Origin: Cyclobacteriaceae bacterium
GTDB taxonomy: Bacteria; Bacteroidota; Bacteroidia; Cytophagales; Cyclobacteriaceae
NCBI GenBank assembly: GCA_019638355.1
Contig: JAHBTY010000001.1
Location: forward strand, 930,001 to 994,000
DNA: 64,000 bases
Reading direction: 5' to 3'
The notes below the pieces were generated by a model. That model searched no databases. It was not told the origin of the DNA and worked only from the letters and a program-made list of their open reading frames with translations. The translations under genes and the position numbers were made by a program. Of this stretch, positions 1 through 64,000 are shown piece after piece. Position 1 is the stretch's first letter. Every line of letters begins with the position of its first letter.

Positions 1-624
1 AGCCAACACCCTTTGTATCTCCGCGTTTTTCTCTGCAATCTTTAATTCGTACTCTTTTTGCTCAATGGCCTGCTGAACTGCGAGTTTCTTATCTACAGCC
101 GAAGTAACCACCACAGGGTATTCAATATGTTTTACGGTAACGTTGTTGAATTCAATGTGCTTTCCTTTTGTCAGCATCATCAGGCGGGTGAGGATGGCGG
201 ACTCGATCTCCGGACTTTTTGGTGACACCATGGTGTACTTGTATGTTGAAAAAACATTTCGTACCAGGCTCATGAACTCAGGCTTGATTACTTTGTTGTA
301 GTAGTCTTTGCCAACTTCCAGTTCCAATTGTGGCAGTTCGGAAGCTACCGGCCTCAGCGTAACGGAAACGGTAAGATCGATGTGCAACTCATCTTCCGTA
401 AGGATTGATACGTTTTCGTTATAGGTTTGCCATTGCATATTATAACCGACCACACCATTCCAGGGCCAATGCCACACAACGCCATTAGAATAGATTTTGT
501 CGGTTACTAACCCTTTGCTTAATGGCTTCCATCGCATGGCATTGTAGCCGGGTTTTACTACCGAGCATCCGGCTGCCAGCAAGAGAATTGTTGCAGCCAT
601 CACGAAATTCAAATTTGTTTTCAT
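1..624 (-). CDS. SPFH/Band-7 domain lipoprotein, partial (C-terminus outside window)
   Basis: The frame starts at ATG 624 and is still open at base 1, giving 208 residues. It begins with a hydrophobic signal peptide ending in a lipobox (LLAAGC), so it should be a lipoprotein. The body reads like a prohibitin/SPFH domain: a beta-rich segment (ILTEDELHIDLTVSVTLRP), a KDYYNKVIKPEF stretch, and then the start of a charged Gln/Glu/Lys helix at the window edge, where SPFH proteins form coiled coils. Such proteins oligomerise on membranes; the specific role here is unknown. The next gene (638-811) follows it upstream on the same strand and may be cotranscribed. Confidence 0.8.
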   Translation of the reverse strand, partial: MKTNLNFVMAATILLLAAGCSVVKPGYNAMRWKPLSKGLVTDKIYSNGVVWHWPWNGVVGYNMQWQTYNENVSILTEDELHIDLTVSVTLRPVASELPQLELEVGKDYYNKVIKPEFMSLVRNVFSTYKYTMVSPKSPEIESAILTRLMMLTKGKHIEFNNVTVKHIEYPVVVTSAVDKKLAVQQAIEQKEYELKIAEKNAEIQRVLA

Positions 625-637
625 AGTACTGATAAGT

Positions 638-811
638 TTAAGTGTTCAAGAACTCACAACGATCTCCAAATTCATTTTTGCACCAGGCGATGAACGAACC
701 GATTTCGTTCTCTGGCAAGAGTCTGAGCGCCTTGACATATTCTTTCTTTAACAGGTCTCTGTCAAAGCTTATTTTTCTCAAGATCAGTTTGCAGTACTCG
801 AACCTGCTCAT
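638..811 (-). CDS. Small conserved-looking protein of 57 residues
   Basis: The ATG at 811 gives a compact 57-residue product beginning MSRFEYCKLILRK. An upstream in-frame start at 865 would add a basic tail (MSRAQATRVIKSNK), which is less convincing. The protein is soluble, charged and Trp/Cys-containing near its end (AWCKNEFGDRCEF). From memory, similar MSRFEYCK-type small proteins occur next to other genes in Cytophagales, but I know no function. It lies 13 bases before the SPFH gene start on the same strand, which suggests an operon. Confidence 0.6.
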   Translation of the reverse strand: MSRFEYCKLILRKISFDRDLLKKEYVKALRLLPENEIGSFIAWCKNEFGDRCEFLNT

Positions 812-999
812 GGTGTGAATGATTTTGTTACTTTTTATAACGCGGGTAGCCTGAGCACGGCTCAAATTTTTTTGGCTATGATGTGTATTTTATTGCAGCA
901 CTAAGAACGAGAAAGCGAGGGCAGGCACCTGACCAATTAAGTGTAAATCAATGCCAAAGTTTTTTCACCTCCCCTTATGATGAAACGTTAAATTCAATA

Positions 1000-1560
1000 A
1001 TGAAAATCAAGAGACTATGTATTGGACTTTTGGCTTTGTTGCTGGCGTTTCCTTCATGGAGGTTGCTGGCTCAAAGTACGTTTAAGTCGAAGTATGGATC
1101 ATTGTCAATTACTGCCTCGTACTTTGACCTTCCCTTGACGGTCCATACGAAAGCGGTTGAAGTTTCATTGGACTACGAGACTTCAGAAATCATTCTTATC
1201 CTCAGCCCAACGGCTTTGCATACCGGCATCGATTCAATTGATCATCGTTTAAAAATAATCGACAATACATGGGTATTACGAGGCAACCTTAACCTGGGGC
1301 GCATTAATACAACAACCCATGCGCCACAGAATTTTCAATTGACCGGAATTCTTGAATTGCTGCCAAACCAGAAACTGACTGTTAAAGGCATTGGTCGGCT
1401 TGAGCATATCGGTGGAGGGGAAGAAATGGCATGCGAGCTTGCGTTTTACTTTGATTTAGATTTGGAACCCTTGGGGATATCCGCCCTAACGGGACCATCC
1501 GGGAGCGAAAACCTGGTTAAGGTCCGGTTCTTTGAAACGGTATTGAGAAAAGTTAACTGA
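1000..1560 (+). CDS. Secreted protein, possibly YceI-like
   Basis: The start at 1000 puts a clean signal peptide (MKIKRLCIGLLALLLAF, cut near LLAQ) at the N-terminus. The longer frame from 883 only adds a polar tail in front of it and was rejected. The mature part of about 160 residues is beta-rich and has the look of a YceI-type lipocalin fold: a segment ending HTGIDSIDHRLK, then a segment on NFQLTGILELL. I cannot prove family membership by eye. It precedes three short membrane or lipoprotein genes on the same strand. Confidence 0.6.
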   Translation: MKIKRLCIGLLALLLAFPSWRLLAQSTFKSKYGSLSITASYFDLPLTVHTKAVEVSLDYETSEIILILSPTALHTGIDSIDHRLKIIDNTWVLRGNLNLGRINTTTHAPQNFQLTGILELLPNQKLTVKGIGRLEHIGGGEEMACELAFYFDLDLEPLGISALTGPSGSENLVKVRFFETVLRKVN

Positions 1561-1581
1561 AAATAATTTTAGACATCTTTT

Positions 1582-1770
1582 ATGAAAAATCATTGGTTAT
1601 GGATGATCATTGGGTGCGGCTTGCCGCTGCTCCTCATTTTCCTACTACCGGTTTTTGGCATTAAGTCAAATACAGGATTCCTGCTGTTTATGATTCTTTG
1701 TTTTGCCTCTCATCTTTTTATGATGCGCGACATGAATCACACAAGTAATGACAAACACTCCCATCACTAA
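1582..1770 (+). CDS. Small two-helix membrane protein with His-rich tail (DUF2933-like)
   Basis: The product has 62 residues with two transmembrane helices (about residues 5-25 and 32-48) and a polar tail ending NDKHSHH. The layout resembles the DUF2933 small membrane proteins that often travel with metal-resistance genes. The His tail could bind metal, but that is inference. It starts 21 bases after the previous stop and ends 12 bases before the next gene, so it sits in a run of same-strand genes. Confidence 0.6.
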   Translation: MKNHWLWMIIGCGLPLLLIFLLPVFGIKSNTGFLLFMILCFASHLFMMRDMNHTSNDKHSHH

Positions 1771-1782
1771 AACGAAATTGAT

Positions 1783-2061
1783 ATGGCACAGATTCACATA
1801 AAACGCTTTGGTTTTGCCTGTGGAGCTACAGGAGTACTATTGTACCTGGGGTGCATATTAGTAATGGCAACAGTAGGGAGAGAAGGCACCGTATTATTCC
1901 TCAACAGTTTATTGCATGGCATCGATGTTTCATCAATCCTACGGATGAACATGTCCATAACAGAAGTCTTGATCGGTGTCGTTCAAACTTTTATACTGGG
2001 ATGGTTAACTGGGGCGTGTGTAGCCGCCTTTTACAACATTTCAATAAGAAAGTCCGGATAA
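1783..2061 (+). CDS. DUF5676-like membrane protein
   Basis: The 92-residue product has two hydrophobic helices, around residues 10-31 and 60-84. It matches what I recall of the DUF5676 family: an N-terminal IKRFGFACGATGVLLYLGC segment, a middle FLNSLLHGIDVSS stretch, and a C-terminal LGWLTGACVAAFYN helix. The function of the family is unknown; it often occurs beside metal-resistance or cation-transport genes. The gene is tightly spaced after the small His-tail membrane protein. Confidence 0.7.
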   Translation: MAQIHIKRFGFACGATGVLLYLGCILVMATVGREGTVLFLNSLLHGIDVSSILRMNMSITEVLIGVVQTFILGWLTGACVAAFYNISIRKSG

Positions 2062-2086
2062 CAAAAGAGAGTTCTATATTTTTTGT

Positions 2087-2683
2087 ATGAAGGCACTCAC
2101 AACAATAATAATATTAGCTACAACAGGTTTCATAAGTGGATGTATGACTTTCACGAACCTGACGGTCAAGTATGATAAGAAGATTGATTTCGACCAATAC
2201 CAAACTTATGCATGGCTGCCCGATGCCGACAAGTCCGGGAACAATGATTTCGACAACGATTTTATTCGGCAACGGATACGAAACTATATAGGGCACTGCC
2301 TAAAGGAGCGACAATATGCAACGGATACGCTGCAGCCCGATCTGCTGGTACGTGTGAAGTGGATGGCCGAAGCCAGGGAATCGATTACGCCTGATTTGAC
2401 TGAGCGACCCTTTTATTACGACCGGATATATTATAATGATCCGTTTACTATTCGAATTTCACCGCGAGGGAAAATTGATTACACGAACCGATATCCGGTT
2501 ACGAACACAAAAACAAAAAAGCAGACCTACTATCATAACGGAGTAGAAGTGCTTCTAATTGATGCAAAAACAAAAGAAGTAATATGGAATGGTTTCACGA
2601 GTGATGATATTTATGATCCTAAATTGATCCATAAAGAACTTCATCCTTCAATTCACAAAATGATGAGACAGTTGCCAGACTAA
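2087..2683 (+). CDS. DUF4136-type lipoprotein
   Basis: A signal peptide ends in the lipobox ISGC (Cys 19), so the mature protein is lipid-anchored. The body follows the DUF4136 pattern: a KIDFDQYQTYAWLPD opening, a segment with IRNYIGHCLKER, and later VLLIDAKTKEVIWNGF, where these proteins return to a short beta strand. A second gene of this kind lies at 29729-30364. The family has no established function. It lies 25 bases after the DUF5676-like gene and about 220 bases before the mercury operon. Confidence 0.7.
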   Translation: MKALTTIIILATTGFISGCMTFTNLTVKYDKKIDFDQYQTYAWLPDADKSGNNDFDNDFIRQRIRNYIGHCLKERQYATDTLQPDLLVRVKWMAEARESITPDLTERPFYYDRIYYNDPFTIRISPRGKIDYTNRYPVTNTKTKKQTYYHNGVEVLLIDAKTKEVIWNGFTSDDIYDPKLIHKELHPSIHKMMRQLPD

Positions 2684-2825
2684 CAAACACACTAGATAAT
2701 AGATTGGGCACAGTATTAAATCACAAAGATCGTTGATTGGTCATTTGCAAGCCGAAATAAAAGGACGATGTCTCCTCGAAGGTAAGTTGCTAAGCCCACA
2801 TAGGATAAATACAACTATTTGATTA

Positions 2826-2845
2826 ATTTAAGTATTTGCTTAAAT
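2826..2845. promoter_or_regulatory. Operator palindrome of the mer operon (ArsR-type repressor)
   Basis: The two 7-base arms ATTTAAG and CTTAAAT are perfect inverted repeats separated by 6 bases. The site covers the -33 element of the promoter in front of the ArsR-type gene at 2901, so a bound repressor would block RNA polymerase. Assignment to this regulator is inference from position and symmetry; ArsR-family dimers usually bind such AT-rich palindromes. Confidence 0.65.
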
Positions 2846-2866
2846 AAGGAAACTATTTTATCTTTG
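2835..2866 (+). promoter_or_regulatory. Bacteroidota-type promoter of the mer operon
   Basis: A -7 element TATCTTTG at 2859-2866 matches the phylum consensus TAnnTTTG exactly. A -33 element TTTG lies at 2835-2838, with 20 bases between. The first gene starts 34 bases downstream. The -33 element is inside the operator palindrome. Confidence 0.65.
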
Positions 2867-2900
2867 AGCCCGTTAAATCATTGAAAACAATTTATAAAAA

Positions 2901-3275
2901 ATGGAAAAAAACACTTGTATTCGGGTATTGGCCGATCCTGTTCAAATCAGGCAATGCAAAGAGGAAATAACTGCAAAGAAGAGCGCTTTCTGTCACTTAA
3001 GTAATGTGCTGAGCCTGGCAGGCAACGAAGTAAGGCTTAAAATCTTGTACCTGCTGGATTCCGAAAAAGAACTTTGTCCTTGTGATTTGAGCGATATACT
3101 GCAAATGAGTATTCCGGCCGTATCTCAGCACCTGCGCAAAATGAAGGATGGCGGATTAATTGAGAATAAAAAAGTCGGGCAAACCATCTTTTATTCACTG
3201 TCAGCCGAGCACCTGAAAACCCTAAGACCATTTTTTAAGCAAATCAGAGAACTGAACGAAAAAGCAGAAGTATGA
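2901..3275 (+). CDS. ArsR/SmtB-family metal-responsive repressor of the mer operon
   Basis: The 124-residue protein is a winged-helix repressor of normal ArsR length. The metal-binding motif of the ArsR class, ELCPCDL, is present with Cys 59 and Cys 61 in the alpha-3 helix. Further cysteines at 6, 19 and 31 could complete a thiol site. The recognition helix follows (MSIPAVSQHLRKMKDGGL) and then the wing (KKVGQTIFYSL). It is the first gene of the operon and its stop overlaps the start of merTP by four bases. Here it takes the place that MerR has in proteobacterial mer operons. Mercury as the inducer is inferred from the operon. Confidence 0.88.
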   Translation: MEKNTCIRVLADPVQIRQCKEEITAKKSAFCHLSNVLSLAGNEVRLKILYLLDSEKELCPCDLSDILQMSIPAVSQHLRKMKDGGLIENKKVGQTIFYSLSAEHLKTLRPFFKQIRELNEKAEV

Positions 3276-3886
3276 ACAAGCAAGCAGAAAATACCTGGAT
3301 AGCAGGCGTAGTGGTTGCGTTAACGGCATCGCTTTGTTGTATCACACCTGTTCTGGCGCTGATTTCAGGAATCGGTGGAATTGCGGCCACTTTCTCGTGG
3401 CTGGAGCCTGCGCGTCCTTATTTGATCGGTTTTACCACGTTGATATTAGGATTTGCATGGTATCAAAAGCTTAAGCCCCACAAAAGTGACGTAGAATGCG
3501 ATTGCGAAACTGATGATAAACCATCGTTCTGGCATTCGAAAACTTTTCTTGGAATTGTCACCGTTCTGGCTATTGGTCTGTTGGCCTTTCCTAGCTACGC
3601 TCATATTTTCTACCCCAGAAGCCCAGTAGCGAATGTCGTGATTGTTGAAAAAAGTAACATCAAACAGATGGAACTGAAAATATCTGGCATGACCTGTCAG
3701 AGCTGCTCGGAACATGTTAATCATGCACTGGATGGAGTTGCCGGAGTCCTTGAACATACGACTTCATACGAGCAAGGAAATAGCCTGGTAAAGTTTGACA
3801 AAAGCAAAGCCACTGAACAGGAATTAATTGAGGCTGTTAATGCAACGGGCTATAAAGTGACTGAAACAAAAACGATAGAGGATTAA
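3272..3886 (+). CDS. merTP: MerTP: mercury transporter fused to a periplasmic-type HMA domain
   Basis: The N-terminal half is MerT-like with three membrane helices. The first carries the vicinal cysteine pair Cys 22-Cys 23 (SLCCITPVLAL) that takes Hg(II) across the membrane. A CDC pair sits in the loop at 76-78. After the third helix comes an HMA domain with the GMTCQSC motif (Cys 142, Cys 145), doing the job of MerP. The gene overlaps the repressor gene by four bases and is followed by a separate merP-like gene. A paralogue of the same architecture closes the operon at 6706-7311. Confidence 0.88.
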   Translation: MNKQAENTWIAGVVVALTASLCCITPVLALISGIGGIAATFSWLEPARPYLIGFTTLILGFAWYQKLKPHKSDVECDCETDDKPSFWHSKTFLGIVTVLAIGLLAFPSYAHIFYPRSPVANVVIVEKSNIKQMELKISGMTCQSCSEHVNHALDGVAGVLEHTTSYEQGNSLVKFDKSKATEQELIEAVNATGYKVTETKTIED

Positions 3887-3907
3887 GTCTAAACCAACTC
3901 AATAAAA

Positions 3908-4297
3908 ATGAAAGCGATACTTTTTACATTTCTATCGGTCGCACTGGTGTGCGGCAGCAACGCAGCTTTTGGCCAAAGTAAGGATAAACCCTTTGGCGAT
4001 ACCAATACAAAAGTCGTAGAGTTAAAAGTGACCGGCATGACCTGCCAGGGCTGTGCGGATCAGGTCACCTCGGCTTTGTCGGAAAAGAAAGGCGTAGTTA
4101 AATCGGATGTGAAATTTTCTGAGAACTCGGCAAGTGTCACCTATGATCCTGCCACCATTACTGAAACCGAGATCATCAAAACGGTTGAAGACACCGGGTT
4201 CAAAGCAGAGCCGGTTAAAAAGTCTACAAAAAAAGATGAACTGAAAACAGGCTCAACAGACGCATCCTCTTGTTGCGCGCCTAAAAAGAAGACGTAA
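3908..4297 (+). CDS. merP: MerP-like periplasmic HMA protein with C-terminal CC motif
   Basis: A signal peptide (residues 1 to about 22, ending AAFGQ) is followed by a single heavy-metal-associated domain with GMTCQGC (Cys 46, Cys 49). Unlike classical MerP it has a Lys-rich tail of about 30 residues that ends in a vicinal pair, Cys 122-Cys 123 (SSCCAPKKK). That tail resembles the C-terminal Hg-handling pair of MerA and might pass mercury on. The gene lies 21 bases after merTP and 32 before merA. Confidence 0.82.
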   Translation: MKAILFTFLSVALVCGSNAAFGQSKDKPFGDTNTKVVELKVTGMTCQGCADQVTSALSEKKGVVKSDVKFSENSASVTYDPATITETEIIKTVEDTGFKAEPVKKSTKKDELKTGSTDASSCCAPKKKT

Positions 4298-4329
4298 CAA
4301 TAACATAGTAAACTATAATACTAAACGCT

Positions 4330-6000
4330 GTGAAAGAGAATAATAGTGAAGCAAAATCGGAAGTAGCATTGGAGATCAGTGGAATGACGTGTGACCATTG
4401 CGCTCTATCTATTGGAAAAAGGTTTGAAGGAGAAAGCGGGATACTGGATAAGCAGATCAGCTACTCCGAAAAGAAGGGTGTCTTCAGTTACAACCCTTCA
4501 CTCATTTCGAAACAGGAAATCATCGACACCATCAACGCCTCTAAAAGCTACCGGGTAACAGGCGAGATCAATTCGAACGGAACCGGGAAAAACCACTTCG
4601 ACCTGATTATCATCGGTGGCGGATCGGCCGCTTTTTCGGCAGCGATCAGGGCAGAAGAGTTGGGATTGTCAACCTTGATGGTTAACGCAGGGCTTCCCTT
4701 CGGAGGGACTTGCGTAAATGTTGGGTGTGTTCCATCCAAAACATTAATTCGTTCAGCGGAAGCGGCTTACCATGCTAATCATTCCAATTTCGGAGGTGTG
4801 AAACCCAAAGGCGCGGAAGTCGATTTCAAAAAAGTTATTCGCGATGAAAAAGAACTTGTCTCCGTGCTCCAGCAAAAAAAGTATCTCGATGTTGTCGGAG
4901 ACTTTCAGTCATTGCAAATGATAGAAGGATGGGCTGAATTCCTGGATACCAAAACCATCATCGTAAACGGTAAGGATAAATACACAGCCCTTAAATTTAT
5001 CATTACTACCGGAGCAACAACACATATTCCCGAGATAGAAGGCCTGCAGGAAATTGATTATTTGACCAACGCAACCCTGTTCGACCTGGAAGAAAAACCT
5101 GAAAGCCTCACGATCATGGGGGCTGGGTATATCGGGCTGGAAATAGCAATGGCCTACAACAGGCTTGGCGTTAAGGTGCGCATTATCGAATTCACTGATC
5201 GTGTTTTAAGAACACAGACACCCGACATTAGCGAAGAGCTTGAAAAGCAAATGAGAGTCGAAGGAATAGAAATACTTCCCAACTTCCGCGCGGTGAAATT
5301 CGAAAAATCAGGAAACGATACGATCATCTACTGCAAGTGCCCCGATGGATCAATAACGAAGCTTGTTGAACCTGGCCGCATCGTTGTCGTCTCAGGGATC
5401 ACTCCCAATACAAAGAAAATAGGAGCAAATAATATTGGGATTAAGCTTAGTGGGAAGGGAAACATCATCGTCAGCGAAAAAATGGAAACGAGCGTGGCCA
5501 ATATTTACGCTGCTGGAGATGTGACCAATACACCGTCTTTCGTGTACACAGCTGCACATGAAGGTAAAGTCGCTGTAGAGAATGCATTTACGGGAGCCGA
5601 AAAGAAAGTAGACTACACTTCCCTGCCATGGGTCGTCTTCACTGATCCACAAGTGGCCGGTGCCGGGCTTGACGAAGTGCAGGCTGAAGCGCAGGGCATC
5701 CCGTTTGAAGTTTCAAAAATTTCTCTTACGGATGTACCGCGCAGCATTGCCGCCCGCGACACCCGCGGTTTTATCAAGTTGATCAGGAATACTGCGACTG
5801 ACAAATTGATCGGTGCAAGAGTTATTGCTCCCGAAGGCGGTGAACTTATCCAGCAGTTGAGTATGGCTATCAAGTATGGCATAACCGTAACCGATCTTGC
5901 ACAAGATTTGTATCCCTACCTCACGCTCAGCGAAGGGATCAAGCTGGCTGCTATTGCCTTTGGAAAAGATGTGGCCAAGCTGAGTTGTTGTGCGAGTTAG
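4330..6000 (+). CDS. merA: Mercuric reductase MerA with N-terminal HMA domain
   Basis: This 556-residue flavoprotein reduces Hg(II) to Hg(0) in the cytoplasm with NADPH. Residues 11-75 form an HMA domain (GMTCDHC, Cys 21 and Cys 24). The FAD-binding GGGSAAFSAA follows near residue 97, and the redox-active disulfide is at Cys 128/Cys 133 (GGTCVNVGCVPSK). The NAD(P) site MGAGYIGLE and the dimerisation domain follow. The C-terminal pair Cys 553-Cys 554 (SCCAS), which delivers Hg to the active site, separates it from other dihydrolipoamide-type reductases. I take the GTG at 4330 as start because it lies directly before the HMA domain; the first downstream ATG would cut into it. Confidence 0.93.
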   Translation: MKENNSEAKSEVALEISGMTCDHCALSIGKRFEGESGILDKQISYSEKKGVFSYNPSLISKQEIIDTINASKSYRVTGEINSNGTGKNHFDLIIIGGGSAAFSAAIRAEELGLSTLMVNAGLPFGGTCVNVGCVPSKTLIRSAEAAYHANHSNFGGVKPKGAEVDFKKVIRDEKELVSVLQQKKYLDVVGDFQSLQMIEGWAEFLDTKTIIVNGKDKYTALKFIITTGATTHIPEIEGLQEIDYLTNATLFDLEEKPESLTIMGAGYIGLEIAMAYNRLGVKVRIIEFTDRVLRTQTPDISEELEKQMRVEGIEILPNFRAVKFEKSGNDTIIYCKCPDGSITKLVEPGRIVVVSGITPNTKKIGANNIGIKLSGKGNIIVSEKMETSVANIYAAGDVTNTPSFVYTAAHEGKVAVENAFTGAEKKVDYTSLPWVVFTDPQVAGAGLDEVQAEAQGIPFEVSKISLTDVPRSIAARDTRGFIKLIRNTATDKLIGARVIAPEGGELIQQLSMAIKYGITVTDLAQDLYPYLTLSEGIKLAAIAFGKDVAKLSCCAS

Positions 6001-6021
6001 GATGAACAAAACAGACAGAGT

Positions 6022-6426
6022 ATGATCTCCCAAGATTTGACCAAAGATTTCAGGGATTCAATCCGTGGACTATCCGGCCATTTGCGTGGCATTGAGAAGA
6101 TGGTGAACACAGAATTCCCCGACCAAACTCTTTTACAACTGAAAGCAGTTCAGGCTGGGCTTCAAAAAGCAACACTCATGTTGTTGGATGAAGTTTACCG
6201 TAAGGCGCTGGCAGAAAAGATTTCGTTTTCATGGCAAAACTGTCCTGGGAATTGCGGTTATGAAAAGAGTATTGATATGCTCCGCAGTTTGTTCCCTGAT
6301 ATCAAGTTGGATGAGATACCTGAAAAATTGAAGGAAGCGGTAAAAATCGAGCAGCATTTGAAGAAAATTATTTCACAAAATAACTTGGAGCCCCCCTCCA
6401 CCCGGAAGTTACATTTGGATCAGTAA
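6022..6426 (+). CDS. CsoR/FrmR-like protein lacking the usual metal ligands
   Basis: The first 65 residues look like the all-helical CsoR/RcnR/FrmR (DUF156) fold: a GLSGHLRGIEKMV helix, then AVQAGLQKATLMLLDE. Lining it up on the AVQ segment, the CsoR copper ligands are missing; the positions equivalent to Cys 36, His 61 and Cys 65 hold Pro or Asp, Val and Ala. Instead there is a CxxxC pair (Cys 74, Cys 78) in an added C-terminal part of about 65 residues. It may sense through that pair or bind a partner rather than DNA. It follows merA by 21 bases, inside the mer operon. Confidence 0.6.
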   Translation: MISQDLTKDFRDSIRGLSGHLRGIEKMVNTEFPDQTLLQLKAVQAGLQKATLMLLDEVYRKALAEKISFSWQNCPGNCGYEKSIDMLRSLFPDIKLDEIPEKLKEAVKIEQHLKKIISQNNLEPPSTRKLHLDQ

Positions 6427-6453
6427 ACCGTTCAACCTCTAAATTAATATTTT

Positions 6454-6690
6454 ATGGTAAAGAAAATATTTTTCATCTCCGTTGTAGCCTTAGCAAGTCT
6501 GGGAGCAACAGCTTTTGAATTGAACAGAGAAACAACCTCGGCTTGCCCCCTGGAAGGTACACCTGCATGTCCGATTGTAAATTGCCCGCTAAAAGGAACC
6601 CCCCAATGCCCTTATACTCAATCTTCCGTGTCTTCGTGCTGCAAGACCGGGGCTTCTCAACAAACGGAAAAACTGAATATATTCAAGTAA
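6454..6690 (+). CDS. Small secreted Cys-rich peptide
   Basis: The product is 78 residues: a signal peptide of about 20, then a short mature part with eight cysteines. The core repeats a CPLxGTPxCP unit twice (CPLEGTPACP, then CPLKGTPQCP), and an SSCCKTG pair follows. I recall such peptides only from Bacteroidota mer-like operons and know no function. Periplasmic thiol binding of Hg(II) is a reasonable inference. It sits 15 bases before the second merTP gene. Confidence 0.65.
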   Translation: MVKKIFFISVVALASLGATAFELNRETTSACPLEGTPACPIVNCPLKGTPQCPYTQSSVSSCCKTGASQQTEKLNIFK

Positions 6691-6705
6691 GTTCTGATTA
6701 GAGAC

Positions 6706-7311
6706 ATGAAGGTAAATAGTATTTTGAGCAGTGGACTTATCGCAGCGATACTCAGTTCGCTTTGTTGCATCACACCTGTGTTGGCCCTAGTTGCAGGAAT
6801 GAGTGGTGTTGCAGCTTCGTTTTCATGGCTGGAGCCTGGTCGGCCATACCTGGCGGGTGTCACAATTGCCGTTCTAGGGTTTGCCTGGTACAAGAAGGTA
6901 TTTCCAACAACAGAATCCCCCGATTGTGCATGTGAAACAGAAGGGAAGAAAGTTTCATTCTGGCACACGAAAACTTTCCTGATGCTCATTACAGTTTTTG
7001 CGCTTTCTACATTGGCTTTTCCATACTATGCTCATATTTTTTATCCTCATTCTGAAAAGCAAGTGATTGTAGCTAACGAGAACGATTTCCGTTCTGTGGA
7101 ATTCAAAATCAACGGGATGACCTGTCAGGGATGTGCCGAGCATGTTATGTTTGAGGTAAATAAACTTGCAGGAATTATTAAAACAAATGCATCTTTTGAA
7201 AACGGCAATGCGTTAGTCGAATTTGATGAAAGCAAGGTATCTCAAGGTAGTATCGAGTCCGCCATAAATTCTACAGGGTATAAAGTAGTTGATGTAGTGA
7301 AACTAAGGTGA
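6706..7311 (+). CDS. merTP: Second MerTP paralogue
   Basis: The 201-residue protein has the same build as the one at 3272-3886: a MerT-like part with Cys 20-Cys 21 in the first helix, a CAC pair at 74-76, and a terminal HMA domain with GMTCQGC (Cys 140, Cys 143). The two copies are clearly related over their full length but far from identical, so this is an old duplication and not an assembly artefact. It is the last gene of the mer operon and converges on the SusD gene. Confidence 0.85.
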   Translation: MKVNSILSSGLIAAILSSLCCITPVLALVAGMSGVAASFSWLEPGRPYLAGVTIAVLGFAWYKKVFPTTESPDCACETEGKKVSFWHTKTFLMLITVFALSTLAFPYYAHIFYPHSEKQVIVANENDFRSVEFKINGMTCQGCAEHVMFEVNKLAGIIKTNASFENGNALVEFDESKVSQGSIESAINSTGYKVVDVVKLR

Positions 7312-7408
7312 TGTATAATCTTAGTTGTCGGGAAACAAAATCCTTTTTTCCAAACAGTTTACGAGTTATGATTTCACGGCTGATCAGTTTTTTTTGGGGA
7401 AACCAAGA

Positions 7409-7445
7409 ATAGGGGAAATAACCTGATGTAGCTAAGTTCCCCTAT
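7409..7445. repeat. Inverted repeat between converging mer and SusD genes
   Basis: Nine-base perfect arms ATAGGGGAA (7409-7417) and TTCCCCTAT (7437-7445) flank a 19-base loop in the 151-base gap. It may act as a terminator in both directions, but neither side carries a clear T-run, so the role is uncertain. Confidence 0.4.
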
Positions 7446-7462
7446 CCTATAGTCAACCTATT

Positions 7463-8896
7463 TTATTGGTCCCACCAAAGTCGTTCAAAAATACCGGCTA
7501 CTTCCGGCACATTTTTTGGATTTTTGTCAAGTTCATCCTGAGGGTAAAGTAGCCTTCTTATGTACTCTGAAGCTACTGGCGTACCATCATTCTTTTTTGG
7601 AATACTGATCCAATTTGGATATTGAAAATTATGCCTTCTCATGTCTGTCCATGTTTCCTCTTCCATGGTAAACATTGCTTTCCACTTTTCTGTCATGATT
7701 TTTTCAATTGAAATGGTTACAGCCGATTCATTGGCATAAGTGGCCAGATAGGTGGCTATTCTTGTATCAGCCGGGTCATTAACCACGAGTTCAATTTGTT
7801 CTTTCACTGCCGCATTGTGAGCAGTTGCCGCACGGGGTAGATCGTTGAGCCGGAATGCGGCCTCCGCCTCAATAAACAGTAGTTCGAAATATGTGGCAAC
7901 CATGTGGTCTGAGTTAGGCTTACCATACCACCCCTCAGGCCCAACAGCAGAAATGGGTTCCTCGGCACCGGTTCCGTTTGGTTTCCCAACAAATCCGATA
8001 TATGTACCAGTCTGAGAATCGTTGGGAGACCAGTAGGATTCCAATCTCGGGTCATCCTGCGACACCTGAATATCTAAAAGATTCTTGGATGCAACGATAG
8101 CCGGATCCTGCCACAAAGTATACCATCGGTTCGAAATTTGAGACGTTCCTTCATACCTCATTTTCAGATCGGTGGATGAACTGATACCTGCTGCCTTGGC
8201 CGCGTCTACGTGCGCCAACGCCCGGGTTGCGCTGCCTGCCGGGTCTATTTTACTCAAGTGATTTTCATATCGTGCCCCCAATAAATGGGCAATGGTAATC
8301 CATGCGTTTACGTTGCCACCGCGAATAAAATCCCCATCCGCCAGTGGACGGAAGGAACTTTTTCCTAAGTCAACAATGGCCTCAGCGAGTAGCCGTTGAA
8401 TTTCAGAATAAATAAATTCCTGACTATCATAGACAGGAAAAACATTATTGGCATCAAGCGCCTCCTTCCATGGAATTTCTCCATACACATCGGTAAGGGT
8501 ACCCAAAGCCAGAGCCGTTAATATCTTCGCTACACCCACGTAATGCCATGACCCTTCTTTTTCTGCTCGTGTAATAATATCCTTATAGGAATTTAGGGGA
8601 CCAGAATACAGGCTTGTGAAAAGAAAGCTAAAACTATTGTTATCGATTACATATTGATCTGCATTGACGCCTGATGTATAAAAGCCTGCAAAATGCTGGG
8701 TAAAAGTCCCCATAAAGCCTTCCCGTCTTCCTCCGAAGTTATCAAATTGAGTGTACATTGCTGCCGGAAGAAGTACATTCACCGAAACATTTTCCGGGCT
8801 GTTCTTACTTTGATTAATTTCCTCGAATGTCTGATCGCAACTTACGGTCGCAAACATTACTGTTAGTATAAAGAGTATTTTCAATGATTTTTTCAT
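7463..8896 (-). CDS. SusD/RagB-like surface lipoprotein
   Basis: The protein is 477 residues with a signal peptide and lipobox (TVSC, Cys 20), typical for the outer-membrane lipoprotein that caps a SusC transporter. The N-terminal part has the family's FEEINQSKNSPENV opening and helical repeats. The C-terminal half holds the TMEEETWTDMRRHNFQYP stretch typical of the SusD-like_2 group, followed by RLLYPQDELDKNP. It binds nutrient at the surface; the substrate cannot be read from sequence. It lies 60 bases downstream of the SusC gene. This subgroup is often found in loci that do not target polysaccharide. Confidence 0.9.
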   Translation of the reverse strand: MKKSLKILFILTVMFATVSCDQTFEEINQSKNSPENVSVNVLLPAAMYTQFDNFGGRREGFMGTFTQHFAGFYTSGVNADQYVIDNNSFSFLFTSLYSGPLNSYKDIITRAEKEGSWHYVGVAKILTALALGTLTDVYGEIPWKEALDANNVFPVYDSQEFIYSEIQRLLAEAIVDLGKSSFRPLADGDFIRGGNVNAWITIAHLLGARYENHLSKIDPAGSATRALAHVDAAKAAGISSSTDLKMRYEGTSQISNRWYTLWQDPAIVASKNLLDIQVSQDDPRLESYWSPNDSQTGTYIGFVGKPNGTGAEEPISAVGPEGWYGKPNSDHMVATYFELLFIEAEAAFRLNDLPRAATAHNAAVKEQIELVVNDPADTRIATYLATYANESAVTISIEKIMTEKWKAMFTMEEETWTDMRRHNFQYPNWISIPKKNDGTPVASEYIRRLLYPQDELDKNPKNVPEVAGIFERLWWDQ

Positions 8897-8956
8897 GTGT
8901 AATGAATTTTAAGATTGTCAATTTTAATGCTCATGCTGTTTGGCATTTCACTGATG

Positions 8957-11900
8957 CTAAAATTTAACGCGGACACCCAGTTCGAAGGACTTCGTATTTG
9001 GAAAAACGAAATCGTCAAAGCCCTGAATGTTGCCAACACCATTAGCGCTGATTTCGGGATCATTGCCTGAATAGGCAGTTTTCAGCCATGCATTTCTGGC
9101 GGTGAATGTGATTTCAAGTTCCTGAATAAAAAATCTGTCAAGCAATGCCTTAGGCAAGGAATAGCCTAAGTAGATATTTCGCAATCTCCACCATGAAGCG
9201 TCTTCGATATTATTTTCACCCACCCTACGATAGGTGTTTTGCCAAAAAGCAGGCGTTAAAGGTGCAGACAACGTATTGGGGCTACCATTAGCAAATACAC
9301 CGCCCCAGTTGCGGGTTGCGTTTGCATATTCATCGTTTGCCGCATAATATCGTTGATCGGTGATCTTGGCCAACCCGGAATAAACAAGTTGCGCTCCATA
9401 GCCGTTAACTACATCCCCTCCTTGTTTACGTTCTAGCGTAAAGCCAAATTTAGCTCCTTTGTAGGTTAAGCTTGAAGATATGCCTAATATCCAATCTGGA
9501 TTTACGTTACCCATGATCACCCTTTGGTTATTTCGAAGTGGCTGACCACTAGCATCCACAACAATGGGTGCATCCAGGTAATTGGGATCATTCTCAGACA
9601 CACCATAGCGCCTGTAAGGATAGTCATAAAGCGCACCAGGCTGCTCACCAACTTTGGCCACCACCAGAGCCTGAGCCCAGAGTTCGGTTCCGCCTCCTAA
9701 AATCACCAAATCACGCCCATCAGCAATTTTTTCAACCCGTCCCCGATTGCGGTAAAAGTTGAAATTAGTATTCCAAATGAGGCCGTTTACTTTTATCGGA
9801 TTGTTGATGGACAAAGTCATCTCAATGCCTTTATTGCTTACTGACCCAAGGTTATCCAATTTAAATGTGTATCCGGTTGCTGTAGATACAGGTACCTGGA
9901 TAATCTGATCTTCGCTGAGACGCGAGTAATAAGAAAAATCCAAACCAATAAGGTTGTTGAGAAAAAGAGATTCAAATCCCGCTTCAATTTCCGAGGTTCT
10001 TTCAGGCTTCAAATTAGGATTTCTCAAAAGTGTACTTTGAGAAAACCTCGGTATTCCAAATATATTAGGATCGTTCTTTATATAAATGTTATTAAGGCTT
10101 TGTGTAGGCGCATCGTTTGCTCCCCTGGCCAGGGAAGTCCTTAACTTTAGGAACGAAAGCCAGTTGGCCTTCAACACCTCCGAAGCAATAAATCCCAGAT
10201 TGGCAGATGGATAAAAGAAGCTATTATTATTTTGGGGCAAAGTGGATGACCAATCGTTGCGTCCTGTTATGCCAAGGTATAGCATTTGGTTATAACCCAA
10301 CGTTACATCTCCATAGGCGCCAACCAGTATTTTTCCGTCATCCCTTCGAGTAACATTCTGCGTTACAGTATTGGAAATATCTAGGAAATCTCTTAGTACA
10401 AATGTTGTTCCCGTGCTGTTTATTCCATTTTGATTCCATTGATAATAGTTATTTCCGACCAAATAACTTAAGTCAAGTTTGCTGTTCAATTTAACATTGC
10501 CGGATATTATAAAATCACTGGTGATATCCTTACTTGTCATTCGGAATTCATTTATGTCTCCCATCACATTAGGGCTTTCAGTAGATCCGATCGGCCGTGC
10601 AGCAGTTCTTACATCACTGTACGTATCGATCCCGACATTCCAGGTTAGCTTAATCCATTCCTTAACTTGCACATCGAACTTAATATTTCCAATCAATCGG
10701 TTCACCCGCCAGTTTTCTCCTTCTTCATTCACAATCCACTGAGGATGGGTTGCGCCATTGGTAAACCAGACTTTATCTCCATTTGCATCTTTATACGGAT
10801 AGGAGTTTACGTCCCAGAAATTATTCCAAAACGGAAAGGTTGCAAGGATACCATTGGGGCCCCTCAATCCGGTTTGGGGATCGATTCCACTCTGACGCAG
10901 CCGCTTACCACCTGTATTTATGTAGTTCATTTTGCTGCTTACCGTAATTCTGTCATTGAGCTTTGTACTGCCGTTAACAAGAAAAGAATATTTATCATAG
11001 TTGACCGATGGCACTATACCGGTTTGGTTTAGTGCAGAAATGTTCGCGTAATAAGATGTATTTTCAGTGCCACCAGTCAACGCGAGGTTATGCCGGTTGG
11101 TGGTTCCATCATCCCAGAATCGTTTGTAGTTATCTTTATAGGATGGAATACGTAACCCCGAAACATCCTCGGCCACACCATCCCCATTCAAGTCACTCAG
11201 TGTAGTTCCTGAACCGGCAGTACCCGGAAAAATGGGATTGCTTGCTAACGCTGGGCCCCAGCTCCATAGCGTTGCGTTATCGTATGGCCCTGAACTGCCC
11301 CTTGTAAAATTATCGGTTATCTCATGAAGTTTATTGACTTGTTCAATAGAAGTCTTAAATGAGTACTCAATACCGAGCCCTTTTTTGGCTGGTGCTCCTT
11401 TTTTAGAGGTAATAATGATGGCCCCATTGGCAGCCCTGATACCATATAAGGATGTGGCCGCAAGTCCCTTCAGTACCGTCAATGATTCTACCGTGTTGGG
11501 ATCAATGTCAATGGCCCTGTTGGCGGTAGGAGTACCATCAGTTCCAACCGTTTCGTTATTAACAGGTATACCATCAATTACGTACAAAGGTTGATTGTTG
11601 AAACTAATAGATGAAAAACCACGAATTACAACACTTGTTCCACTTCCAGGTTGTCCACCGGAATTTTGAATTTGAACGCCTGAAAGCTTACCGTTCACTG
11701 CATCCAGTAAATTTGTGTTGCCACTATTAGTGACGGCATCGGAGCGGAGTTCCTGGACAGTGTATCCAAGGGAAGCCTTATCGCGGGACACGCCCAAGGC
11801 GGTAACTACCACTTCGTTAAGATTGGTTATATCTTCTGTGAGTACAATATCGAGGGTTGTTTGACCTGCTAAAGGAATCTCGATTGTTTTATACCCGACA

Positions 11901-12460
11901 AAACTGATTATAAGAGTAGAATTCTCGTCTGCTTCCAGTTCAAACCTACCTCGTGAATCTGTCGTTGTACCGGTGTTAGTGCCTTTGATGATAATTGAAA
12001 CCCCTGGCAGGGGCCCCCCAGAGTCCCGGATTATGCCTGTAACGCGTATGCTTGCGGAAGGAGAATTAAGGGTTATTGTATTTTCCGGTTCGGTTTTCTG
12101 CAATCGGTATATGCAAATTAGTTTATCAATAAATTGATAAGTAAGTTGATGCCCCTGAAAACAATGGTTAAGGACGAGTTCAATACTGGCATTTTTTAGT
12201 TGGATATTTAATCCGTTTACTTTTTCAACAGCATCTACTGTGTAAATGAAATTATAACCTGTTTGTTGGCGAATCTCTGTCAGTACTTGTACCAGAGAGG
12301 CATCTTTCAGGTTAATAGTTACCTGCTGGCCGTAACTGGTAGCGTATATTTGCAAACAAGTACCCAACAATAAACTCGCAGTCAACCGCATAATAAAAAA
12401 TGCTTTCTTCGTGTGCTCCCGGAGTGAGCAACGTAATTGGATAGGTAATATTAAATCCAT
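8957..12460 (-). CDS. SusC/RagA-type TonB-dependent transporter with STN domain
   Basis: Starting at ATG 12460, the protein has a long N-terminal leader, a signal peptide (MRLTASLLLGTCLQIYA), an STN domain (QVTINLKDASLVQVLTEI), a carboxypeptidase-like beta domain (VTGIIRDSGGPLPGVSI), a plug domain and a 22-strand outer-membrane barrel. The STN domain is what contacts a FecR-type anti-sigma factor, and exactly such a sigma/FecR pair lies upstream, so transport and induction are likely coupled. The frame can be read 12 codons further up to 12496, but the MDLILPIQLRC start fits family practice better. Substrate unknown. Confidence 0.9.
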   Translation of the reverse strand: MDLILPIQLRCSLREHTKKAFFIMRLTASLLLGTCLQIYATSYGQQVTINLKDASLVQVLTEIRQQTGYNFIYTVDAVEKVNGLNIQLKNASIELVLNHCFQGHQLTYQFIDKLICIYRLQKTEPENTITLNSPSASIRVTGIIRDSGGPLPGVSIIIKGTNTGTTTDSRGRFELEADENSTLIISFVGYKTIEIPLAGQTTLDIVLTEDITNLNEVVVTALGVSRDKASLGYTVQELRSDAVTNSGNTNLLDAVNGKLSGVQIQNSGGQPGSGTSVVIRGFSSISFNNQPLYVIDGIPVNNETVGTDGTPTANRAIDIDPNTVESLTVLKGLAATSLYGIRAANGAIIITSKKGAPAKKGLGIEYSFKTSIEQVNKLHEITDNFTRGSSGPYDNATLWSWGPALASNPIFPGTAGSGTTLSDLNGDGVAEDVSGLRIPSYKDNYKRFWDDGTTNRHNLALTGGTENTSYYANISALNQTGIVPSVNYDKYSFLVNGSTKLNDRITVSSKMNYINTGGKRLRQSGIDPQTGLRGPNGILATFPFWNNFWDVNSYPYKDANGDKVWFTNGATHPQWIVNEEGENWRVNRLIGNIKFDVQVKEWIKLTWNVGIDTYSDVRTAARPIGSTESPNVMGDINEFRMTSKDITSDFIISGNVKLNSKLDLSYLVGNNYYQWNQNGINSTGTTFVLRDFLDISNTVTQNVTRRDDGKILVGAYGDVTLGYNQMLYLGITGRNDWSSTLPQNNNSFFYPSANLGFIASEVLKANWLSFLKLRTSLARGANDAPTQSLNNIYIKNDPNIFGIPRFSQSTLLRNPNLKPERTSEIEAGFESLFLNNLIGLDFSYYSRLSEDQIIQVPVSTATGYTFKLDNLGSVSNKGIEMTLSINNPIKVNGLIWNTNFNFYRNRGRVEKIADGRDLVILGGGTELWAQALVVAKVGEQPGALYDYPYRRYGVSENDPNYLDAPIVVDASGQPLRNNQRVIMGNVNPDWILGISSSLTYKGAKFGFTLERKQGGDVVNGYGAQLVYSGLAKITDQRYYAANDEYANATRNWGGVFANGSPNTLSAPLTPAFWQNTYRRVGENNIEDASWWRLRNIYLGYSLPKALLDRFFIQELEITFTARNAWLKTAYSGNDPEISANGVGNIQGFDDFVFPNTKSFELGVRVKF

Positions 12461-12532
12461 AATTTTAAAGGTTTGGGTTAAGGATGATTCGTTCATTTAG
12501 CCAATTAGCAATTTGGATTGACCCAGACTTTC

Positions 12533-12559
12533 ACCGCTCCGGTCGTAACCCGGGGCGGT
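12533..12559. other. Strong hairpin between FecR and SusC genes
   Basis: The arms ACCGCTCCGG and CCGGGGCGGT pair with one mismatch over a 7-base loop. A T-run (TTCTTTTTC) follows on the plus strand, which is antisense to the genes here. On the coding strand no T-run follows, so it could separate regulator and transporter transcripts, protect an mRNA end, or stop antisense transcription. Confidence 0.4.
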
Positions 12560-12622
12560 TCTTTTTCTAGTCAAACTCCACACTGCAAGGAGGGGAGCAA
12601 TCTGTTGCGTAAAAAAGGATTT

Positions 12623-13801
12623 TCATGGCGTTACGATCACGGTTTTTCCATCAATCTTAAAGTGAACACCACCGGTTAATTCCAGTGCTTTGAAAACCTT
12701 GGATGCGCTCATATCTCTGGGTATACTACCTCCAAAAAGTGTTGTGACTTTACCTTCATATATTACTTCCACATCGTACCATCTGGCAACTTGTTTCATT
12801 ACCGTTTCAATATCCGCGCTATTAAATTGAAAAAAACCTGCTTTCCAGGCCATAACTTCATCGATATTGACATTTTCAATCACATTTGTTTCTCCATTTG
12901 ATGTCACTTGTGCCTGCTGACCCGGTCTCAATGTAAGCGCTGATTTCTCTCTGATCACTTCCACTGATCCCTCAAGTAAAGTGGTTTTTACAATATCTTG
13001 TGAATCGTATGCATTTATATTAAAGTGCGTGCCCAACACGCGTATCTCTATTTGGCCAACCTCAACCTTGAACGGCATGTCTGGATTTTTTTCTATTTCA
13101 AAATAGACCTCTCCAGTAATGCGAACTCTTCTTTCATTGCCCGTAAAATTTGTTGGGAAGTATATCGATGATTCAGCGTTTAACCATGCTCTGCTTCCAT
13201 CCGACAACATAACCTGGTATTGCCCACCTCTGGGTGTTGTAAGTGTATTAAAAACAACATCCATTGGGGTTTTTTCAATGTTATAGGCCAACTGTCCATT
13301 CTGATTTGTTACCACCGAACTGCCCTGCCGAAATGACTCAGTTCCTAATAAACTATCGAGAATAACTTGTCTTCCGTTTGCCAATGTCAAGACGGCTTTG
13401 TTTCCACCAGGAGGCACGTCATTTGTTGTTAGAGAGGTTTTCTCTTCATGAGGATGTGAATCCAGCCATTGCCAGGTCAAGAAAGATCCAAAGGAAATCA
13501 ATAAGGCCACAGACGCTGCCACCGCAAATTGATTCAACTGGAATACCCTACGCTTTGGTGGTGGACTTTGAAGATTCGGCTCCGTATAACCGAATACTTT
13601 TTCTATAATTCGGCCTTTTCTCCGTGGATCAATTTCAAAATTATCGGTGGCTTCAATAAGTTCTGCCAAAGATGTTTTTATCTCTGATTCGTAATTAGGT
13701 TGCTCCAAAAGGCTGAAAAGTTCCTTTTCCTCGTCTTCGGAAGATTCCGAATTGGCATAGCGTCTTAGTAAATATTGAATCCGTGACTTAAGTCTGGTCA
13801 T
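12623..13801 (-). CDS. FecR-type anti-sigma factor
   Basis: The 392-residue protein has a cytoplasmic N-terminal part of about 85 residues, one membrane helix (VAASVALLISFGSFL), a periplasmic FecR domain (TPRGGQYQVMLSDGSRAWLN, then ITGEVYFEI), and the C-terminal DUF4974-type STN-like domain (VARWYDVEVIYEG). This is the standard layout for the membrane regulator that holds an ECF sigma factor until the transporter reports substrate. It lies between the sigma gene (13915-14508) and SusC (8957-12460). Confidence 0.92.
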   Translation of the reverse strand: MTRLKSRIQYLLRRYANSESSEDEEKELFSLLEQPNYESEIKTSLAELIEATDNFEIDPRRKGRIIEKVFGYTEPNLQSPPPKRRVFQLNQFAVAASVALLISFGSFLTWQWLDSHPHEEKTSLTTNDVPPGGNKAVLTLANGRQVILDSLLGTESFRQGSSVVTNQNGQLAYNIEKTPMDVVFNTLTTPRGGQYQVMLSDGSRAWLNAESSIYFPTNFTGNERRVRITGEVYFEIEKNPDMPFKVEVGQIEIRVLGTHFNINAYDSQDIVKTTLLEGSVEVIREKSALTLRPGQQAQVTSNGETNVIENVNIDEVMAWKAGFFQFNSADIETVMKQVARWYDVEVIYEGKVTTLFGGSIPRDMSASKVFKALELTGGVHFKIDGKTVIVTP

Positions 13802-13914
13802 AGAACGTTATCAGGTTAATTAATAGTGATGACAACTGGTACAGGATTAAGTACTAGTCTAGTCAGAAAAAAAATCAATCCTGGGACTGATCCAAGGGGA
13901 GGTTAATTCAATCC

Positions 13915-14508
13915 TTACGACATGGATATCAAAAAAAGAACCACCGCAATGGTTCTTTTTCCAAAAAGTTTTCGTAAGGTGCGAAGTGCCTCTGCCAAAT
14001 GATTTCTTACCGTATACGGTGAAATTTTAATCTCTTTAGCGATTTCCTGGTTGGTCAATCCTTGTTCACGGCTCATGAGGTAAATCGTTCTACGCTGCGT
14101 TGGCATTTGCTCTACTGCCCGCATTATTATCATTCGGCTTTCGTAAAAATCAAATACATCTTCAGTAGAGTTTTGGCATGTGACGGCATCTCGCTTTAAT
14201 TGCTCGGCCAAAGCTACCCCCCTCGCTTCTTTTTTTAAATAGTTGAAGGTTGCATTGGTTGCCATAGCATAAACATAGGCACCAGGGTTATCGATTTTGG
14301 CCAGTTTGGTACGATTGAGCCAAATTTTTATAAAAATTTCCTGAATTATTTCTTCAGCGGTCACTTTGGATCTCGACATTCTAAACACAAATGCAAAGAG
14401 TCTTGGCTCAAAATGATCGTAAACCTCACTGAAGGCCCTTTTATTTCCTTTTGATACTAATCTAAAAAGTTCCTTTTCAATACAAGGCACCTGATGTTTA
14501 ATGTCCAT
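13915..14508 (-). CDS. ECF RNA polymerase sigma factor
   Basis: The protein is 197 residues with the two sigma-70 core regions. Region 2 spans about residues 25-90 (FAFVFRMSRSKVTAEEIIQE, then IFIKIWLNRT). Region 4 covers the HTH near 130-180 (RRTIYLMSREQGLTNQEIAK). It ends in a short hydrophobic tail (TIAVVLFLISMS) beyond region 4, which is odd for a soluble sigma factor and might touch the membrane. It belongs to the large Bacteroidota group paired with FecR and SusC genes. A good promoter lies in front of it. Confidence 0.92.
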   Translation of the reverse strand: MDIKHQVPCIEKELFRLVSKGNKRAFSEVYDHFEPRLFAFVFRMSRSKVTAEEIIQEIFIKIWLNRTKLAKIDNPGAYVYAMATNATFNYLKKEARGVALAEQLKRDAVTCQNSTEDVFDFYESRMIIMRAVEQMPTQRRTIYLMSREQGLTNQEIAKEIKISPYTVRNHLAEALRTLRKLFGKRTIAVVLFLISMS

Positions 14509-14528
14509 AAAAGGAAATGTTTACCTTT

Positions 14529-14559
14529 TAAAGATATTGAACATTTGTGGGTTAATCAA
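14529..14559 (-). promoter_or_regulatory. Promoter of the sigma/FecR/SusCD locus
   Basis: Read on the minus strand, TTG (14559-14557) is followed after 20 bases by TATCTTTA (14536-14529), which matches TAnnTTTG at all positions but the last. The start codon is 20 bases further on. This is housekeeping-type promoter structure, so the sigma gene itself is probably expressed at a basal level. Confidence 0.55.
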
Positions 14560-14684
14560 AAAACTTTCAAGTTGGTTAATATCGCAAACTGGATAAGTTT
14601 TAGATGGAGTCTAAGGTAAAGCCTGATGGAAAAGGCTTATCAAGCAGCAATTGTTATTTGCACGTTTAATAAAACAATATCCGA

Positions 14685-15209
14685 TTATCGTTTGCCGAGA
14701 AAATGCCGGGGGTAGCCATTTGGAGTGTTCATGAAATTAAAGGTGTAGTTGAATGTCCTGGCATTCATATCGAAATAACCGTAATGCTCATCACTTGGGT
14801 TGTGTTCAGCACTCATATGCTGTTGCCATGAGGTTGCGTTACTCATATTTCCCATCATTTGACTATTTCCCATCATCTGATTATAGGACGACATGTTGTG
14901 ACCATATTGATTCATAAAATCACTGCCGGTGAAACATACCCTCATCATATTTCCATCGGGATATAATCCAAGAGAGAATGTTGTATCAATGTCTGCGTTG
15001 AAACAACGGACTTGAATAGTATAATCATTAACGGAGGTGATTTCGGCTGTTGCCGGTATTGCATCCTGCGACAAACTTGACGTTAAAGTGCCTTTATAGG
15101 TGCCCATAATCTGGTTTGACAAGTTGGGCTGCAGTTGTTCATTGTTCATATTACAGGAAACAACGCTGACAGCCACGGCAATGCTTAACACAACTTTTAA
15201 GGCTTTCAT
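14685..15209 (-). CDS. Met-, Asn- and His-rich lipoprotein
   Basis: A signal peptide ends at the lipobox VVSC (Cys 19). The middle of this 174-residue protein is beta-rich with no family I recognise. Residues about 98-140 are strikingly rich in Met, Asn, Gln and His (SYNQMMGNSQMMGNMSN). Met-rich segments of that kind bind Cu(I) or Ag(I) in other periplasmic proteins, so a copper link is possible but unproven. It stands alone on the minus strand, with 176 bases before and 266 bases after it. Confidence 0.6.
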   Translation of the reverse strand: MKALKVVLSIAVAVSVVSCNMNNEQLQPNLSNQIMGTYKGTLTSSLSQDAIPATAEITSVNDYTIQVRCFNADIDTTFSLGLYPDGNMMRVCFTGSDFMNQYGHNMSSYNQMMGNSQMMGNMSNATSWQQHMSAEHNPSDEHYGYFDMNARTFNYTFNFMNTPNGYPRHFLGKR

Positions 15210-15475
15210 ATGCTAAATATTTTAATGGTTATTATATGAGTCCGCTATAACACTTGCATAGTTAAGCAGACCGCAGGATTTGTTCAGTGATGGACGTCAC
15301 CCAGTTGAATGATCTTAGTCATTTTTCGAAGGGTTCTTGCCGTTCGCCTCCCACTAGAAATAAATAATCGAGGTAGCTTTTGAGTTGTCTATTTGATAAG
15401 GCGAGTGCCTTATTATAGGGACGAATATGGTAAACAAATTGTTAGGCAGATATCGTTAGGATATCGCGCTGACAT

Positions 15476-17164
15476 TTAAAGATTGCTCAACACAACAAAC
15501 TGCATGGGTTTTAAATGGAGCTTAATATAATGCCCAATGTAATCCGGGTTTTCCAGCACTTTTACCTTACCTGTGTCTCCATAAAGAAATTTAAAGAAAG
15601 CTTTATCCACATTCGGTTGGCGTTTAATTGAAATATATTCTTCCCTTTCTTCGGTAGTGGATGAATTGAAAGCCACTACCATTTCCTGATCGAATAAAAC
15701 TCTTGAGAAGGCAATTAAGCATTTCTCACATTCGGGCAAGTGAAAATGTATTTCGTCCGTAGAGATTTTCCGCATATGCATATGCCCAAATTTCAAGACA
15801 GAACTTTTCTTCCTTATTGCTGCTATTTGTGAAATTGCTTGATAGATTTTATTCGACTTATCCAATGCATCGGAGACTTTGTCATCGGGATTAAACATCG
15901 CTTCGCGGATGTTTGCGTCATGTTCACCCGCGCCCTCAAAGCCTTGTTCGGTTCCATAATAAATACACGGAGTACCCAGCGCGCAGAGTAAAAATCCAAT
16001 ACCTGCTATGACCTGTTCTTCAGTTGCATCCTTTCCAAAGCGATGTTTGAGGGATTGACCGACCTGGTCATGGTTGTCAATAAACGTCACCAGGAATTCT
16101 CCAAAGTCACCGCGACCCAGTGCATTTCTGCGAAGGGATTCATATCGTTCCAATAATCGCTCCGGAGACGCATTTCCCTTAATGACATCGGCAAGAATAT
16201 GGTACAATGGAAAATCTAAAACAGAGTTGAGTCCGTAATAAATATTTTGACCATCTACCGTGACTGTAGTTGTTGGACCTATGTACCGGTTATAGGTATC
16301 CTCCGAACCGACCAATTCTCCAAAGAGAAAGAAGTTCTTTTTGCCTAACATATAGGCATATTCACGTATGTGAGAACAAAATCTGCTAATGGCTTCTTCG
16401 CCCATGTGCTTGACGGCATCCAAACGGAAGCCATCGATATCTACTTCCTTCATCCAATAGCAATGTGTTCGAATCAGAATATCCTGGACGTAGCGAGCCT
16501 CAACTGAGTCATCCATTCGAAACGCTTTAAGTTCCTGAAAATCTCCCTCGCGGGTTTCCGGATATGAATCGTAGTTTCGAATTTGTCCTTTGCGTCCGTA
16601 CAATTCAGGATCGCGGAGTTCGATGGGTATCGGGTGATCGTCAGAGCGCCATCCGGCCAGGGGAAACCTTGCACCCTCATAATAATAGTATGGAACATCC
16701 TCGGGGTAAAACCAATTATTACCAGAATGGTGCAGCACGACATCCAGGAAAACCCGCATATCAAGTTTATGTGCGGCACTGACCAACTCCTCCAAGTCTT
16801 CTTTGGTGCCAAATCGCTTATCAATTTCAAGATAGTTATGAATGGCATAACCGTGATAGGACTCCGGATTATTTTCGAACAGGGGACTAAGCCATAGGGC
16901 GGTGCAACCCAAGTCAGAAATGTAATCAAGGTGATTGATGATCCCGCGAATGGTACCACCACAAATTTGTTTAAGTTGTTCACCATCTCCAAAGCCTTTG
17001 TGTCGATTTGATTTGACTGGCTTTCGCGTCAGGTCATCGTGAAAACGATCGACTAGTAAGAAATAGATAAATTCTTCCCTCCACTCGCGGTGGCAATTCT
17101 TCCAGTATTTCTTCCCTTGCTTAGGTGCAAGGTCAATTTCTTCAATGGACCAAACTGTATTCAT
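15476..17164 (-). CDS. GH13 alpha-amylase family enzyme, cytoplasmic
   Basis: The 562-residue protein is a GH13 glycoside hydrolase with all core motifs: region I DVVLHH (about 141-146), region II DGFRLDAVKHMG with the nucleophile Asp 249, region III FGELVG with the acid/base Glu 283, and region IV FIDNHDQVG with Asp 366. No signal peptide is present, so it should act in the cytoplasm on maltodextrins, trehalose-like or other alpha-glucosides. Subfamily and substrate cannot be fixed by eye. It is not part of the SusCD locus; the gaps on both sides exceed 200 bases. Confidence 0.9.
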   Translation of the reverse strand: MNTVWSIEEIDLAPKQGKKYWKNCHREWREEFIYFLLVDRFHDDLTRKPVKSNRHKGFGDGEQLKQICGGTIRGIINHLDYISDLGCTALWLSPLFENNPESYHGYAIHNYLEIDKRFGTKEDLEELVSAAHKLDMRVFLDVVLHHSGNNWFYPEDVPYYYYEGARFPLAGWRSDDHPIPIELRDPELYGRKGQIRNYDSYPETREGDFQELKAFRMDDSVEARYVQDILIRTHCYWMKEVDIDGFRLDAVKHMGEEAISRFCSHIREYAYMLGKKNFFLFGELVGSEDTYNRYIGPTTTVTVDGQNIYYGLNSVLDFPLYHILADVIKGNASPERLLERYESLRRNALGRGDFGEFLVTFIDNHDQVGQSLKHRFGKDATEEQVIAGIGFLLCALGTPCIYYGTEQGFEGAGEHDANIREAMFNPDDKVSDALDKSNKIYQAISQIAAIRKKSSVLKFGHMHMRKISTDEIHFHLPECEKCLIAFSRVLFDQEMVVAFNSSTTEEREEYISIKRQPNVDKAFFKFLYGDTGKVKVLENPDYIGHYIKLHLKPMQFVVLSNL

Positions 17165-17317
17165 ATCCCGAATCGTTTAAAAGTCATTTGCGCAATTGTT
17201 TCGTGAACTCAAATTAGTAAGAACGCAGATGCCGAGCAGAAAAAACCTTGGTTGATAGTTATGGTTAATTGGCAAAACAGGCCAAGGATTTGGGACTCCC
17301 TTTTTTGCCTACGAGAA

Positions 17318-17344
17318 AAGGGCACACCAACCAGATGTGCCCTT
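17318..17344 (-). terminator. Rho-independent terminator of the porin gene
   Basis: Nine-base perfect arms (AAGGGCACA and TGTGCCCTT) enclose a 9-base loop. On the minus strand the stem runs straight into TTTTCTCG. It lies about 50 bases past the porin stop codon. Confidence 0.65.
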
Positions 17345-17396
17345 ACTAACCCTAAACAAAACTCAACTAATTATGAAAACTCAACTTGATTTCTCA

Positions 17397-18695
17397 TTAA
17401 AAACTAATTACTGCTTCCACCATTACGCCACTGAATTCAGCGCCTGCAAATCTTCCTGTCCATCCTTTGCCATCATAACTTTGTTTCAGATATTCAACCT
17501 TTGTTAGGATGTTTTTTGAAAGATACCATCCGCCTGCAAAATTTAGTCTGCTTATTTCGAGATTGTCGGTGGCACTCTCCAATTGTTTTCCGCTGATAGT
17601 GTTGTAACGTGCAGCAACATAAAACTTTTCGTTTTGACCAAAGCGATAGATTAAATCCCCTGCCAGCTGGGTGAAGGCACCCTCTTTATCTGGCTGAGGG
17701 GTAGTGAATTCATTGCTACCAGATGCCCGCTCAATTACGCCAAACAATTCCAATCCTTTAAATTTCACAAATGGATTAATTTGAAGCGCAGTCAGTTTTG
17801 TAAACCGCGCGTTGTATCGACCATCAAAATTTCCGCCTTGAACATTCCCATTTGCATCGGGCTTTGTGTATGTTACATAGTAATATCTTGAACCAGTACG
17901 GTCACCGCCATAAAGCCAGGTACCGGTTGTCTCACCTTTGTTAATATACCATGAACCTGTTAGTCTCACTCTTAAGTCATCGTTAATCTGCTTATCGTAT
18001 CCTAACTTTCCATAGAATGAAGGCTTGTTATCGCTCTGGTCGTTGACCCTTACATTTTGATTAAGCTTTCCGTTGGTTACACCAACGATTGCTAAGAACC
18101 CCTTATTTTGCACTGTCACTTCGCCAAATGGCTCGGTCGAAAATGCATCCATGATGTAATTCTCATTAAATGGATTGAATATCGCCCGTGCGTTGTCTGA
18201 TCTTCTGAAGTGAGTATCACCGTAATTGAATTCATCGTACCCGATAGTGATGCTCGTAAATTTCATCACACCTTCGAGGAATCCTGGCTTCACAAAATCG
18301 AGTTTGTCCATGCGGAGATAACCGCCTTTGATATAGAAATCATTGTGGTTCCTGGAAGAAAGGTAAGACCGAAGATGCATCCGCACACCATCAAGCAATT
18401 GAACATCCACGTTCAAGTTTGCCGTAGGTAAGTTAAAATCTGATCCAAGTTCTACCAGGTTATCAAGATCGTTGCTCTGATTGAGGGACTGAAATTGCAT
18501 GGCGAAGTCTCCACCAATTCTAATTTTCATTCCCTGGAAAGAGGTCGTATCTGATTTGCTGGGTTCAAACACGTTGAGCCCCCGCTTGTCATTGGGCCGC
18601 CAGTATTGTAAAGACGGTACTTGTGCATACAACACTCCTGATGTAAAGAATAGTAGGGGAAGTATGGCTTTGAGAATATTACCAATAGTTTTCAT
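17397..18695 (-). CDS. Outer-membrane porin-like protein
   Basis: From ATG 18695 there is a clear signal peptide (ILPLLFFTSGVLYAQ). A frame extension up to 18785 adds an unlikely N-terminus and is rejected. The mature protein of about 405 residues is built of alternating aromatic strands and ends with the outer-membrane signature Phe (MVEAVISF). It looks like a 16- to 18-strand porin of the phosphate-selective/OprP-like kind. The substrate is unknown. It stands alone with its own terminator. Confidence 0.75.
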   Translation of the reverse strand: MKTIGNILKAILPLLFFTSGVLYAQVPSLQYWRPNDKRGLNVFEPSKSDTTSFQGMKIRIGGDFAMQFQSLNQSNDLDNLVELGSDFNLPTANLNVDVQLLDGVRMHLRSYLSSRNHNDFYIKGGYLRMDKLDFVKPGFLEGVMKFTSITIGYDEFNYGDTHFRRSDNARAIFNPFNENYIMDAFSTEPFGEVTVQNKGFLAIVGVTNGKLNQNVRVNDQSDNKPSFYGKLGYDKQINDDLRVRLTGSWYINKGETTGTWLYGGDRTGSRYYYVTYTKPDANGNVQGGNFDGRYNARFTKLTALQINPFVKFKGLELFGVIERASGSNEFTTPQPDKEGAFTQLAGDLIYRFGQNEKFYVAARYNTISGKQLESATDNLEISRLNFAGGWYLSKNILTKVEYLKQSYDGKGWTGRFAGAEFSGVMVEAVISF

Positions 18696-18818
18696 GATGA
18701 TCGTATTAAATGGTTTGGATAAACAATTAAGATTAGAAATGACGTTGAAGGACAATCCTGGAAAACGCCTGAGTAAGCAACACATGAACGTATTACTTAT
18801 CGATTTCGGCTAAATGAT

Positions 18819-19202
18819 CTAAAGGAGAAAAGTTTGGAGCAGGATAGAGCGGTGCTTGCCCGACCTGACTGGTGGGTCATTTATTGAAGGTTGTAATGAC
18901 CGATCATTATGGATACCACAGATATCCAATTGTGCATTGTGTGATATGACTGTGACAAGGCTCGTGGATGATACAATAGTCGGTGCCTGCACCGACTGAA
19001 AATCATCGATTGATAAAGTAATTTCTTCATTCTTGCAGCCGTGACAAGTTTCCTCGGTCGTTTCACAACAGGAGTCCGTAGTTCTTTCAAATAACTCTGA
19101 AGTGATAAGTTTGTCGTGACAGAAATGCTGATATACCGTCATTTCTCTGAATGGGAATAACAAGGATGTCAGGGCGGTAATATGCAGGATAAACCTTAGC
19201 AT
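18819..19202 (-). CDS. HYC_CC_PP-like small secreted protein
   Basis: The 127-residue product has an N-terminal hydrophobic helix and then three landmarks: His-Phe-Cys (HFCHDK), a vicinal cysteine cluster (SCCETTEETCHGCKNE), and near the end a Pro-Pro (NDPPVRSGKHRSIL). That order matches the small Bacteroidota proteins named HYC_CC_PP after these residues, which sit beside TonB receptors and metal genes. It is followed downstream by the TonB-dependent receptor's neighbourhood but has 179 bases between it and that gene's stop. Metal or haem binding is inference. Confidence 0.65.
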   Translation of the reverse strand: MLRFILHITALTSLLFPFREMTVYQHFCHDKLITSELFERTTDSCCETTEETCHGCKNEEITLSIDDFQSVQAPTIVSSTSLVTVISHNAQLDICGIHNDRSLQPSINDPPVRSGKHRSILLQTFLL

Positions 19203-19339
19203 TTTTGTCGTGCTTTCAATATCACACCCAAAAGTATCCCACCGGCAAGCAACGGCAAATGGTTGAAGTCAGTCCATTAAATGATTAATATCAGTTTTTT
19301 AGCAACGGTATGGGTTACAACCTTAGAAACATAAGCAAA

Positions 19340-19361
19340 CAGCCCGGAACGAATCGGGCTG
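19340..19361 (-). terminator. Terminator after the TonB-dependent receptor
   Basis: Arms CAGCCCG and CGGGCTG, seven perfect GC-rich pairs with an 8-base loop, are followed on the minus strand by TTTGCTTATGTTT. It lies 21 bases past the receptor stop codon. Confidence 0.65.
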
Positions 19362-19381
19362 CATTGGTGATTTGAGAGGTT

Positions 19382-21835
19382 TCAAAGCAAAGCCTTGATT
19401 CCGATCGTAAAACTTCTTGGCATTCCCGGTCGCAGACCAGCAGGCCTTCGAGCAACAGCATACACCTCATTGGTTATGTTGGAGATTGAACCATATGCTG
19501 TAAGAAATTTATTCAATCGAATGTTTGTAGATAGATCAACAATGAAATTTCCATTCAGCTTTTCCGATGGTGGAATTTCACCCTGCCCAGGCGTGGTCCG
19601 CATTACCCCAACATACTTGGAACTAACATTTATATCAAATAAACGATGTTGCATCCCCGCGTTCAATGTTAGCTGGTTAGCTGCTAAATAAGGAATCTGA
19701 TCGCCTTTAACCACATTATTCCAATCTTCCGTATCAGGGTCAAAGGAGCTGCCAAATTTTCCGTCAGTATAGGTATACGCTAACGAAACCGGGACGCCTA
19801 TGCTTTTAGACCCTGTGATAAACGTGTATTGTATTTCAAGTTCAGTCCCGGCAACAGTTGCTTTACCCGCATTAAATAAGTCACCGGTTCCGCCACCACC
19901 GCTGGCCGCGAGATCAGACCCAAGTAGGTTTGAATAATTATTGTAGAAGAAAACAGCCTGCGTATTCAATCTTGAGGTAACGAGGCGTGCGCCAAACTCA
20001 TAGTTAATGCTCTCTTCGGGCTTATCATCTTTATCAAAACCGGGCGGGGCAAACCCCTTGTGAATACCTGCGAAGGTATTTAAGCTTTTCGTGACAGAAT
20101 AATTGATGCCCAACCCGGGGATCCAAACTCCAACCCGATTGTCTTTAGTAGTAAGGTTTGCTCCGGTCCGCTGCGGATCAGCCGTTTTGTAGTCCAGTTG
20201 AGTAAGCTCAATACTTTCAAAACGAACTCCTGGCAAGGCGGAGAATTTTCCATATGTTAAATTATATTGGAGATACGCGGCTGAGGCTTTAGCAGTGCTG
20301 ATCCGATTGCTTTCTGTACCGGGTGTGCCTGCCGTTGTTAGTTTCATTACGCCATTCTCCATAGCATATGTATCCTGCCATTGATATCTGTCTTCTTCGT
20401 CCTGATGGTAACGAAAGGCAATTTCAATATCATGATCAATTTCTGCTGTCTTAAAATTGAATCCCGTAGCCATTTGGATGCCTCTTGAATAATAGCTGCG
20501 ATTATTTGCTTTTACATAAAGGGCATCGGTATTTGGGCTAGTCTGGCCTGTCACAATGCTGTACTCATCACTGTATGTTGAGGGGTCATCTAACAAGTTT
20601 GCAATGGAAACCTTTGCATTGGTACCATACTTAACTGCATCAAGTTTATACCAGTTGCGGCTGAATTCATTCCGGTAAGTTGTGACGGAAACATCCATGA
20701 ACCGGGTCGGTATTATATTGTATTTTACGGAATACTGACTGTGTTTCGTTGTGATATTGTCAAGTTGAGAAGAGGCATACCTCCGATAAGGAGTACTATC
20801 GAAATCTTCCTGAGTTAATCCAAGATATGTTTCATCTGCATCACTGGTGGCTTGTCCTATCTTGAACGTGAGGGCTTGGTACACCTTGGCGGCAGATGGG
20901 GAGTTGATCCTAAACTTGGCCAAGTAATCTTCATTAGTAAAACCTGTTGGCCCACCATTGTCAAGTTCTTTAAAGCCCGTTGCAGTTTGTTGGTAGGTTT
21001 CCAGCACAAAGCCACCATATTCAAACGACTGCCCGATGGATGCCTGGGCAATTCTGCGGCCAAAATTACCACCTAGCAAATTTACCCGTGCAGAAAAATC
21101 AGAGGGAATTTGAGTGGAGATAAAGTTAATGGCGCCACCGGTGGTGTATGGACCATATTTTATCTGGCTTGATCCTTTGCGAACTTCGATACCCTGCATC
21201 CGACCTACCGTTGGAAAGTAATACGCTGCAGGCGAGGAATAAGGAGCGGGCGCGGCCAGTACCCCATCTTCCATCAATGTAATTTTGCTGCTGCGTTCAA
21301 CACCGGTGCCACGCATCCCAATGTTCGGGCGCAAACCAAAACCATCTTCTTCCTGCAGGTTTACTCCGGGCACATTTCTCAGAATTCGGTTGACATCACT
21401 GTAATTGAATTCATTGAGCACTTTCAGGCTTAAATAATGTGCAGATCCCGGAATATCTGGGAGATATTTACTTCCACCAGTTAGCGTTTCCCGCGAAACA
21501 ACTATTTCAGGAAGTTCATACAAACTTTCTTTCAGCGCCAGCGTAAGTTTTACAGTTTCTTCAACAGTCAAATCGATGGGTTGAGATAGCGTGATAAACC
21601 CTATCGAAGACAACTTCAACACATACTTTCCGGGTGCAAGTCCGTGGAGCTTAAAAAATCCTTTCGCATTCGAAACGTCACCTCTTCCTGTTTCATCAAT
21701 AAAGACATTGACTCCTGCGAGGGGTTGGTTGTTAATATCGGTAATGGATCCTTCGACAGATCGGTCGGATTGTGCCAGGGATTGGAGAAGGCTAACATAA
21801 AGGATTGTGAAAAGGAGTATAGGTTTGGCTTTCAT
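19382..21835 (-). CDS. FecA-like TonB-dependent receptor, probably iron-regulated
   Basis: The 817-residue protein has a signal peptide, a carboxypeptidase-like beta domain (about 24-105: VEGSITDINNQPLAGVNVFI), a plug domain (about 115-235, with GLRPNIGMRGTGVERSSKI and IKYGPYTTGGAINFIST) and a 22-strand barrel. The plug and barrel resemble ferric citrate and related siderophore receptors of the FecA group. Two Fur-like boxes cover its promoter, which supports iron uptake. It forms a single-gene unit with its own terminator. Confidence 0.88.
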   Translation of the reverse strand: MKAKPILLFTILYVSLLQSLAQSDRSVEGSITDINNQPLAGVNVFIDETGRGDVSNAKGFFKLHGLAPGKYVLKLSSIGFITLSQPIDLTVEETVKLTLALKESLYELPEIVVSRETLTGGSKYLPDIPGSAHYLSLKVLNEFNYSDVNRILRNVPGVNLQEEDGFGLRPNIGMRGTGVERSSKITLMEDGVLAAPAPYSSPAAYYFPTVGRMQGIEVRKGSSQIKYGPYTTGGAINFISTQIPSDFSARVNLLGGNFGRRIAQASIGQSFEYGGFVLETYQQTATGFKELDNGGPTGFTNEDYLAKFRINSPSAAKVYQALTFKIGQATSDADETYLGLTQEDFDSTPYRRYASSQLDNITTKHSQYSVKYNIIPTRFMDVSVTTYRNEFSRNWYKLDAVKYGTNAKVSIANLLDDPSTYSDEYSIVTGQTSPNTDALYVKANNRSYYSRGIQMATGFNFKTAEIDHDIEIAFRYHQDEEDRYQWQDTYAMENGVMKLTTAGTPGTESNRISTAKASAAYLQYNLTYGKFSALPGVRFESIELTQLDYKTADPQRTGANLTTKDNRVGVWIPGLGINYSVTKSLNTFAGIHKGFAPPGFDKDDKPEESINYEFGARLVTSRLNTQAVFFYNNYSNLLGSDLAASGGGGTGDLFNAGKATVAGTELEIQYTFITGSKSIGVPVSLAYTYTDGKFGSSFDPDTEDWNNVVKGDQIPYLAANQLTLNAGMQHRLFDINVSSKYVGVMRTTPGQGEIPPSEKLNGNFIVDLSTNIRLNKFLTAYGSISNITNEVYAVARRPAGLRPGMPRSFTIGIKALL

Positions 21836-21850
21836 ACGTCAATAGTCTAT

Positions 21851-21871
21851 TATTTAGAATGATTTTAAATA
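21851..21871. promoter_or_regulatory. Fur-like box 1
   Basis: This 21-base palindrome has arms TATTTAGAAT and ATTTTAAATA around a central G, with 9 of 10 pairs matching. It contains the 7-1-7 core of a Fur box (AGAATnATT type). It lies 16 bases before the receptor start codon, downstream of the promoter. Confidence 0.6.
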
Positions 21872-21876
21872 GCCTG

Positions 21877-21907
21877 CAATTCTATTTATTATTTAGATTA
21901 ATTCCAA
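21877..21907 (-). promoter_or_regulatory. Promoter of the TonB-dependent receptor
   Basis: On the minus strand TTG (21907-21905) and TAGAATTG (21884-21877) are 20 bases apart. The second matches TAnnTTTG with one mismatch. The upstream element lies inside Fur-like box 2. Confidence 0.5.
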
Positions 21908-21911
21908 ATAA
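21889..21911. promoter_or_regulatory. Fur-like box 2
   Basis: The arms TTATTTAGATT and ATTCCAAATAA pair around a central A at 9 of 11 positions. The centre is 39 bases from that of box 1, almost four helical turns. It covers the -33 element of the receptor promoter, which suggests repression by iron-loaded Fur. Confidence 0.55.
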
Positions 21912-21942
21912 GTATTGAGGTGGAGGCTAACAATTGGACTCC

Positions 21943-22815
21943 TTAAAAAGCCGATGCGATCAAATCAGCTATTTCGATCTTGTTGGTAGGATGACCGATT
22001 GTATTGGTTGTAACGATTGTGGCGACTCCGGCTGCTTTCAATTCCTCAAAAGCATTACCCGCAAAAATGCCGTGTATACCAATGCATACAGGGGGTTTCA
22101 TTCCTGCTTTCTTCAGATGACCGATTGTTTCAATCATGGTGCGTGCGGTAGAGATGATGTCGTCCACCAAAACCGGTAAATGCTCCCGATACTTCTCTAC
22201 ATGCGGCACAGTAACTTCGACTTCACGATCACCATGCCTTATTTTTTCTAATACGATAAAGGGCGCTCCAGCATTCTTCGCGACAGCCTCCACCCACTGC
22301 TCACTTTCGCTGTCGGGTCCGATCAACACAGGCTTCTCGATAGTATCGCGAATCCATGTCGATATAAGCCCGGCAGCATGAAGCACCGTACACGGCACGG
22401 TATAAATCTCGCCCATCGAATGCCTTCTGTGGAGGTGAGGATCGATTGTGATTAAGGAATCAGCAAAATTGGAAATGAACTTTGCGAAATAGGCAGAGGT
22501 GATGCCCTCTCCGGGTTTGAATTGCTTATCCTGGCGCATATAAGCAAGGTAGGGAGCAACCAGGCAGGTACAATCCGCGCCCAGGGCTTTGGCAGTCTGG
22601 CTGAGAAAATACAGCGGGAGTAATTTTTCATCCGGATTATTGAGCGTGCATAGGATAATCACTCTTTTTCCTTTGACATCGGAGTGAATCTGAATGTAGG
22701 TTTCCTTATCTGGAAAATGGCGTATTGTCAGTTCACCCATGCTCGCGTTGATCCGAGTAGCAAGTTTGGTGGCCAAATTCTCGTTGCCCGGTAAGGCAAA
22801 TACTACAGTCTGCAT
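21943..22815 (-). CDS. Ribose-phosphate pyrophosphokinase homologue
   Basis: The 290-residue protein matches PRPP synthetase throughout: HFPDKETYI near 33, the PYLAYMRQDK motif near 88-97, TIDPHLHR near 123-130, GPDSES near 166-171, and the PRPP loop VLVDDIISTARTMIE (215-229). It is shorter than housekeeping Prs (about 310-315) and several residues differ from the usual form, so it is likely the accessory copy seen beside AMP/thymidine phosphorylases. It would join ATP and ribose 5-phosphate, or a related sugar phosphate. The gene is the last of the overlapping cluster that starts upstream near 30364. Confidence 0.85.
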   Translation of the reverse strand: MQTVVFALPGNENLATKLATRINASMGELTIRHFPDKETYIQIHSDVKGKRVIILCTLNNPDEKLLPLYFLSQTAKALGADCTCLVAPYLAYMRQDKQFKPGEGITSAYFAKFISNFADSLITIDPHLHRRHSMGEIYTVPCTVLHAAGLISTWIRDTIEKPVLIGPDSESEQWVEAVAKNAGAPFIVLEKIRHGDREVEVTVPHVEKYREHLPVLVDDIISTARTMIETIGHLKKAGMKPPVCIGIHGIFAGNAFEELKAAGVATIVTTNTIGHPTNKIEIADLIASAF

Positions 22816-22833
22816 AAGTCATTAAGTTGAACG

Positions 22834-24345
22834 TCAAACGATTTCCAGTATCGAAGCTTTATTTACCGTCAGGTACTCTTTAGCGTAGTCAAGTTCACCC
22901 CGTGTCTGAGAGTAAAGTGTGTAAAGCGTATCTCCGGGCGCCACTTTCTTATACAAGGGTGACAGGAAAAGAATACCTGCCCCGGGGGATTGTGGCGCAC
23001 CGCACAACTTCGCCAATCTTGCCAACTTACGGTTATCGATGCGCGCCACCACACCAGCGCGGTCAGACTTCACTTCATGTTTGAACTCACCCAATGCGGG
23101 TTCGGTAAACCTTCCTTGTGCCTGACAAATGGCCTGAAATTTTTTCCAAGCCTCGCCCTTCTCCAAAATATTAAAAGCCAATTGATATCCGGATGTGCCA
23201 CTTGCTTTCCCGGTCATTTCCAACAGACGGGCTGCCAATTTTAATGATCGGTCTCTTAGATCAACGGGCGCATCTTTATTGCCTTGCAGAACGGCAATTA
23301 CGTCCAGTGCTTCCAAGGCAGGGCCAATCCCGCGCCCTACAGGTTGTTGACCATCTGTAAAGACAACATCTAAGGTCATGTTGATGGCCTTTGAAACTTC
23401 CAACATTAAATCACGCAAGCGGATGGCTTCCTCCATCGAACGGACTTTTGCTGTATCACCAATTGGAATATCAATCACGACATGCGTTGAGCCAGCCGCA
23501 GCTTTTTTTGAAAGCACAGATGCAATTAGTTGTGCCGGACTGTCAAGATCCAATGACCGCTCTACTGAAATAAGAATATCGTCAGCAGGGCTGAGTTTAA
23601 CAGCACCACCCCAAACCATGCAACCACCTTCTTTTTCTACAACGTTTCGTATCGCGGTAAGATCGAGATTGACATTGGTGAAAGTTTCCACGCTATCGGC
23701 TGTTCCGGCAGGTGATGTAATGGCACGAGAGGATGTTTTAGGAATGGTCAGACCTGCCGCAGCTATGATGCTCACCACAATAGGAGTCGTTCTGTTTCCT
23801 GGTAGTCCACCGATGCAGTGTTTGTCGACAACTTTTTGCGCTGGCCAGTCAAGGTTATGGCCAACGTGAATCATGGCCTGCGTCAACGAAATAATTTCCT
23901 CCACACGAAGGCGGTCGCCTGAGCAGGACGCAATGAATGATGCCAACTCAATATTAGAATATTTTCCCTGGGTAATATCATTGATAATTCCCTGAAAGGC
24001 TTCAGACGGGAGTGTTTTCCCATATAGTTTTGCGCGAACGTTCGCGAGCGAATCGACCGGAAGAAGATGCGTGACCTCTATCAAATCATTTTCGCTTACG
24101 TTCAGCCGTGCCATCGCTTCCATCGATAAAGCTGCTTCACCGTGACGCAACAATTCTGAATTGTGAATTACGTTGAGTGTGGCAATGATGTCCCGGTCTT
24201 TGTGTCTTACAACTAATCGCTTAAGCGCGGTGAACCCTTCGGAGAGACAGACATGGCAGTCATGACGCATGTAGATGATGTTCTCACGGTAGGTATCAAT
24301 ACCAATAGCTTTTACTTTTAAATAATTTGAATGCTTATGTTCCAT
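22834..24345 (-). CDS. AMP phosphorylase / thymidine phosphorylase family enzyme
   Basis: The protein has about 503 residues, longer than DeoA (about 440), because of an extra N-terminal domain of roughly 85 residues as in archaeal AMP phosphorylase. The family signature DKHCIGGLPGNRTT (Lys and His near 178-179) is present, followed by TSSRAITSPAGTADSVE. It cleaves a nucleoside or NMP with phosphate; the long form favours NMP, which would yield ribose 1,5-bisphosphate. The ATG at 24345 is preferred to a TTG nine bases upstream. Start and the upstream gene's stop overlap by 11 bases. Confidence 0.85.
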   Translation of the reverse strand: MEHKHSNYLKVKAIGIDTYRENIIYMRHDCHVCLSEGFTALKRLVVRHKDRDIIATLNVIHNSELLRHGEAALSMEAMARLNVSENDLIEVTHLLPVDSLANVRAKLYGKTLPSEAFQGIINDITQGKYSNIELASFIASCSGDRLRVEEIISLTQAMIHVGHNLDWPAQKVVDKHCIGGLPGNRTTPIVVSIIAAAGLTIPKTSSRAITSPAGTADSVETFTNVNLDLTAIRNVVEKEGGCMVWGGAVKLSPADDILISVERSLDLDSPAQLIASVLSKKAAAGSTHVVIDIPIGDTAKVRSMEEAIRLRDLMLEVSKAINMTLDVVFTDGQQPVGRGIGPALEALDVIAVLQGNKDAPVDLRDRSLKLAARLLEMTGKASGTSGYQLAFNILEKGEAWKKFQAICQAQGRFTEPALGEFKHEVKSDRAGVVARIDNRKLARLAKLCGAPQSPGAGILFLSPLYKKVAPGDTLYTLYSQTRGELDYAKEYLTVNKASILEIV

Positions 24346-24835
24346 GGTTCTCAACTTTTTTCTGGAGTGTTTTTTTACAGTCGTCCAGCATATTCTTCAA
24401 ACACCACCTGCAATACCAGTCTGCAAACAAAAATGACAGAAGCTTATAAAAGAAACCTCCAGGTCTTTCGTAGCTGATGGACAATTCAGCCGATGTTCCA
24501 CCGGGAAATTGTGTAAGCAGCAAATGCATCCTATACCACGAATAAATAATTAGTTGAGGAGTGTCAATCGTCTCCCATGTCTTCTCTTCTCCCAGCATCC
24601 ACTTGGTCACTTCAACGGTGAAATCCATACTAAATCCCATCATCTTACCTGTCCAACGATACTTTGTTCCAAGGCCAGTTTGATGTTCTGTAAGAAACCG
24701 TAAGTCAAGTTTACTCCCCATCATCATCATGGATGACTGTGTCATGTGCATGCCTGTTACTCCAAGATTGTCAATACAATTAAAAACCTCTTCCGGCTTA
24801 AATGCGTAGTTGGCTATGCGTGTTAATGTTTTCAT
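24335..24835 (-). CDS. SRPBCC-fold protein
   Basis: The product has about 166 residues in a START/SRPBCC-like layout: an N-terminal beta strand (TLTRIANYAFKPEEVF), a Met-rich turn (TQSSMMMMGSKLDLRF), central strands with GTKYRWTGKMMGFSMDF, and a long C-terminal helix with WYCRWCLKNML. Such proteins bind hydrophobic ligands in a cavity. I choose ATG 24835; a longer form from 24877 would overlap the MBL gene. It overlaps the phosphorylase gene, so the two are translationally coupled. Confidence 0.65.
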   Translation of the reverse strand: MKTLTRIANYAFKPEEVFNCIDNLGVTGMHMTQSSMMMMGSKLDLRFLTEHQTGLGTKYRWTGKMMGFSMDFTVEVTKWMLGEEKTWETIDTPQLIIYSWYRMHLLLTQFPGGTSAELSISYERPGGFFYKLLSFLFADWYCRWCLKNMLDDCKKTLQKKVENHGT

Positions 24836-24866
24836 AGGGTCTGCAAAAAGAAACTGTCTATCTGTT

Positions 24867-26231
24867 TCATAAATCAATAACCTGATTCAAATGAGGTGTG
24901 CCTGTTTCCCAGTTATACACCTGCCGAATCTTTTCCTGCAACGCCTGTGCTGATGCAGGTTCCCCGTGGGTGATTAAAATATATTTCGGAGGCTTCGAAA
25001 GACTACTCATCCATTGGATAAGTTCTGTCTGGTCGGCATGGGCAGACAAACCTTCTACGTTTATGACAGAGGCGTTTACATTAACGAATTTTCCTCTAAG
25101 TTTTATTTCTGGGGCTCCATCCAACAGTTGACGCCCCCTTGTTCCTTCCGCCTGATAACCAACCAGAAGAATCGTTGCTGCTTTGTCGTTTAGATAATGT
25201 TCAAAATAAGTAAGGATTCGTCCACCGGTTGCCATTCCGCTCCCGGCAATAATGATTTTTGGTTGATCATCCGCGACAAGTTTCATCGTCTCCTCTATTG
25301 TTTTTATATGGATAATGCCTTGGCACATTTCTGAGCATTCTTCCCTTGATAACTTGTGCCATTCTGAATGGTGATGAAAAATTTCCAAAACGTTTCTCCC
25401 CATTGGGCTATCCATATAAACAGGTATTTCTGGAATAGCCTTTCTTCTTTTCAGTTTCCATAACAAGTACATCAGTAATTGAGTGCGCTCAACGGCAAAA
25501 CTTGGCACCAGTATCGTTCCATTTTTGCTGCAAGATTTAACAATTGCCTGGGCAAGTTGCTCTTCAGCGTCCGCAGGGTGCACCCGGTCCCCATAGGTTG
25601 ATTCCACCACAAGCACATCAGTTTCCGTGGGTAACTCAGGTGGAAAAAGTAGTGGGTCTTTCATTCTTCCAATGTCACCGGAGAATGTGATTTGCCTCCC
25701 ATTAACTTTCAATTCAATGTACGTTGCACCTATAATATGGCCATTATAGCAAAATCGAACTTGAACATTCTCTGTCACTTTTAGCCATTCCTTAATGGGT
25801 TGCGAAATAAAAAGGGGAATTGTTCTCTCCACATCGTTAAGGTCGTAAAGCGGAAGGGCAGTTTTATGTTTGCTATAGCCGAAACGATTGGCATGTGTTG
25901 CCTCTTCTTCCTGTATTTTGGCGCTATCCTCCAAAATAATTTTGGCAATTTCGCAAGTAGGTGTGGTACACCATATCGGGCCGTTGAATCCTTCTTTTAC
26001 CAATCGAGGTAAGTGTCCCACATGGTCAAGATGGCCATGGGTAATCAATACCAGATCAATTGACAGTGGGTCAACGGGAAACTTATCCCAATTCAACACT
26101 CGCAATTGCTTGAGTCCCTGAAACAGACCGCAGTCAATCAATATGTTGGTATCGTTAGCCTGGAGCAAATATTTTGATCCTGTTACCGTACCAGCAGCAC
26201 CTAAAAATGTTAACCTTAATACGTTTTTCAT
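24867..26231 (-). CDS. MBL-fold beta-CASP ribonuclease-type protein
   Basis: The 454-residue protein has the metallo-beta-lactamase signature THGHLDHVGH (His 65, His 67, Asp 69, His 70), a beta-CASP insert, and the C-terminal motifs of RNA-specificity nucleases (VEGLSAHADQTEL, then ITHGEPASAQALQEKI). It is the short bacterial form akin to CPSF73-like RNases with two bound Zn ions. It likely cleaves RNA, giving substrate for nucleotide salvage by its neighbours; that link is inference. Its start overlaps the P-type ATPase stop by four bases. Confidence 0.85.
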   Translation of the reverse strand: MKNVLRLTFLGAAGTVTGSKYLLQANDTNILIDCGLFQGLKQLRVLNWDKFPVDPLSIDLVLITHGHLDHVGHLPRLVKEGFNGPIWCTTPTCEIAKIILEDSAKIQEEEATHANRFGYSKHKTALPLYDLNDVERTIPLFISQPIKEWLKVTENVQVRFCYNGHIIGATYIELKVNGRQITFSGDIGRMKDPLLFPPELPTETDVLVVESTYGDRVHPADAEEQLAQAIVKSCSKNGTILVPSFAVERTQLLMYLLWKLKRRKAIPEIPVYMDSPMGRNVLEIFHHHSEWHKLSREECSEMCQGIIHIKTIEETMKLVADDQPKIIIAGSGMATGGRILTYFEHYLNDKAATILLVGYQAEGTRGRQLLDGAPEIKLRGKFVNVNASVINVEGLSAHADQTELIQWMSSLSKPPKYILITHGEPASAQALQEKIRQVYNWETGTPHLNQVIDL

Positions 26232-28891
26232 TGTCTTACCAGTTTGAGACTTTTTGCAATCTGGATAACAATCAACGACAGCAGACTCATACCAATCGAG
26301 ATACCCCAGTCTTCATTTGACATTGGAAAAATATCCAACGCCTTTCTTACTATCTCCACCTGGTAAGAAATGAAAAGCAATGCCACACATGCCACAACCG
26401 CATACCAGACATAACGGTTCTTCATGACCTCACTGGAAAAGAATCTGGAGCCAGCGGCATTCATGTTGAATACATGCAGGATTTGTGAGAAGATGAGTGT
26501 AAAGAACAAGATGTTATTGCAAAGTTCAGGGTTCCAGGTTTCCGACTTGTGAACAGTAAAATGACTTATGAACACTGCGCCTAAGGTTGTCAAGGTGATG
26601 ATCACAGAATATACAATAATTGCGGTCCATCGTTTGGTATCGATAATGGGTTCATCCGTATTGCGGGGAGGCTGTTTCATAATAGAAGCGCCACCGGCTG
26701 TTACGCCAAGAGCAAGCGCAGGAAGGACATCGGTGATGATGTTGATGTAGAGAATCTGTAAAGGAAAGAGTTGAAAATGAAGATTGAGCACGGATGCAAC
26801 GGCAATCACAAAGAGTTCGCTTAGGTTACAAGACAAAAGAAAAATAACAAACTTCCTGATGTTATCGAATATGATGCGGCCCTGACGGATGGCCAGCACA
26901 ATGGAAGAGAACGAGTCGTCTTTCAAAACCATGTCGGCCACTTCTTGGGCAACTTGCGTACCGCGTAAGCCCATCGCTATTCCGATGTCAGATTTTTTAA
27001 GGGCAGGCGCATCGTTCACCCCATCACCGGTCATTCCTACTATGTGTTTTCTGTCTTGCAACACATTCACCAGATCAAGTTTTTGTTTGGGGCTTACACG
27101 AGCGAATACTGTGGCTCCCACCCAATGGTCTTTCTCATCTTCTGAAAGATGATCATAGTCTTTCATGTCTTTACCAGTCATGACGGGCCGGTCCACCTGA
27201 TCCAAAATTCCCAGTTGTCGTCCGATATTTTCGGCTGTGGCCGGATGGTCACCGGTTATCATAATCACCTTAATGCCTGCCGACTTACATTCCTTCACGG
27301 CACCGAAAACATCGGCCCGGGGTGGATCGATCATTCCAATCAATCCGGCAAATACCAAACCGGACGCCAGCGGATTATCTCCACTGTTAGCCATTCGCGT
27401 AGCGGCAGCGATCACTCGGTAACCCGATGCTGAAAGTTTTTCGGCCTCCAATAACAGGTTTTTCTTCAGGGCTCCGTGGAGTTCAAATTCTTCTGTTCCA
27501 TTGATAACATACGTGCACCGGTCTAACAATTCCTCTGCGGCTCCCTTGGCATAAATCAATGATTTACCTTCAATTGTTTGATGCCGGGTAGCCATGACTT
27601 TGGTTTCTGAGGAAAATGGTTCTTCTTGTACTACCGCGTTTTCCTTCCGCATTGCTTCTATGGAAGTTCCCTGAGCGATGGCAAATTTCAGAAGCCCCAC
27701 TTCAAGCGGATCACCGGTTTCACTTCCATTTACCCCAAGAGCAGCTGTATTGCATAGTACGGAACAAGCCAAAACCCGCTGAAATGCCGGATCTCCGGAA
27801 TCGATTTTTGTGCCATTGCTTACATCGTATTTGCCGGAAGGCGTGACAATGACGTGTACTTCGATTTTGTTCTGAGTCAGTGTGCCTGTCTTATCTGTGC
27901 AAATCACGTTGGTACCGCCAAGTGTTTCCACCGCTGATAATTTCTTTACGATAACGTTGTGCCGGGCCATTTTCATCATGCCTTGCGCAAGGGCAAGTGT
28001 TGCTACAATAGGTAAGCCTTCTGGTACCGCTGCAACAGCCAACGCGATAGCTGTTTCCAGCATTTCGAGAATATGCTGACCGTTCAAAATACCTGCAAAA
28101 AAAATGATGACCACTAAAGCCACCGTCACTTTGATAAGTTTCTTGCTGAATTGCTCCAATTTCTTTTCAAGCGGTGTGGCGGCTTGTTCGGCTGATTGCA
28201 CAAGACTTGCGATCTTACCCAGTTCGCTCTGCATTCCCGTTCCAGTTGTAATACAATATGTATTCCCCTTCGTTACAAATGTTCCTTTGTAAACCATGTT
28301 GGTGCGTTCGGCAAGCGTGGTTGATTCCGATAAGGTGTCGGTTTTTTTTTCAACGGGAATTGACTCACCTGTAAGCGCGGCTTCATCGACCTGTAATTGT
28401 GATGAGCGAACGATGCGGCCATCAGCAGGAACCATATCACCCGCTTCCATAAAGATCAGATCACCAGGAACAAGTTCTTCTGCATTGATCTCTTTCATCT
28501 CCCCGTTGCGAATTACTTTAGCGGGTAGCACGGACAATTTTTTCAGCGCCTCCATCGATCGCTCAGCCTGATATTCCATATAAAATCCGATGATGGAATT
28601 AATCAAGATAACGACCAGAATGGCTGAACCATCGAGCCACTCCTGAAAGAAGAATGAAAGACCTGCTGCCAGAATCAGGAGGTATACGATCGGGCTGTTG
28701 AACTGACGGAGAAACATCAGCCAAAGACTTTTCTTTTTCTCACGGGTAATGGAATTGTTTCCAAATTGTTGCAGCCTCTGAGCAACGGCTTCCGGGCCAA
28801 GGCCAACAGTTCCATCTGCCTCAAGTGACTGCAGAACTTCCTCCGTGGGTCTGCTATGAACCGGTTGTTTTAAGATTTCAGTGTTGATCAT
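26228..28891 (-). CDS. P2-type (Ca2+-like) cation-transporting ATPase
   Basis: The 887-residue pump has an N-terminal cation-ATPase domain (LQSLEADGTVGLGPEAV), the TGES loop (AALTGESIPVEKK), the PEGLP motif in M4, the phosphorylation site CTDKTGTLTQNK, and the hinge TGDGVNDAPALKK. PEGLP and the overall build place it in the P2A group (SERCA/PMR1-like), so Ca2+ or Mn2+ export is the most likely activity. There is no heavy-metal HMA domain. It overlaps the genes on both sides (4 and 14 bases), the tightest part of the cluster. Confidence 0.9.
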   Translation of the reverse strand: MINTEILKQPVHSRPTEEVLQSLEADGTVGLGPEAVAQRLQQFGNNSITREKKKSLWLMFLRQFNSPIVYLLILAAGLSFFFQEWLDGSAILVVILINSIIGFYMEYQAERSMEALKKLSVLPAKVIRNGEMKEINAEELVPGDLIFMEAGDMVPADGRIVRSSQLQVDEAALTGESIPVEKKTDTLSESTTLAERTNMVYKGTFVTKGNTYCITTGTGMQSELGKIASLVQSAEQAATPLEKKLEQFSKKLIKVTVALVVIIFFAGILNGQHILEMLETAIALAVAAVPEGLPIVATLALAQGMMKMARHNVIVKKLSAVETLGGTNVICTDKTGTLTQNKIEVHVIVTPSGKYDVSNGTKIDSGDPAFQRVLACSVLCNTAALGVNGSETGDPLEVGLLKFAIAQGTSIEAMRKENAVVQEEPFSSETKVMATRHQTIEGKSLIYAKGAAEELLDRCTYVINGTEEFELHGALKKNLLLEAEKLSASGYRVIAAATRMANSGDNPLASGLVFAGLIGMIDPPRADVFGAVKECKSAGIKVIMITGDHPATAENIGRQLGILDQVDRPVMTGKDMKDYDHLSEDEKDHWVGATVFARVSPKQKLDLVNVLQDRKHIVGMTGDGVNDAPALKKSDIGIAMGLRGTQVAQEVADMVLKDDSFSSIVLAIRQGRIIFDNIRKFVIFLLSCNLSELFVIAVASVLNLHFQLFPLQILYINIITDVLPALALGVTAGGASIMKQPPRNTDEPIIDTKRWTAIIVYSVIITLTTLGAVFISHFTVHKSETWNPELCNNILFFTLIFSQILHVFNMNAAGSRFFSSEVMKNRYVWYAVVACVALLFISYQVEIVRKALDIFPMSNEDWGISIGMSLLSLIVIQIAKSLKLVRQ

Positions 28892-29732
28892 GTTGCAAAA
28901 GTTTATGACATAGTTGATGGCCTTCTTCGAGAACTTCCTTTACCCGGGATGCAGGAAGGTTTATCTGCCGGAGATAAGTGGGATTATGACATATATCTCG
29001 GCACAAGACAATTTTCTCGTCCAGTAACAATTTCTTTTCCTGTTGAGTGAGTGTAGTAAGGCATGTAAGGGGGTAAAGGCCAGTTTCCTCAATCATATCA
29101 CGCAGGCTTCCGGGTTGGGGGAAATCAAGGCTTACGAGGTTCATCCCTGAGCATGTCCCATATTTAAGTGCGTCTGCAGTGAACCGGGTATTGGTTACCA
29201 CCCAGCCTTGATGAAATTTTTCTCCATGACCCGGGATTAATTTCCATCGCGCCTCCACATCTTGAAAACGCGCCTGTATGTAAAGTGGAATCTTAACATC
29301 GCAGACCATACCAGGGCTGTTGTGATACTTGCATTCAATCATGAAATGACGATCATCTTTCTGAGCAATTACATCCACTTCGTGGTTGACACAATGCCCT
29401 TCCACTATTTTTCCCACCTGAGCCTCGAAGCCTATTTGTTTAAGAATCTCTGATACATATAATTCGAAGGGAAAGCCTGACGGGCCAAGTTCCATGATGC
29501 CACTTTTGAGATGGTAACGTCCTGCCACCGGCCGTGCAGCACGCCTCAACAATTCATGGGCCTTCTGATAGATGTGTTTCGTGGACATTCCATTGCGCAG
29601 GCCTTTGGCCACGTCTGACGCTACTTTCTCTGCCAGAATGGACGTGGCACCTGCCCGCATTAGCGATTGCAGCAACTTGTCTTTTTGAAATGCTTCACTC
29701 TCACCGGAAGCTTTAATAATAGTAGCGGTCAT
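28878..29732 (-). CDS. ATP-cone plus PD-(D/E)xK endonuclease-like protein
   Basis: Residues 1-80 form an ATP-cone (TIIKASGESEAFQKDKLLQS), the nucleotide-sensing domain found in ribonucleotide reductases and NrdR. Residues about 88-165 look like an Mrr-type PD-(D/E)xK nuclease: Glu 89 in FPFELYVSEIL, Asp 120 in NHEVDVIA, and Glu 133-Cys-Lys 135 in FMIECKYH. The last 70 residues are Cys- and Leu-rich without a family I know. This may be a nuclease controlled by ATP or dATP level. It overlaps the ATPase gene by 14 bases and the lipoprotein gene by 4. Confidence 0.75.
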   Translation of the reverse strand: MTATIIKASGESEAFQKDKLLQSLMRAGATSILAEKVASDVAKGLRNGMSTKHIYQKAHELLRRAARPVAGRYHLKSGIMELGPSGFPFELYVSEILKQIGFEAQVGKIVEGHCVNHEVDVIAQKDDRHFMIECKYHNSPGMVCDVKIPLYIQARFQDVEARWKLIPGHGEKFHQGWVVTNTRFTADALKYGTCSGMNLVSLDFPQPGSLRDMIEETGLYPLTCLTTLTQQEKKLLLDEKIVLCRDICHNPTYLRQINLPASRVKEVLEEGHQLCHKLLQHDQH

Positions 29733-30364
29733 GGCTGATTGATTTTATCAATATTGAACTGGACTCTTTCAAAGGAACGGATAAGGTCGTGAACGACTCT
29801 TGGAATACTTTCCGCGGCCAATCCCTTCTTTTCATTGGGATAAATTTTAACTGACCAGATCAATTCATTTCGGGTGGCATCTATGGCCTGCATTCTGATG
29901 AACAACTCTTTGTCATAGTAGCGAATTCTGTGAGGAGGGGAAGAATTCCCTTTTAACCCATCGGATGTATTTTCAAAAGGAGAGTAAAAGGGATTCGTAA
30001 TGCTGTATGCTGACCTGGTTTCGTTGCCTGTGGACGATGAAAGCCGTCTCACCAGGTGTTCTTCCCACCGTACAATAAATATGAGTTCTGGTTGGAGAGA
30101 ATCATTTTTCAATCCGATGGTTTTCAAGTGACTGGAAAAGCCGCTCCCAATGGATTGAAGGAGACTCACGTGTTGCTTCCCCGAATCAGGAACTATCATC
30201 ATGGAGAAGGACGAGTAAGGGTGTTTTTGTTTTGGAGATACCTGATAGGTATCGATTTGGTAGCTGGATGCACAACTTATAAGAAGACTGCTTGCCAAAG
30301 CCAATCCGAGAAAACTGTGACGATGTGTGTTGCCGATATGTCCTGATGTTTTGATCATAATCAT
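29729..30364 (-). CDS. DUF4136-like lipoprotein
   Basis: The 211-residue product has a signal peptide and lipobox (LLISC, Cys 31). The mature part opens with IDTYQVSPKQ and later has ELIWSVKIYPNEKKGL, in the place where DUF4136 proteins carry a similar short strand. It is a distant relative of the lipoprotein at 2087-2683. It appears to open the overlapping nucleotide/ATPase cluster; function unknown. Confidence 0.6.
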   Translation of the reverse strand: MIMIKTSGHIGNTHRHSFLGLALASSLLISCASSYQIDTYQVSPKQKHPYSSFSMMIVPDSGKQHVSLLQSIGSGFSSHLKTIGLKNDSLQPELIFIVRWEEHLVRRLSSSTGNETRSAYSITNPFYSPFENTSDGLKGNSSPPHRIRYYDKELFIRMQAIDATRNELIWSVKIYPNEKKGLAAESIPRVVHDLIRSFERVQFNIDKINQP

Positions 30365-30408
30365 CCGCGCTTATTTTTCAGTCCTCAGAGGTCCCCACAA
30401 TCGTGCTC

Positions 30409-30969
30409 CTATGCCTTGATCCGCCCGTAGAGCCAGTTGATCAGGTAGGTCTTTGTCGCTTTATCATACCGAGTCAATTCGGTGTCTCTTGTGAACACCT
30501 CGTCAATCTTCTTTTGAAATTCGGGTTGATCTGAAAAAGCACGTTTGAGGTTTTCTTTCGTGAGCTTATTCACTTGACCTTCTATTCCCCGGCTGAACAT
30601 ATAGTGCAATTCACTTTGCTTGTGCGCCCTGATCTCGTGCTTGTATATGAGGATATATTCCGAAGGATTTAGAATGACGTAATTCACCTTATCGATAAAG
30701 CGATGAGGCACACCTTTACAGTCCTGATACCCAAATACCTCACTCTTTAGAAGGGTTATGACTGAATCGTTGTGAATTACTTTGACAAATTTTTGATCAC
30801 TAAAGCTCGTTTGCACGATCTTGTGTTTTTGCGTCTTGCAATTGATCGCATACGCCAATTTCTGTTGCTGAAAATCTGCGATTGTCAGATAAACCCCACT
30901 GCTGTCCTGCTGGGCATAAACCGTATTGAACAGCCCTAATAGACACCATAAAGAAAATACCGTTCTCAT
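30409..30969 (-). CDS. Secreted protein of an unrecognised family (relative of 44982-45551)
   Basis: A signal peptide ends at VYAQ (about residue 20). The 166-residue mature part shares a clear pattern with the gene at 44982-45551: SGVYLTIADFQQQK versus SGVYKTYNDYTNQK, INCKTQKHKI versus IDCKTEKHKI, VFGYQDCKG versus VFGYQLCDG, and a final ENLKRAFSDQPEFQKK versus ENLKKAFPNNHKFHDA. The C-terminal extension of the CzcA protein (52368-52952) is a more distant third member. It has two conserved cysteines and lies two bases from an outer-membrane barrel gene. The function is unknown. Confidence 0.65.
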   Translation of the reverse strand: MRTVFSLWCLLGLFNTVYAQQDSSGVYLTIADFQQQKLAYAINCKTQKHKIVQTSFSDQKFVKVIHNDSVITLLKSEVFGYQDCKGVPHRFIDKVNYVILNPSEYILIYKHEIRAHKQSELHYMFSRGIEGQVNKLTKENLKRAFSDQPEFQKKIDEVFTRDTELTRYDKATKTYLINWLYGRIKA

Positions 30970-30971
30970 GT

Positions 30972-31646
30972 TTAGTTAAATATGTAGCCGACCTGCAACA
31001 AGAAAGCTGCGTTATTGGACTGCATCCCACTATCATAGTACATCCCACTGAAGACATTCATAAATCCGTATGTGTAAAGCAGGCGCGTCTGAATAGCTCC
31101 TTTCTTTAAACCAAATTCCAATCCTGGGCCCATCACCATGCCGATGTCAACGCGGTTTACATTGTTCATCATTTCCTGTGTTGTTCCCGAAGGTTCATCT
31201 TTTGCAGAAAGCAGTGTACTTTCTGTCAAGCCAAGTACCGCGGTGAACTTTACAGGCCCCTTCGGCAGGCTGTTATACTGCCCCATCGCCCATAGATCCA
31301 GATACGAAAGATTGTAACTGTCGTTATAAGAAGAGTTCATCTCACCGTAATTTGCACCGCGATTCATGTACCCGAGATTGCCAACAAACGACCATCGTTG
31401 GTGTAGTGGTACAGTGAGGCTCAAACCACCACCCCAGGAAGCCGCATAGTTGTACATGGTCATGTTGTTGTTCATTCCACTATAACCACTGCCGTACATG
31501 TTCATATTCATGCCCATGCCCTGTACTAATGAACTTGTTCCCGCATTGGCATACATGCCAATCCTGATTTTTGAAGTTGGGGTGTCCTGTGCACCTACAT
31601 GGGTGGTGACAAAGAAGAGGGCGATGACTCCAATTGCTGTTTTCAT
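30972..31646 (-). CDS. Outer-membrane beta-barrel protein with Met/Asn-rich loop
   Basis: The 224-residue product has a signal peptide and looks like an eight-strand outer-membrane barrel ending LLQVGYIFN. The first external loop (about residues 43-68) is rich in Met, Asn, Gly and Tyr (GMGMNMNMYGSGYSGMNNN). That composition suggests Cu(I)/Ag(I) binding at the cell surface, but it is inference. It lies immediately upstream of the secreted protein at 30409-30969. Confidence 0.6.
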   Translation of the reverse strand: MKTAIGVIALFFVTTHVGAQDTPTSKIRIGMYANAGTSSLVQGMGMNMNMYGSGYSGMNNNMTMYNYAASWGGGLSLTVPLHQRWSFVGNLGYMNRGANYGEMNSSYNDSYNLSYLDLWAMGQYNSLPKGPVKFTAVLGLTESTLLSAKDEPSGTTQEMMNNVNRVDIGMVMGPGLEFGLKKGAIQTRLLYTYGFMNVFSGMYYDSGMQSNNAAFLLQVGYIFN

Positions 31647-31672
31647 ATATGTTTTATTTTATGTCTTTCACT

Positions 31673-32080
31673 TTATTTGTTGCTTGTTGCTTTGCCTCCG
31701 GCATTCAAAAGGTCTTCTATGTTTGCCTCAAGCATTCTCTGGTACTCCCGCGTATACCAACTTATGGCGTCATTCTTATCCCTCAAGAGATCGCTGGATT
31801 TAGAGAATGCCTCAAATGCGTTGTATCGTGCTGCTGCAAACATGATGGCAGCGCCCACTCGTTCTTTGGGCTCGCTCTTGGTAAATTCATTGGCGAGGTC
31901 AATAAGTTTGTCGGCCATTGCCGCACGTGATATTTTGGTGGTCTTTTCCATTTGATTGAGTCGTTTATTCAGAGTATCCCAGTCAGTTGGCCTAAATTCA
32001 GGACGGTACTCCTTTGCTGCTCTGCAAAACATGTAGTCGAGATATTTATCTGCATGATCCAGAATGGATATGGTTTTCAT
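31673..32080 (-). CDS. DUF3144-like protein
   Basis: The 135-residue protein is soluble and helical with no signal peptide. The segment DLANEFTKSEP and then ERVGAAIMFAAARYNAFEA matches what I recall of DUF3144 proteins. No function is known for that family. It sits 26 bases upstream of the barrel gene and 10 bases downstream of the cytochrome c gene, within the same run of genes. Confidence 0.6.
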   Translation of the reverse strand: MKTISILDHADKYLDYMFCRAAKEYRPEFRPTDWDTLNKRLNQMEKTTKISRAAMADKLIDLANEFTKSEPKERVGAAIMFAAARYNAFEAFSKSSDLLRDKNDAISWYTREYQRMLEANIEDLLNAGGKATSNK

Positions 32081-32090
32081 AACAAACTGT

Positions 32091-32495
32091 TCATTGTTTT
32101 AACGTTCGGATATAATTGATAATGAGCCAACGGTCTTCAGCATCCGGAATCTTCTTGTCAAAGGCAGGCATGTCGTCACGGCCAGTAGTTATTTTGTAAA
32201 ACAACGCGCCATCCGTTTGGCTCTGAAATTCTGCTGTTGAGAAGTCACCGACTTCTCCTTTCAACTCTTTTACCTTGGGGCCATCACCGTAGCCCTCCTT
32301 ACCATGGCAGGATTGGCAATGTTTAGCGTATAAGGATTTGCCTATGGCAAGATCTTCTTTGCTTGATTTGTCGGTAGGGTTTTTTACTTTTTTGGCAGTT
32401 TCAGGCACTACCCATTCTTTAGACTGGTATACCAGTGTGAAAGAGTATAATGCAACGGAACAGGCCAGAAGAAGAATAATCGTGTGCTTTTTCAT
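32091..32495 (-). CDS. Monohaem cytochrome c
   Basis: The 134-residue protein has a signal anchor (residues 5-22) and one class I cytochrome c domain. Haem binds at CQSCH (60-64), and the axial Met is in DDMPAFD. The pattern GKSLYAKHCQSCHGKEG is typical for periplasmic or membrane-anchored electron carriers. It likely takes electrons from the NrfD/FeS unit encoded just upstream. Confidence 0.9.
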   Translation of the reverse strand: MKKHTIILLLACSVALYSFTLVYQSKEWVVPETAKKVKNPTDKSSKEDLAIGKSLYAKHCQSCHGKEGYGDGPKVKELKGEVGDFSTAEFQSQTDGALFYKITTGRDDMPAFDKKIPDAEDRWLIINYIRTLKQ

Positions 32496-32512
32496 AGTTA
32501 TCAGGGTTTGTT

Positions 32513-33364
32513 TTACGAATCGACTTTAGCTCTTGAAATTTTAAAGAGGTTAATGATGAGCATGAGTATGGGTACCCACACACCAAGAATGATAAGGTTT
32601 GGAAAGATCAGCAGGTAGTAAGGTGTTTTTGAAGGTGGTGACCACATGGTTCTCTTATCAAAAGTTGAATGATCAGTAATGGGTATGCCGATTGGTGCAT
32701 CGATTATGGCTTTCACTGTTCCGTATTCATCGCTTTCATTCAAGACCACCTCAAAGGTTAGTACTCCGTTTATTCCCGGCATCGGCTCTTCAAGCGATAC
32801 GGTGATAGTGCCATTTTCATCGGTCTCATAACTTTCCTCTCCAATTGAAAGCGGGCCAAACATCCTTTGTAGTTGAACTCTTAGTGGTTGCCCTGCCACA
32901 GGTTGACCGGTTGCATCAATGAGTGTGGCTGTAATTTGATTAACACTATCAACGGTTTCCAGAACTGCCACCAGGTTAGCATCTGAAATAGTTAACTCTG
33001 TTTCTGCATCTGAAAACTTAGAATCATTTTCAATTTTCACCAGGTATGTAAAATCACCATTCACTGATGTAATGGAATCCTGCTGGTTACTTAGAGAAAA
33101 TTTTGCAATCCCGTTATGGTTGGTAGTTACAGTTGCAAGATGAAGCAATGAATCTTGTGCAATTCTTTGATACACTCGAAACTCCGTATGAGTAGCAGGC
33201 TCAATGCCATTTTCACCTTTATACTTAGCTTCAATGCTTATGAATGACTCCTGATTCATAATTTTGCTGTACTGCACTGACACTCTTGCTTTGAGTTTAT
33301 TGACTTGACCAAATGCGGGTGCGAGCAATAGCATGAGTGCCGATATTCTTAGAATTAATTTCAT
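32513..33364 (-). CDS. Periplasmic beta-sandwich protein with C-terminal membrane anchor
   Basis: The 283-residue product has a signal peptide (MLLLAPAFGQ), then two Ig-like beta-sandwich repeats with the typical GQPVAGQPLRVQL and TDENGTITVSLEE patterns, and a C-terminal helix (LIFPNLIILGVWVPILMLI) that should anchor it in the inner membrane. It is not a family I recognise by name. The gene overlaps the NrfD gene by four bases, so it is probably an accessory subunit of that complex. Confidence 0.6.
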   Translation of the reverse strand: MKLILRISALMLLLAPAFGQVNKLKARVSVQYSKIMNQESFISIEAKYKGENGIEPATHTEFRVYQRIAQDSLLHLATVTTNHNGIAKFSLSNQQDSITSVNGDFTYLVKIENDSKFSDAETELTISDANLVAVLETVDSVNQITATLIDATGQPVAGQPLRVQLQRMFGPLSIGEESYETDENGTITVSLEEPMPGINGVLTFEVVLNESDEYGTVKAIIDAPIGIPITDHSTFDKRTMWSPPSKTPYYLLIFPNLIILGVWVPILMLIINLFKISRAKVDS

Positions 33365-34680
33365 AGCGATTCGTTTACGGAATGATTTTCTAGGAGCCCT
33401 CTCTCTTCGGCTGTTTCATATATTGGAACAATGGGAAGAAACCTTACTAAGAGCGTAATGATCAATAAGGCAGTCGCCAATGTTGCCGCTGTAATCGCCC
33501 ACTCCATCCACGTGGGTGAATAGTGACGCCACGCCTCTGGTACACCTTCAATAGGCAAGAAAGGATGGCTGAGCGTAGGGATAACAATCAGGTAGCGTTT
33601 CCACCAGGCACCCATGACCACCGCTAGTGAAACAAGGAATAGTGGCAACGGTTTTCTTCCTTTCGGAAAGAGGAGCACTCCAACTGGTGCAACCAGGCCT
33701 CCAAGTATGGCTGTCCAAAACAACCATGCATACTCTCCGGTGAACAGGCTTCGAAGGTGTACTTCTTCCTCTTCTGTTGATTTATAGATCGGCATGAGAT
33801 ACTCGTTGATGTTGAAATACAGATAGACCATGCAGAGCATGACCAGTATCTTACCCATCTTATCAAAGTGGCTGTCGGTGATGTAATCTTCCAACCGATA
33901 GGCTTTTCGAAGCACATACATCACCATCACGACTGCGCCCGATCCGGCCACGAAAGCACCGGCCACGAAATAGGGACCAAAGTTAGTGCTGTCCCACCCC
34001 GGTCGATAGGTAGTTTCGAACAGCCATGCAGTAACCGTGTGGATAGCAAAGGCTACGGGAATAATCAATACCGAGATCACTTTTATAGATCTCGAGTAAA
34101 TCTTCGTTTGCTTTTCACTGCCGCTCCAGTTAAGGGAGAGCGCGCGATACCATTTGGTCAGTTTAGAATTGGTGTCAGAATATTTGCTGAGGATTGTGAA
34201 GTCGGGCAATAGCGGGAAGTACAAAAATAAAATACTTAGTACCAGGTATGTGCTGATGACAATCACGTCCCAGATAATAGGAGATTGAAGTCTGCCATGA
34301 ATAAACAAATTCAATACTCTGTCCGGTCGTCCCATGTCAATGATAATGGCTATACCCGCCATGATGATGGCTGCGACAGCGATGATTTCAGCAATGCGCG
34401 TAAGCGGTGTGCTCCAATGTGCATCCGACAATCGCAGGATGGCTGTAATCAACGAACCTACCAGGCTTACGGCAACAAAGAAGACAAAATTGGAAATGTA
34501 AATTCCCCATAGCGCATAATCTCTCATGCCCGTAATAACCAAGCCATGCTTTAGTTGCTGAACATAGGAATAGATTCCTATAAGGATAACGAGCACAAGA
34601 AGAGCGACCCACACGTTTCCCCTCCAACTAAATTTTCTTGGCGCCAGATCATTTATCACTTTTTCATAAGCAGTGTTCAT
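33361..34680 (-). CDS. NrfD/PsrC-type quinone-reactive membrane subunit
   Basis: The 439-residue protein has about ten transmembrane helices. Its central and C-terminal parts show the motifs of the NrfD superfamily (polysulfide reductase PsrC, DsrP/HmcC, ActC): GAWWKRYLIVIPTLSHPF and HYSPTWMEWAIT. It would oxidise or reduce menaquinol/ubiquinol in the membrane and pass electrons to the FeS subunit encoded next to it. The two genes overlap by four bases. No catalytic molybdopterin subunit is in the window. Confidence 0.9.
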   Translation of the reverse strand: MNTAYEKVINDLAPRKFSWRGNVWVALLVLVILIGIYSYVQQLKHGLVITGMRDYALWGIYISNFVFFVAVSLVGSLITAILRLSDAHWSTPLTRIAEIIAVAAIIMAGIAIIIDMGRPDRVLNLFIHGRLQSPIIWDVIVISTYLVLSILFLYFPLLPDFTILSKYSDTNSKLTKWYRALSLNWSGSEKQTKIYSRSIKVISVLIIPVAFAIHTVTAWLFETTYRPGWDSTNFGPYFVAGAFVAGSGAVVMVMYVLRKAYRLEDYITDSHFDKMGKILVMLCMVYLYFNINEYLMPIYKSTEEEEVHLRSLFTGEYAWLFWTAILGGLVAPVGVLLFPKGRKPLPLFLVSLAVVMGAWWKRYLIVIPTLSHPFLPIEGVPEAWRHYSPTWMEWAITAATLATALLIITLLVRFLPIVPIYETAEERGLLENHSVNESL

Positions 34681-35633
34681 GGCACTTGTGGTTTATCGAC
34701 CGATTGAAACTCCGTGTAATTCTCCAAGCCTTCCTCAAAGTCAACAATCCGGTCGCTTGGTGGGAGGTAGTACACGCTGGGTTCTGTGCCCAGACTTTCC
34801 ATCAACCGGTAGCCAGCTCTGTCTTTTAATAACTTGCTTAACTTAAAAGATTGACCGCTTCCGTTTGTTACGGTGTCTTCGTACAGGTCACCAAAGCTGA
34901 ACACATCATTGGGGCATGCGCTTACGCAGTGTGGTAGTTCACCTTTGTCAATCATGTGCGGGCAGAAATCGCATTTATCCACTGTACCTTTTTGACTAGG
35001 TATTCCCGCATAGTCTGGCGTGTATTCGGCTTGCTCAACAGTATCGCCTTGCCATGGGTCGGACCAGTTGAACACCCTAACCGAATACGGGCAGGCAGCC
35101 ATGCAAAATCTGCAACCGATGCAACGGTTGTTGTCAATCAACACTATACCATCTCTTCGTTTGAAAGTGGCATCCACCGGGCAAACCTTAACACACGCAG
35201 GCTCATCACAGTGCTGACACAGTGTAGGCTGCCAATACGGTGCAGACTTTTCAGAGTCCTGCATCTTATAAATTTTGATCCAGGCGTTCTCCCCGGTGAT
35301 GTAGTGATTCTTGTTACATGAGCTTTGACACTTTTTTGCGTTCCTGCATTTGGCCAGGTCCACCACCATGACAAATTTTCTGTTTGGAAATCCCTCGCGG
35401 GGATTATAGTCAGATTTCTTTTCGTGCGCGTGTTCCACAGCGGAAGCCGGTACTTGCATCAACGTTCCGTCAGTTGACATCACCTCGATAGTTTCTTCAG
35501 AGTCGAGACTTTCTGATTTACCAAAAACTTTTGCGAGCAATGCCCCGCTGGCGGCTGTGAGCAAACCATACTTAAGGCCCTGCTCCACGAAGGTGCGTCT
35601 CGACTTTTGCTGGTTATCTTTTTTTGGTTCCAT
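34677..35633 (-). CDS. Four-cluster ferredoxin-like subunit with Tat-type leader
   Basis: Residues 11-15 (SRRTF) form a twin-arginine signal. The mature protein has four Cys groups of the 4Fe-4S dicluster type: KCRNAKKCQSSC, CQHCDEPACVKVC, CIGCRFCMAAC and CDFCPHMI with CVSAC. It is thus a HybA/NrfC/DmsB-like electron-transfer subunit, facing the periplasm. Between leader and first cluster lies a linker with TDGTLMQVPASAVEHAHEKK that also occurs in the small protein encoded at 35640-35909. Confidence 0.92.
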   Translation of the reverse strand: MEPKKDNQQKSRRTFVEQGLKYGLLTAASGALLAKVFGKSESLDSEETIEVMSTDGTLMQVPASAVEHAHEKKSDYNPREGFPNRKFVMVVDLAKCRNAKKCQSSCNKNHYITGENAWIKIYKMQDSEKSAPYWQPTLCQHCDEPACVKVCPVDATFKRRDGIVLIDNNRCIGCRFCMAACPYSVRVFNWSDPWQGDTVEQAEYTPDYAGIPSQKGTVDKCDFCPHMIDKGELPHCVSACPNDVFSFGDLYEDTVTNGSGQSFKLSKLLKDRAGYRLMESLGTEPSVYYLPPSDRIVDFEEGLENYTEFQSVDKPQVP

Positions 35634-35639
35634 GGTTCT

Positions 35640-35909
35640 TTATTTTGTAAAACCTTTTGGCTTCAGCCAACTCAGGAGCGACTGATTGGACATCTTCTTT
35701 TCGATGACCTTTGCATTTTTAACAGCATCCTTTCTCACCTTTACTGCCTTGCCTTCAGCCGTAAGCATGGTGACGAATTCATCGTCTTGCTTTTGTGCGT
35801 TTACTGAGCCTGCTGCCAATGATTTTGTTACTGGTAAAAAAGGCAGAGCAAGACTTACGCGTAAAAACTTTTTTCGTGAAAGTTGATTGTTGGCACTTTC
35901 TGGTTCCAT
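35640..35909 (-). CDS. 89-residue Tat-leader protein, matching the leader/linker of the FeS subunit
   Basis: The product starts MEP like its neighbour and has a twin-basic signal (SRKKFLRVSL) at residue 11 followed by a hydrophobic stretch. It then has a linker, MLTAEGKAVKVRKDAV, that runs parallel to that of the ferredoxin-like protein (34677-35633). There are no cysteines. It may be a remnant of a duplication, or a small partner that mimics the leader/linker region. It lies six bases upstream of the FeS gene. Confidence 0.65.
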   Translation of the reverse strand: MEPESANNQLSRKKFLRVSLALPFLPVTKSLAAGSVNAQKQDDEFVTMLTAEGKAVKVRKDAVKNAKVIEKKMSNQSLLSWLKPKGFTK

Positions 35910-35921
35910 AGTTTATTTCAG

Positions 35922-36761
35922 TTAGAAGTTCCAGAGCCTGTTAATATTGAAGCCAATGAGAAATTGCTTCTCAGATAGTTTGTTAGGGTTCAGCATGTAA
36001 TTCTTTTGGGGAACGATGCCATTATAGTTACCTACAAATACCTGGAAAGCATGTGAACTGGTGGACATTTCAATACCTATCGCCAGTCCCGGATTGTCAG
36101 AGTTTTGGTCAAGAGGTTGGCTATAATCGAAAAGGATCGCAGTCTTATCACTGATGCTTACTTTGCCACCCAATGCTATTGCAAATTGATTATTGGAAAG
36201 TGACTCATCTACAATATTATAGTGCGAAAAGCTCGGAGCAACCTGCAACGACACCGTCCGGCTGAACCTGCGCATGACAATCAATTGACTGAAGTAAGAG
36301 AGTCTGTTCGAAGATTTAGGGAAGAAATCGGACTCACGCGCATCGATGGCCGTGTTACCATAAAAGGTTAAGCTCACCGGCACACGCCCCGAACGGGTTT
36401 GCCGTAGAAGTCCTACTCTCAGATTGAAATCCTGTAGGCGATCATTTTTTGTTGTGCCAAATCCAAGCGTAATCCGATCCGTGATGGCGTAACTTAGCCC
36501 GAGCCTGATATTAGACGGGCCCCAGATGCCCAGAAGGTCTTTGTTGCCGCTTTCGATTACACCAAACCGGTGCTGGATATCGAATACGAGTGTATTCTTT
36601 GAACTGATCATCCCAGTTGGGTTGTCGATCAGCCAGGGACTTCCGAAGGCATCGCGCTCCGGTTTGTCCGTCTTTGGTACTAGCACGGTATCAGCTTCCT
36701 GTGCAAGGACTGAAGCTGAGATGGAGAATAAGGTAATGTAAAGGATTATTTTGAGTTTCAT
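35922..36761 (-). CDS. DUF5777-type outer-membrane beta-barrel protein
   Basis: A signal peptide (ASVLAQ) leads into a beta-rich protein of 279 residues. The opening NPTGMISSKNTLVFDIQHRFG and ITDRITLGFGTTK correspond to the DUF5777 barrel family. These often accompany cytochrome genes in Bacteroidota, with no proven role. It lies between a lipoprotein cytochrome and the small Tat-leader gene. Confidence 0.75.
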   Translation of the reverse strand: MKLKIILYITLFSISASVLAQEADTVLVPKTDKPERDAFGSPWLIDNPTGMISSKNTLVFDIQHRFGVIESGNKDLLGIWGPSNIRLGLSYAITDRITLGFGTTKNDRLQDFNLRVGLLRQTRSGRVPVSLTFYGNTAIDARESDFFPKSSNRLSYFSQLIVMRRFSRTVSLQVAPSFSHYNIVDESLSNNQFAIALGGKVSISDKTAILFDYSQPLDQNSDNPGLAIGIEMSTSSHAFQVFVGNYNGIVPQKNYMLNPNKLSEKQFLIGFNINRLWNF

Positions 36762-36785
36762 GGTCTTGATGGGTTTAAGAGTTGA

Positions 36786-37178
36786 TCAGTTATTGAGTGC
36801 TCCTTCGTCTATCCATTTTTTAATCAATGCAATCTTAGCCGGACTCATAGGACCTGCAGGAGGCATGGTATTGCCATCTTCGCTGTTGCCTTCCAGCATC
36901 TCAATCAACTCACTCGCTTCTGCATTGCCGGGTATAATGTCTCCCTCATCGATGAGTTCCTCCATCGATTCATAAGCATAACCCTCACGAAAATCCGGTT
37001 CCACTTCCGATGGATTGTGGCAGGAGGCACACTCTGCTGTCAGGATGGGTTGGATATCCAGGGCAAAGGATACATTGTCTTTTACTTCCGGCTCAGGGAA
37101 TTTGTCGTTGTCGCAGGCGCCCAAAAGAAACCCCGCTGCAACTGCTATAAGAATGATTGGTTTGTGTACTGTTTTCAT
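36786..37178 (-). CDS. Lipoprotein cytochrome c, PSCyt1-like
   Basis: From ATG 37178 the product has about 130 residues with a signal peptide and lipobox (LLGAC). One haem site is present (CASCH in LTAECASCHNPSE) and an axial Met in NTMPPAGPMS. This is the planctomycete-type/PSCyt1 cytochrome layout often fused to or encoded with outer-membrane partners. A start at 37205 would add a non-signal tail and is less likely. It is the first gene of the electron-transfer run. Confidence 0.85.
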   Translation of the reverse strand: MKTVHKPIILIAVAAGFLLGACDNDKFPEPEVKDNVSFALDIQPILTAECASCHNPSEVEPDFREGYAYESMEELIDEGDIIPGNAEASELIEMLEGNSEDGNTMPPAGPMSPAKIALIKKWIDEGALNN

Positions 37179-37255
37179 AACTTGGTTTTTAAAGTTTAAC
37201 ATCAACTCTTCATCAATAAAAAATTTTCAATTCATCAAAAAAGATGGCGGATCTA

Positions 37256-38356
37256 TCACATATCCATCCCCTCCATCGCACCGCCACCTTGTTTTACTTT
37301 CCATGCACTGTTCAATAAATAGGCACCGGATGTTACTACGCGGTCGCCTGCCATTAATCCACTTATGATTTCTACTTCGCGTTTGTTGCTGATACCGGTT
37401 CTAACCATGCGTTGTTCAAACATGCCATCAGGAGTTTCAATCCAAACCGTGGTAAAATTCTCCAGCAGTAGCGCTGATTTCGGTATAACCAGGGTCTCTT
37501 TTCTGTTGCGTTTTAAGTAGACATAGGCCATCAAGCCAGGCTTATAATTTCCTTTTTGATTGTTAACCTTGATGCGCACCAGATTGATCTTCGTATTGTC
37601 CTCCAGTCGCGGGTTATCGTACACAATCTCACCTTTGATGCGTTCGCCCGGAAAAGCTTCGAACTCCACTTCAAGAGTCGGTGACTGTCTCAGGTAATTG
37701 ATCTCACTGCTGTATAATTGGGCTTCGATCCATAAGCTATTTAAATCAGCTAGCCTGAACATAGGGCTACCTATCTCAACGTATTCGCCCTCACGTACGA
37801 GCAATTCAGACAAGAACCCGCTACGGTTTGAATAGAAGGTAATCAGTGGTGAAATACTTTTCGTCTTTTCAAGCTCATTGATTTGTTTTTCCGTCAGCGT
37901 CCAAAGCTCAAGGCGTCTCCGGGCCGCTTCGACCATTCTTTGAGTAATCTCTTTTTGAGTTGTTGCTTTTTTATTTTCATTGATAGCCAGCAGGTATTCA
38001 TTTTCGTATGACAAAAGTTCTTCACTATAGATACTGTATAAGGGATCTCCGGTTTTCACAAATGTGCCGGGGTTGCGCACAAATAGTTTGTCGATTCTGC
38101 CCTTTACGCGGGAGCTGACGATATTGATATTTCTTTCATCAACTGCAGCGGTGCCAATGAGTGTTGTTTTCTCAAAGATTGTTTTGATTTGTGCAGTGTC
38201 GATCCGAATATTAGCCACGACTCGTTCCCGGTCGGTTAACGAGAGCATCGCTTCATGCGCATCGCCATGTCCTTCGTGCGCTTGTTCTGGTTTCTTTCCG
38301 CAGGATGTTGAGAGGGCGAGAATTAATAGGGTTATATAAATCGTATTTCTATGCAT
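37256..38356 (-). CDS. RND efflux periplasmic adaptor (CusB-type), first copy
   Basis: The 366-residue lipoprotein (lipobox STSC) has the layout of a membrane-fusion protein: an N-terminal His-rich stretch (HEGHGDAHEAM), beta-barrel and lipoyl halves (RVKGRIDKLFVRNPG and SLWIEAQLYSSEI), a long alpha hairpin near 120-170, and a C-terminal MP domain. It follows the second adaptor gene by three bases. Both presumably serve the split pump at 39585-42795. Confidence 0.9.
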   Translation of the reverse strand: MHRNTIYITLLILALSTSCGKKPEQAHEGHGDAHEAMLSLTDRERVVANIRIDTAQIKTIFEKTTLIGTAAVDERNINIVSSRVKGRIDKLFVRNPGTFVKTGDPLYSIYSEELLSYENEYLLAINENKKATTQKEITQRMVEAARRRLELWTLTEKQINELEKTKSISPLITFYSNRSGFLSELLVREGEYVEIGSPMFRLADLNSLWIEAQLYSSEINYLRQSPTLEVEFEAFPGERIKGEIVYDNPRLEDNTKINLVRIKVNNQKGNYKPGLMAYVYLKRNRKETLVIPKSALLLENFTTVWIETPDGMFEQRMVRTGISNKREVEIISGLMAGDRVVTSGAYLLNSAWKVKQGGGAMEGMDM

Positions 38357-38359
38357 GAC

Positions 38360-39580
38360 TCATTCTGGTTTAACCAAACTTTCACGATCCATTAAGTACC
38401 CGGCATCCAGTGCCACTTCATCATCAGCCTCCAATCCACTCACCACAGTTACACGTCCTTGCGAAACTGGACCAAGCCTCACGAATTGAATTTCCAAAAT
38501 GTGAGTACCCTCTTCGGTTTGCCCCACTTTTTTCCATACGGCCTGCCTACCACCCAAGTACAGAATGCTGGTTGCAGGCAAGGTCAACGACTCTCTTGTT
38601 TTTGGGTGGATGGTAGCTTCAAGTAGTGAATTGATATGAAGGCTTCCATTAGCATTTGACAGATACACTCGAACCTGAATGAACTTCTGACCTGTGACAT
38701 ATTGTGGCTCGATGTATCGCACAATAGTCTTAATTGGTTTATCAGGGGCTAACTCACTTTCCATTGTTACACTATCGTTCAGTGCTATTTCATACTGATG
38801 AAGGTTGTCGACTGACAGAATACCCCACACCTCACGAAGGTCATTGATCCAAAAAAGTGTTTGCCCTGCTGAAACATATGCTCCTTCGCGAACCGGCCCT
38901 GACGCTGTGGACGTGGAAGGTGAATTTGACTGTCGTTGTTGGGAAGTTGCCCCCATACCACCACCCATTTTATTTCCTCCTGAAGAAGCCATTGCCGCTC
39001 CTGTTGGGGACATTTGGGTTGATGGCGAATAAAAAATGTATCCGTCATAGGCGCTGTAGATGGAAAGGGTCAGCGATGCCTTGCCTGATTCCACGATCTG
39101 TTTTATCTGAGCATCGGTTATTCCCAGAAGTTTAAGTTTATGAGCCGCGTGCTTTGGAAGTTCTCCATCCGGGTCAACTTTATGCGCGTACAATAGTTCT
39201 TCCTGATACGTATTAAGATCAGGACTGTACAAGTCAAGTATCCTATCGCCTTTGCGCAAAAATTGATTTTCATATTTCACATAAAGCCTTTCGATACGAC
39301 CGCCTACTCGTGCAGATACCTGGTTACTCCTGCGTTCATCAAGGGTAATAAATCCATACGCCTCAACAGGACTTGATTGAAGTTGTCTCACTGGCTTCAC
39401 TAACGCCTGGCTTGAAATAATTTTCCGGTTTGTTGGTTCTGCCGAAATAGAAAGGGCTTTTTGGATCGTTTCATCTTCCGGATGAGATCCATGCTTACTG
39501 TGCTCATCATGTGACTCATTTTTACACCCGTAAAAGAGTACGGATAAGCCGATCATTATATATAGAGTGATTCTTCCCAT
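38360..39580 (-). CDS. RND efflux periplasmic adaptor (CusB-type), second copy with Met-rich insert
   Basis: From ATG 39580, four bases after the pump stop, there is a lipoprotein (LFYGC) with His-rich start (HDEHSKHGSHPEDE) and the standard adaptor core. An insert in the lipoyl region carries a Met/Gly run (NKMGGGMGATSQQ), which fits a Cu(I)/Ag(I) function. A TTG five codons upstream is possible but weaker. Two consecutive adaptor genes with no outer-membrane factor gene make this locus unusual. Confidence 0.88.
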   Translation of the reverse strand: MGRITLYIMIGLSVLFYGCKNESHDEHSKHGSHPEDETIQKALSISAEPTNRKIISSQALVKPVRQLQSSPVEAYGFITLDERRSNQVSARVGGRIERLYVKYENQFLRKGDRILDLYSPDLNTYQEELLYAHKVDPDGELPKHAAHKLKLLGITDAQIKQIVESGKASLTLSIYSAYDGYIFYSPSTQMSPTGAAMASSGGNKMGGGMGATSQQRQSNSPSTSTASGPVREGAYVSAGQTLFWINDLREVWGILSVDNLHQYEIALNDSVTMESELAPDKPIKTIVRYIEPQYVTGQKFIQVRVYLSNANGSLHINSLLEATIHPKTRESLTLPATSILYLGGRQAVWKKVGQTEEGTHILEIQFVRLGPVSQGRVTVVSGLEADDEVALDAGYLMDRESLVKPE

Positions 39581-39584
39581 GATG

Positions 39585-41519
39585 TTATTCTTCAATATCT
39601 AATACTTTGAGCGTTCCGGTTTTTTTCAATTCATATTCCCTGACTACCTGGTAGAATACCGGTAGCACCACCAGCACGAAAATGGTAGAAGAGACCAGGC
39701 CGAACACAAATGGTATGGCAATGGGTTTCATCACATCACTGCCTGTGCCTGTAGAGATGAGTATCGGGATCAATCCCAGAATGTTAGCAAGCACGGTCAT
39801 CAGCAAGGGCCTTACACGCGGTACGGCACCTTCAAAAATTGAATCATGTAGATCTTGTTTTTCGATTGTCTCGTTTGAAGCTTTTTTTCTTTCCACCAAT
39901 CGCTTAATGGAGTCATTCATGTAAGCGATCATCAAAACTCCCGTCTCGACAGCCACTCCGAATAATGCGATAAATCCCACAGCTACGGCCACCGAAAAAT
40001 TTACGTTGTAGAAATACAATGAATAAACTCCGCCCACTAACGCGACCGGTACGCTCACAAAAACGATGATTACTTCCCGGAATGTGTGGAAGGTGATGTA
40101 TAAGATGATACCGATAACCAGCAGGGTAATAGGTATGATAATCATCAGTCTTTTTTCTGCACGTACTTGGTTTTCGTATTGCCCGCTCCACTGGATATAG
40201 TAGCCTTTTGGGAGTTTTTTAAATTGTGCATCGATTTTTGCTTTTGCCTCATTTACAACGCTTCCCATATCGCGGCCCCGCACATTGAACAACACTGTTC
40301 CACGAAGCCTGGTGTTTTCTGAATTAATCATGGGCGGTCCCTCTACTACTGTGATGTCGGCCAGCGCTGATAAGGGTACAACACCGTACGAAGATGTTTG
40401 TACTGGCACGCGCTTGATCTCATCCAAATCATTCCGGTAATCTTGTGCAAGTCTGACGGTAATAGTGAAACGCTCTCGTCCTTCCACTGTATTGGTCAGG
40501 ATCATGCCACCCAGGGCAGTTTCAATTACCATGTTTACGTCTTCTATGCTGAGAGCATAACGGGCAATAGCTTCGCGATTGATTTTTATGTTCAGGTATT
40601 TTCCCCCGGTGAGTTGCTCCAGGTAGAGGTCGGTTAGTCCGTCAATTCCTCTTAACGCTTTTTCAATTTCGGCTGTAAGGACGAATAACGAGTCAAGGTT
40701 TGAACCGAACACTTTCACACCAACGTCCGTGCGGATACCGGTTGAAAGCATGTTGATCCGGTTAATGATAGGCTGTGTCCATCCGACAACTACGCCAGGG
40801 ATACGAACACGCTCATCCATCTCTGCGATGAGTTTCTCTTTTGTCATCCCTTCTCTCCATTTTGATTTTGGTTTGAGTACGACAATGGTTTCAATCATAG
40901 CCATAGGAGAATTGTCGGTAGCGGTATAGGCACGTCCCGCCTTGCCCAGTACGTTTTCTACTTCAGGGATACTTTTTAATATGCGATCCTGTATTTGTAT
41001 TATTCGCTTAGCTTCAGCGTTAGAAACATCTGGTAAGGTGACAGGCATCATCAATAGCGAACCTTCATCCAAAGGCGGCATGAATTCAGTTCCAAGATTC
41101 AGTACAAAAGGTGTACTGCCGGCAACCAATACGAAGCAGATTGCGAGTGTTACATATTTGAATCGTTGACAAAGACGGATAACAGGTGTATAAATTCTCA
41201 CAAAGAAGTTCGACACGGGGTTACGGCTCTCCGGCACTAACCGTCCTTTTACAAATATTCTTGCCAGCATGGGCGAAACGGTGATGGCCAGCAAGGCGGC
41301 TCCTAGTAGTGAAAATGTTTTCGTCAATACCAGGGGAGTAAATAATTTGCTCTCCTGGCCAGTGAGAAAAAGTACCGGGGCAAATGATACGATCATAATG
41401 ATCACTGAGAAGAAGATAGATCGTCCCACTGTTTTAGATGATTCTTCTATTACAGTTACGCGTTCTTCATCCGGAATTTCCCGGGTGTGACCGATCCTTT
41501 GTTTTTCAGTTGTTTTCAT
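39585..41519 (-). CDS. CusA-type RND pump, C-terminal part (split gene)
   Basis: The 644-residue frame starts MKTTEKQRIGH and soon reaches the pump sequence that follows TM4 in intact CusA-like proteins (TVIEESSKTVGRSIFFSVII), then TM5-TM6, the second periplasmic porter domain and TM7-TM12. The end (FYQVVREYELKKTG) is normal. It overlaps the frame at 41506-42795 by 14 bases in another phase. Together the parts make one full pump, so this is either a frameshift in one gene or a pump made of two polypeptides, each starting at its own ATG. Confidence 0.85.
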   Translation of the reverse strand: MKTTEKQRIGHTREIPDEERVTVIEESSKTVGRSIFFSVIIMIVSFAPVLFLTGQESKLFTPLVLTKTFSLLGAALLAITVSPMLARIFVKGRLVPESRNPVSNFFVRIYTPVIRLCQRFKYVTLAICFVLVAGSTPFVLNLGTEFMPPLDEGSLLMMPVTLPDVSNAEAKRIIQIQDRILKSIPEVENVLGKAGRAYTATDNSPMAMIETIVVLKPKSKWREGMTKEKLIAEMDERVRIPGVVVGWTQPIINRINMLSTGIRTDVGVKVFGSNLDSLFVLTAEIEKALRGIDGLTDLYLEQLTGGKYLNIKINREAIARYALSIEDVNMVIETALGGMILTNTVEGRERFTITVRLAQDYRNDLDEIKRVPVQTSSYGVVPLSALADITVVEGPPMINSENTRLRGTVLFNVRGRDMGSVVNEAKAKIDAQFKKLPKGYYIQWSGQYENQVRAEKRLMIIIPITLLVIGIILYITFHTFREVIIVFVSVPVALVGGVYSLYFYNVNFSVAVAVGFIALFGVAVETGVLMIAYMNDSIKRLVERKKASNETIEKQDLHDSIFEGAVPRVRPLLMTVLANILGLIPILISTGTGSDVMKPIAIPFVFGLVSSTIFVLVVLPVFYQVVREYELKKTGTLKVLDIEE

Positions 41520-42795
41520 TGCTTTTGTTATTTTGTAGTACCCGGTTAGTCAGCGATCGGTAAGCATTTTCAGCCATTACAATTCCCGGATCAACGACAT
41601 CGCCAATCGCCAGTGCAATGCCACCCAACGACATGATGTTAGAGGTTACTCCGAAAACCTTCATCAGTATGAACCCTATCAGCACGGAGAGTAAAATAGA
41701 AGCTATGGCCACAAGGCCGCTGCGAACATGGAAGAGGAAGAGTACGACCACAATGGATACAATCAATATTTCCTGCCACAATGCTTCAGACAATGTGTTA
41801 ATGGAATCATCGATAAGTCCGCTGCGGTCATAGGCAACATGAAACTCAACACCTTCCGGAAGGCCCTTTTTAAATTCCTCTATTCGCACTTTTACGCGCT
41901 CAATAACGTCTTTAGCATTCTCGCCATAGCGCATCACGACAATTCCGCCAACCGCTTCACCTTCACCGTTTTCTTCGATTATTCCCAATCTTAATTCACC
42001 ACCCATTTGGATATGGGCAACATCTTTCAGCCTTATGGGGATAGAGCGGTACGTTCCTACAGAAATATTCTCAATATCTTCTGGTGTCTTGATGTAGCCG
42101 AGCCCACGGATCATGTACCCCATGTCGTTCATTTCAAAGAGACTGCCACCAACATCGCGGTTATTATTAACTACCGCTTTCGCCACATCCATTAGGGGCA
42201 CTCCATAATAGATGAGTTTATGGGGATCAATGGCTACCTGGTATTGCTTTTGAAATCCACCATAGGATGCCACTTCACTTACACCTGCCACATTTTGAAG
42301 GGCAAATTTTACGTACCAATCCTGAAGGGCGCGCAACTCACCGAGGTTGTAGCCATCTCCCTTTAACGTGTACCAGAATACGTGACCGATACCGGTGCCA
42401 TCGGGGCCCAGTGTTGGGGTAATGCCAGGTGGAAGAAACTTTTGTGCATAATTCAATCGCTCTAAAACGCGGGTGCGGGACCAGTATATCTCCGCATCAT
42501 CTTCGAAAATCACGAAGATGAAACTCATGCCGAACATGGATGCAGCACGAATGGTTTTTATTTTCGGAATACCTTGAAGGTTTGTGACCAGGGGATAGGT
42601 GATTTGGTCTTCGATAATCTGCGGATTCCTCCCCATCCATTCTGTGAACACGATAACCTGATTTTCGGATAGATCAGGAATAGCATCCACAGGAGTCTCT
42701 CTGATGGAATAGATCCCTCCGATAGTAATCATCACGATCCCGATCAGAACCATGAATCGATTGTGAATTGCCCAACTAATAATTTTTTCTACCAT
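41506..42795 (-). CDS. CusA-type RND pump, N-terminal part (split gene)
   Basis: The 429-residue frame begins as pumps do (MVEKIISWAIHNRFMVLIG), contains TM1, the first porter domain and TM2-TM4, with the proton-relay signature AIGDVVDPGIVMAEN. It ends right after ENAYRSL, in the cytoplasmic loop between TM4 and TM5. AIGxxxD resembles the Cu(I)/Ag(I) class, though the usual DAA is DPG here. A single-base change would join it to 39585-41519, with a loop of normal length. Confidence 0.85.
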   Translation of the reverse strand: MVEKIISWAIHNRFMVLIGIVMITIGGIYSIRETPVDAIPDLSENQVIVFTEWMGRNPQIIEDQITYPLVTNLQGIPKIKTIRAASMFGMSFIFVIFEDDAEIYWSRTRVLERLNYAQKFLPPGITPTLGPDGTGIGHVFWYTLKGDGYNLGELRALQDWYVKFALQNVAGVSEVASYGGFQKQYQVAIDPHKLIYYGVPLMDVAKAVVNNNRDVGGSLFEMNDMGYMIRGLGYIKTPEDIENISVGTYRSIPIRLKDVAHIQMGGELRLGIIEENGEGEAVGGIVVMRYGENAKDVIERVKVRIEEFKKGLPEGVEFHVAYDRSGLIDDSINTLSEALWQEILIVSIVVVLFLFHVRSGLVAIASILLSVLIGFILMKVFGVTSNIMSLGGIALAIGDVVDPGIVMAENAYRSLTNRVLQNNKSNENN

Positions 42796-42885
42796 AGCTT
42801 GTTTACTTTAAAAATCGTTTTGTCCGCTTGCCTGGTGGCAAATTATTCTGGTTATTTTTTATACTTAATTGCCGGATCCTCTCCA

Positions 42886-43668
42886 TCAGTGTTGACAAAT
42901 CAAATAACCTTTATTGCCGTGCACGTCTTCAATGGTATAAAGGGCATTGTCTCCCAGAGAATTCGGTGTTTCGTCAAAGCGATAAACTTCTTTTATTGTG
43001 ACATCCTTCACACGCTTGGAATTGCTCGCTCCAATTATTTTATTCCTTTGAATATCAAAGGCGTTGACAAATCCTTTGGCGTGGATTTCGGTTAGAACCT
43101 CCATCAGAGATCTATGGGAGTGTTCCGTGTGTTGTAGTTTTTTATACTCGCGCACCGAAAAACCGGTGACCTTTCTAAATTGCGATGAAAGGTGCTGCAC
43201 GTTGGTATAGTGCAGGAGGTCTGCTATTTCGTTTAGCGTGAGTTGGTCTTCCCGGAGTAGCCTCTTCACCCGTTCAATTCGTTGTCGGATCAAATAGGCC
43301 TCAATTGTCATTTTTTCAGTACGACTGAACAACTTGCTCAGGTTATAATAATTCTTCGACAATCGCTTCTCCACAAAATCTGAAAACTTGCCAGCCTTGT
43401 CATGCTGTTCTATCTCATCGAGATATCGCTTTACTTCCAGCTTAATGGTTTCAATAATTTGCTCATCCTTAGAATGAATAATTTGCAGATTGAATTCATT
43501 GAGTTTTTTTTCCAGTAACGGCAGGATATGCTCGTTTGCCGATAGGAAAGAAACTTGTCCGAGTTCGATTTTTACCCGTACGACATTGAACTGATTTAAA
43601 ATCTGCCGCACTACATAAATGCAACGATCGCAAAGCATGTTTTTAATATGCAGCTTGAATATTTTCAT
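42886..43668 (-). CDS. AraC-type regulator with HMA-like N-terminus and extra C-terminal domain
   Basis: The 260-residue protein has three parts. Residues 1-65 look like a small HMA/ferredoxin-like domain with a CDRC pair (Cys 13, Cys 16). Residues about 100-177 are the two-helix-turn-helix AraC domain (LTLNEIADLLHYTNVQHLSS, RKVTGFSVREYKKLQ). Residues 187-260 resemble a short Bacteroidota protein often called phosphoribosylpyrophosphate synthetase (KEVYRFDETPNSLGDNALYT). I know the first two parts as a common family, but not the third. It lies upstream of the split pump and likely controls it. Confidence 0.75.
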   Translation of the reverse strand: MKIFKLHIKNMLCDRCIYVVRQILNQFNVVRVKIELGQVSFLSANEHILPLLEKKLNEFNLQIIHSKDEQIIETIKLEVKRYLDEIEQHDKAGKFSDFVEKRLSKNYYNLSKLFSRTEKMTIEAYLIRQRIERVKRLLREDQLTLNEIADLLHYTNVQHLSSQFRKVTGFSVREYKKLQHTEHSHRSLMEVLTEIHAKGFVNAFDIQRNKIIGASNSKRVKDVTIKEVYRFDETPNSLGDNALYTIEDVHGNKGYLICQH

Positions 43669-43793
43669 AACTCAACCCGATGGGTTTAAGGACTAAAAGA
43701 AAGAATGAAATTGAAGTATTGTTATCCTCTCAGAACTTGCGAAAAGGAAACAAACATGCAGTGCTTGCCATGACGCACAGCAAGTAGAGGCAG

Positions 43794-43809
43794 TAAGTCG
43801 AACGACTTA
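43794..43809. repeat. 16-base perfect palindrome upstream of the AraC gene
   Basis: The arms TAAGTCG and CGACTTA flank AA. The site overlaps the stop codon of the gene at 43807-44325 and lies about 125 bases before the AraC start. It may be an operator or a weak terminator; no T-run follows. Confidence 0.35.
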
Positions 43810-44325
43810 AATTAGGAAAGTGCAGAAAAGAATAATGATATGTTGGCCGACCTTTCCGCCAGGCGGGCCATTGGAATGGTGATCGTAGGTTGAAACAACC
43901 TGCAACCCTTTAAAGGATTCAACCTTGAAGATACCCGGAAGAGTACATGCGCTGATTAATTTAAATGCTTCGGCATGAATCAACGAACCAAGTGATGCCC
44001 CTGAGGAACTTACCAGCGAAGAATAGAACTGCTGGGTGATGTCATCGCAGCAATCTTCTGCTTTATTGCCATGGTCATGCTTATCACCGGTATGACTGTG
44101 GGAATTGTGATCATGACCTGCTGTTGCCGAACTTCCATGGCGCCCCTGCTCATTTTCTTGACTATGACTATGGGAAGTAGTGGTTACAACGGTAGGTGTG
44201 TTAGGCGAAAATGAAATAATGCCCAGATCGCATAAAAGGTCACATCCAAATACTAAAGCAAATGATACGATCACGCAAAGCGCTAGCGGGCATTTGAACT
44301 TTCGTATGGCTGAGAAACGTATCAT
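43807..44325 (-). CDS. His-rich secreted protein with CC and PP landmarks
   Basis: The 172-residue product has an N-terminal hydrophobic segment, a His-rich region (HDHNSHSHTGDKHDHGNK), a vicinal cysteine pair (EDCCDD), and near its end Pro-Pro (NGPPGGKVGQHIII). The order fits the HYC_CC_PP-type group, with a longer His stretch. A role in buffering metal ions in the periplasm is likely from composition only. It lies upstream of the AraC regulator gene on the same strand. Confidence 0.55.
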   Translation of the reverse strand: MIRFSAIRKFKCPLALCVIVSFALVFGCDLLCDLGIISFSPNTPTVVTTTSHSHSQENEQGRHGSSATAGHDHNSHSHTGDKHDHGNKAEDCCDDITQQFYSSLVSSSGASLGSLIHAEAFKLISACTLPGIFKVESFKGLQVVSTYDHHSNGPPGGKVGQHIIILFCTFLI

Positions 44326-44461
44326 TGCTCAATTGTTATAACAAACTAACTACTAAGCCAGGCAGCACCCTATGACATTAGTTGCTTGAATACATGACAG
44401 AAATCAGGAATCTGGCATATCTGATATAAAGTTATAAAATTATGGCAGCTTTAGAAACGAG

Positions 44462-44487
44462 AAAAGCCTGCCAACCGACAGGCTTTT
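44462..44487 (-). terminator. Terminator after the Gly-repeat protein
   Basis: Arms AAAAGCCTG and CAGGCTTTT, nine pairs, enclose an 8-base loop. On the minus strand the stem ends in TTTTCTCGTTT. It lies 17 bases past the stop at 44505. The remainder of the 179-base gap shows nothing recognisable. Confidence 0.7.
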
Positions 44488-44504
44488 GCTTCTTTTGCAC
44501 CAGT

Positions 44505-44963
44505 TTATTGCTGGATATTCTCATCGATTTCTTTGGCATCTTCGCTTTCTGAACTGAAGAAGCAATGAACTACGCACCCATGGTCTTTTCTATATTTATA
44601 TCCATGTTCTACCTTGGCTACTTCCTTTCCTTGCACTTTGAGCACTCCAGCTTCATCAGTTACCACGTACCCCTTGCTGGATTTAAAGCTACCGTCCTTT
44701 TGTATGGTGCCGATGATGCCTTTGCCATTTCCGGTGGTGACGTCACCTGATTTTGAAATAATACCAATTACTTTTCCGGTCACATCGCATATTTTGCCCT
44801 TCTTGGTAATGTAGCCGAGTTGCTTACCACTTTCATCGTACACCTTTCCATCGGATTTTAAAACAGGATGCATTCCTCTGTGTTTAGGAGGAAGTTCCTG
44901 AGCTTTTAAGTGCAAAGAAGCAACCGTAAATAGCATCAGAAATAAGATCAAGTTTGTCTTCAT
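44505..44963 (-). CDS. Secreted protein with Gly/Lys repeat units
   Basis: From ATG 44963 the product has a signal peptide ending LKAQ. The mature part has three or four copies of a beta-type unit of about 17-20 residues (KVYDESGKQLGYITKKG, KICDVTGKVIGIISKSG, GKGIIGTIQKDG). It ends with a CVVHC pair and an acidic tail. A TTG two codons upstream is possible. No family comes to mind. It is 13 to 18 bases downstream of the gene at 44982-45551, as a pair. Confidence 0.6.
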   Translation of the reverse strand: MKTNLILFLMLFTVASLHLKAQELPPKHRGMHPVLKSDGKVYDESGKQLGYITKKGKICDVTGKVIGIISKSGDVTTGNGKGIIGTIQKDGSFKSSKGYVVTDEAGVLKVQGKEVAKVEHGYKYRKDHGCVVHCFFSSESEDAKEIDENIQQ

Positions 44964-44981
44964 ATTCAATTTGATGTTTAG

Positions 44982-45551
44982 TTAGTTTCTGGACATTTCC
45001 AACAAATGATTGACCTTCGATTTCTTATGAAAGCTATCAAATGAAGCTAGTTCTGCATCGTTCTTAAATTGCGCGGTCAAGGCATCGTGAAATTTATGAT
45101 TATTGGGAAATGCTTTCTTCAGGTTCTCCATAGTAAGAATTATAGGTTTTTCACCAGCAACGCTAAAGAAATTTAGATTCGGTTCAGGTGATCCTTTGGG
45201 CGATTTTACCATCAACTTCTTATAGAGCCACACATCCCCTTTTTCAGTCAGGTGATAATCTGTGTTATCTACAAAACGTACAAAATTTCCGTCACAAAGT
45301 TGGTAGCCAAAAACGCTGTCTTTGGCCATTTGGTGTGGTTTGCCATCGTGTATTACCGTAATGAATGATTTGTTTGGAAATTCATTTAGCTTGATTTTAT
45401 GTTTTTCGGTTTTGCAATCAATGCCGAAAGTGATTTTTTGGTTAGTATAGTCATTATAGGTTTTGTACACTCCACTGATAATGGTTTGCGCAAAGCCCGG
45501 GAGACTTAATGTAAGGAAAAGAGAGACAAGCAAGAGGTTTTTCGTTTTCAT
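44982..45551 (-). CDS. Secreted protein of an unrecognised family (relative of 30409-30969)
   Basis: ATG 45551 starts a clean signal peptide (LLLVSLFLTLSLPGFAQ); the frame can be read up to 45596 but that adds an unlikely tail. The mature part of about 165 residues has the same order of motifs as the protein at 30409-30969: SGVYKTYNDYTNQK, IDCKTEKHKI, VFGYQLCDG, ENLKKAFPNNHKFHDA. It forms a pair with the Gly-repeat protein downstream. The CzcA C-terminal extension is a third, more distant relative. Confidence 0.65.
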   Translation of the reverse strand: MKTKNLLLVSLFLTLSLPGFAQTIISGVYKTYNDYTNQKITFGIDCKTEKHKIKLNEFPNKSFITVIHDGKPHQMAKDSVFGYQLCDGNFVRFVDNTDYHLTEKGDVWLYKKLMVKSPKGSPEPNLNFFSVAGEKPIILTMENLKKAFPNNHKFHDALTAQFKNDAELASFDSFHKKSKVNHLLEMSRN

Positions 45552-46074
45552 AATAGTCAAAAGTTTAAGGTTTAAGGTTGGTTTAAAAATGTTCATTGGT
45601 AAGTGCGAGTCAATATGCTATGTCCATGCTACTTATATAATCTTGGCAATGTTTTATACTTAATTGGTAATACTCAGTCAACTTGTTGATCAAGCAAGTC
45701 ACTGAATAAAACAAGGTATTCAACCTAGGGTAAAAATCAAGCCATATTGTTGTAAATATCTACGGAATCGATTTAGATACGGTTAAAAAATACCCATATG
45801 CTATAAAGATTGTGTAGTTTTTAAAAATGTTACACTCGAAATTGATCGGTATTCGGAGCACACATCCTTATGGTAGTCTTACTCTTTTGAATCTTATTTA
45901 ACACGCTGGATATTGTAATACTCACGGAGCTAAAATTTTGTGAAGGACGAAATAACCTTACGAAACCTTCAAAGGCTGCCGAATGTCAACATTACATTTG
46001 ACAATAATCATGAAATGCCATACCGTAAAGTGAAAACTTTCGAGTGTGTATGACGTATTAAGAGTAGATTCAGA
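45552..46074. other. 523-base divergent intergenic region
   Basis: This AT-rich stretch separates a minus-strand gene pair from a plus-strand gene. A possible -7 element TACATTTG lies at 45993-46000 for the plus-strand gene, without a convincing -33 element. I see no further gene, RNA hairpin with T-run, or repeat. Confidence 0.4.
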
Positions 46075-46449
46075 ATGAATACATTTCTATCCATATTGCT
46101 TTTTGTTATATACGTTCCGTTCAGTACGGGAGTACTTATCAACACTCGGTATTGCAGCGATTCTACAGACAATATCGCGTTGTTCAAACCAGTTCTAAAC
46201 TGTTGCCCTGACGACCTGCTTGAGGATAGCTGCTGCAAACACGTTACCCAGTTGGCGAAAATCAACGCCAATTATGAGTCGTCCGTTCCATCTTTTTCTA
46301 TCCCACCATTATCAGTGGGATTGAATGAAGAAATTACTTTAAGAAGCCACTTAATGCGTACCGGTTTAGTCGGATCAATTGTTGATCACCGGTCAAAGAT
46401 CAAGGACAGGAATCCAATCTATCTCATCAATCGGGTTTTCATTATTTAG
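46075..46449 (+). CDS. HYC_CC_PP-like small secreted protein
   Basis: The 124-residue product has a hydrophobic N-terminus (TFLSILLFVIYVPFSTGV) and then RYCSD in place of the usual HYC. A double cysteine cluster follows (NCCPDD and DSCCKHV), with paired prolines in FSIPPLSVG. The order is that of the HYC_CC_PP group, although this copy is divergent. It points away from the pair at 44505-45551. Metal or thiol binding is inference. Confidence 0.55.
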   Translation: MNTFLSILLFVIYVPFSTGVLINTRYCSDSTDNIALFKPVLNCCPDDLLEDSCCKHVTQLAKINANYESSVPSFSIPPLSVGLNEEITLRSHLMRTGLVGSIVDHRSKIKDRNPIYLINRVFII

Positions 46450-46555
46450 TATCTCCCTCAAGTCTGATCAGTCTTCAGACCACAATTTTTCATCAAGGCA
46501 AACCTGGATGTATAATCAATCGTCCGGGCATTACTAAAATTCAAAACTAAAAATC

Positions 46556-46873
46556 ATGAAAGCATCAAATAAAATTCTTATGGCAGTCGCTTTTTCATTC
46601 GCCAGTATGTTCGCCTATTCGCAAAATCAACCAGCCTATAGCACAGTTCAGGGATGGGTGGTATCAAAAGATGTGCAGCGGTTTAGCAATAAGGATTTGC
46701 TTACCCGTAAAACCGGGCTCAATATCAAGTCCATTGATCGGCCTGATGTAATTTCAAAGGGCGTACAAGCTATTGGAAAGTCTGTAACCACAGAAAAGGG
46801 TAACGTGGTGTCGCAAGGATATCCAGCCTGGATCATTTCAAAAGAGGTCCAAAAAATTGGAAGGATCAATTAA
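46556..46873 (+). CDS. Secreted 105-residue protein with a threefold short repeat
   Basis: A signal peptide (residues 1 to about 22, FAYSQ) is followed by three copies of a short unit: VVSKDVQRFSN, VISKGVQAIGK and IISKEVQKIGR. Units are spaced about 32 residues apart. I know no such family. It ends at a strong hairpin terminator shared with the converging CadA-type gene. Confidence 0.55.
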   Translation: MKASNKILMAVAFSFASMFAYSQNQPAYSTVQGWVVSKDVQRFSNKDLLTRKTGLNIKSIDRPDVISKGVQAIGKSVTTEKGNVVSQGYPAWIISKEVQKIGRIN

Positions 46874-46879
46874 ACAGGA

Positions 46880-46914
46880 GAGGAAGGCTTTCAGCAATTG
46901 CTGAAGCCTTCCTC
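46880..46914. terminator. Bidirectional hairpin terminator
   Basis: Eleven-base perfect arms GAGGAAGGCTT and AAGCCTTCCTC enclose a loop that is itself a palindrome (CAGCAATTGCTG). It lies between the plus-strand stop at 46873 and the minus-strand stop at 46917, and should end both transcripts. Confidence 0.7.
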
Positions 46915-46916
46915 GC

Positions 46917-48887
46917 TTAAAACCTCATCCGCTGAATCCGCACAGCATTTAAAATCGCCAATAATGCCACACCCACATCAGCAAAAACGGCTTCCCACAT
47001 GGTTGCCAATCCACCGGCACCGAGAGCCATCACAATTACTTTTACTCCAAAAGCCAGTGCGATGTTTTGCCAAACAATTTGGTTAGTCGCTTTACCAATC
47101 TTGATCGCGGTTACAATTTTTGATGGCTGATCGGTCTGAATCACGACATCTGCTGTTTCAATCGCGGCATCACTTCCTAATCCTCCCATTGCAATCCCTA
47201 CATCGCTTATGGCAAGTACAGGCGCATCGTTGATCCCGTCCCCTACAAAGGCAATGGGCTCTTTCTTACCTGCTTTGATTTCCTCCACTTTCATCACCTT
47301 GTGTTCTGGCAGCAGGTCGCCATGTGCCTGGTCGATATTTAACGCTTTGGCTATTTTATTTGCAACAACCTGCTTGTCGCCACTCAGCATCACTGTTTTC
47401 AATTTAGAAGCATGCATTTGCCGGATAGCTTCCTTACTGTCTTCCTTCAATTCGTCAGCAATGGTGATGTACCCCGCAAAGGTTCCATTCACGGACGCGA
47501 CTACAATGCTATCGGTGATTGTGCGAACTTCTTCGGTAACAGCAACTCCGAATTTATCGAGCAGCCTGACGTTACCGGCCAGGACTTGCTTTCCATTGAC
47601 AGTCCCCTTAAGGCCATGCCCCTTGATTTCCTCTATGTCGCTGACCTGAAGATTTTCAAAATTACTGTCAGCATATTCCACAACAGCTTTGGCAATGGGA
47701 TGGGTTGACTGAGATTCAAGTGCGGCTATCAACGGAACCCATTCCTTTTGGTCTAACGGACCCTCAACTTTTTGAACTTTAAATACACCCTTGGTTAGTG
47801 TTCCGGTTTTATCCATCACGATGGTATCAACCCGCGTCATCAAGTCAAGATAGTTTGAACCTTTGAAGAGAATTCCGTTACGCGAACCGGCACCGATGCC
47901 GCCAAAATATCCGAGCGGAATAGCAACAACCAGCGCACAAGGACAAGAAATCACCAGGAAGATAAGGGCGCGATAGAGCCAGTCATTAAAAACATAATTG
48001 TCAACAAAGAAGTATGGCAGTAAGGTCAGTGCAAGTGCAAGAAAAACAACTATGGGTGTATATACCCGTGCAAACTTCCGGATAAACAACTCAGTTTTCG
48101 CTTTTCGTCCAGTCGCATTTTGCACCAGCGTGAGGATTCTGGCCAGCGAACTTTCATTAAACAGTTTCGTGACTTTCACTTCAACTACTTTTTGTTCATT
48201 GATCATGCCAGCCAGAACCGTTTCTCCTTTATCAATGGACTTTGGTTTGCTTTCACCCGTAAGGGCAGCGGTGTTAAAGGAACTACCGTCACTCAACATT
48301 TCTCCATCAAGAGGAACACGTTCACCTACTTTTATCTGGATCGTTTCGCCAACAACTACGTTCGTTGGATCAACTTCATCAAACTTTCCATTTCGAAAAA
48401 CATTGGCTGTATCAGGTCGCATATCCATCAACGCTTTGATGCTTCGTTTGGCTTTATTCACCGCAGCATCTTGAAAAAGTTCGCCCACGGCATAGAAAAG
48501 CATAACAGCGACACCTTCCGGATATTCACCAATGTAAAATGCACCAAGGGTAGCGATGCTCATCAGAATAAACTCGGTAAACATATCGCCTCTAAAAGCA
48601 ATGCGAATTCCTTTGAACAAAACCGGTAGCCCTACTGGCACGTAAGCAACAGCATACCAGGCAAACCGAACTGTTTTTTCAAACCACGAGGGTTGTATCC
48701 AATTATCCAGTACCAAACCCGCAGCCAATAAAATGAAACTTGCAATAGCAGACAGCCATTCCCTGCTAATGCCTGATTCACTTTCAGTCTGTTTGGATTG
48801 TGTGTTTTTGTTTTGATTAACAGCATTCAGATCCGGTGTGCAGCAAGTATCGTCTGATTGAATGTTTGTATGTTGATGGTTAGTCAT
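46917..48887 (-). CDS. Zn/Cd/Pb-type P1B ATPase (CadA/ZntA-like)
   Basis: The 656-residue pump has the CPC motif of heavy-metal ATPases (ISCPCALVVAIPLG), the phosphorylation site MDKTGTLTKG and the hinge GDGINDAPVL. The last helix carries the Asp of the Zn(II)/Cd(II) group (FADVGVALLAILNAVR). There is no HMA domain; the N-terminus instead has a DDTCCTPD stretch and several His. It likely exports Zn, Cd or Pb into the periplasm, where the CzcCBA pump of the same operon takes over. It is the last gene of that operon. Confidence 0.9.
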   Translation of the reverse strand: MTNHQHTNIQSDDTCCTPDLNAVNQNKNTQSKQTESESGISREWLSAIASFILLAAGLVLDNWIQPSWFEKTVRFAWYAVAYVPVGLPVLFKGIRIAFRGDMFTEFILMSIATLGAFYIGEYPEGVAVMLFYAVGELFQDAAVNKAKRSIKALMDMRPDTANVFRNGKFDEVDPTNVVVGETIQIKVGERVPLDGEMLSDGSSFNTAALTGESKPKSIDKGETVLAGMINEQKVVEVKVTKLFNESSLARILTLVQNATGRKAKTELFIRKFARVYTPIVVFLALALTLLPYFFVDNYVFNDWLYRALIFLVISCPCALVVAIPLGYFGGIGAGSRNGILFKGSNYLDLMTRVDTIVMDKTGTLTKGVFKVQKVEGPLDQKEWVPLIAALESQSTHPIAKAVVEYADSNFENLQVSDIEEIKGHGLKGTVNGKQVLAGNVRLLDKFGVAVTEEVRTITDSIVVASVNGTFAGYITIADELKEDSKEAIRQMHASKLKTVMLSGDKQVVANKIAKALNIDQAHGDLLPEHKVMKVEEIKAGKKEPIAFVGDGINDAPVLAISDVGIAMGGLGSDAAIETADVVIQTDQPSKIVTAIKIGKATNQIVWQNIALAFGVKVIVMALGAGGLATMWEAVFADVGVALLAILNAVRIQRMRF

Positions 48888-48897
48888 AAATGAAAAG

Positions 48898-49509
48898 TTA
48901 ATGAATGAAAAATGAAAGGATACCTGTCAACACCAGCGTAATGCCTGTTATGACTCCTGCATTGTGTTCAAGAGTGTGCCAGTTAAGTTTGAGTAGTCCT
49001 CTATAGGTTATGCTAACCCAAATTACCATACCGCTTACGGTAACAAGGGTATAAAGAATTGCCAGCAGTGTAACCATCCACCAACCGCTTGTACCAGCCA
49101 TCAGGAAGTAGGCTTCAATTTCAAAACAGGGTGAAAAGAACATAGCCACCACCAGGCTGAAGATTACTTTGTTATCAGAGACAATTTCTTTGTGCCGGTG
49201 CAGGTGAAAATGTTTGTGCTTGTGATGTTGATAGATGTAGAAAATACCCAAAGCCGTTAATACCGCGGGGGCAATATAAGCAGCGAAGTACTCCACATTA
49301 GCGGCCAACTGAAAACCCGTTACACCAATGATAACACCAATGAGCACCGTGCTTAAGGCGTGTGATAGTCCTGCAATAAATGTAACCTTTGTGGTTTGCT
49401 GCATCGACCAGTTTTCCTTTTTGGCGATGGCGAGTACAGGCAACCAATGGTTGGGAATCAGTGCGTGAAGTACACTCAGAATCAAACTTCCTACAATGAG
49501 CGTAATCAT
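48898..49509 (-). CDS. Six-helix membrane transporter with His-rich loop
   Basis: The 203-residue protein has about six helices. It opens LHALIPNHWLPVLAIAKK, and has the GLSHALSTVLIGV helix and a His-rich cytoplasmic loop (HHKHKHFHLHRHK). The pattern is that of the NiCoT/HupE/UreH-like group of small metal permeases, though family assignment by eye is uncertain. It overlaps the DUF3703 gene by four bases and lies 10 bases before the CadA-type gene. Confidence 0.6.
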   Translation of the reverse strand: MITLIVGSLILSVLHALIPNHWLPVLAIAKKENWSMQQTTKVTFIAGLSHALSTVLIGVIIGVTGFQLAANVEYFAAYIAPAVLTALGIFYIYQHHKHKHFHLHRHKEIVSDNKVIFSLVVAMFFSPCFEIEAYFLMAGTSGWWMVTLLAILYTLVTVSGMVIWVSITYRGLLKLNWHTLEHNAGVITGITLVLTGILSFFIH

Positions 49510-49880
49510 CCTTTAGTGTGATAGGGTTTTAATATAGCTTGAAGGTCGTCCGGGATTTCCATCGGACGTAATGGTGGTACGTTAGCCCCACCCGTGTTGC
49601 CCACAGGAATAGTGCCCACAAATGATTTGACACCACCGACAAATAAACGCGGTATTTGCCCGACAATCTCTCTCACATCCTTTATACGAAAGCCAAACTT
49701 GAGCATAACCCAATGAACATGCGAATGCTCTCGCGGCCAAGGCTGACCAAGAATATGCGCACGTTCCAGATGTCGCCATGCATCTTGAAGGTTGCCTTTG
49801 TCAAGCTCAGTTTTATAGAGTTCCAGTTCCCCACGGTAATGAATCTTCAAGCCGTCAGGCATACTCCAGTAGAGTTTCAT
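49506..49880 (-). CDS. DUF3703-like protein
   Basis: The 124-residue soluble protein has the AWRHLERAHILGQPWPREHS and HVHWVMLKFGFR segments that I associate with DUF3703. These proteins are often encoded beside metal efflux genes and contain conserved His residues; no role is proven. The gene lies 10 bases downstream of the czcB-type gene and is part of the eleven-gene operon. Confidence 0.7.
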   Translation of the reverse strand: MKLYWSMPDGLKIHYRGELELYKTELDKGNLQDAWRHLERAHILGQPWPREHSHVHWVMLKFGFRIKDVREIVGQIPRLFVGGVKSFVGTIPVGNTGGANVPPLRPMEIPDDLQAILKPYHTKG

Positions 49881-49889
49881 ATTTAAAGT

Positions 49890-51125
49890 TTAATGTCCGT
49901 GTCCTTCCTCTTCGCTATTTTTCATTTTCGAAAGGATGGCATATGCGCCTTTCACTACCACTTCATTTTCATTGTTCCATCCCTCTGGTAAAATTACTTC
50001 TGTGTACCCTAATTCGCTATTGCCCACTACTATCTCCTGCATCATAAAGTGCTGTCCTTCCTCCTTGTGTTCACCACCTTCTTCGGACCCTTCCTTCGTT
50101 TGATTTTCTTCGTCATCTCCGTGCCCTTCTTCAGTTTTAATAAAGACATATTTCTTTCCCTGAAAATCAATAATGGCTTCGTTGGGTAATGCCGTTACGG
50201 CTGTACCCCCCGTTTCTACGATAGCCTTCAGGTACATGCCCGGCAATAAGTCTTTGTCTTCCTTGTCGATGTGGCAGTGAATGCGAATTGTTCTGTCCGC
50301 GCTGATCTCTCTTCCAATCAGGTACACAGTTGCCATCCGTTCTTTGGTTTCATTGGCCAGCGTGAATCGGACTTTTTGCCCGATCTTAATTTTACGAACG
50401 TCCTTTTCAAAAATAATTAACTCTGCATGAAGGTGTTCGGTGTCCACGATTTCAAAAAGTATGTCGCTGGGGTTAACAAATTTTCCGATGTTGACATTTA
50501 CTTCCGTTACGAATCCATTTATAGTTGAATATATGTTTGACGTACTGGAGATCGTGCCTGCCTCCAGCGAGGTCATGTCAACATTGATTAGTTTGAGCTT
50601 GGCAAGCAACCCGTTCTTCTTCGCCAACCAACTTTGATAGGTCGTCTTTGCCTGCTGCAATGTTTTTTGTGCATTTACATTTTCCTTGGCAAGTTCCTGC
50701 TGGCGTTCATAGTCGGCATACGCAAAATCGAACTGATTTTTCGCTTCCAGGTAGTCTTGTTGCAATTGAATGTATTCGGGGTTTTCAATTACGGCAATCA
50801 CTTGCCCTTTGGTAACTCTCGAACCCTGAAGCAACACCGTACTTTTGAGAAATCCACCCAAAGGAGCGGATACGCTTACCATCTGTTGTGGCGGAACATC
50901 CAGCATACCATTAACCTTGATGGTTCCGCTGATTTGCTTTTGCTCTACTTTACCGAGTTCAATGCCAGCGGTCTTTATCTGTTTATCGGTAAGTTCCGCT
51001 GTGTTCTCCGCTTCATCGTGGTGCTCTTCCTCTATTGCTTCAGTACTGGCATTGCCACAGGATATCACCAGGGCCGTTACCGTAGACAAGAGTAAGAGTG
51101 CAAATAATTTATGTATGTTTTTCAT
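49890..51125 (-). CDS. CzcB-type RND periplasmic adaptor
   Basis: The 411-residue lipoprotein (lipobox VISC) has an acidic His-containing N-terminus (EEEHHDEAENTAEL), the usual adaptor core (SAPLGGFLKSTVLLQGSRV, GFVTEVNVNIGKFV), and an added C-terminal segment rich in Glu and His (EGSEEGGEHKEEGQH) with a final HGH. The extra His and Glu suggest Zn/Co/Cd binding, in line with the CzcA-type pump. It lies 9 bases after the TolC-type gene, within the operon. Confidence 0.9.
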   Translation of the reverse strand: MKNIHKLFALLLLSTVTALVISCGNASTEAIEEEHHDEAENTAELTDKQIKTAGIELGKVEQKQISGTIKVNGMLDVPPQQMVSVSAPLGGFLKSTVLLQGSRVTKGQVIAVIENPEYIQLQQDYLEAKNQFDFAYADYERQQELAKENVNAQKTLQQAKTTYQSWLAKKNGLLAKLKLINVDMTSLEAGTISSTSNIYSTINGFVTEVNVNIGKFVNPSDILFEIVDTEHLHAELIIFEKDVRKIKIGQKVRFTLANETKERMATVYLIGREISADRTIRIHCHIDKEDKDLLPGMYLKAIVETGGTAVTALPNEAIIDFQGKKYVFIKTEEGHGDDEENQTKEGSEEGGEHKEEGQHFMMQEIVVGNSELGYTEVILPEGWNNENEVVVKGAYAILSKMKNSEEEGHGH

Positions 51126-51134
51126 GTTGTTCTG

Positions 51135-52364
51135 TTATTTATTGCCTGACAAGAATTCAATGTAAATAATGGACTGGTTGTAATCGTTCAGCGTCTGGAG
51201 ATGCCCTTCTTTAATAGCAATTGCCTTTTGAACACCTAGTAAATATTCTGCGTAACCTATCTCGCCATTTTTAAAAGCTGTTTGCGACTGTTTTAGAATC
51301 AGCTCTGCATTGGGTAATGCTGAGGTAGTATAATAGTACAGACTGTTTTTGTTCTTGGCATACTCCTGTATGGCCTGTTGATATTGACCTTGCAGTGTTT
51401 TATAGTAGTACTGATAGTTACTCTCTGCCGACTGGCGATTATATTCGGCAGCCCTTACTCTTCCCTGATGAGGAACAAACCATACCGGAATAGCCAACCC
51501 CACCTGAAAGCCTGTGAAGCGATCACTTGAAGTAGCAATTGCTCCAGATTCAGTATCTTGAACACCATTTAATGTTTGTGTAAAGAAACCCAGTAGAATT
51601 TCAGGAGCGGCCTTTGCTGATTCTACTTTCTTCACATCTTTGGCCACCTGTACTTGTTGACGCATGTAGGAAGTTGATGGGTTGGATTGAATAGCCGCAC
51701 TATCTGGTGTGTTAGTAAAGGAAACTTTGTTCAACTCCATATTTACAATGTCTGGTAGTTCATTGCTGTTAATGAGCGTTTTCAGTTGCGTGCGAACGAC
51801 CACCTGATCAGTTATATTTTTTGCCAGCATGTTCTTTACTTCGTTGCGCTGCGATTCGGCTGTGGTCTTTTCCAGCAAATTAGCTTCCCCTGTTTTATAA
51901 CGAAGAGATGCAACTTTCAAAAAACCTTCGTAGATGCTGTCTTGTTGCTGGAGCAACTCCTGTCTTGCTTTGAGAAACGCCAATTGATAGCAGACCTGTT
52001 TCACCTGGAAAACTAATTCGTTCTCAGTCGCGGCCTTCTTCAATTCACTTGATACCATAAGCGACCGGTTCAACGCACTTTGGCTACCAAAAGCGGTGAA
52101 GGGAATCGTTTGTGTTACCGTCAGGTTATTATCATTTTTTGAATAGCTGTTGTACTGACCATAGAGCAACGACACGTTTGTCTTTGGAAGATCAAAACCC
52201 GTTTTCTTCAAAGCTCTTTGCGATTCTACGTTATACGTCTCAGTTCGGACACTGCCATTATTTTTTAAAGCTGTTTCAATAGCTTGTTCCAGAGGAAGCA
52301 ATTGCTGCGAGCTTCCTAAAAAGGTAATGAGCAGGAATAGTGTTACTAAAAAATATTTCTTCAT
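51135..52364 (-). CDS. CzcC/TolC-type outer-membrane factor
   Basis: The 409-residue protein has a signal peptide (TLFLLITFLGSSQQ) and the two-fold repeat of long coiled helices and short strands typical of TolC-family channels (LEQAIETALKNNGSVRTET; GFQVGLAIPVWFVPHQGRVR). It completes the CzcCBA envelope-spanning pump. It starts three bases after the CzcA stop. No other outer-membrane factor is in the window. Confidence 0.88.
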   Translation of the reverse strand: MKKYFLVTLFLLITFLGSSQQLLPLEQAIETALKNNGSVRTETYNVESQRALKKTGFDLPKTNVSLLYGQYNSYSKNDNNLTVTQTIPFTAFGSQSALNRSLMVSSELKKAATENELVFQVKQVCYQLAFLKARQELLQQQDSIYEGFLKVASLRYKTGEANLLEKTTAESQRNEVKNMLAKNITDQVVVRTQLKTLINSNELPDIVNMELNKVSFTNTPDSAAIQSNPSTSYMRQQVQVAKDVKKVESAKAAPEILLGFFTQTLNGVQDTESGAIATSSDRFTGFQVGLAIPVWFVPHQGRVRAAEYNRQSAESNYQYYYKTLQGQYQQAIQEYAKNKNSLYYYTTSALPNAELILKQSQTAFKNGEIGYAEYLLGVQKAIAIKEGHLQTLNDYNQSIIYIEFLSGNK

Positions 52365-52367
52365 GGC

Positions 52368-52952
52368 TTATAGATTAGAATCGCAGTAAAGTTTATTGAA
52401 TAGCACCCTTCCGGACGACCTCTCGCTTGTATACAGTGATGGATAATAGGATTTAAAAACGTCTTTTACATTCTGAACAAACTTGGGCTTGTCTGCAAAA
52501 TCCTTCCGAATGGGGTTCATCCACAGATGCTGAATGGGTGAATCCAAATCTCTGCTGTAGTAGTAATTCAATCCTCGTCCGCTCTTGTAATGATAAACTC
52601 GTTTGGAGTATGTAACCAGGCACGAATCGTCCAGCACTTTATAGTAGCCGTAGGATTTGAAAAAACCTTTCTCTCCGAAAGCCCTGTAGCGTTCTGAGCC
52701 GATGCTGTATCCGCCAAGTGTTCCGTATTTGATAGTAAGGTTTTCATCAATTCCGCGGATCGCGAGTTTTGCATTGGGCGTTTCTTTGACCACATCTTTG
52801 CAATCGTTCACACGAATAACTTTAAAAGGCTTATTCTTAACAAAGTCCTCGTGTGTTGAATACAATTTCACCTCTTTGATTCCCTCTTGTGCCTGGGTAG
52901 CAACACCTACCGAAAGCAAAACCGGGATTAAAATGAATCTGATTGTTTTCAT
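52368..52952 (-). other. Extension domain of CzcA, or internal cistron
   Basis: ATG 52952 opens a 194-residue frame within the CzcA frame. It begins with a typical signal peptide (about 22 residues, ending ATQAQ) and has the family pattern of the secreted proteins at 30409 and 44982: KLYSTHEDFVKNK, then LGGYSIGSERYRAFGEKGFF, then a late RKDFADKPKFVQNVKDVF. The bases before ATG are A/T-rich without a strong Shine-Dalgarno site, so internal initiation cannot be excluded. As no stop lies between, at least some product must be fused. Confidence 0.6.
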
Positions 52953-55900
52953 AGGAATATTAATTTTTTCTAAATAGATATAAAGACAGGGGAGTACGAT
53001 CAATGTCAACACCGTTGAACTGATTAGCCCCCCGATTACAACAGTAGCCAGCGGCTTCTGTACTTCGGCACCTGCACTGGTAGCCAATGCCATGGGCAAA
53101 AAGCCAAGCGATGCAACAGCGGCAGTCATCAATACCGGGCGAAGACGAATTTGCGTTCCCTTTCTTACGATGTCGTACAAATCAGTAAGCCCTGATTTTT
53201 TCAGGCGATTGAATTCGGCTATCAATACAATACCATTGAGTACGGCCACACCAAACAGGGCGATGAACCCGATACCTGCTGAAATGCTGAAGGGCATTCC
53301 GCGCAATAGCAAAGCGAACACACCTCCAATGGCTGCCATTGGTATTGCCATAAAAATGAGAATGGATTGTTTAAACGAACCGAAGGTGAAAAAAAGTAAC
53401 AGTAAAATCAGTAATAAGGCGACCGGTACAGCAATCGAGAGTCTTGCTTGCGCTTCTTTCAGGTTTTCAAATTGTCCTCCATACGTTGGATAATATCCTG
53501 GAGGAAAATCAATTTGTTTTTCTATTTTTTGCTGAAGTTCCTCTACGATACTGGCTACATCTCGGCCGCGCACGTTGAAGCCTATAATGATTCTACGCTT
53601 AGCATCTTCACGTTGTATTTGGTTCGGGCCAAGTTTGAATTCAACCTTAGCAACCTGATCAAGCGGAACCTGGTTTCCGGTTGGCGTTGTAATAAACAGG
53701 TTCTGTACGTCTTCGATGCCCTGGCGATTTTCTTTTGTTAACCTGACTACAAGATCAAAACGTTTTTCTCCTTCATACACAACACCCGCACTTTGTCCAG
53801 CAAAGGCGGTGCTGATCGCCTGATTAATGGTTTCAATATCCAGTCCAAATCGGGCTACTTCATCACGGTCAATATGCACAACTATTTGAGGCAGGCCCGT
53901 AACTTCTTCCACGTATAAGTCACGCGCACCTTCAACACCGGAGGCAATGCCTGCTACTTGTTTTGATAAACCGGTCAATACATCGAGATCCTCACCAAAT
54001 ATTTTTACAGCAACATCCTGCCGTACACCGGAGATCAATTCGTTGAAACGCATTTGTATGGGTTGCTGAAATCCAAATGTTACTCCTGGTATTGCTTCCA
54101 ATGCTTCGCCCATCTTTTCTGCAAGTTCCTCGCGGTTATCAGCCTTTTTCCATTCGCCTTTATCTTTCAGAATCACCATTAAATCACATGCTTCAATGGG
54201 CATGGGGTCGGTAGGGATTTCACCTGCACCGATTTTACTTACTACTTCTTTTACTTCGTCTGGAAAATCACGAATGAGTATTTCTCCGGCCTTTAAAGAA
54301 GCATCAATTGTATGCGTAAGACTACTGCCGGTAAGCACACGGGTTTCCACAGCAAAGTCGCCCTCCTCCAGTGTGGGAATAAATTCACCACCCATGGTTA
54401 AGAACAGGAATAAACTACCAATGAAAAGAGCAATCGCGATCATAACCACCAGCATCTTTCTTTTCAATGCTCCATTGATGATGGGCAGATACAGACGCTG
54501 AAAGAAGTCCATCATCTTGTCAGAAAAATTACGCTTATGTTGTGGGTTCTTGCTCAGGAAGAGTGCCGACATCATGGGCACATAGGTCAATGAGAGGATG
54601 AAAGCACCAAGTATGGCAAAACTTACAGTCTGCGCCATAGGCTTGAACATTTTTCCTTCAATGCCTACAAGCGCAAGTATCGGTAAGTAAACAATCAGGA
54701 TAATGATTTCACCAAACGCTGCCGAGTTTCTAATTTTCGATGCAGATTCATACACTTCAATATCCATTTCCCCTTGCGTCATTCTGCGTGAAATACTTCT
54801 GATACCGAGGTGGTGCATCGTTGCTTCTACTATAATTACTGCACCGTCCACAATCAAACCAAAGTCAATGGCTCCGAGGCTCATTAAATTTCCGGAAACG
54901 CCAAATACATGCATGAGCGAAACGGCAAACAACATGGCGAGTGGAATTACCGAGGCCACAATTAACCCGGCTCTCAGGTTGCCAAGAAAAAGTACTAACA
55001 CCACAATCACAATCAACGCACCTTCTATCAGGTTTTTCTCCACCGTTCCAATAGCGCGATTCACCAAATTGCTGCGATCGAGAAATGGTTCAATGACCAC
55101 ACCTTCGGGCAGAGTCTTTTTGATTTGCTCCATGCGTTCTTTTACCCGCTCAACAACAGCATTGGAGTTTTCACCTTTCAACATTAAAACAAGCGCACCC
55201 ACCACTTCACCCTCGTTGTTGTAGGTCATGGCACCATACCGGTTTGCGGCTCCAAAGCGTACCTCCGCCACATTGCGAATTAGTATAGGAACACCAGCGG
55301 ATGTGTTCTTCACTACAATCTTTCCGATGTCATCAATGGAACTGATTAAACCTTCGCTACGGATAAACCAGGCATTTGGCTTTTTGTCGATATACGCTCC
55401 ACCTGTGTTTTGATTGTTCCTTTCAAGCGCTGTGAAAACATCTGTAATACTCAGGTTATAACTTCTTAGTTTATCGGGATCTAAGGCGACTTCATATTGT
55501 TTCAGAAAACCACCAAAGCTGCTAACGTCCGCCACACCCGGTGTACCGAGCAACTGTCTTCTCACAATCCAGTCCTGAATGGTTCGCAGTTCGGCAGCAT
55601 CGTACTTTTCCTCGTATCCCTTTTCCGGGCGAATGAGGTATTGATAGATTTCACCAAGACCAGTAGTGATAGGAGCCATCTCCGGATTTCCGATTCCAGC
55701 GGGTATCTGATTTCGGGCTTCTGCCAGGCGTTCATTTACCTGCTGCCTTGCCCAAAACACATCGATGTTATCATGAAAAACAATGGTGACTACGGAGAGA
55801 CCGAAACGTGATATACTCCGGATTTCTTTTATCTCCGGTATAGTAGCCATCGTTTGCTCCACGGGAAAACTAATGAGCCGCTCCACCTCCTGTCCGGCCA

Positions 55901-56066
55901 GTGAGGGACTCAGCGTGATGACCTGTACCTGATTGTTGGTAATATCAGGTACAGCATCAATGGGCAACTGCGTGAGCGAGTAAGTTCCCCACGCGGCCAA
56001 TGCCAGCGTGAACAAACCGATCACCAGTTTATGCTTTATTGAGTATTGAATGATCTTGTCTAACAT
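52368..56066 (-). CDS. czcA: CzcA-type RND pump fused in frame to a secreted-type C-terminal domain
   Basis: From ATG 56066 (the frame reads on to 56207 but MLDKIIQYSIKHK is the normal pump start) the product has 1,232 residues. The first 1,038 form a complete RND pump of the heavy-metal class; TM4 carries DFGLIVDGAVIIVE, the signature of Zn/Co/Cd exporters. The pump ends at a usual C-terminus (LYIYLEKINIP) and without a stop continues into MKTIRFILIPVLLSVG. That begins a 194-residue segment with its own signal-peptide-like helix, related to 30409-30969 and 44982-45551. Pumps end after TM12 inside the cell; a thirteenth helix would place the domain in the periplasm. Confidence 0.88.
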   Translation of the reverse strand: MLDKIIQYSIKHKLVIGLFTLALAAWGTYSLTQLPIDAVPDITNNQVQVITLSPSLAGQEVERLISFPVEQTMATIPEIKEIRSISRFGLSVVTIVFHDNIDVFWARQQVNERLAEARNQIPAGIGNPEMAPITTGLGEIYQYLIRPEKGYEEKYDAAELRTIQDWIVRRQLLGTPGVADVSSFGGFLKQYEVALDPDKLRSYNLSITDVFTALERNNQNTGGAYIDKKPNAWFIRSEGLISSIDDIGKIVVKNTSAGVPILIRNVAEVRFGAANRYGAMTYNNEGEVVGALVLMLKGENSNAVVERVKERMEQIKKTLPEGVVIEPFLDRSNLVNRAIGTVEKNLIEGALIVIVVLVLFLGNLRAGLIVASVIPLAMLFAVSLMHVFGVSGNLMSLGAIDFGLIVDGAVIIVEATMHHLGIRSISRRMTQGEMDIEVYESASKIRNSAAFGEIIILIVYLPILALVGIEGKMFKPMAQTVSFAILGAFILSLTYVPMMSALFLSKNPQHKRNFSDKMMDFFQRLYLPIINGALKRKMLVVMIAIALFIGSLFLFLTMGGEFIPTLEEGDFAVETRVLTGSSLTHTIDASLKAGEILIRDFPDEVKEVVSKIGAGEIPTDPMPIEACDLMVILKDKGEWKKADNREELAEKMGEALEAIPGVTFGFQQPIQMRFNELISGVRQDVAVKIFGEDLDVLTGLSKQVAGIASGVEGARDLYVEEVTGLPQIVVHIDRDEVARFGLDIETINQAISTAFAGQSAGVVYEGEKRFDLVVRLTKENRQGIEDVQNLFITTPTGNQVPLDQVAKVEFKLGPNQIQREDAKRRIIIGFNVRGRDVASIVEELQQKIEKQIDFPPGYYPTYGGQFENLKEAQARLSIAVPVALLLILLLLFFTFGSFKQSILIFMAIPMAAIGGVFALLLRGMPFSISAGIGFIALFGVAVLNGIVLIAEFNRLKKSGLTDLYDIVRKGTQIRLRPVLMTAAVASLGFLPMALATSAGAEVQKPLATVVIGGLISSTVLTLIVLPCLYIYLEKINIPMKTIRFILIPVLLSVGVATQAQEGIKEVKLYSTHEDFVKNKPFKVIRVNDCKDVVKETPNAKLAIRGIDENLTIKYGTLGGYSIGSERYRAFGEKGFFKSYGYYKVLDDSCLVTYSKRVYHYKSGRGLNYYYSRDLDSPIQHLWMNPIRKDFADKPKFVQNVKDVFKSYYPSLYTSERSSGRVLFNKLYCDSNL

Positions 56067-56074
56067 AATTGGTA

Positions 56075-56200
56075 TTAGAAATGATGAAGTATGATATGCC
56101 GGATTAAGCCAAGTAATCCAAGCCCGATAAGTACGGCCATGACATATCCTAAAATGTCCATTGTCGTTCGGAATAATGAACGAGGTTTTTTCTTGCGCAT
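56075..56200 (-). CDS. 41-residue single-helix membrane peptide
   Basis: A short frame from ATG 56200 gives MRKKKPRSLFRTTMDILG and one transmembrane helix (residues about 15-34), with a HHF end. The stop is eight bases before the CzcA start, so the two are probably translated together. The basic start and single helix fit a small subunit or chaperone peptide of the pump, but this is inference. It is below the usual gene-calling length. Confidence 0.6.
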   Translation of the reverse strand: MRKKKPRSLFRTTMDILGYVMAVLIGLGLLGLIRHIILHHF

Positions 56201-56268
56201 AGCGCAAATTTTAAAATGTAAAAATCAGATTATCCGAATGACAGGAATGTCATTGCATAAGAGAAGTA

Positions 56269-56592
56269 TTAAGCAAGTTTAGGCGGCTGCCAGATATTCG
56301 ATGCATTAACCAATATCGGTTTTTCGAAATAAAGCGTTGTTAATTTGGTGTTATGAACCAGCACCGCAAATGAAATGTCGGCAACTGGATTAAGTTGAAT
56401 GTGCGCTGCACAGCAGGCACAAATGCAGAAGGGAGTGCATTGGTCAACCTCACTATTGGTATGGTCATGATCAGTAACGGAAACGAATGTTATGTTCGCT
56501 TTGCGCTCATCCGTACACGTTTCCTTGTCGTTGCAGGGATAAACCGCCAACGCAAGAACGTACATGGTGAAAAGAAAGCGTATCACTCTCAT
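56269..56592 (-). CDS. DUF6660-like small secreted protein
   Basis: The 107-residue product has a signal peptide, then ACPCNDKE-like start (YPCNDKETCTD), His residues (TDHDHTNS), a cysteine cluster CTPFCICACCAAH and the final IWQPPKLA. This is what I know as DUF6660, a Bacteroidota family often beside CusA/CzcA genes. The Cys/His-rich middle part suggests metal binding. It is 68 bases upstream of the 41-residue peptide gene. Confidence 0.7.
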   Translation of the reverse strand: MRVIRFLFTMYVLALAVYPCNDKETCTDERKANITFVSVTDHDHTNSEVDQCTPFCICACCAAHIQLNPVADISFAVLVHNTKLTTLYFEKPILVNASNIWQPPKLA

Positions 56593-56646
56593 GGCGCAAA
56601 ATTAAACAAAAAAAACATGTAATTGGGTTGCAGGATGACCTTATAG

Positions 56647-57870
56647 TTAAAAATAGCTCGAAAAACCAAACTGAAACCCTGCTGTTTTCGAAGCAGGATT
56701 TCCCAAAATGTCGGTCTGCCAGTTATAACGGTAGTTTAAGCGAATAACGGTCTGTGCATTTGGCCGCCAGCTAATTCCGGGAACAACAGATACAATGTCC
56801 TCATGAATATTATCACCTGTTTCTAAAAATTTACCCAGGTTCCAGTCTACATATTCAAACCGGCAAATAGCATTTACCACCGAACGTTCAAAACCAAGTA
56901 TGCTTTTTCTGAATACGGGCTGAACCACATCAAAGAAACCTCCCCATTGTTTATCGCCATATTGCTGACTATAACTGGAAGGAACATCTACACGTGTGTA
57001 TGTCCACTCGGTAGTCAAGTAAGTGCCGGTCAGTAAAACGGTGTTAAAATCAATTGCCCAAGTGCGATGTTTCCGCTTTTCATCCAGCACCAATCCATCT
57101 TCCTGAAACTTGTTATAGACTCCACCCATGTAAGACAAACCCAGTTCACCAATACGCTTATTGCGTATAGCCACTTTTGCCGTTAGCAACGGCACTCCGT
57201 TAAAACTTTCTTCAAAACGATCCTTATTTAATTTGGATGCGGGAAGGAAAGTTTTGTTCTCGTTGTTGCTTATGATCTGATCATCGAACCCGTTGGTAAG
57301 GTAGGTTTCATACGCATACACCCAATTGTTTTTATATAGTTTGCCATACAAACCGAAGCCTACATTGCTCCATGTGGCAGGTAGTAGTTGAGTGGCTGAA
57401 ATGGGTCGGTCAATAAATTCCCACTTAGGCCCATCGTGGTTTTGATTGAACGCGCCAATCGGATTCATCACAATACCTCCTCTGAAATTCAGCAGTGGGT
57501 GAAATTCAAAATCAACAGAAGCAAATTCAATATTGATTTCCTTTGTGCCGTCTTCAAACTCTAACTCCGACAGAAATTTTATTCGCCTTGAAATGCTTGA
57601 CGCGACAAATAATGTAAGTCGTCTCATTTGAAACTGATGTCCTTCACTGACACCATCGGTGCCCAGATGTTGCCAATTAGCTTCTACATAGCCACCAACG
57701 GCAACCGGTAGTTTACTTACAGACAGAAAGGGTCGGTTATAAACCGCATCCATATTAAGTAGCAGTTTGGAGGTGTCCTGCTGTGTTCTTTTGAACAACG
57801 TGGAATCTACTTGCGCAGTCACATTTAAGCACATCACTACAGCAACTATTATCAGTAAACTTATTTTCAT
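56647..57870 (-). CDS. Outer-membrane porin (OprP/O-like)
   Basis: The 407-residue protein has a signal peptide (CLNVTAQ) and a beta-barrel pattern ending FQFGFSSYF, an outer-membrane terminal Phe. The early segment (YVEANWQHLGTDG and FQMRRLTLFVASSISRRIKF) is typical of phosphate-selective-type porins. It overlaps the Rieske gene by four bases, so its transport role and the redox genes go together. Confidence 0.75.
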   Translation of the reverse strand: MKISLLIIVAVVMCLNVTAQVDSTLFKRTQQDTSKLLLNMDAVYNRPFLSVSKLPVAVGGYVEANWQHLGTDGVSEGHQFQMRRLTLFVASSISRRIKFLSELEFEDGTKEINIEFASVDFEFHPLLNFRGGIVMNPIGAFNQNHDGPKWEFIDRPISATQLLPATWSNVGFGLYGKLYKNNWVYAYETYLTNGFDDQIISNNENKTFLPASKLNKDRFEESFNGVPLLTAKVAIRNKRIGELGLSYMGGVYNKFQEDGLVLDEKRKHRTWAIDFNTVLLTGTYLTTEWTYTRVDVPSSYSQQYGDKQWGGFFDVVQPVFRKSILGFERSVVNAICRFEYVDWNLGKFLETGDNIHEDIVSVVPGISWRPNAQTVIRLNYRYNWQTDILGNPASKTAGFQFGFSSYF

Positions 57871-58313
57871 GATTGTCGCAAGTCTATCGTGATGGTATCG
57901 GTTTGTACGATCACGGGAAATGAACGAAGATTTTTTTCCGCTGGCCCATTGCTCACTGCGCCTTTATTTGTGAATTCACTTCCATGACTCGGGCATTGGA
58001 GTGCATCACCGGATGCTTGTAGTTCTGCGCCCTGATGGGTGCATTTCATCCAAAGAGCACTGTATTCGGTATCAGAAAATCGGTACACGTAAATTGGAAA
58101 TTCTAATTTGTCATTTTGCGCGATGATATATTGACGGGTGCGGATCTGTTCTTTTTTTTGATATGTGAACTCCGACTTCGACACGCTGATGCCTGTTGCA
58201 TCTAGGACACCGCTTGCATAATGTGTTGCCTGGCAACCGGAGATTAGAAATGGAACCAACCCGCCACTGACACAGGTAATACAAGTTTGTCTTATAAATG
58301 CGCGTCTCTTCAT
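57867..58313 (-). CDS. Rieske [2Fe-2S] lipoprotein
   Basis: The 148-residue product starts MKRRAFIRQTCITC, a twin-arginine-type leader, and has the lipobox LISGC (Cys 27). The Rieske site is complete: CTH (Cys 91, His 93) and CPSH (Cys 107, His 110). There is no further domain. Such a protein would accept or pass on electrons at the outer face of the inner membrane. It lies two bases from the di-heme gene and overlaps the porin gene. Confidence 0.88.
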   Translation of the reverse strand: MKRRAFIRQTCITCVSGGLVPFLISGCQATHYASGVLDATGISVSKSEFTYQKKEQIRTRQYIIAQNDKLEFPIYVYRFSDTEYSALWMKCTHQGAELQASGDALQCPSHGSEFTNKGAVSNGPAEKNLRSFPVIVQTDTITIDLRQS

Positions 58314-58315
58314 AT

Positions 58316-59494
58316 CTATAAGCTCTCCAAAAATCTAATGAGTTTCGTTTTCTCCTCATTTGTTAACGCCTCGTAGTTACTGCGAGACTGAATGCCCTCG
58401 CCTCCGTGAAGAAGTATGGCTTCTTCAATGCTTCTGGCTCTTCCATCGTGTAGTAAAAAATACTGTCCTCCCTGCGACTTCTTTGAAAGACCTACACCCC
58501 AAAGTGGTGGCGTACGCCATTCATAGGTTTTTGCCGAGCCTTCGGTGTATCCATCGTCAAGTGAAGAGCCCATGTCGTGCAATAAAAAATCACTGTAGGG
58601 ATAAAAGGCTTTATTGGCAATGGCTGCAATCGATGAATTACCTGTTTTCATTTCAGGGCGATGACATTTTGAGCAACCAATTGTGGTAAACAATTGCTTT
58701 CCTTCAATTGAATTGCTTTCAGGTCGTGGTTCGGGTGCCTTAAGTGCCTTCAAATAGAAAACCACATCGTTAATGGTTTGATTGGAAACTTCCGGATCAA
58801 ACACCAATCCCGAATGCGTGTCAACGGGTTCGAAACTGGATGTAATTCCAATGTCTTGATTATAAGCTGTGGCTGTTTGTTGAAGCAGATCGTAAGTGGC
58901 TGCTTTTTTACCGAAACGACCAATATACCTACCGTTTTGGGTTACACTGTTTGGTCGTTCCTTTACATATTGTTTCAGGCTAATCCAGTTCGGTACCCCG
59001 CTGATGCCGTCTCCATCATTATCATCAGGGTCAGCCCAGGCTAAAATTTCAGCATCGCTGACAGCGTCTATAAATCCGAGACCGGTATTGGCTGGAGGGG
59101 TAAAGCGGGAGAGTGTTGCATTTTGGGGAATCACTTCCGGTGTAAAACCGGGAATTGCCCTGTGTTGAAGTTGAGGGCCACCGACATTTAGGTATTGATT
59201 CCCATTTTCATCGGTTTGGCCGAAGCGCGTAAGTGTGGTAAAAGGATGACCTTTGCCATCACCCGGATGACAACTGCCACAGGACGTGGCGACAAACAAA
59301 GGCCCAAGGCCATTTGCAGATGTAAATACTTCATCATTAAAAGCCACATCACCCCGGAGAAATTGGAGATTCTCGGCTTCCGATAGCCCGGATACAGGAC
59401 CATCCAACAACTCATATGCTTGAGGTGCCTTGGGTTGGAATTCCTCACAAGCTGCCAGGATGATCAATCCCGCGAATATTGTTTTTCGGTTCAT
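58316..59494 (-). CDS. Di-heme DUF1111-type oxidoreductase lipoprotein
   Basis: The 392-residue protein has a lipobox (LAAC, Cys 16) and two haem c sites, CGSCH (72-76) and CSKCH (274-278). The segments GLGPLFVATSCGSC and later LLHDGRARSIEEAILLHGGE are those of the DUF1111 (thiol oxidoreductase-like, di-heme peroxidase-like) family. With the Rieske lipoprotein next to it, it may form a periplasmic redox pair. It is the first gene of the operon that diverges from the DtxR-type regulator. Confidence 0.88.
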   Translation of the reverse strand: MNRKTIFAGLIILAACEEFQPKAPQAYELLDGPVSGLSEAENLQFLRGDVAFNDEVFTSANGLGPLFVATSCGSCHPGDGKGHPFTTLTRFGQTDENGNQYLNVGGPQLQHRAIPGFTPEVIPQNATLSRFTPPANTGLGFIDAVSDAEILAWADPDDNDGDGISGVPNWISLKQYVKERPNSVTQNGRYIGRFGKKAATYDLLQQTATAYNQDIGITSSFEPVDTHSGLVFDPEVSNQTINDVVFYLKALKAPEPRPESNSIEGKQLFTTIGCSKCHRPEMKTGNSSIAAIANKAFYPYSDFLLHDMGSSLDDGYTEGSAKTYEWRTPPLWGVGLSKKSQGGQYFLLHDGRARSIEEAILLHGGEGIQSRSNYEALTNEEKTKLIRFLESL

Positions 59495-59520
59495 GCGTCT
59501 AAAAGTACGATTAGTTTAAA

Positions 59521-59548
59521 TAAAATGTTAGATGCCTCTAATATTTTA
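59521..59548. promoter_or_regulatory. 28-base operator palindrome for the DtxR/MntR-type regulator
   Basis: The 12-base arms (TAAAATGTTAGA and TCTAATATTTTA) are inverted repeats at 11 of 12 positions around TGCC. The core TTAGA-n4-TCTAA resembles DtxR-type sites. It lies in the 102-base gap between the regulator gene and the di-heme gene and is the only long palindrome there. Control of both directions is inference. Confidence 0.65.
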
Positions 59549-59596
59549 ATTTCACGATATTAACAAAAAAGCCATATTTTTATCTGAAAAGCGTAA

Positions 59597-60265
59597 ATGG
59601 GATCCCTAACGGAAGAAAATTATATCAAGTCGATTTATGCACTTTCAGAGGCAACAGGAGAAGTCTACGTATCCGAATTGGCCAAAAAACTGGATGTAAA
59701 GCTTCCCAGCGTAAATAGCATGGTGAAACGCCTGGCGACCAAGAAGTTGGTGGCTTATGCTCCTTACAAGGGTATTAAACTGACCGAAAAAGGAAAAAAA
59801 GAAGCTTTGGCAATTATTCGAAAACACCGCCTGGCGGAATTGTTTTTAGTAAAGGTGATGGGCCTTGGATGGGAAGAAGTGCATGACATCGCTGAACAGT
59901 TGGAGCACGTGAACTCATCACGCTTTTACGAACGCATTGATGAATTACTGAACAGCCCAAAGTTCGACCCTCATGGAGAGCCAATCCCGGACAGCAATGG
60001 AAAAATTCATACGCAAAAACGCACTTCCCTGATTGACCTCGCGGAAGGATTAACCGCCACCATTACTGCAGTTACAGAAGATGAAAAATCATTCCTCGAC
60101 CACTTGAACGCAAAGGGATTACAAATTGGAGATGCTGTGACCATTAAGAAAAGGGAACTGTTCGATGGTTCCATTACCCTGCAGCACAAGTCGAAAAAAG
60201 AAATACTGTTGACACATCAGGTGGCGGAAAGGATTTGGGTGGAGATGACGGTTACCCGATCATGA
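59597..60265 (+). CDS. DtxR/MntR-family metalloregulator
   Basis: The 222-residue protein has an N-terminal winged HTH (SELAKKLDVKLPSVNSMVKR), the dimerisation domain with metal ligands His 77, Glu 81, Glu 100, Glu 103 and His 104 (AEQLEHV), and an SH3-like C-terminal domain (LQIGDAVTIKKRELFDG). The Glu-x-x-Glu-His pattern is that of MntR-like members, not the Cys of DtxR/IdeR, so Mn or another non-iron metal is more likely. It diverges from the eleven-gene efflux operon with a palindrome between. Confidence 0.88.
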   Translation: MGSLTEENYIKSIYALSEATGEVYVSELAKKLDVKLPSVNSMVKRLATKKLVAYAPYKGIKLTEKGKKEALAIIRKHRLAELFLVKVMGLGWEEVHDIAEQLEHVNSSRFYERIDELLNSPKFDPHGEPIPDSNGKIHTQKRTSLIDLAEGLTATITAVTEDEKSFLDHLNAKGLQIGDAVTIKKRELFDGSITLQHKSKKEILLTHQVAERIWVEMTVTRS

Positions 60266-60315
60266 TACAACCCATGAGTCCGGCCAGTCTTGCAGTTTTA
60301 TTGTATGAATTCATG

Positions 60316-60831
60316 CTACATCTTTTTGATCATGATGTAATCCAATACGGCATATCCATTTCCCAGGTCAGTCACTTCCTCACCGATGGAATGAAATCCG
60401 AGATGGTTATAAAATCGAATAGCGTTCTGATTTTTAATAAATACTTTCAACGTCAGCATATCATGTCCTGTTTTTATAGCAAATGCTGTCAAATAATCCA
60501 GGAATGCTTTACCCATTCCTTTTCCTTGAAATGAAGGCAATATGTATAGTTTATGAATCATAAGGTTGGCAGGAGCATTATATTGTTTTTCGACAGACGC
60601 GAACCCAAGTGGTTCTCCAGCGTGATAGCCAATAATAAATTGATGTTCTCGATCCATCTGTTGCTTGATTGATTCTTCACTGTATGTCAAATCAAGCATA
60701 TACTCAAGCTGCCCGGCAGACAATAATTGTCCATAAGTAACAGGCCATGTTGTGTGTGCTATGGATTGGATGATTCTCCAATCCTTTGATGAAGATTGTC
60801 TGAACTCTATATTTAATTGATTAGGGCACAT
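60316..60831 (-). CDS. GNAT-family N-acetyltransferase
   Basis: From ATG 60831 the 171-residue protein shows the GNAT fold with the acetyl-CoA loop QGKGMG after LYILPSF, then KVFIKNQNAIRFYNHLGFH, typical of the C-terminal half. The frame can be read to 60870, but that would run into the TPR gene. Substrate unknown. It converges with the regulator gene, with 50 bases between. Confidence 0.85.
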   Translation of the reverse strand: MCPNQLNIEFRQSSSKDWRIIQSIAHTTWPVTYGQLLSAGQLEYMLDLTYSEESIKQQMDREHQFIIGYHAGEPLGFASVEKQYNAPANLMIHKLYILPSFQGKGMGKAFLDYLTAFAIKTGHDMLTLKVFIKNQNAIRFYNHLGFHSIGEEVTDLGNGYAVLDYIMIKKM

Positions 60832-60835
60832 TTTT

Positions 60836-61627
60836 TTATTTTGAAACCCTCTCCAATCCTTTTTGAGCACCTTCCAGTTTACTATCCAACTTCAACGCTG
60901 CTTCATAGTATCGCTTTGCCTCAACTTTATTTCCTTGCTTTTCTTTGATCTGACCTAATCGCATATTGGCGCCTGCATGTGAGGGCTCTTCTTTAGTGGG
61001 TGTATGTTTCAAATAACTCAAGAGAAACGCCTCACCTCGCTCCATATTTATACCCGTGAGGGCAGTAATTTTTCCGTACCAATATTGATGCAGAAAATTC
61101 TCAGGAGTGTTTTTAATTGACTCTTCCAGTAAAGGCAGTACTTCTTTTGCCACAGCTTTCGCCTTGCTCTCACCACCTCCCATAAATTCAGGAGCCACGA
61201 TGTATGAATCCACCAGGGAAACACGTGCATTAATAATTTTGGGATTCAACTGGGCAGCTTTCTCCCAGGCTCTTAGGGCTTTAGGGCCAACAGACATCTG
61301 AGTGAAAATACTTGACTCACTTCCAACTCCTGAATAGGCATCTCCTAACCAATTAAAGTATTCACCATTTGCAGGACTCTTTTCTGTCGCTACTTTAAAA
61401 TAATCGACTGCATCATCATATTCTCTTTTATCATATGCAATTCTACCCAGATAATACTGAGCAGAAGCATAATCACCTGAAGTATTTTCAATTGCTTTAA
61501 ATGACTTAACAGCATCGTCCAGATTTTTAGATTGGTATAGGGTTATACCTTTTTGAATATTACTTTGCCCTTGTGTTAAAATGGAAACAAATAATGAACA
61601 GATTAGCAGGTAGAATGATGGTTTCAT
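60836..61627 (-). CDS. Secreted TPR-repeat protein
   Basis: A signal peptide (ICSLFVSILTQG) is followed by about five tetratricopeptide repeats over 240 residues (DDAVKSFKAIENTSGDYA, YDDAVDYFKVATEKSPAN, KVEAKRYYEAALKLDSK). TPR domains bind protein partners; here it should act in the periplasm. It ends four bases before the GNAT start. Confidence 0.8.
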   Translation of the reverse strand: MKPSFYLLICSLFVSILTQGQSNIQKGITLYQSKNLDDAVKSFKAIENTSGDYASAQYYLGRIAYDKREYDDAVDYFKVATEKSPANGEYFNWLGDAYSGVGSESSIFTQMSVGPKALRAWEKAAQLNPKIINARVSLVDSYIVAPEFMGGGESKAKAVAKEVLPLLEESIKNTPENFLHQYWYGKITALTGINMERGEAFLLSYLKHTPTKEEPSHAGANMRLGQIKEKQGNKVEAKRYYEAALKLDSKLEGAQKGLERVSK

Positions 61628-61687
61628 AAAAATGTTAAAGTAAATAATTAAATGTCTATAGTGTTGAAAAGCTCCGGAGACGTAATG

Positions 61688-63109
61688 TCATTTATATGTC
61701 ATGACTATCTCGTCAAAAGATGATTGTCTATCTAAGTGCCTAATGTATCCTGTTGTAAAGAACCAATCATTAAAGAATGCTGATGTGTCTTTCCCTGATA
61801 CTTGTTTTGTAATGCGAATAAAGTCTTCTGTTGTTGCCTCTTTACCTGAATACTCTTTATAAAATGCTCTTAGCGAGTGATTAAATTTCTCATCGCCTAA
61901 TGTTTGATAAAGAATTCGGAAAGCAATCATGCCTAATGAATAAGAGTAATCCGTCATTCCATGCTTTCCAAAATCAACCATGGGCACAGTCTTTAACCTC
62001 ATGTCATTAGCCACTTCCCGTCTAACCACTTGTAAGAACCAATCGGTCACATAATTCAGGTATTCGCGATGTTCGAGTTTTTCTATTGTTAAATATTCGA
62101 TGAACGTTGCCAGCCCCTCTTCCCACCTGGGGGATGGAGCTTTAAGATCAACATTCCACAAATGTGAAATTTCATGATACGCTTGATGTATCTCCGTGGA
62201 ATCTTTAAAAGCGGATGCTGATTGAAGTATGGATGACACATCAGCCTGCGAGCCGTAGCCATCCGGTATTTCTATAATTGAAAACCCTTTAAAGTTGTTA
62301 AGGGGGCCCCACCAATTTGTATACAACCTTATGGTTTTTTGAAGAGCTTCCAGGACCTTCTTAGCGCCTAAGGAATCTTGCTTGAAGTAATAAACGGTTA
62401 ATCCATTGGCGGCTACCTTACCATACTTTGCAATGGCGATATCCATGCGCCATGCCCCTTTCACATTTTTAAATTCGAATGTGGTTTGACCATTCACTGA
62501 ATTGGTAGAAACAAGCGCACCACCATTTACTGCTACCAACGAATCGGGAATTGTAACGCTGACGCGATAATCAAAATTTGCTTTTGGAAATTGCTTATTG
62601 ATCTTATTTGATGGATAGCCCAGCTCAGGATACGCCATGCAATCAGGCCGCAGGATAGTAAAGTTTGGATCAATTTTATCTCTAACATAATTCCACCCGA
62701 CCTCCGTGTATCCATGTAATGTTCCATCATACTCCATTTCCAGTGTAATGGATTGGTTGGGCAGTAAGGGCTTCTTCAGTCCAACACTAATGAAATTCGA
62801 TTGCAACCTTACCTGATCTTCGAAGCTTCTAATGTTTTGTGCGAAGGACAAAGAAGTTCCATCTGATTTGACATCTCTTACTGTTAGCAGCCTATACAAA
62901 ACAAACGGCAATTTTCTCACTTTTGCATTCGAGTTGTTCGTTACTTCAACTTTACAGGTTGCTTGCAACGATTCATTTGCAAAATCAAAATCTACTTCAC
63001 ATTCATATTTATTAATCGCCAATAATGTGTTGTGTATGTGGTTGGTTTGAGCATTTGCCTTGAGTGACCCTACAAATACACTTAAGATGACAACTATTTT
63101 TATATCCAT
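61688..63109 (-). CDS. Secreted gluzincin metallopeptidase (M1/M61-like)
   Basis: The 473-residue protein has a signal peptide (SLKANA) and an N-terminal beta domain. The catalytic Zn motif is HEISH (312-316), with the third ligand likely Glu 330 or Glu 331 in PRWEEGLATFIEYL. The spacing of 13 or 14 residues is shorter than the 18 of classical M1 enzymes. HLWNV right after the HEISH recalls M61. It probably trims peptides outside the cytoplasm. The gene lies 11 bases downstream of the alpha/beta hydrolase. Confidence 0.8.
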   Translation of the reverse strand: MDIKIVVILSVFVGSLKANAQTNHIHNTLLAINKYECEVDFDFANESLQATCKVEVTNNSNAKVRKLPFVLYRLLTVRDVKSDGTSLSFAQNIRSFEDQVRLQSNFISVGLKKPLLPNQSITLEMEYDGTLHGYTEVGWNYVRDKIDPNFTILRPDCMAYPELGYPSNKINKQFPKANFDYRVSVTIPDSLVAVNGGALVSTNSVNGQTTFEFKNVKGAWRMDIAIAKYGKVAANGLTVYYFKQDSLGAKKVLEALQKTIRLYTNWWGPLNNFKGFSIIEIPDGYGSQADVSSILQSASAFKDSTEIHQAYHEISHLWNVDLKAPSPRWEEGLATFIEYLTIEKLEHREYLNYVTDWFLQVVRREVANDMRLKTVPMVDFGKHGMTDYSYSLGMIAFRILYQTLGDEKFNHSLRAFYKEYSGKEATTEDFIRITKQVSGKDTSAFFNDWFFTTGYIRHLDRQSSFDEIVMTYK

Positions 63110-63120
63110 AATTTGCTTAG

Positions 63121-63990
63121 TCAGGTTATCCTTTCCTTTATCATTTGCGTAAAATCTTTTGTTCTTTCAAGCTCTGGGAAATGACCACATTCCTCAAATT
63201 CAATAATCTCACAATTTTCGACATGAGTTTTTAGTGACTTTTTATCTGTCATTCGATGAGTAAAGTCCATTCCTCCCCATACCAACGTGGTTGGTATCTT
63301 TTGCAAGCTAAGTGGTGTGTTGTAGTCTTTTTTCAATCCGTGCACTAATGAGGATAAGCAAAAACATCCTCCTTTTGTTAAAGATGTAATAGCGGTCTTT
63401 GAATATTCAAATCGATCAACGGAATTTTTAGGTAAGGCATATTTGTACCAATTGCTGACCAGTTGTTTCACAAAAATGGCATTGGTTAATTGACCAACAA
63501 CTGGTACTTTAAGCAAAGCAGGGATAGACTTTTCCGACCACTGTATCATTGCCTGAAAAGATGGAGTTTGTGCTAAGAAAATGTGCTTAATCCTTTCCGG
63601 ATAATCACTTGCAGCTTGCAGAGCATAAAATCCATTTGAGCATGAAAAGATCAGTGTAGCTTTCCGGATATTGAGTGAATCCATCAATTGAACCAGAAGG
63701 TTAGAACCGCTTTTAAATGTATAATCATACTTTGAATCGGGATACGAAAAACCAAGTCCGGGATATTCAAAACAAATTACACGGTAGTTCTCTGATAATT
63801 TTTTGACAAGGGACAATTGATGCTCAATAACATTGGGCCCGTCTGGCACATTGATCAATACAGGTTTATTTCCCTTCGTATCAAGTACCCTGATTTTTCC
63901 ATAGTCTGTATCCAAATAGAAATAGCCATCATCAAGTTGCAACGGGGCCCTCCACCTGAAACGCATATTGTCTATAAAGTTGCCTTTCAT
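63121..63990 (-). CDS. Alpha/beta-hydrolase fold protein
   Basis: The 289-residue protein has the fold's oxyanion region (VICFEYPGLGFSYPDS), the nucleophile elbow FSCSNG with Ser 118 (Ser-x-Ser-x-Gly instead of Gly-x-Ser-x-Gly), an acidic residue in LVWGGMDFTHRM, and a terminal His in CGHFPELE. No signal peptide is present. Substrate unknown. Its start lies within 10 bases of the window end, so its upstream context is not visible. Confidence 0.8.
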   Translation of the reverse strand: MKGNFIDNMRFRWRAPLQLDDGYFYLDTDYGKIRVLDTKGNKPVLINVPDGPNVIEHQLSLVKKLSENYRVICFEYPGLGFSYPDSKYDYTFKSGSNLLVQLMDSLNIRKATLIFSCSNGFYALQAASDYPERIKHIFLAQTPSFQAMIQWSEKSIPALLKVPVVGQLTNAIFVKQLVSNWYKYALPKNSVDRFEYSKTAITSLTKGGCFCLSSLVHGLKKDYNTPLSLQKIPTTLVWGGMDFTHRMTDKKSLKTHVENCEIIEFEECGHFPELERTKDFTQMIKERIT

Positions 63991-64000
63991 TTTAGATTTG

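Follow-up and report, generated by a model that had tools for sequence, protein, structure and literature searches.

Why does the gene for a heavy-metal efflux pump run on, past the end of a complete pump, into a segment that looks like a secreted protein? This is the question raised by one locus in the window, the stretch of 64,000 nucleotides of a Cyclobacteriaceae genome that was analysed here. The minus strand of the window holds a single open frame that translates, from ATG 56066 to the stop codon at 52368..52370 (minus strand), into 1,232 residues. An earlier, sequence-only reading had described one uninterrupted frame through a pump and a further 194-residue segment, and translation of the window bears this out. 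ATG 52952 is residue 1039 of the fused frame. The sequence MKTIRFILIPVLLSVGVATQAQEG... begins there, in frame and with no stop codon before it, and the 194-residue segment opens with a signal-peptide-like stretch, just as that reading had proposed.

The pump part (residues 1-1038; 52953..56066, minus strand) is, judging by its sequence, an ordinary CzcA-type pump of the HME-RND family, with metal export as its putative function. ACR_tran covers residues 5-1032 of the fused protein (E 7.6e-288). TIGR00914, the model of the CusA/CzcA family, scores 1198.2 bits against a cut-off of 701.45, with residues 1-1031 aligned to positions 1-1034 of its 1051. In other words, the whole protein scores above the curated cut-off and takes up nearly the whole model, and these two matches agree with the earlier description of a complete pump with a normal C-terminus. 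A charged DFG-x3-DGA motif in the fourth helix, a mark of HME-RND pumps, is found in the translation as DFGLIVDGAVIIVE. The gene order is also that of an HME-RND operon. Directly downstream of the fused frame, and in the same direction, follow separate genes for a TolC-type outer membrane factor (51135..52364, minus strand; OEP, E 1.7e-26) and a CzcB-type periplasmic adaptor (49890..51125, minus strand; HlyD_D23, E 1.1e-29). The adaptor scores 123 bits with TIGR01730 (cut-off 94.9) and 127 bits with the CzcB/NccB model TIGR00999, which is under the cut-off of 319. The series continues on the minus strand with genes for a DUF3703 protein (49506..49880; E 9.8e-45), a protein with a weak MntP-like match (48898..49509; 15.2 bits against a cut-off of 24.4) and a P-type ATPase (46917..48887; E1-E2_ATPase, E 4.7e-47). 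Upstream of the pump lies a gene for a small DUF6660 protein (56269..56592, minus strand; E 1.6e-9, 38.5 bits, cut-off 27).

What, then, has been attached to the pump? The C-terminal part (52371..52889, minus strand) is a putative secreted domain with a predicted mixed beta/alpha fold, as suggested by an alignment of 10 fused sequences and an AlphaFold2 model (mean pLDDT 87.6 for 52371-52886). By its sequence, it belongs to a family that the libraries searched do not name. The best matches of the window's domain were at E 0.057 in Pfam and E 0.052 in NCBIfam, both below cut-off, and a PHROG search at E 0.1 gave no match. The same holds for 27 stand-alone members of the family, for which the best Pfam match was at E 0.016, with each such Pfam family appearing in just one member, and NCBIfam gave no match at E 0.01. 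Sequence and fold searches of the PDB returned no confident structural match for the domain, and CusF was not among their rows. A second TolC is not hidden here, in that an OEP search of all 1,232 residues at E 0.1 gave no match. Sixteen columns are invariant among the 10 aligned fused domains. Met and Cys are absent from these columns, and the residues in them give no hint of a cluster that could bind metals.

One clue to the nature of the domain is that it has relatives that stand alone. Two of them are encoded in the window itself, as putative secreted homologues at 44982..45596 (minus strand; profile match, E 7.4e-6) and 30409..30969 (minus strand; profile match, E 2.3e-9). A third copy, which was checked against Pfam, lies on another contig of the same genome, in the order RND pump, adaptor, homologue, response regulator, histidine kinase. 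When a profile of fused domains only was aligned with one of stand-alone proteins only (hhalign), the two matched with 99.4% probability over 159 columns (E 7.7e-22), and the homology runs along the whole domain. Within the genus, 19 of 62 genomes have a profile match, and within the order 20 of 390, with fused matches counted in. Where the homologue has a frame to itself, that frame is 147-266 residues long. In the phylum, the fused-only profile has a match in 8 of 395 genomes, and only the window's own is fused.

The surroundings of the stand-alone genes are informative as well. Apart from the window's own two, the genus and order matches gave 39 stand-alone loci. An RND pump or P-type ATPase is present in 24 of these, a further four have two-component genes only and 11 have none of the genes sought. 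A control set of 20 preset stretches included one with an RND pump. After near-copies had been grouped, 12 of 24 groups held an RND pump or P-type ATPase against 1/20 in the control (Fisher p 0.0011), a comparison in which the locus stretches vary from 3.4 to 19.9 kb and a query derived from a metal pump may favour metal loci. By these sequence comparisons, the domain is one of a family of separate, putatively secreted proteins, many of them encoded beside metal pumps or P-type ATPases.

The sequence-only reading had compared the frame with known RND pumps of 12 helices and a cytoplasmic C-terminus. In the survey of relatives, however, a C-terminal extension behind a signal-like helix proved not to be unusual for CzcA. 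A pump match at E 1e-150 was found in at least 107 of 148 genomes of the family, with up to five candidates scored per genome. Among the matches listed, 132 were full-length pumps of at least 50% identity, and their frames fall into distinct length classes: 30 of up to 1,120 residues, four of 1,220-1,290, two of 1,300-1,350 and 96 of at least 1,420. The tails of 22 of these 96, together with those of the other two long frames (1,317 and 1,341 residues), were inspected, and OEP/TolC was present in all 24. C-terminal fusion of CzcA is thus common in this group, and the putative CzcA-TolC proteins are the majority class among the matches listed. The window frame stands out by the kind of domain it carries, not by having a C-terminal extension.

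Unfused pumps also exist. Twelve such loci, with pumps 67-82% identical to that of the window, were examined, and the domain was not found within about 10 kb around any of them (best tblastn E 1.8). Therefore, the domain has been dispensable in evolution. In eight of the 12 the frame that follows has its first Met ahead of the stop codon of the pump, with a 4-base overlap in five. It had been suggested that the junctions of relatives might show a stop codon separating pump and domain. The check did turn up pumps that end normally, but a stop between the pump and a separate cistron for the domain was seen in 0/12. In the loci of the relatives examined the domain is either fused or missing, and none has it as a separate cistron behind the pump.

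The fusion to this particular domain is rare. Of 62 genomes in the genus, 5 have it, and a sample of 395 from the phylum gave 1, the window's own. A domain search of 58 genomes (its own and relatives) gave five with a match, four of them as frames of 1,236-1,287 residues and the fifth as a separate frame of 228 residues. A scan of a public collection of species genomes, which used one pattern taken from fused members and is biased towards fused loci, gave 12 loci, 11 fused and one separate (the same 228-residue protein). Together with the window, there are now 12 fused records with an open junction, from isolates and metagenome-assembled genomes (MAGs). They come from Cyclobacteriaceae MAGs, Fulvivirgaceae JP3-4, a Flammeovirgaceae MAG, an uncultured Chitinophaga (MAG) and two named strains, Chryseotalea sanaruensis Ys and Ohtaekwangia koreensis DSM 25262. 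Pump and domain are whole in one frame in 10 of the 12; L144 is cut by a contig end and the upstream pump part of L142 is split into two frames. The records are not all independent, because the domains of L143 and L144 are identical, leaving 11 distinct domain sequences, and those of L141 and L142 differ at only 4 of 172 positions.

How might such a protein work? It is fairly probable that the gene encodes a pump-partner polyprotein, in which an internal cleavable signal peptide is favoured over a permanent thirteenth helix. In one frame, the complete CzcA pump would be followed by a short, positively charged linker in the cytoplasm, then by an internal signal peptide and finally by a periplasmic domain of about 172 residues. 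Past the last pump helix the order is ...LYIYLEKINIP, then MKTIRFILIPVLLSVGVATQA^QEGIKEV..., then the domain, and MKTIRFILIPVLLSVGVATQA (52890..52952, minus strand) is the signal-peptide-like segment, with a predicted cleavage site A^Q that resembles the junctions of other fusions. The Sec machinery would insert this last hydrophobic stretch and signal peptidase I would cut at A^Q, releasing the domain. Pump and periplasmic partner would then be made in a fixed 1:1 ratio, and the partner may be an accessory subunit of a CzcABC-type system with a part in assembly, gating or sensing. Separate parts of this proposal deserve separate weight. Cleavage at the junction is quite likely, because the A^Q site is conserved and the TolC parts use a like junction. 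An accessory role in metal efflux, for which the association of the domain family with metal exporters argues, seems somewhat more likely than not, although the conserved residues do not point to metal binding.

There are other ways to look at this gene. The most mundane is that the open frame is an assembly or sequencing error, or that two cistrons were joined when a stop codon was lost not long ago, as the sequence-only reading had allowed. Nothing speaks for this beyond the bare possibility, and the conserved frame refutes it, so that its chance of being right is negligible. The frame is also open in the 11 other records, isolates and MAGs alike, with domains 32-91% identical to that of the window, whereas none of the 12 unfused loci has a cistron of its own for the domain behind the pump. 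Across three pairs the dN/dS of the domain is 0.21, 0.09 and 0.12, against 0.03 for the pump, and from these values the domain is apparently under purifying selection. Moreover, when 38 domains were placed in a tree, a single branch set the 10 fused ones apart from the rest (support 95/91, 96% of bootstrap trees). The pumps were placed in a tree of their own: among 25 (10 domain-fused, 12 unfused and three TolC-fused), the domain-fused label requires four changes, at least three of them forced by well-supported branches. With both trees rooted at midpoints and several stand-alone rows on long branches, the simplest reading is that pump and domain may have been joined once, long ago, and that losses or transfers came later.

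A more serious alternative is that the junction helix stays uncut, forming a thirteenth transmembrane helix that displays the domain in the periplasm beside the adaptor and TolC partners. The C-terminus of RND pumps is cytoplasmic. Therefore, the linker would lie inside, the hydrophobic stretch would cross outward and the domain would end up in the periplasm. This periplasmic destination had been proposed from the start and stands, as a prediction from the hydrophobic stretch behind a cationic linker; it would hold with or without cleavage. In favour of an uncut helix, the records found keep pump and domain in one reading frame. The anchor itself is another matter. The stretch behind the last pump helix was surveyed in 36 junctions, 12 from domain fusions and 24 from TolC fusions. 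Linker plus hydrophobic stretch is net positive in 36/36, and with a search preset for [AGS]Q, the hydrophobic stretch was seen to close with A, G or S and a Q behind it in 36/36. Position -3 of the first [AGS]Q holds a residue that is small or short and aliphatic in 12/12 domain fusions and 22/24 TolC fusions, the other 2/24 TolC junctions having a large residue there. Under one matched rule for where a hydrophobic stretch ends, [AGSVTIL]x[AGS]Q is present in 36/36 junctions against 9/302 hydrophobic segments within the pump parts. The looser [AGS]Q gives 36/36 against 31/302 and the stricter [AGS]x[AGS]Q 21/36 against 6/302; a smaller, earlier inner-pump control had given 1/100. A^Q is a usual signal peptidase I site in Bacteroidota, and sites of this type also occur in several stand-alone homologues (e.g., ...VYAQQ, ...GFAQT). 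In addition, the fused TolC has a like junction, and one would expect that it can get to the outer membrane only once it is released. Of the earlier proposal of a display on a thirteenth helix, the periplasmic side is thus retained, but with small-x-small^Q sites in 36/36 junctions a permanent helix is less likely than release, and on the whole it is unlikely. What if the domain is instead made mainly by a separate start at ATG 52952, with the read-through fusion minor or incidental? This ATG sits where a normal signal peptide would begin, and a linker ATG is present in 9 of the 12 domain fusions, although not always at one position. However, a ribosome finishing the pump meets no stop, and 3 of the 12 have no ATG in the linker. 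In one of these, L149 (O. koreensis), no in-frame ATG, GTG or TTG follows the last pump helix until the hydrophobic stretch is over, and in L145 the sole start codon in the junction is a GTG at the beginning of the hydrophobic stretch. In these two the domain could hardly be made except via the pump frame, and separate initiation is quite improbable as the main route. The junction itself (34 codons) has dN/dS values of 0.09, 0.17 and 0.47 in the three pairs; the last points to weak constraint in that pair and speaks against the polyprotein reading.

The favoured polyprotein has parallels among known systems. The window frame is like the CzcA/CusA HME-RND pumps (TIGR00914) in its full-length pump part and in its separate downstream TolC and adaptor genes, to which it adds the signal-peptide-like segment and the putative secreted domain of about 172 residues. 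It is like the CzcA-TolC frames of the same family (mostly about 1,420-1,520 residues) in having a C-terminal secreted partner behind an A/G/S^Q junction. However, the passenger in the window is a domain of a nameless family, and TolC stays a separate gene. Such CzcA-TolC frames are known from database annotation, and among the titles and abstract openings listed by literature searches none dealt with them or with C-terminal pump fusions with an internal signal peptide. A similar arrangement of unrelated proteins is the FbcH cytochrome b/c1 precursor of Bradyrhizobium, in which a membrane protein and its periplasmic partner are made as one chain and an internal signal sequence is cut. Cleavage is established for FbcH and predicted for the window protein. 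CusF is described as the periplasmic chaperone of the Cus system, a small protein working with an HME-RND pump (PMC8277102). Compared with CusF, the window domain is likewise small, putatively periplasmic and tied to an HME-RND pump, but its fused family has no invariant Met or Cys.

Perhaps the HME-RND pumps of this lineage are routinely polyproteins whose internal signal peptide is cut, with TolC as the common passenger and an undescribed family of accessory subunits as a rarer one. This wider idea hangs evenly in the balance. If it is true, polyprotein synthesis would release a periplasmic or outer-membrane partner in a fixed ratio with the pump, which suggests that bacteria may use internal signal peptides to make the parts of efflux pumps as polyproteins. 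The fusion also ties a nameless secreted family to metal export and thereby puts forward a new candidate for an accessory subunit in HME-RND efflux. The presence of the fusion in O. koreensis DSM 25262 and C. sanaruensis Ys makes these ideas directly testable.

One clue to the history of the secreted domain that shares a reading frame with the CzcA pump comes from comparison with the related locus L140. Synonymous divergence between the domain regions (L140:8001-8516 and window 52371-52886) is 0.218, whereas for the adjoining pump it is 0.956. This difference suggests recombination within the operon.

Long pump frames are common in this family. Among the matches listed, 96 of the 132 full-length CzcA-like pumps have frames of at least 1,420 residues. 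In all 24 of the long tails examined (e.g., L124, L127, and L152-L171), 22 of which came from this length class, the tail is TolC behind a signal-peptide-like junction.

In L064, from contig 5 of the window's own genome (G000), and in L073, a stand-alone homologue of the domain is flanked by genes for an RND pump and adaptor and by those for a response regulator and histidine kinase. Its placement between pump/adaptor and two-component genes hints at a part in metal sensing. Just upstream of the CzcA pump, on the same minus strand, a gene (window 56269-56592) encodes a small DUF6660 protein that is rich in Cys and begins with a signal-like stretch, and similar small frames, judged by eye, precede the pump in several relatives. 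The protein brings to mind a published system in which nascent exported proteins reportedly act as copper sensors (PMC9973294).

The window's second RND pump is made up jointly by two overlapping minus-strand genes. One encodes an N-terminal part of 429 aa (window 41506-42795; positions 1-420 of the Pfam profile ACR_tran) and the other a C-terminal part of 644 aa (39585-41519; positions 417-1021). Going by the topology of RND pumps, the break falls between helices 4 and 5. Overlapping split frames recur in six of seven related loci (L062, L071, L072, L079, L090, and L099). The exception, L063, has a single frame with an N at that place. The two genes share 14 bases in the window and likewise in L079 and L090; in L062 and L099 they share 23, counted by first Met. 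The arrangement appears to be a conserved RND pump encoded in two cistrons, rather than an error.
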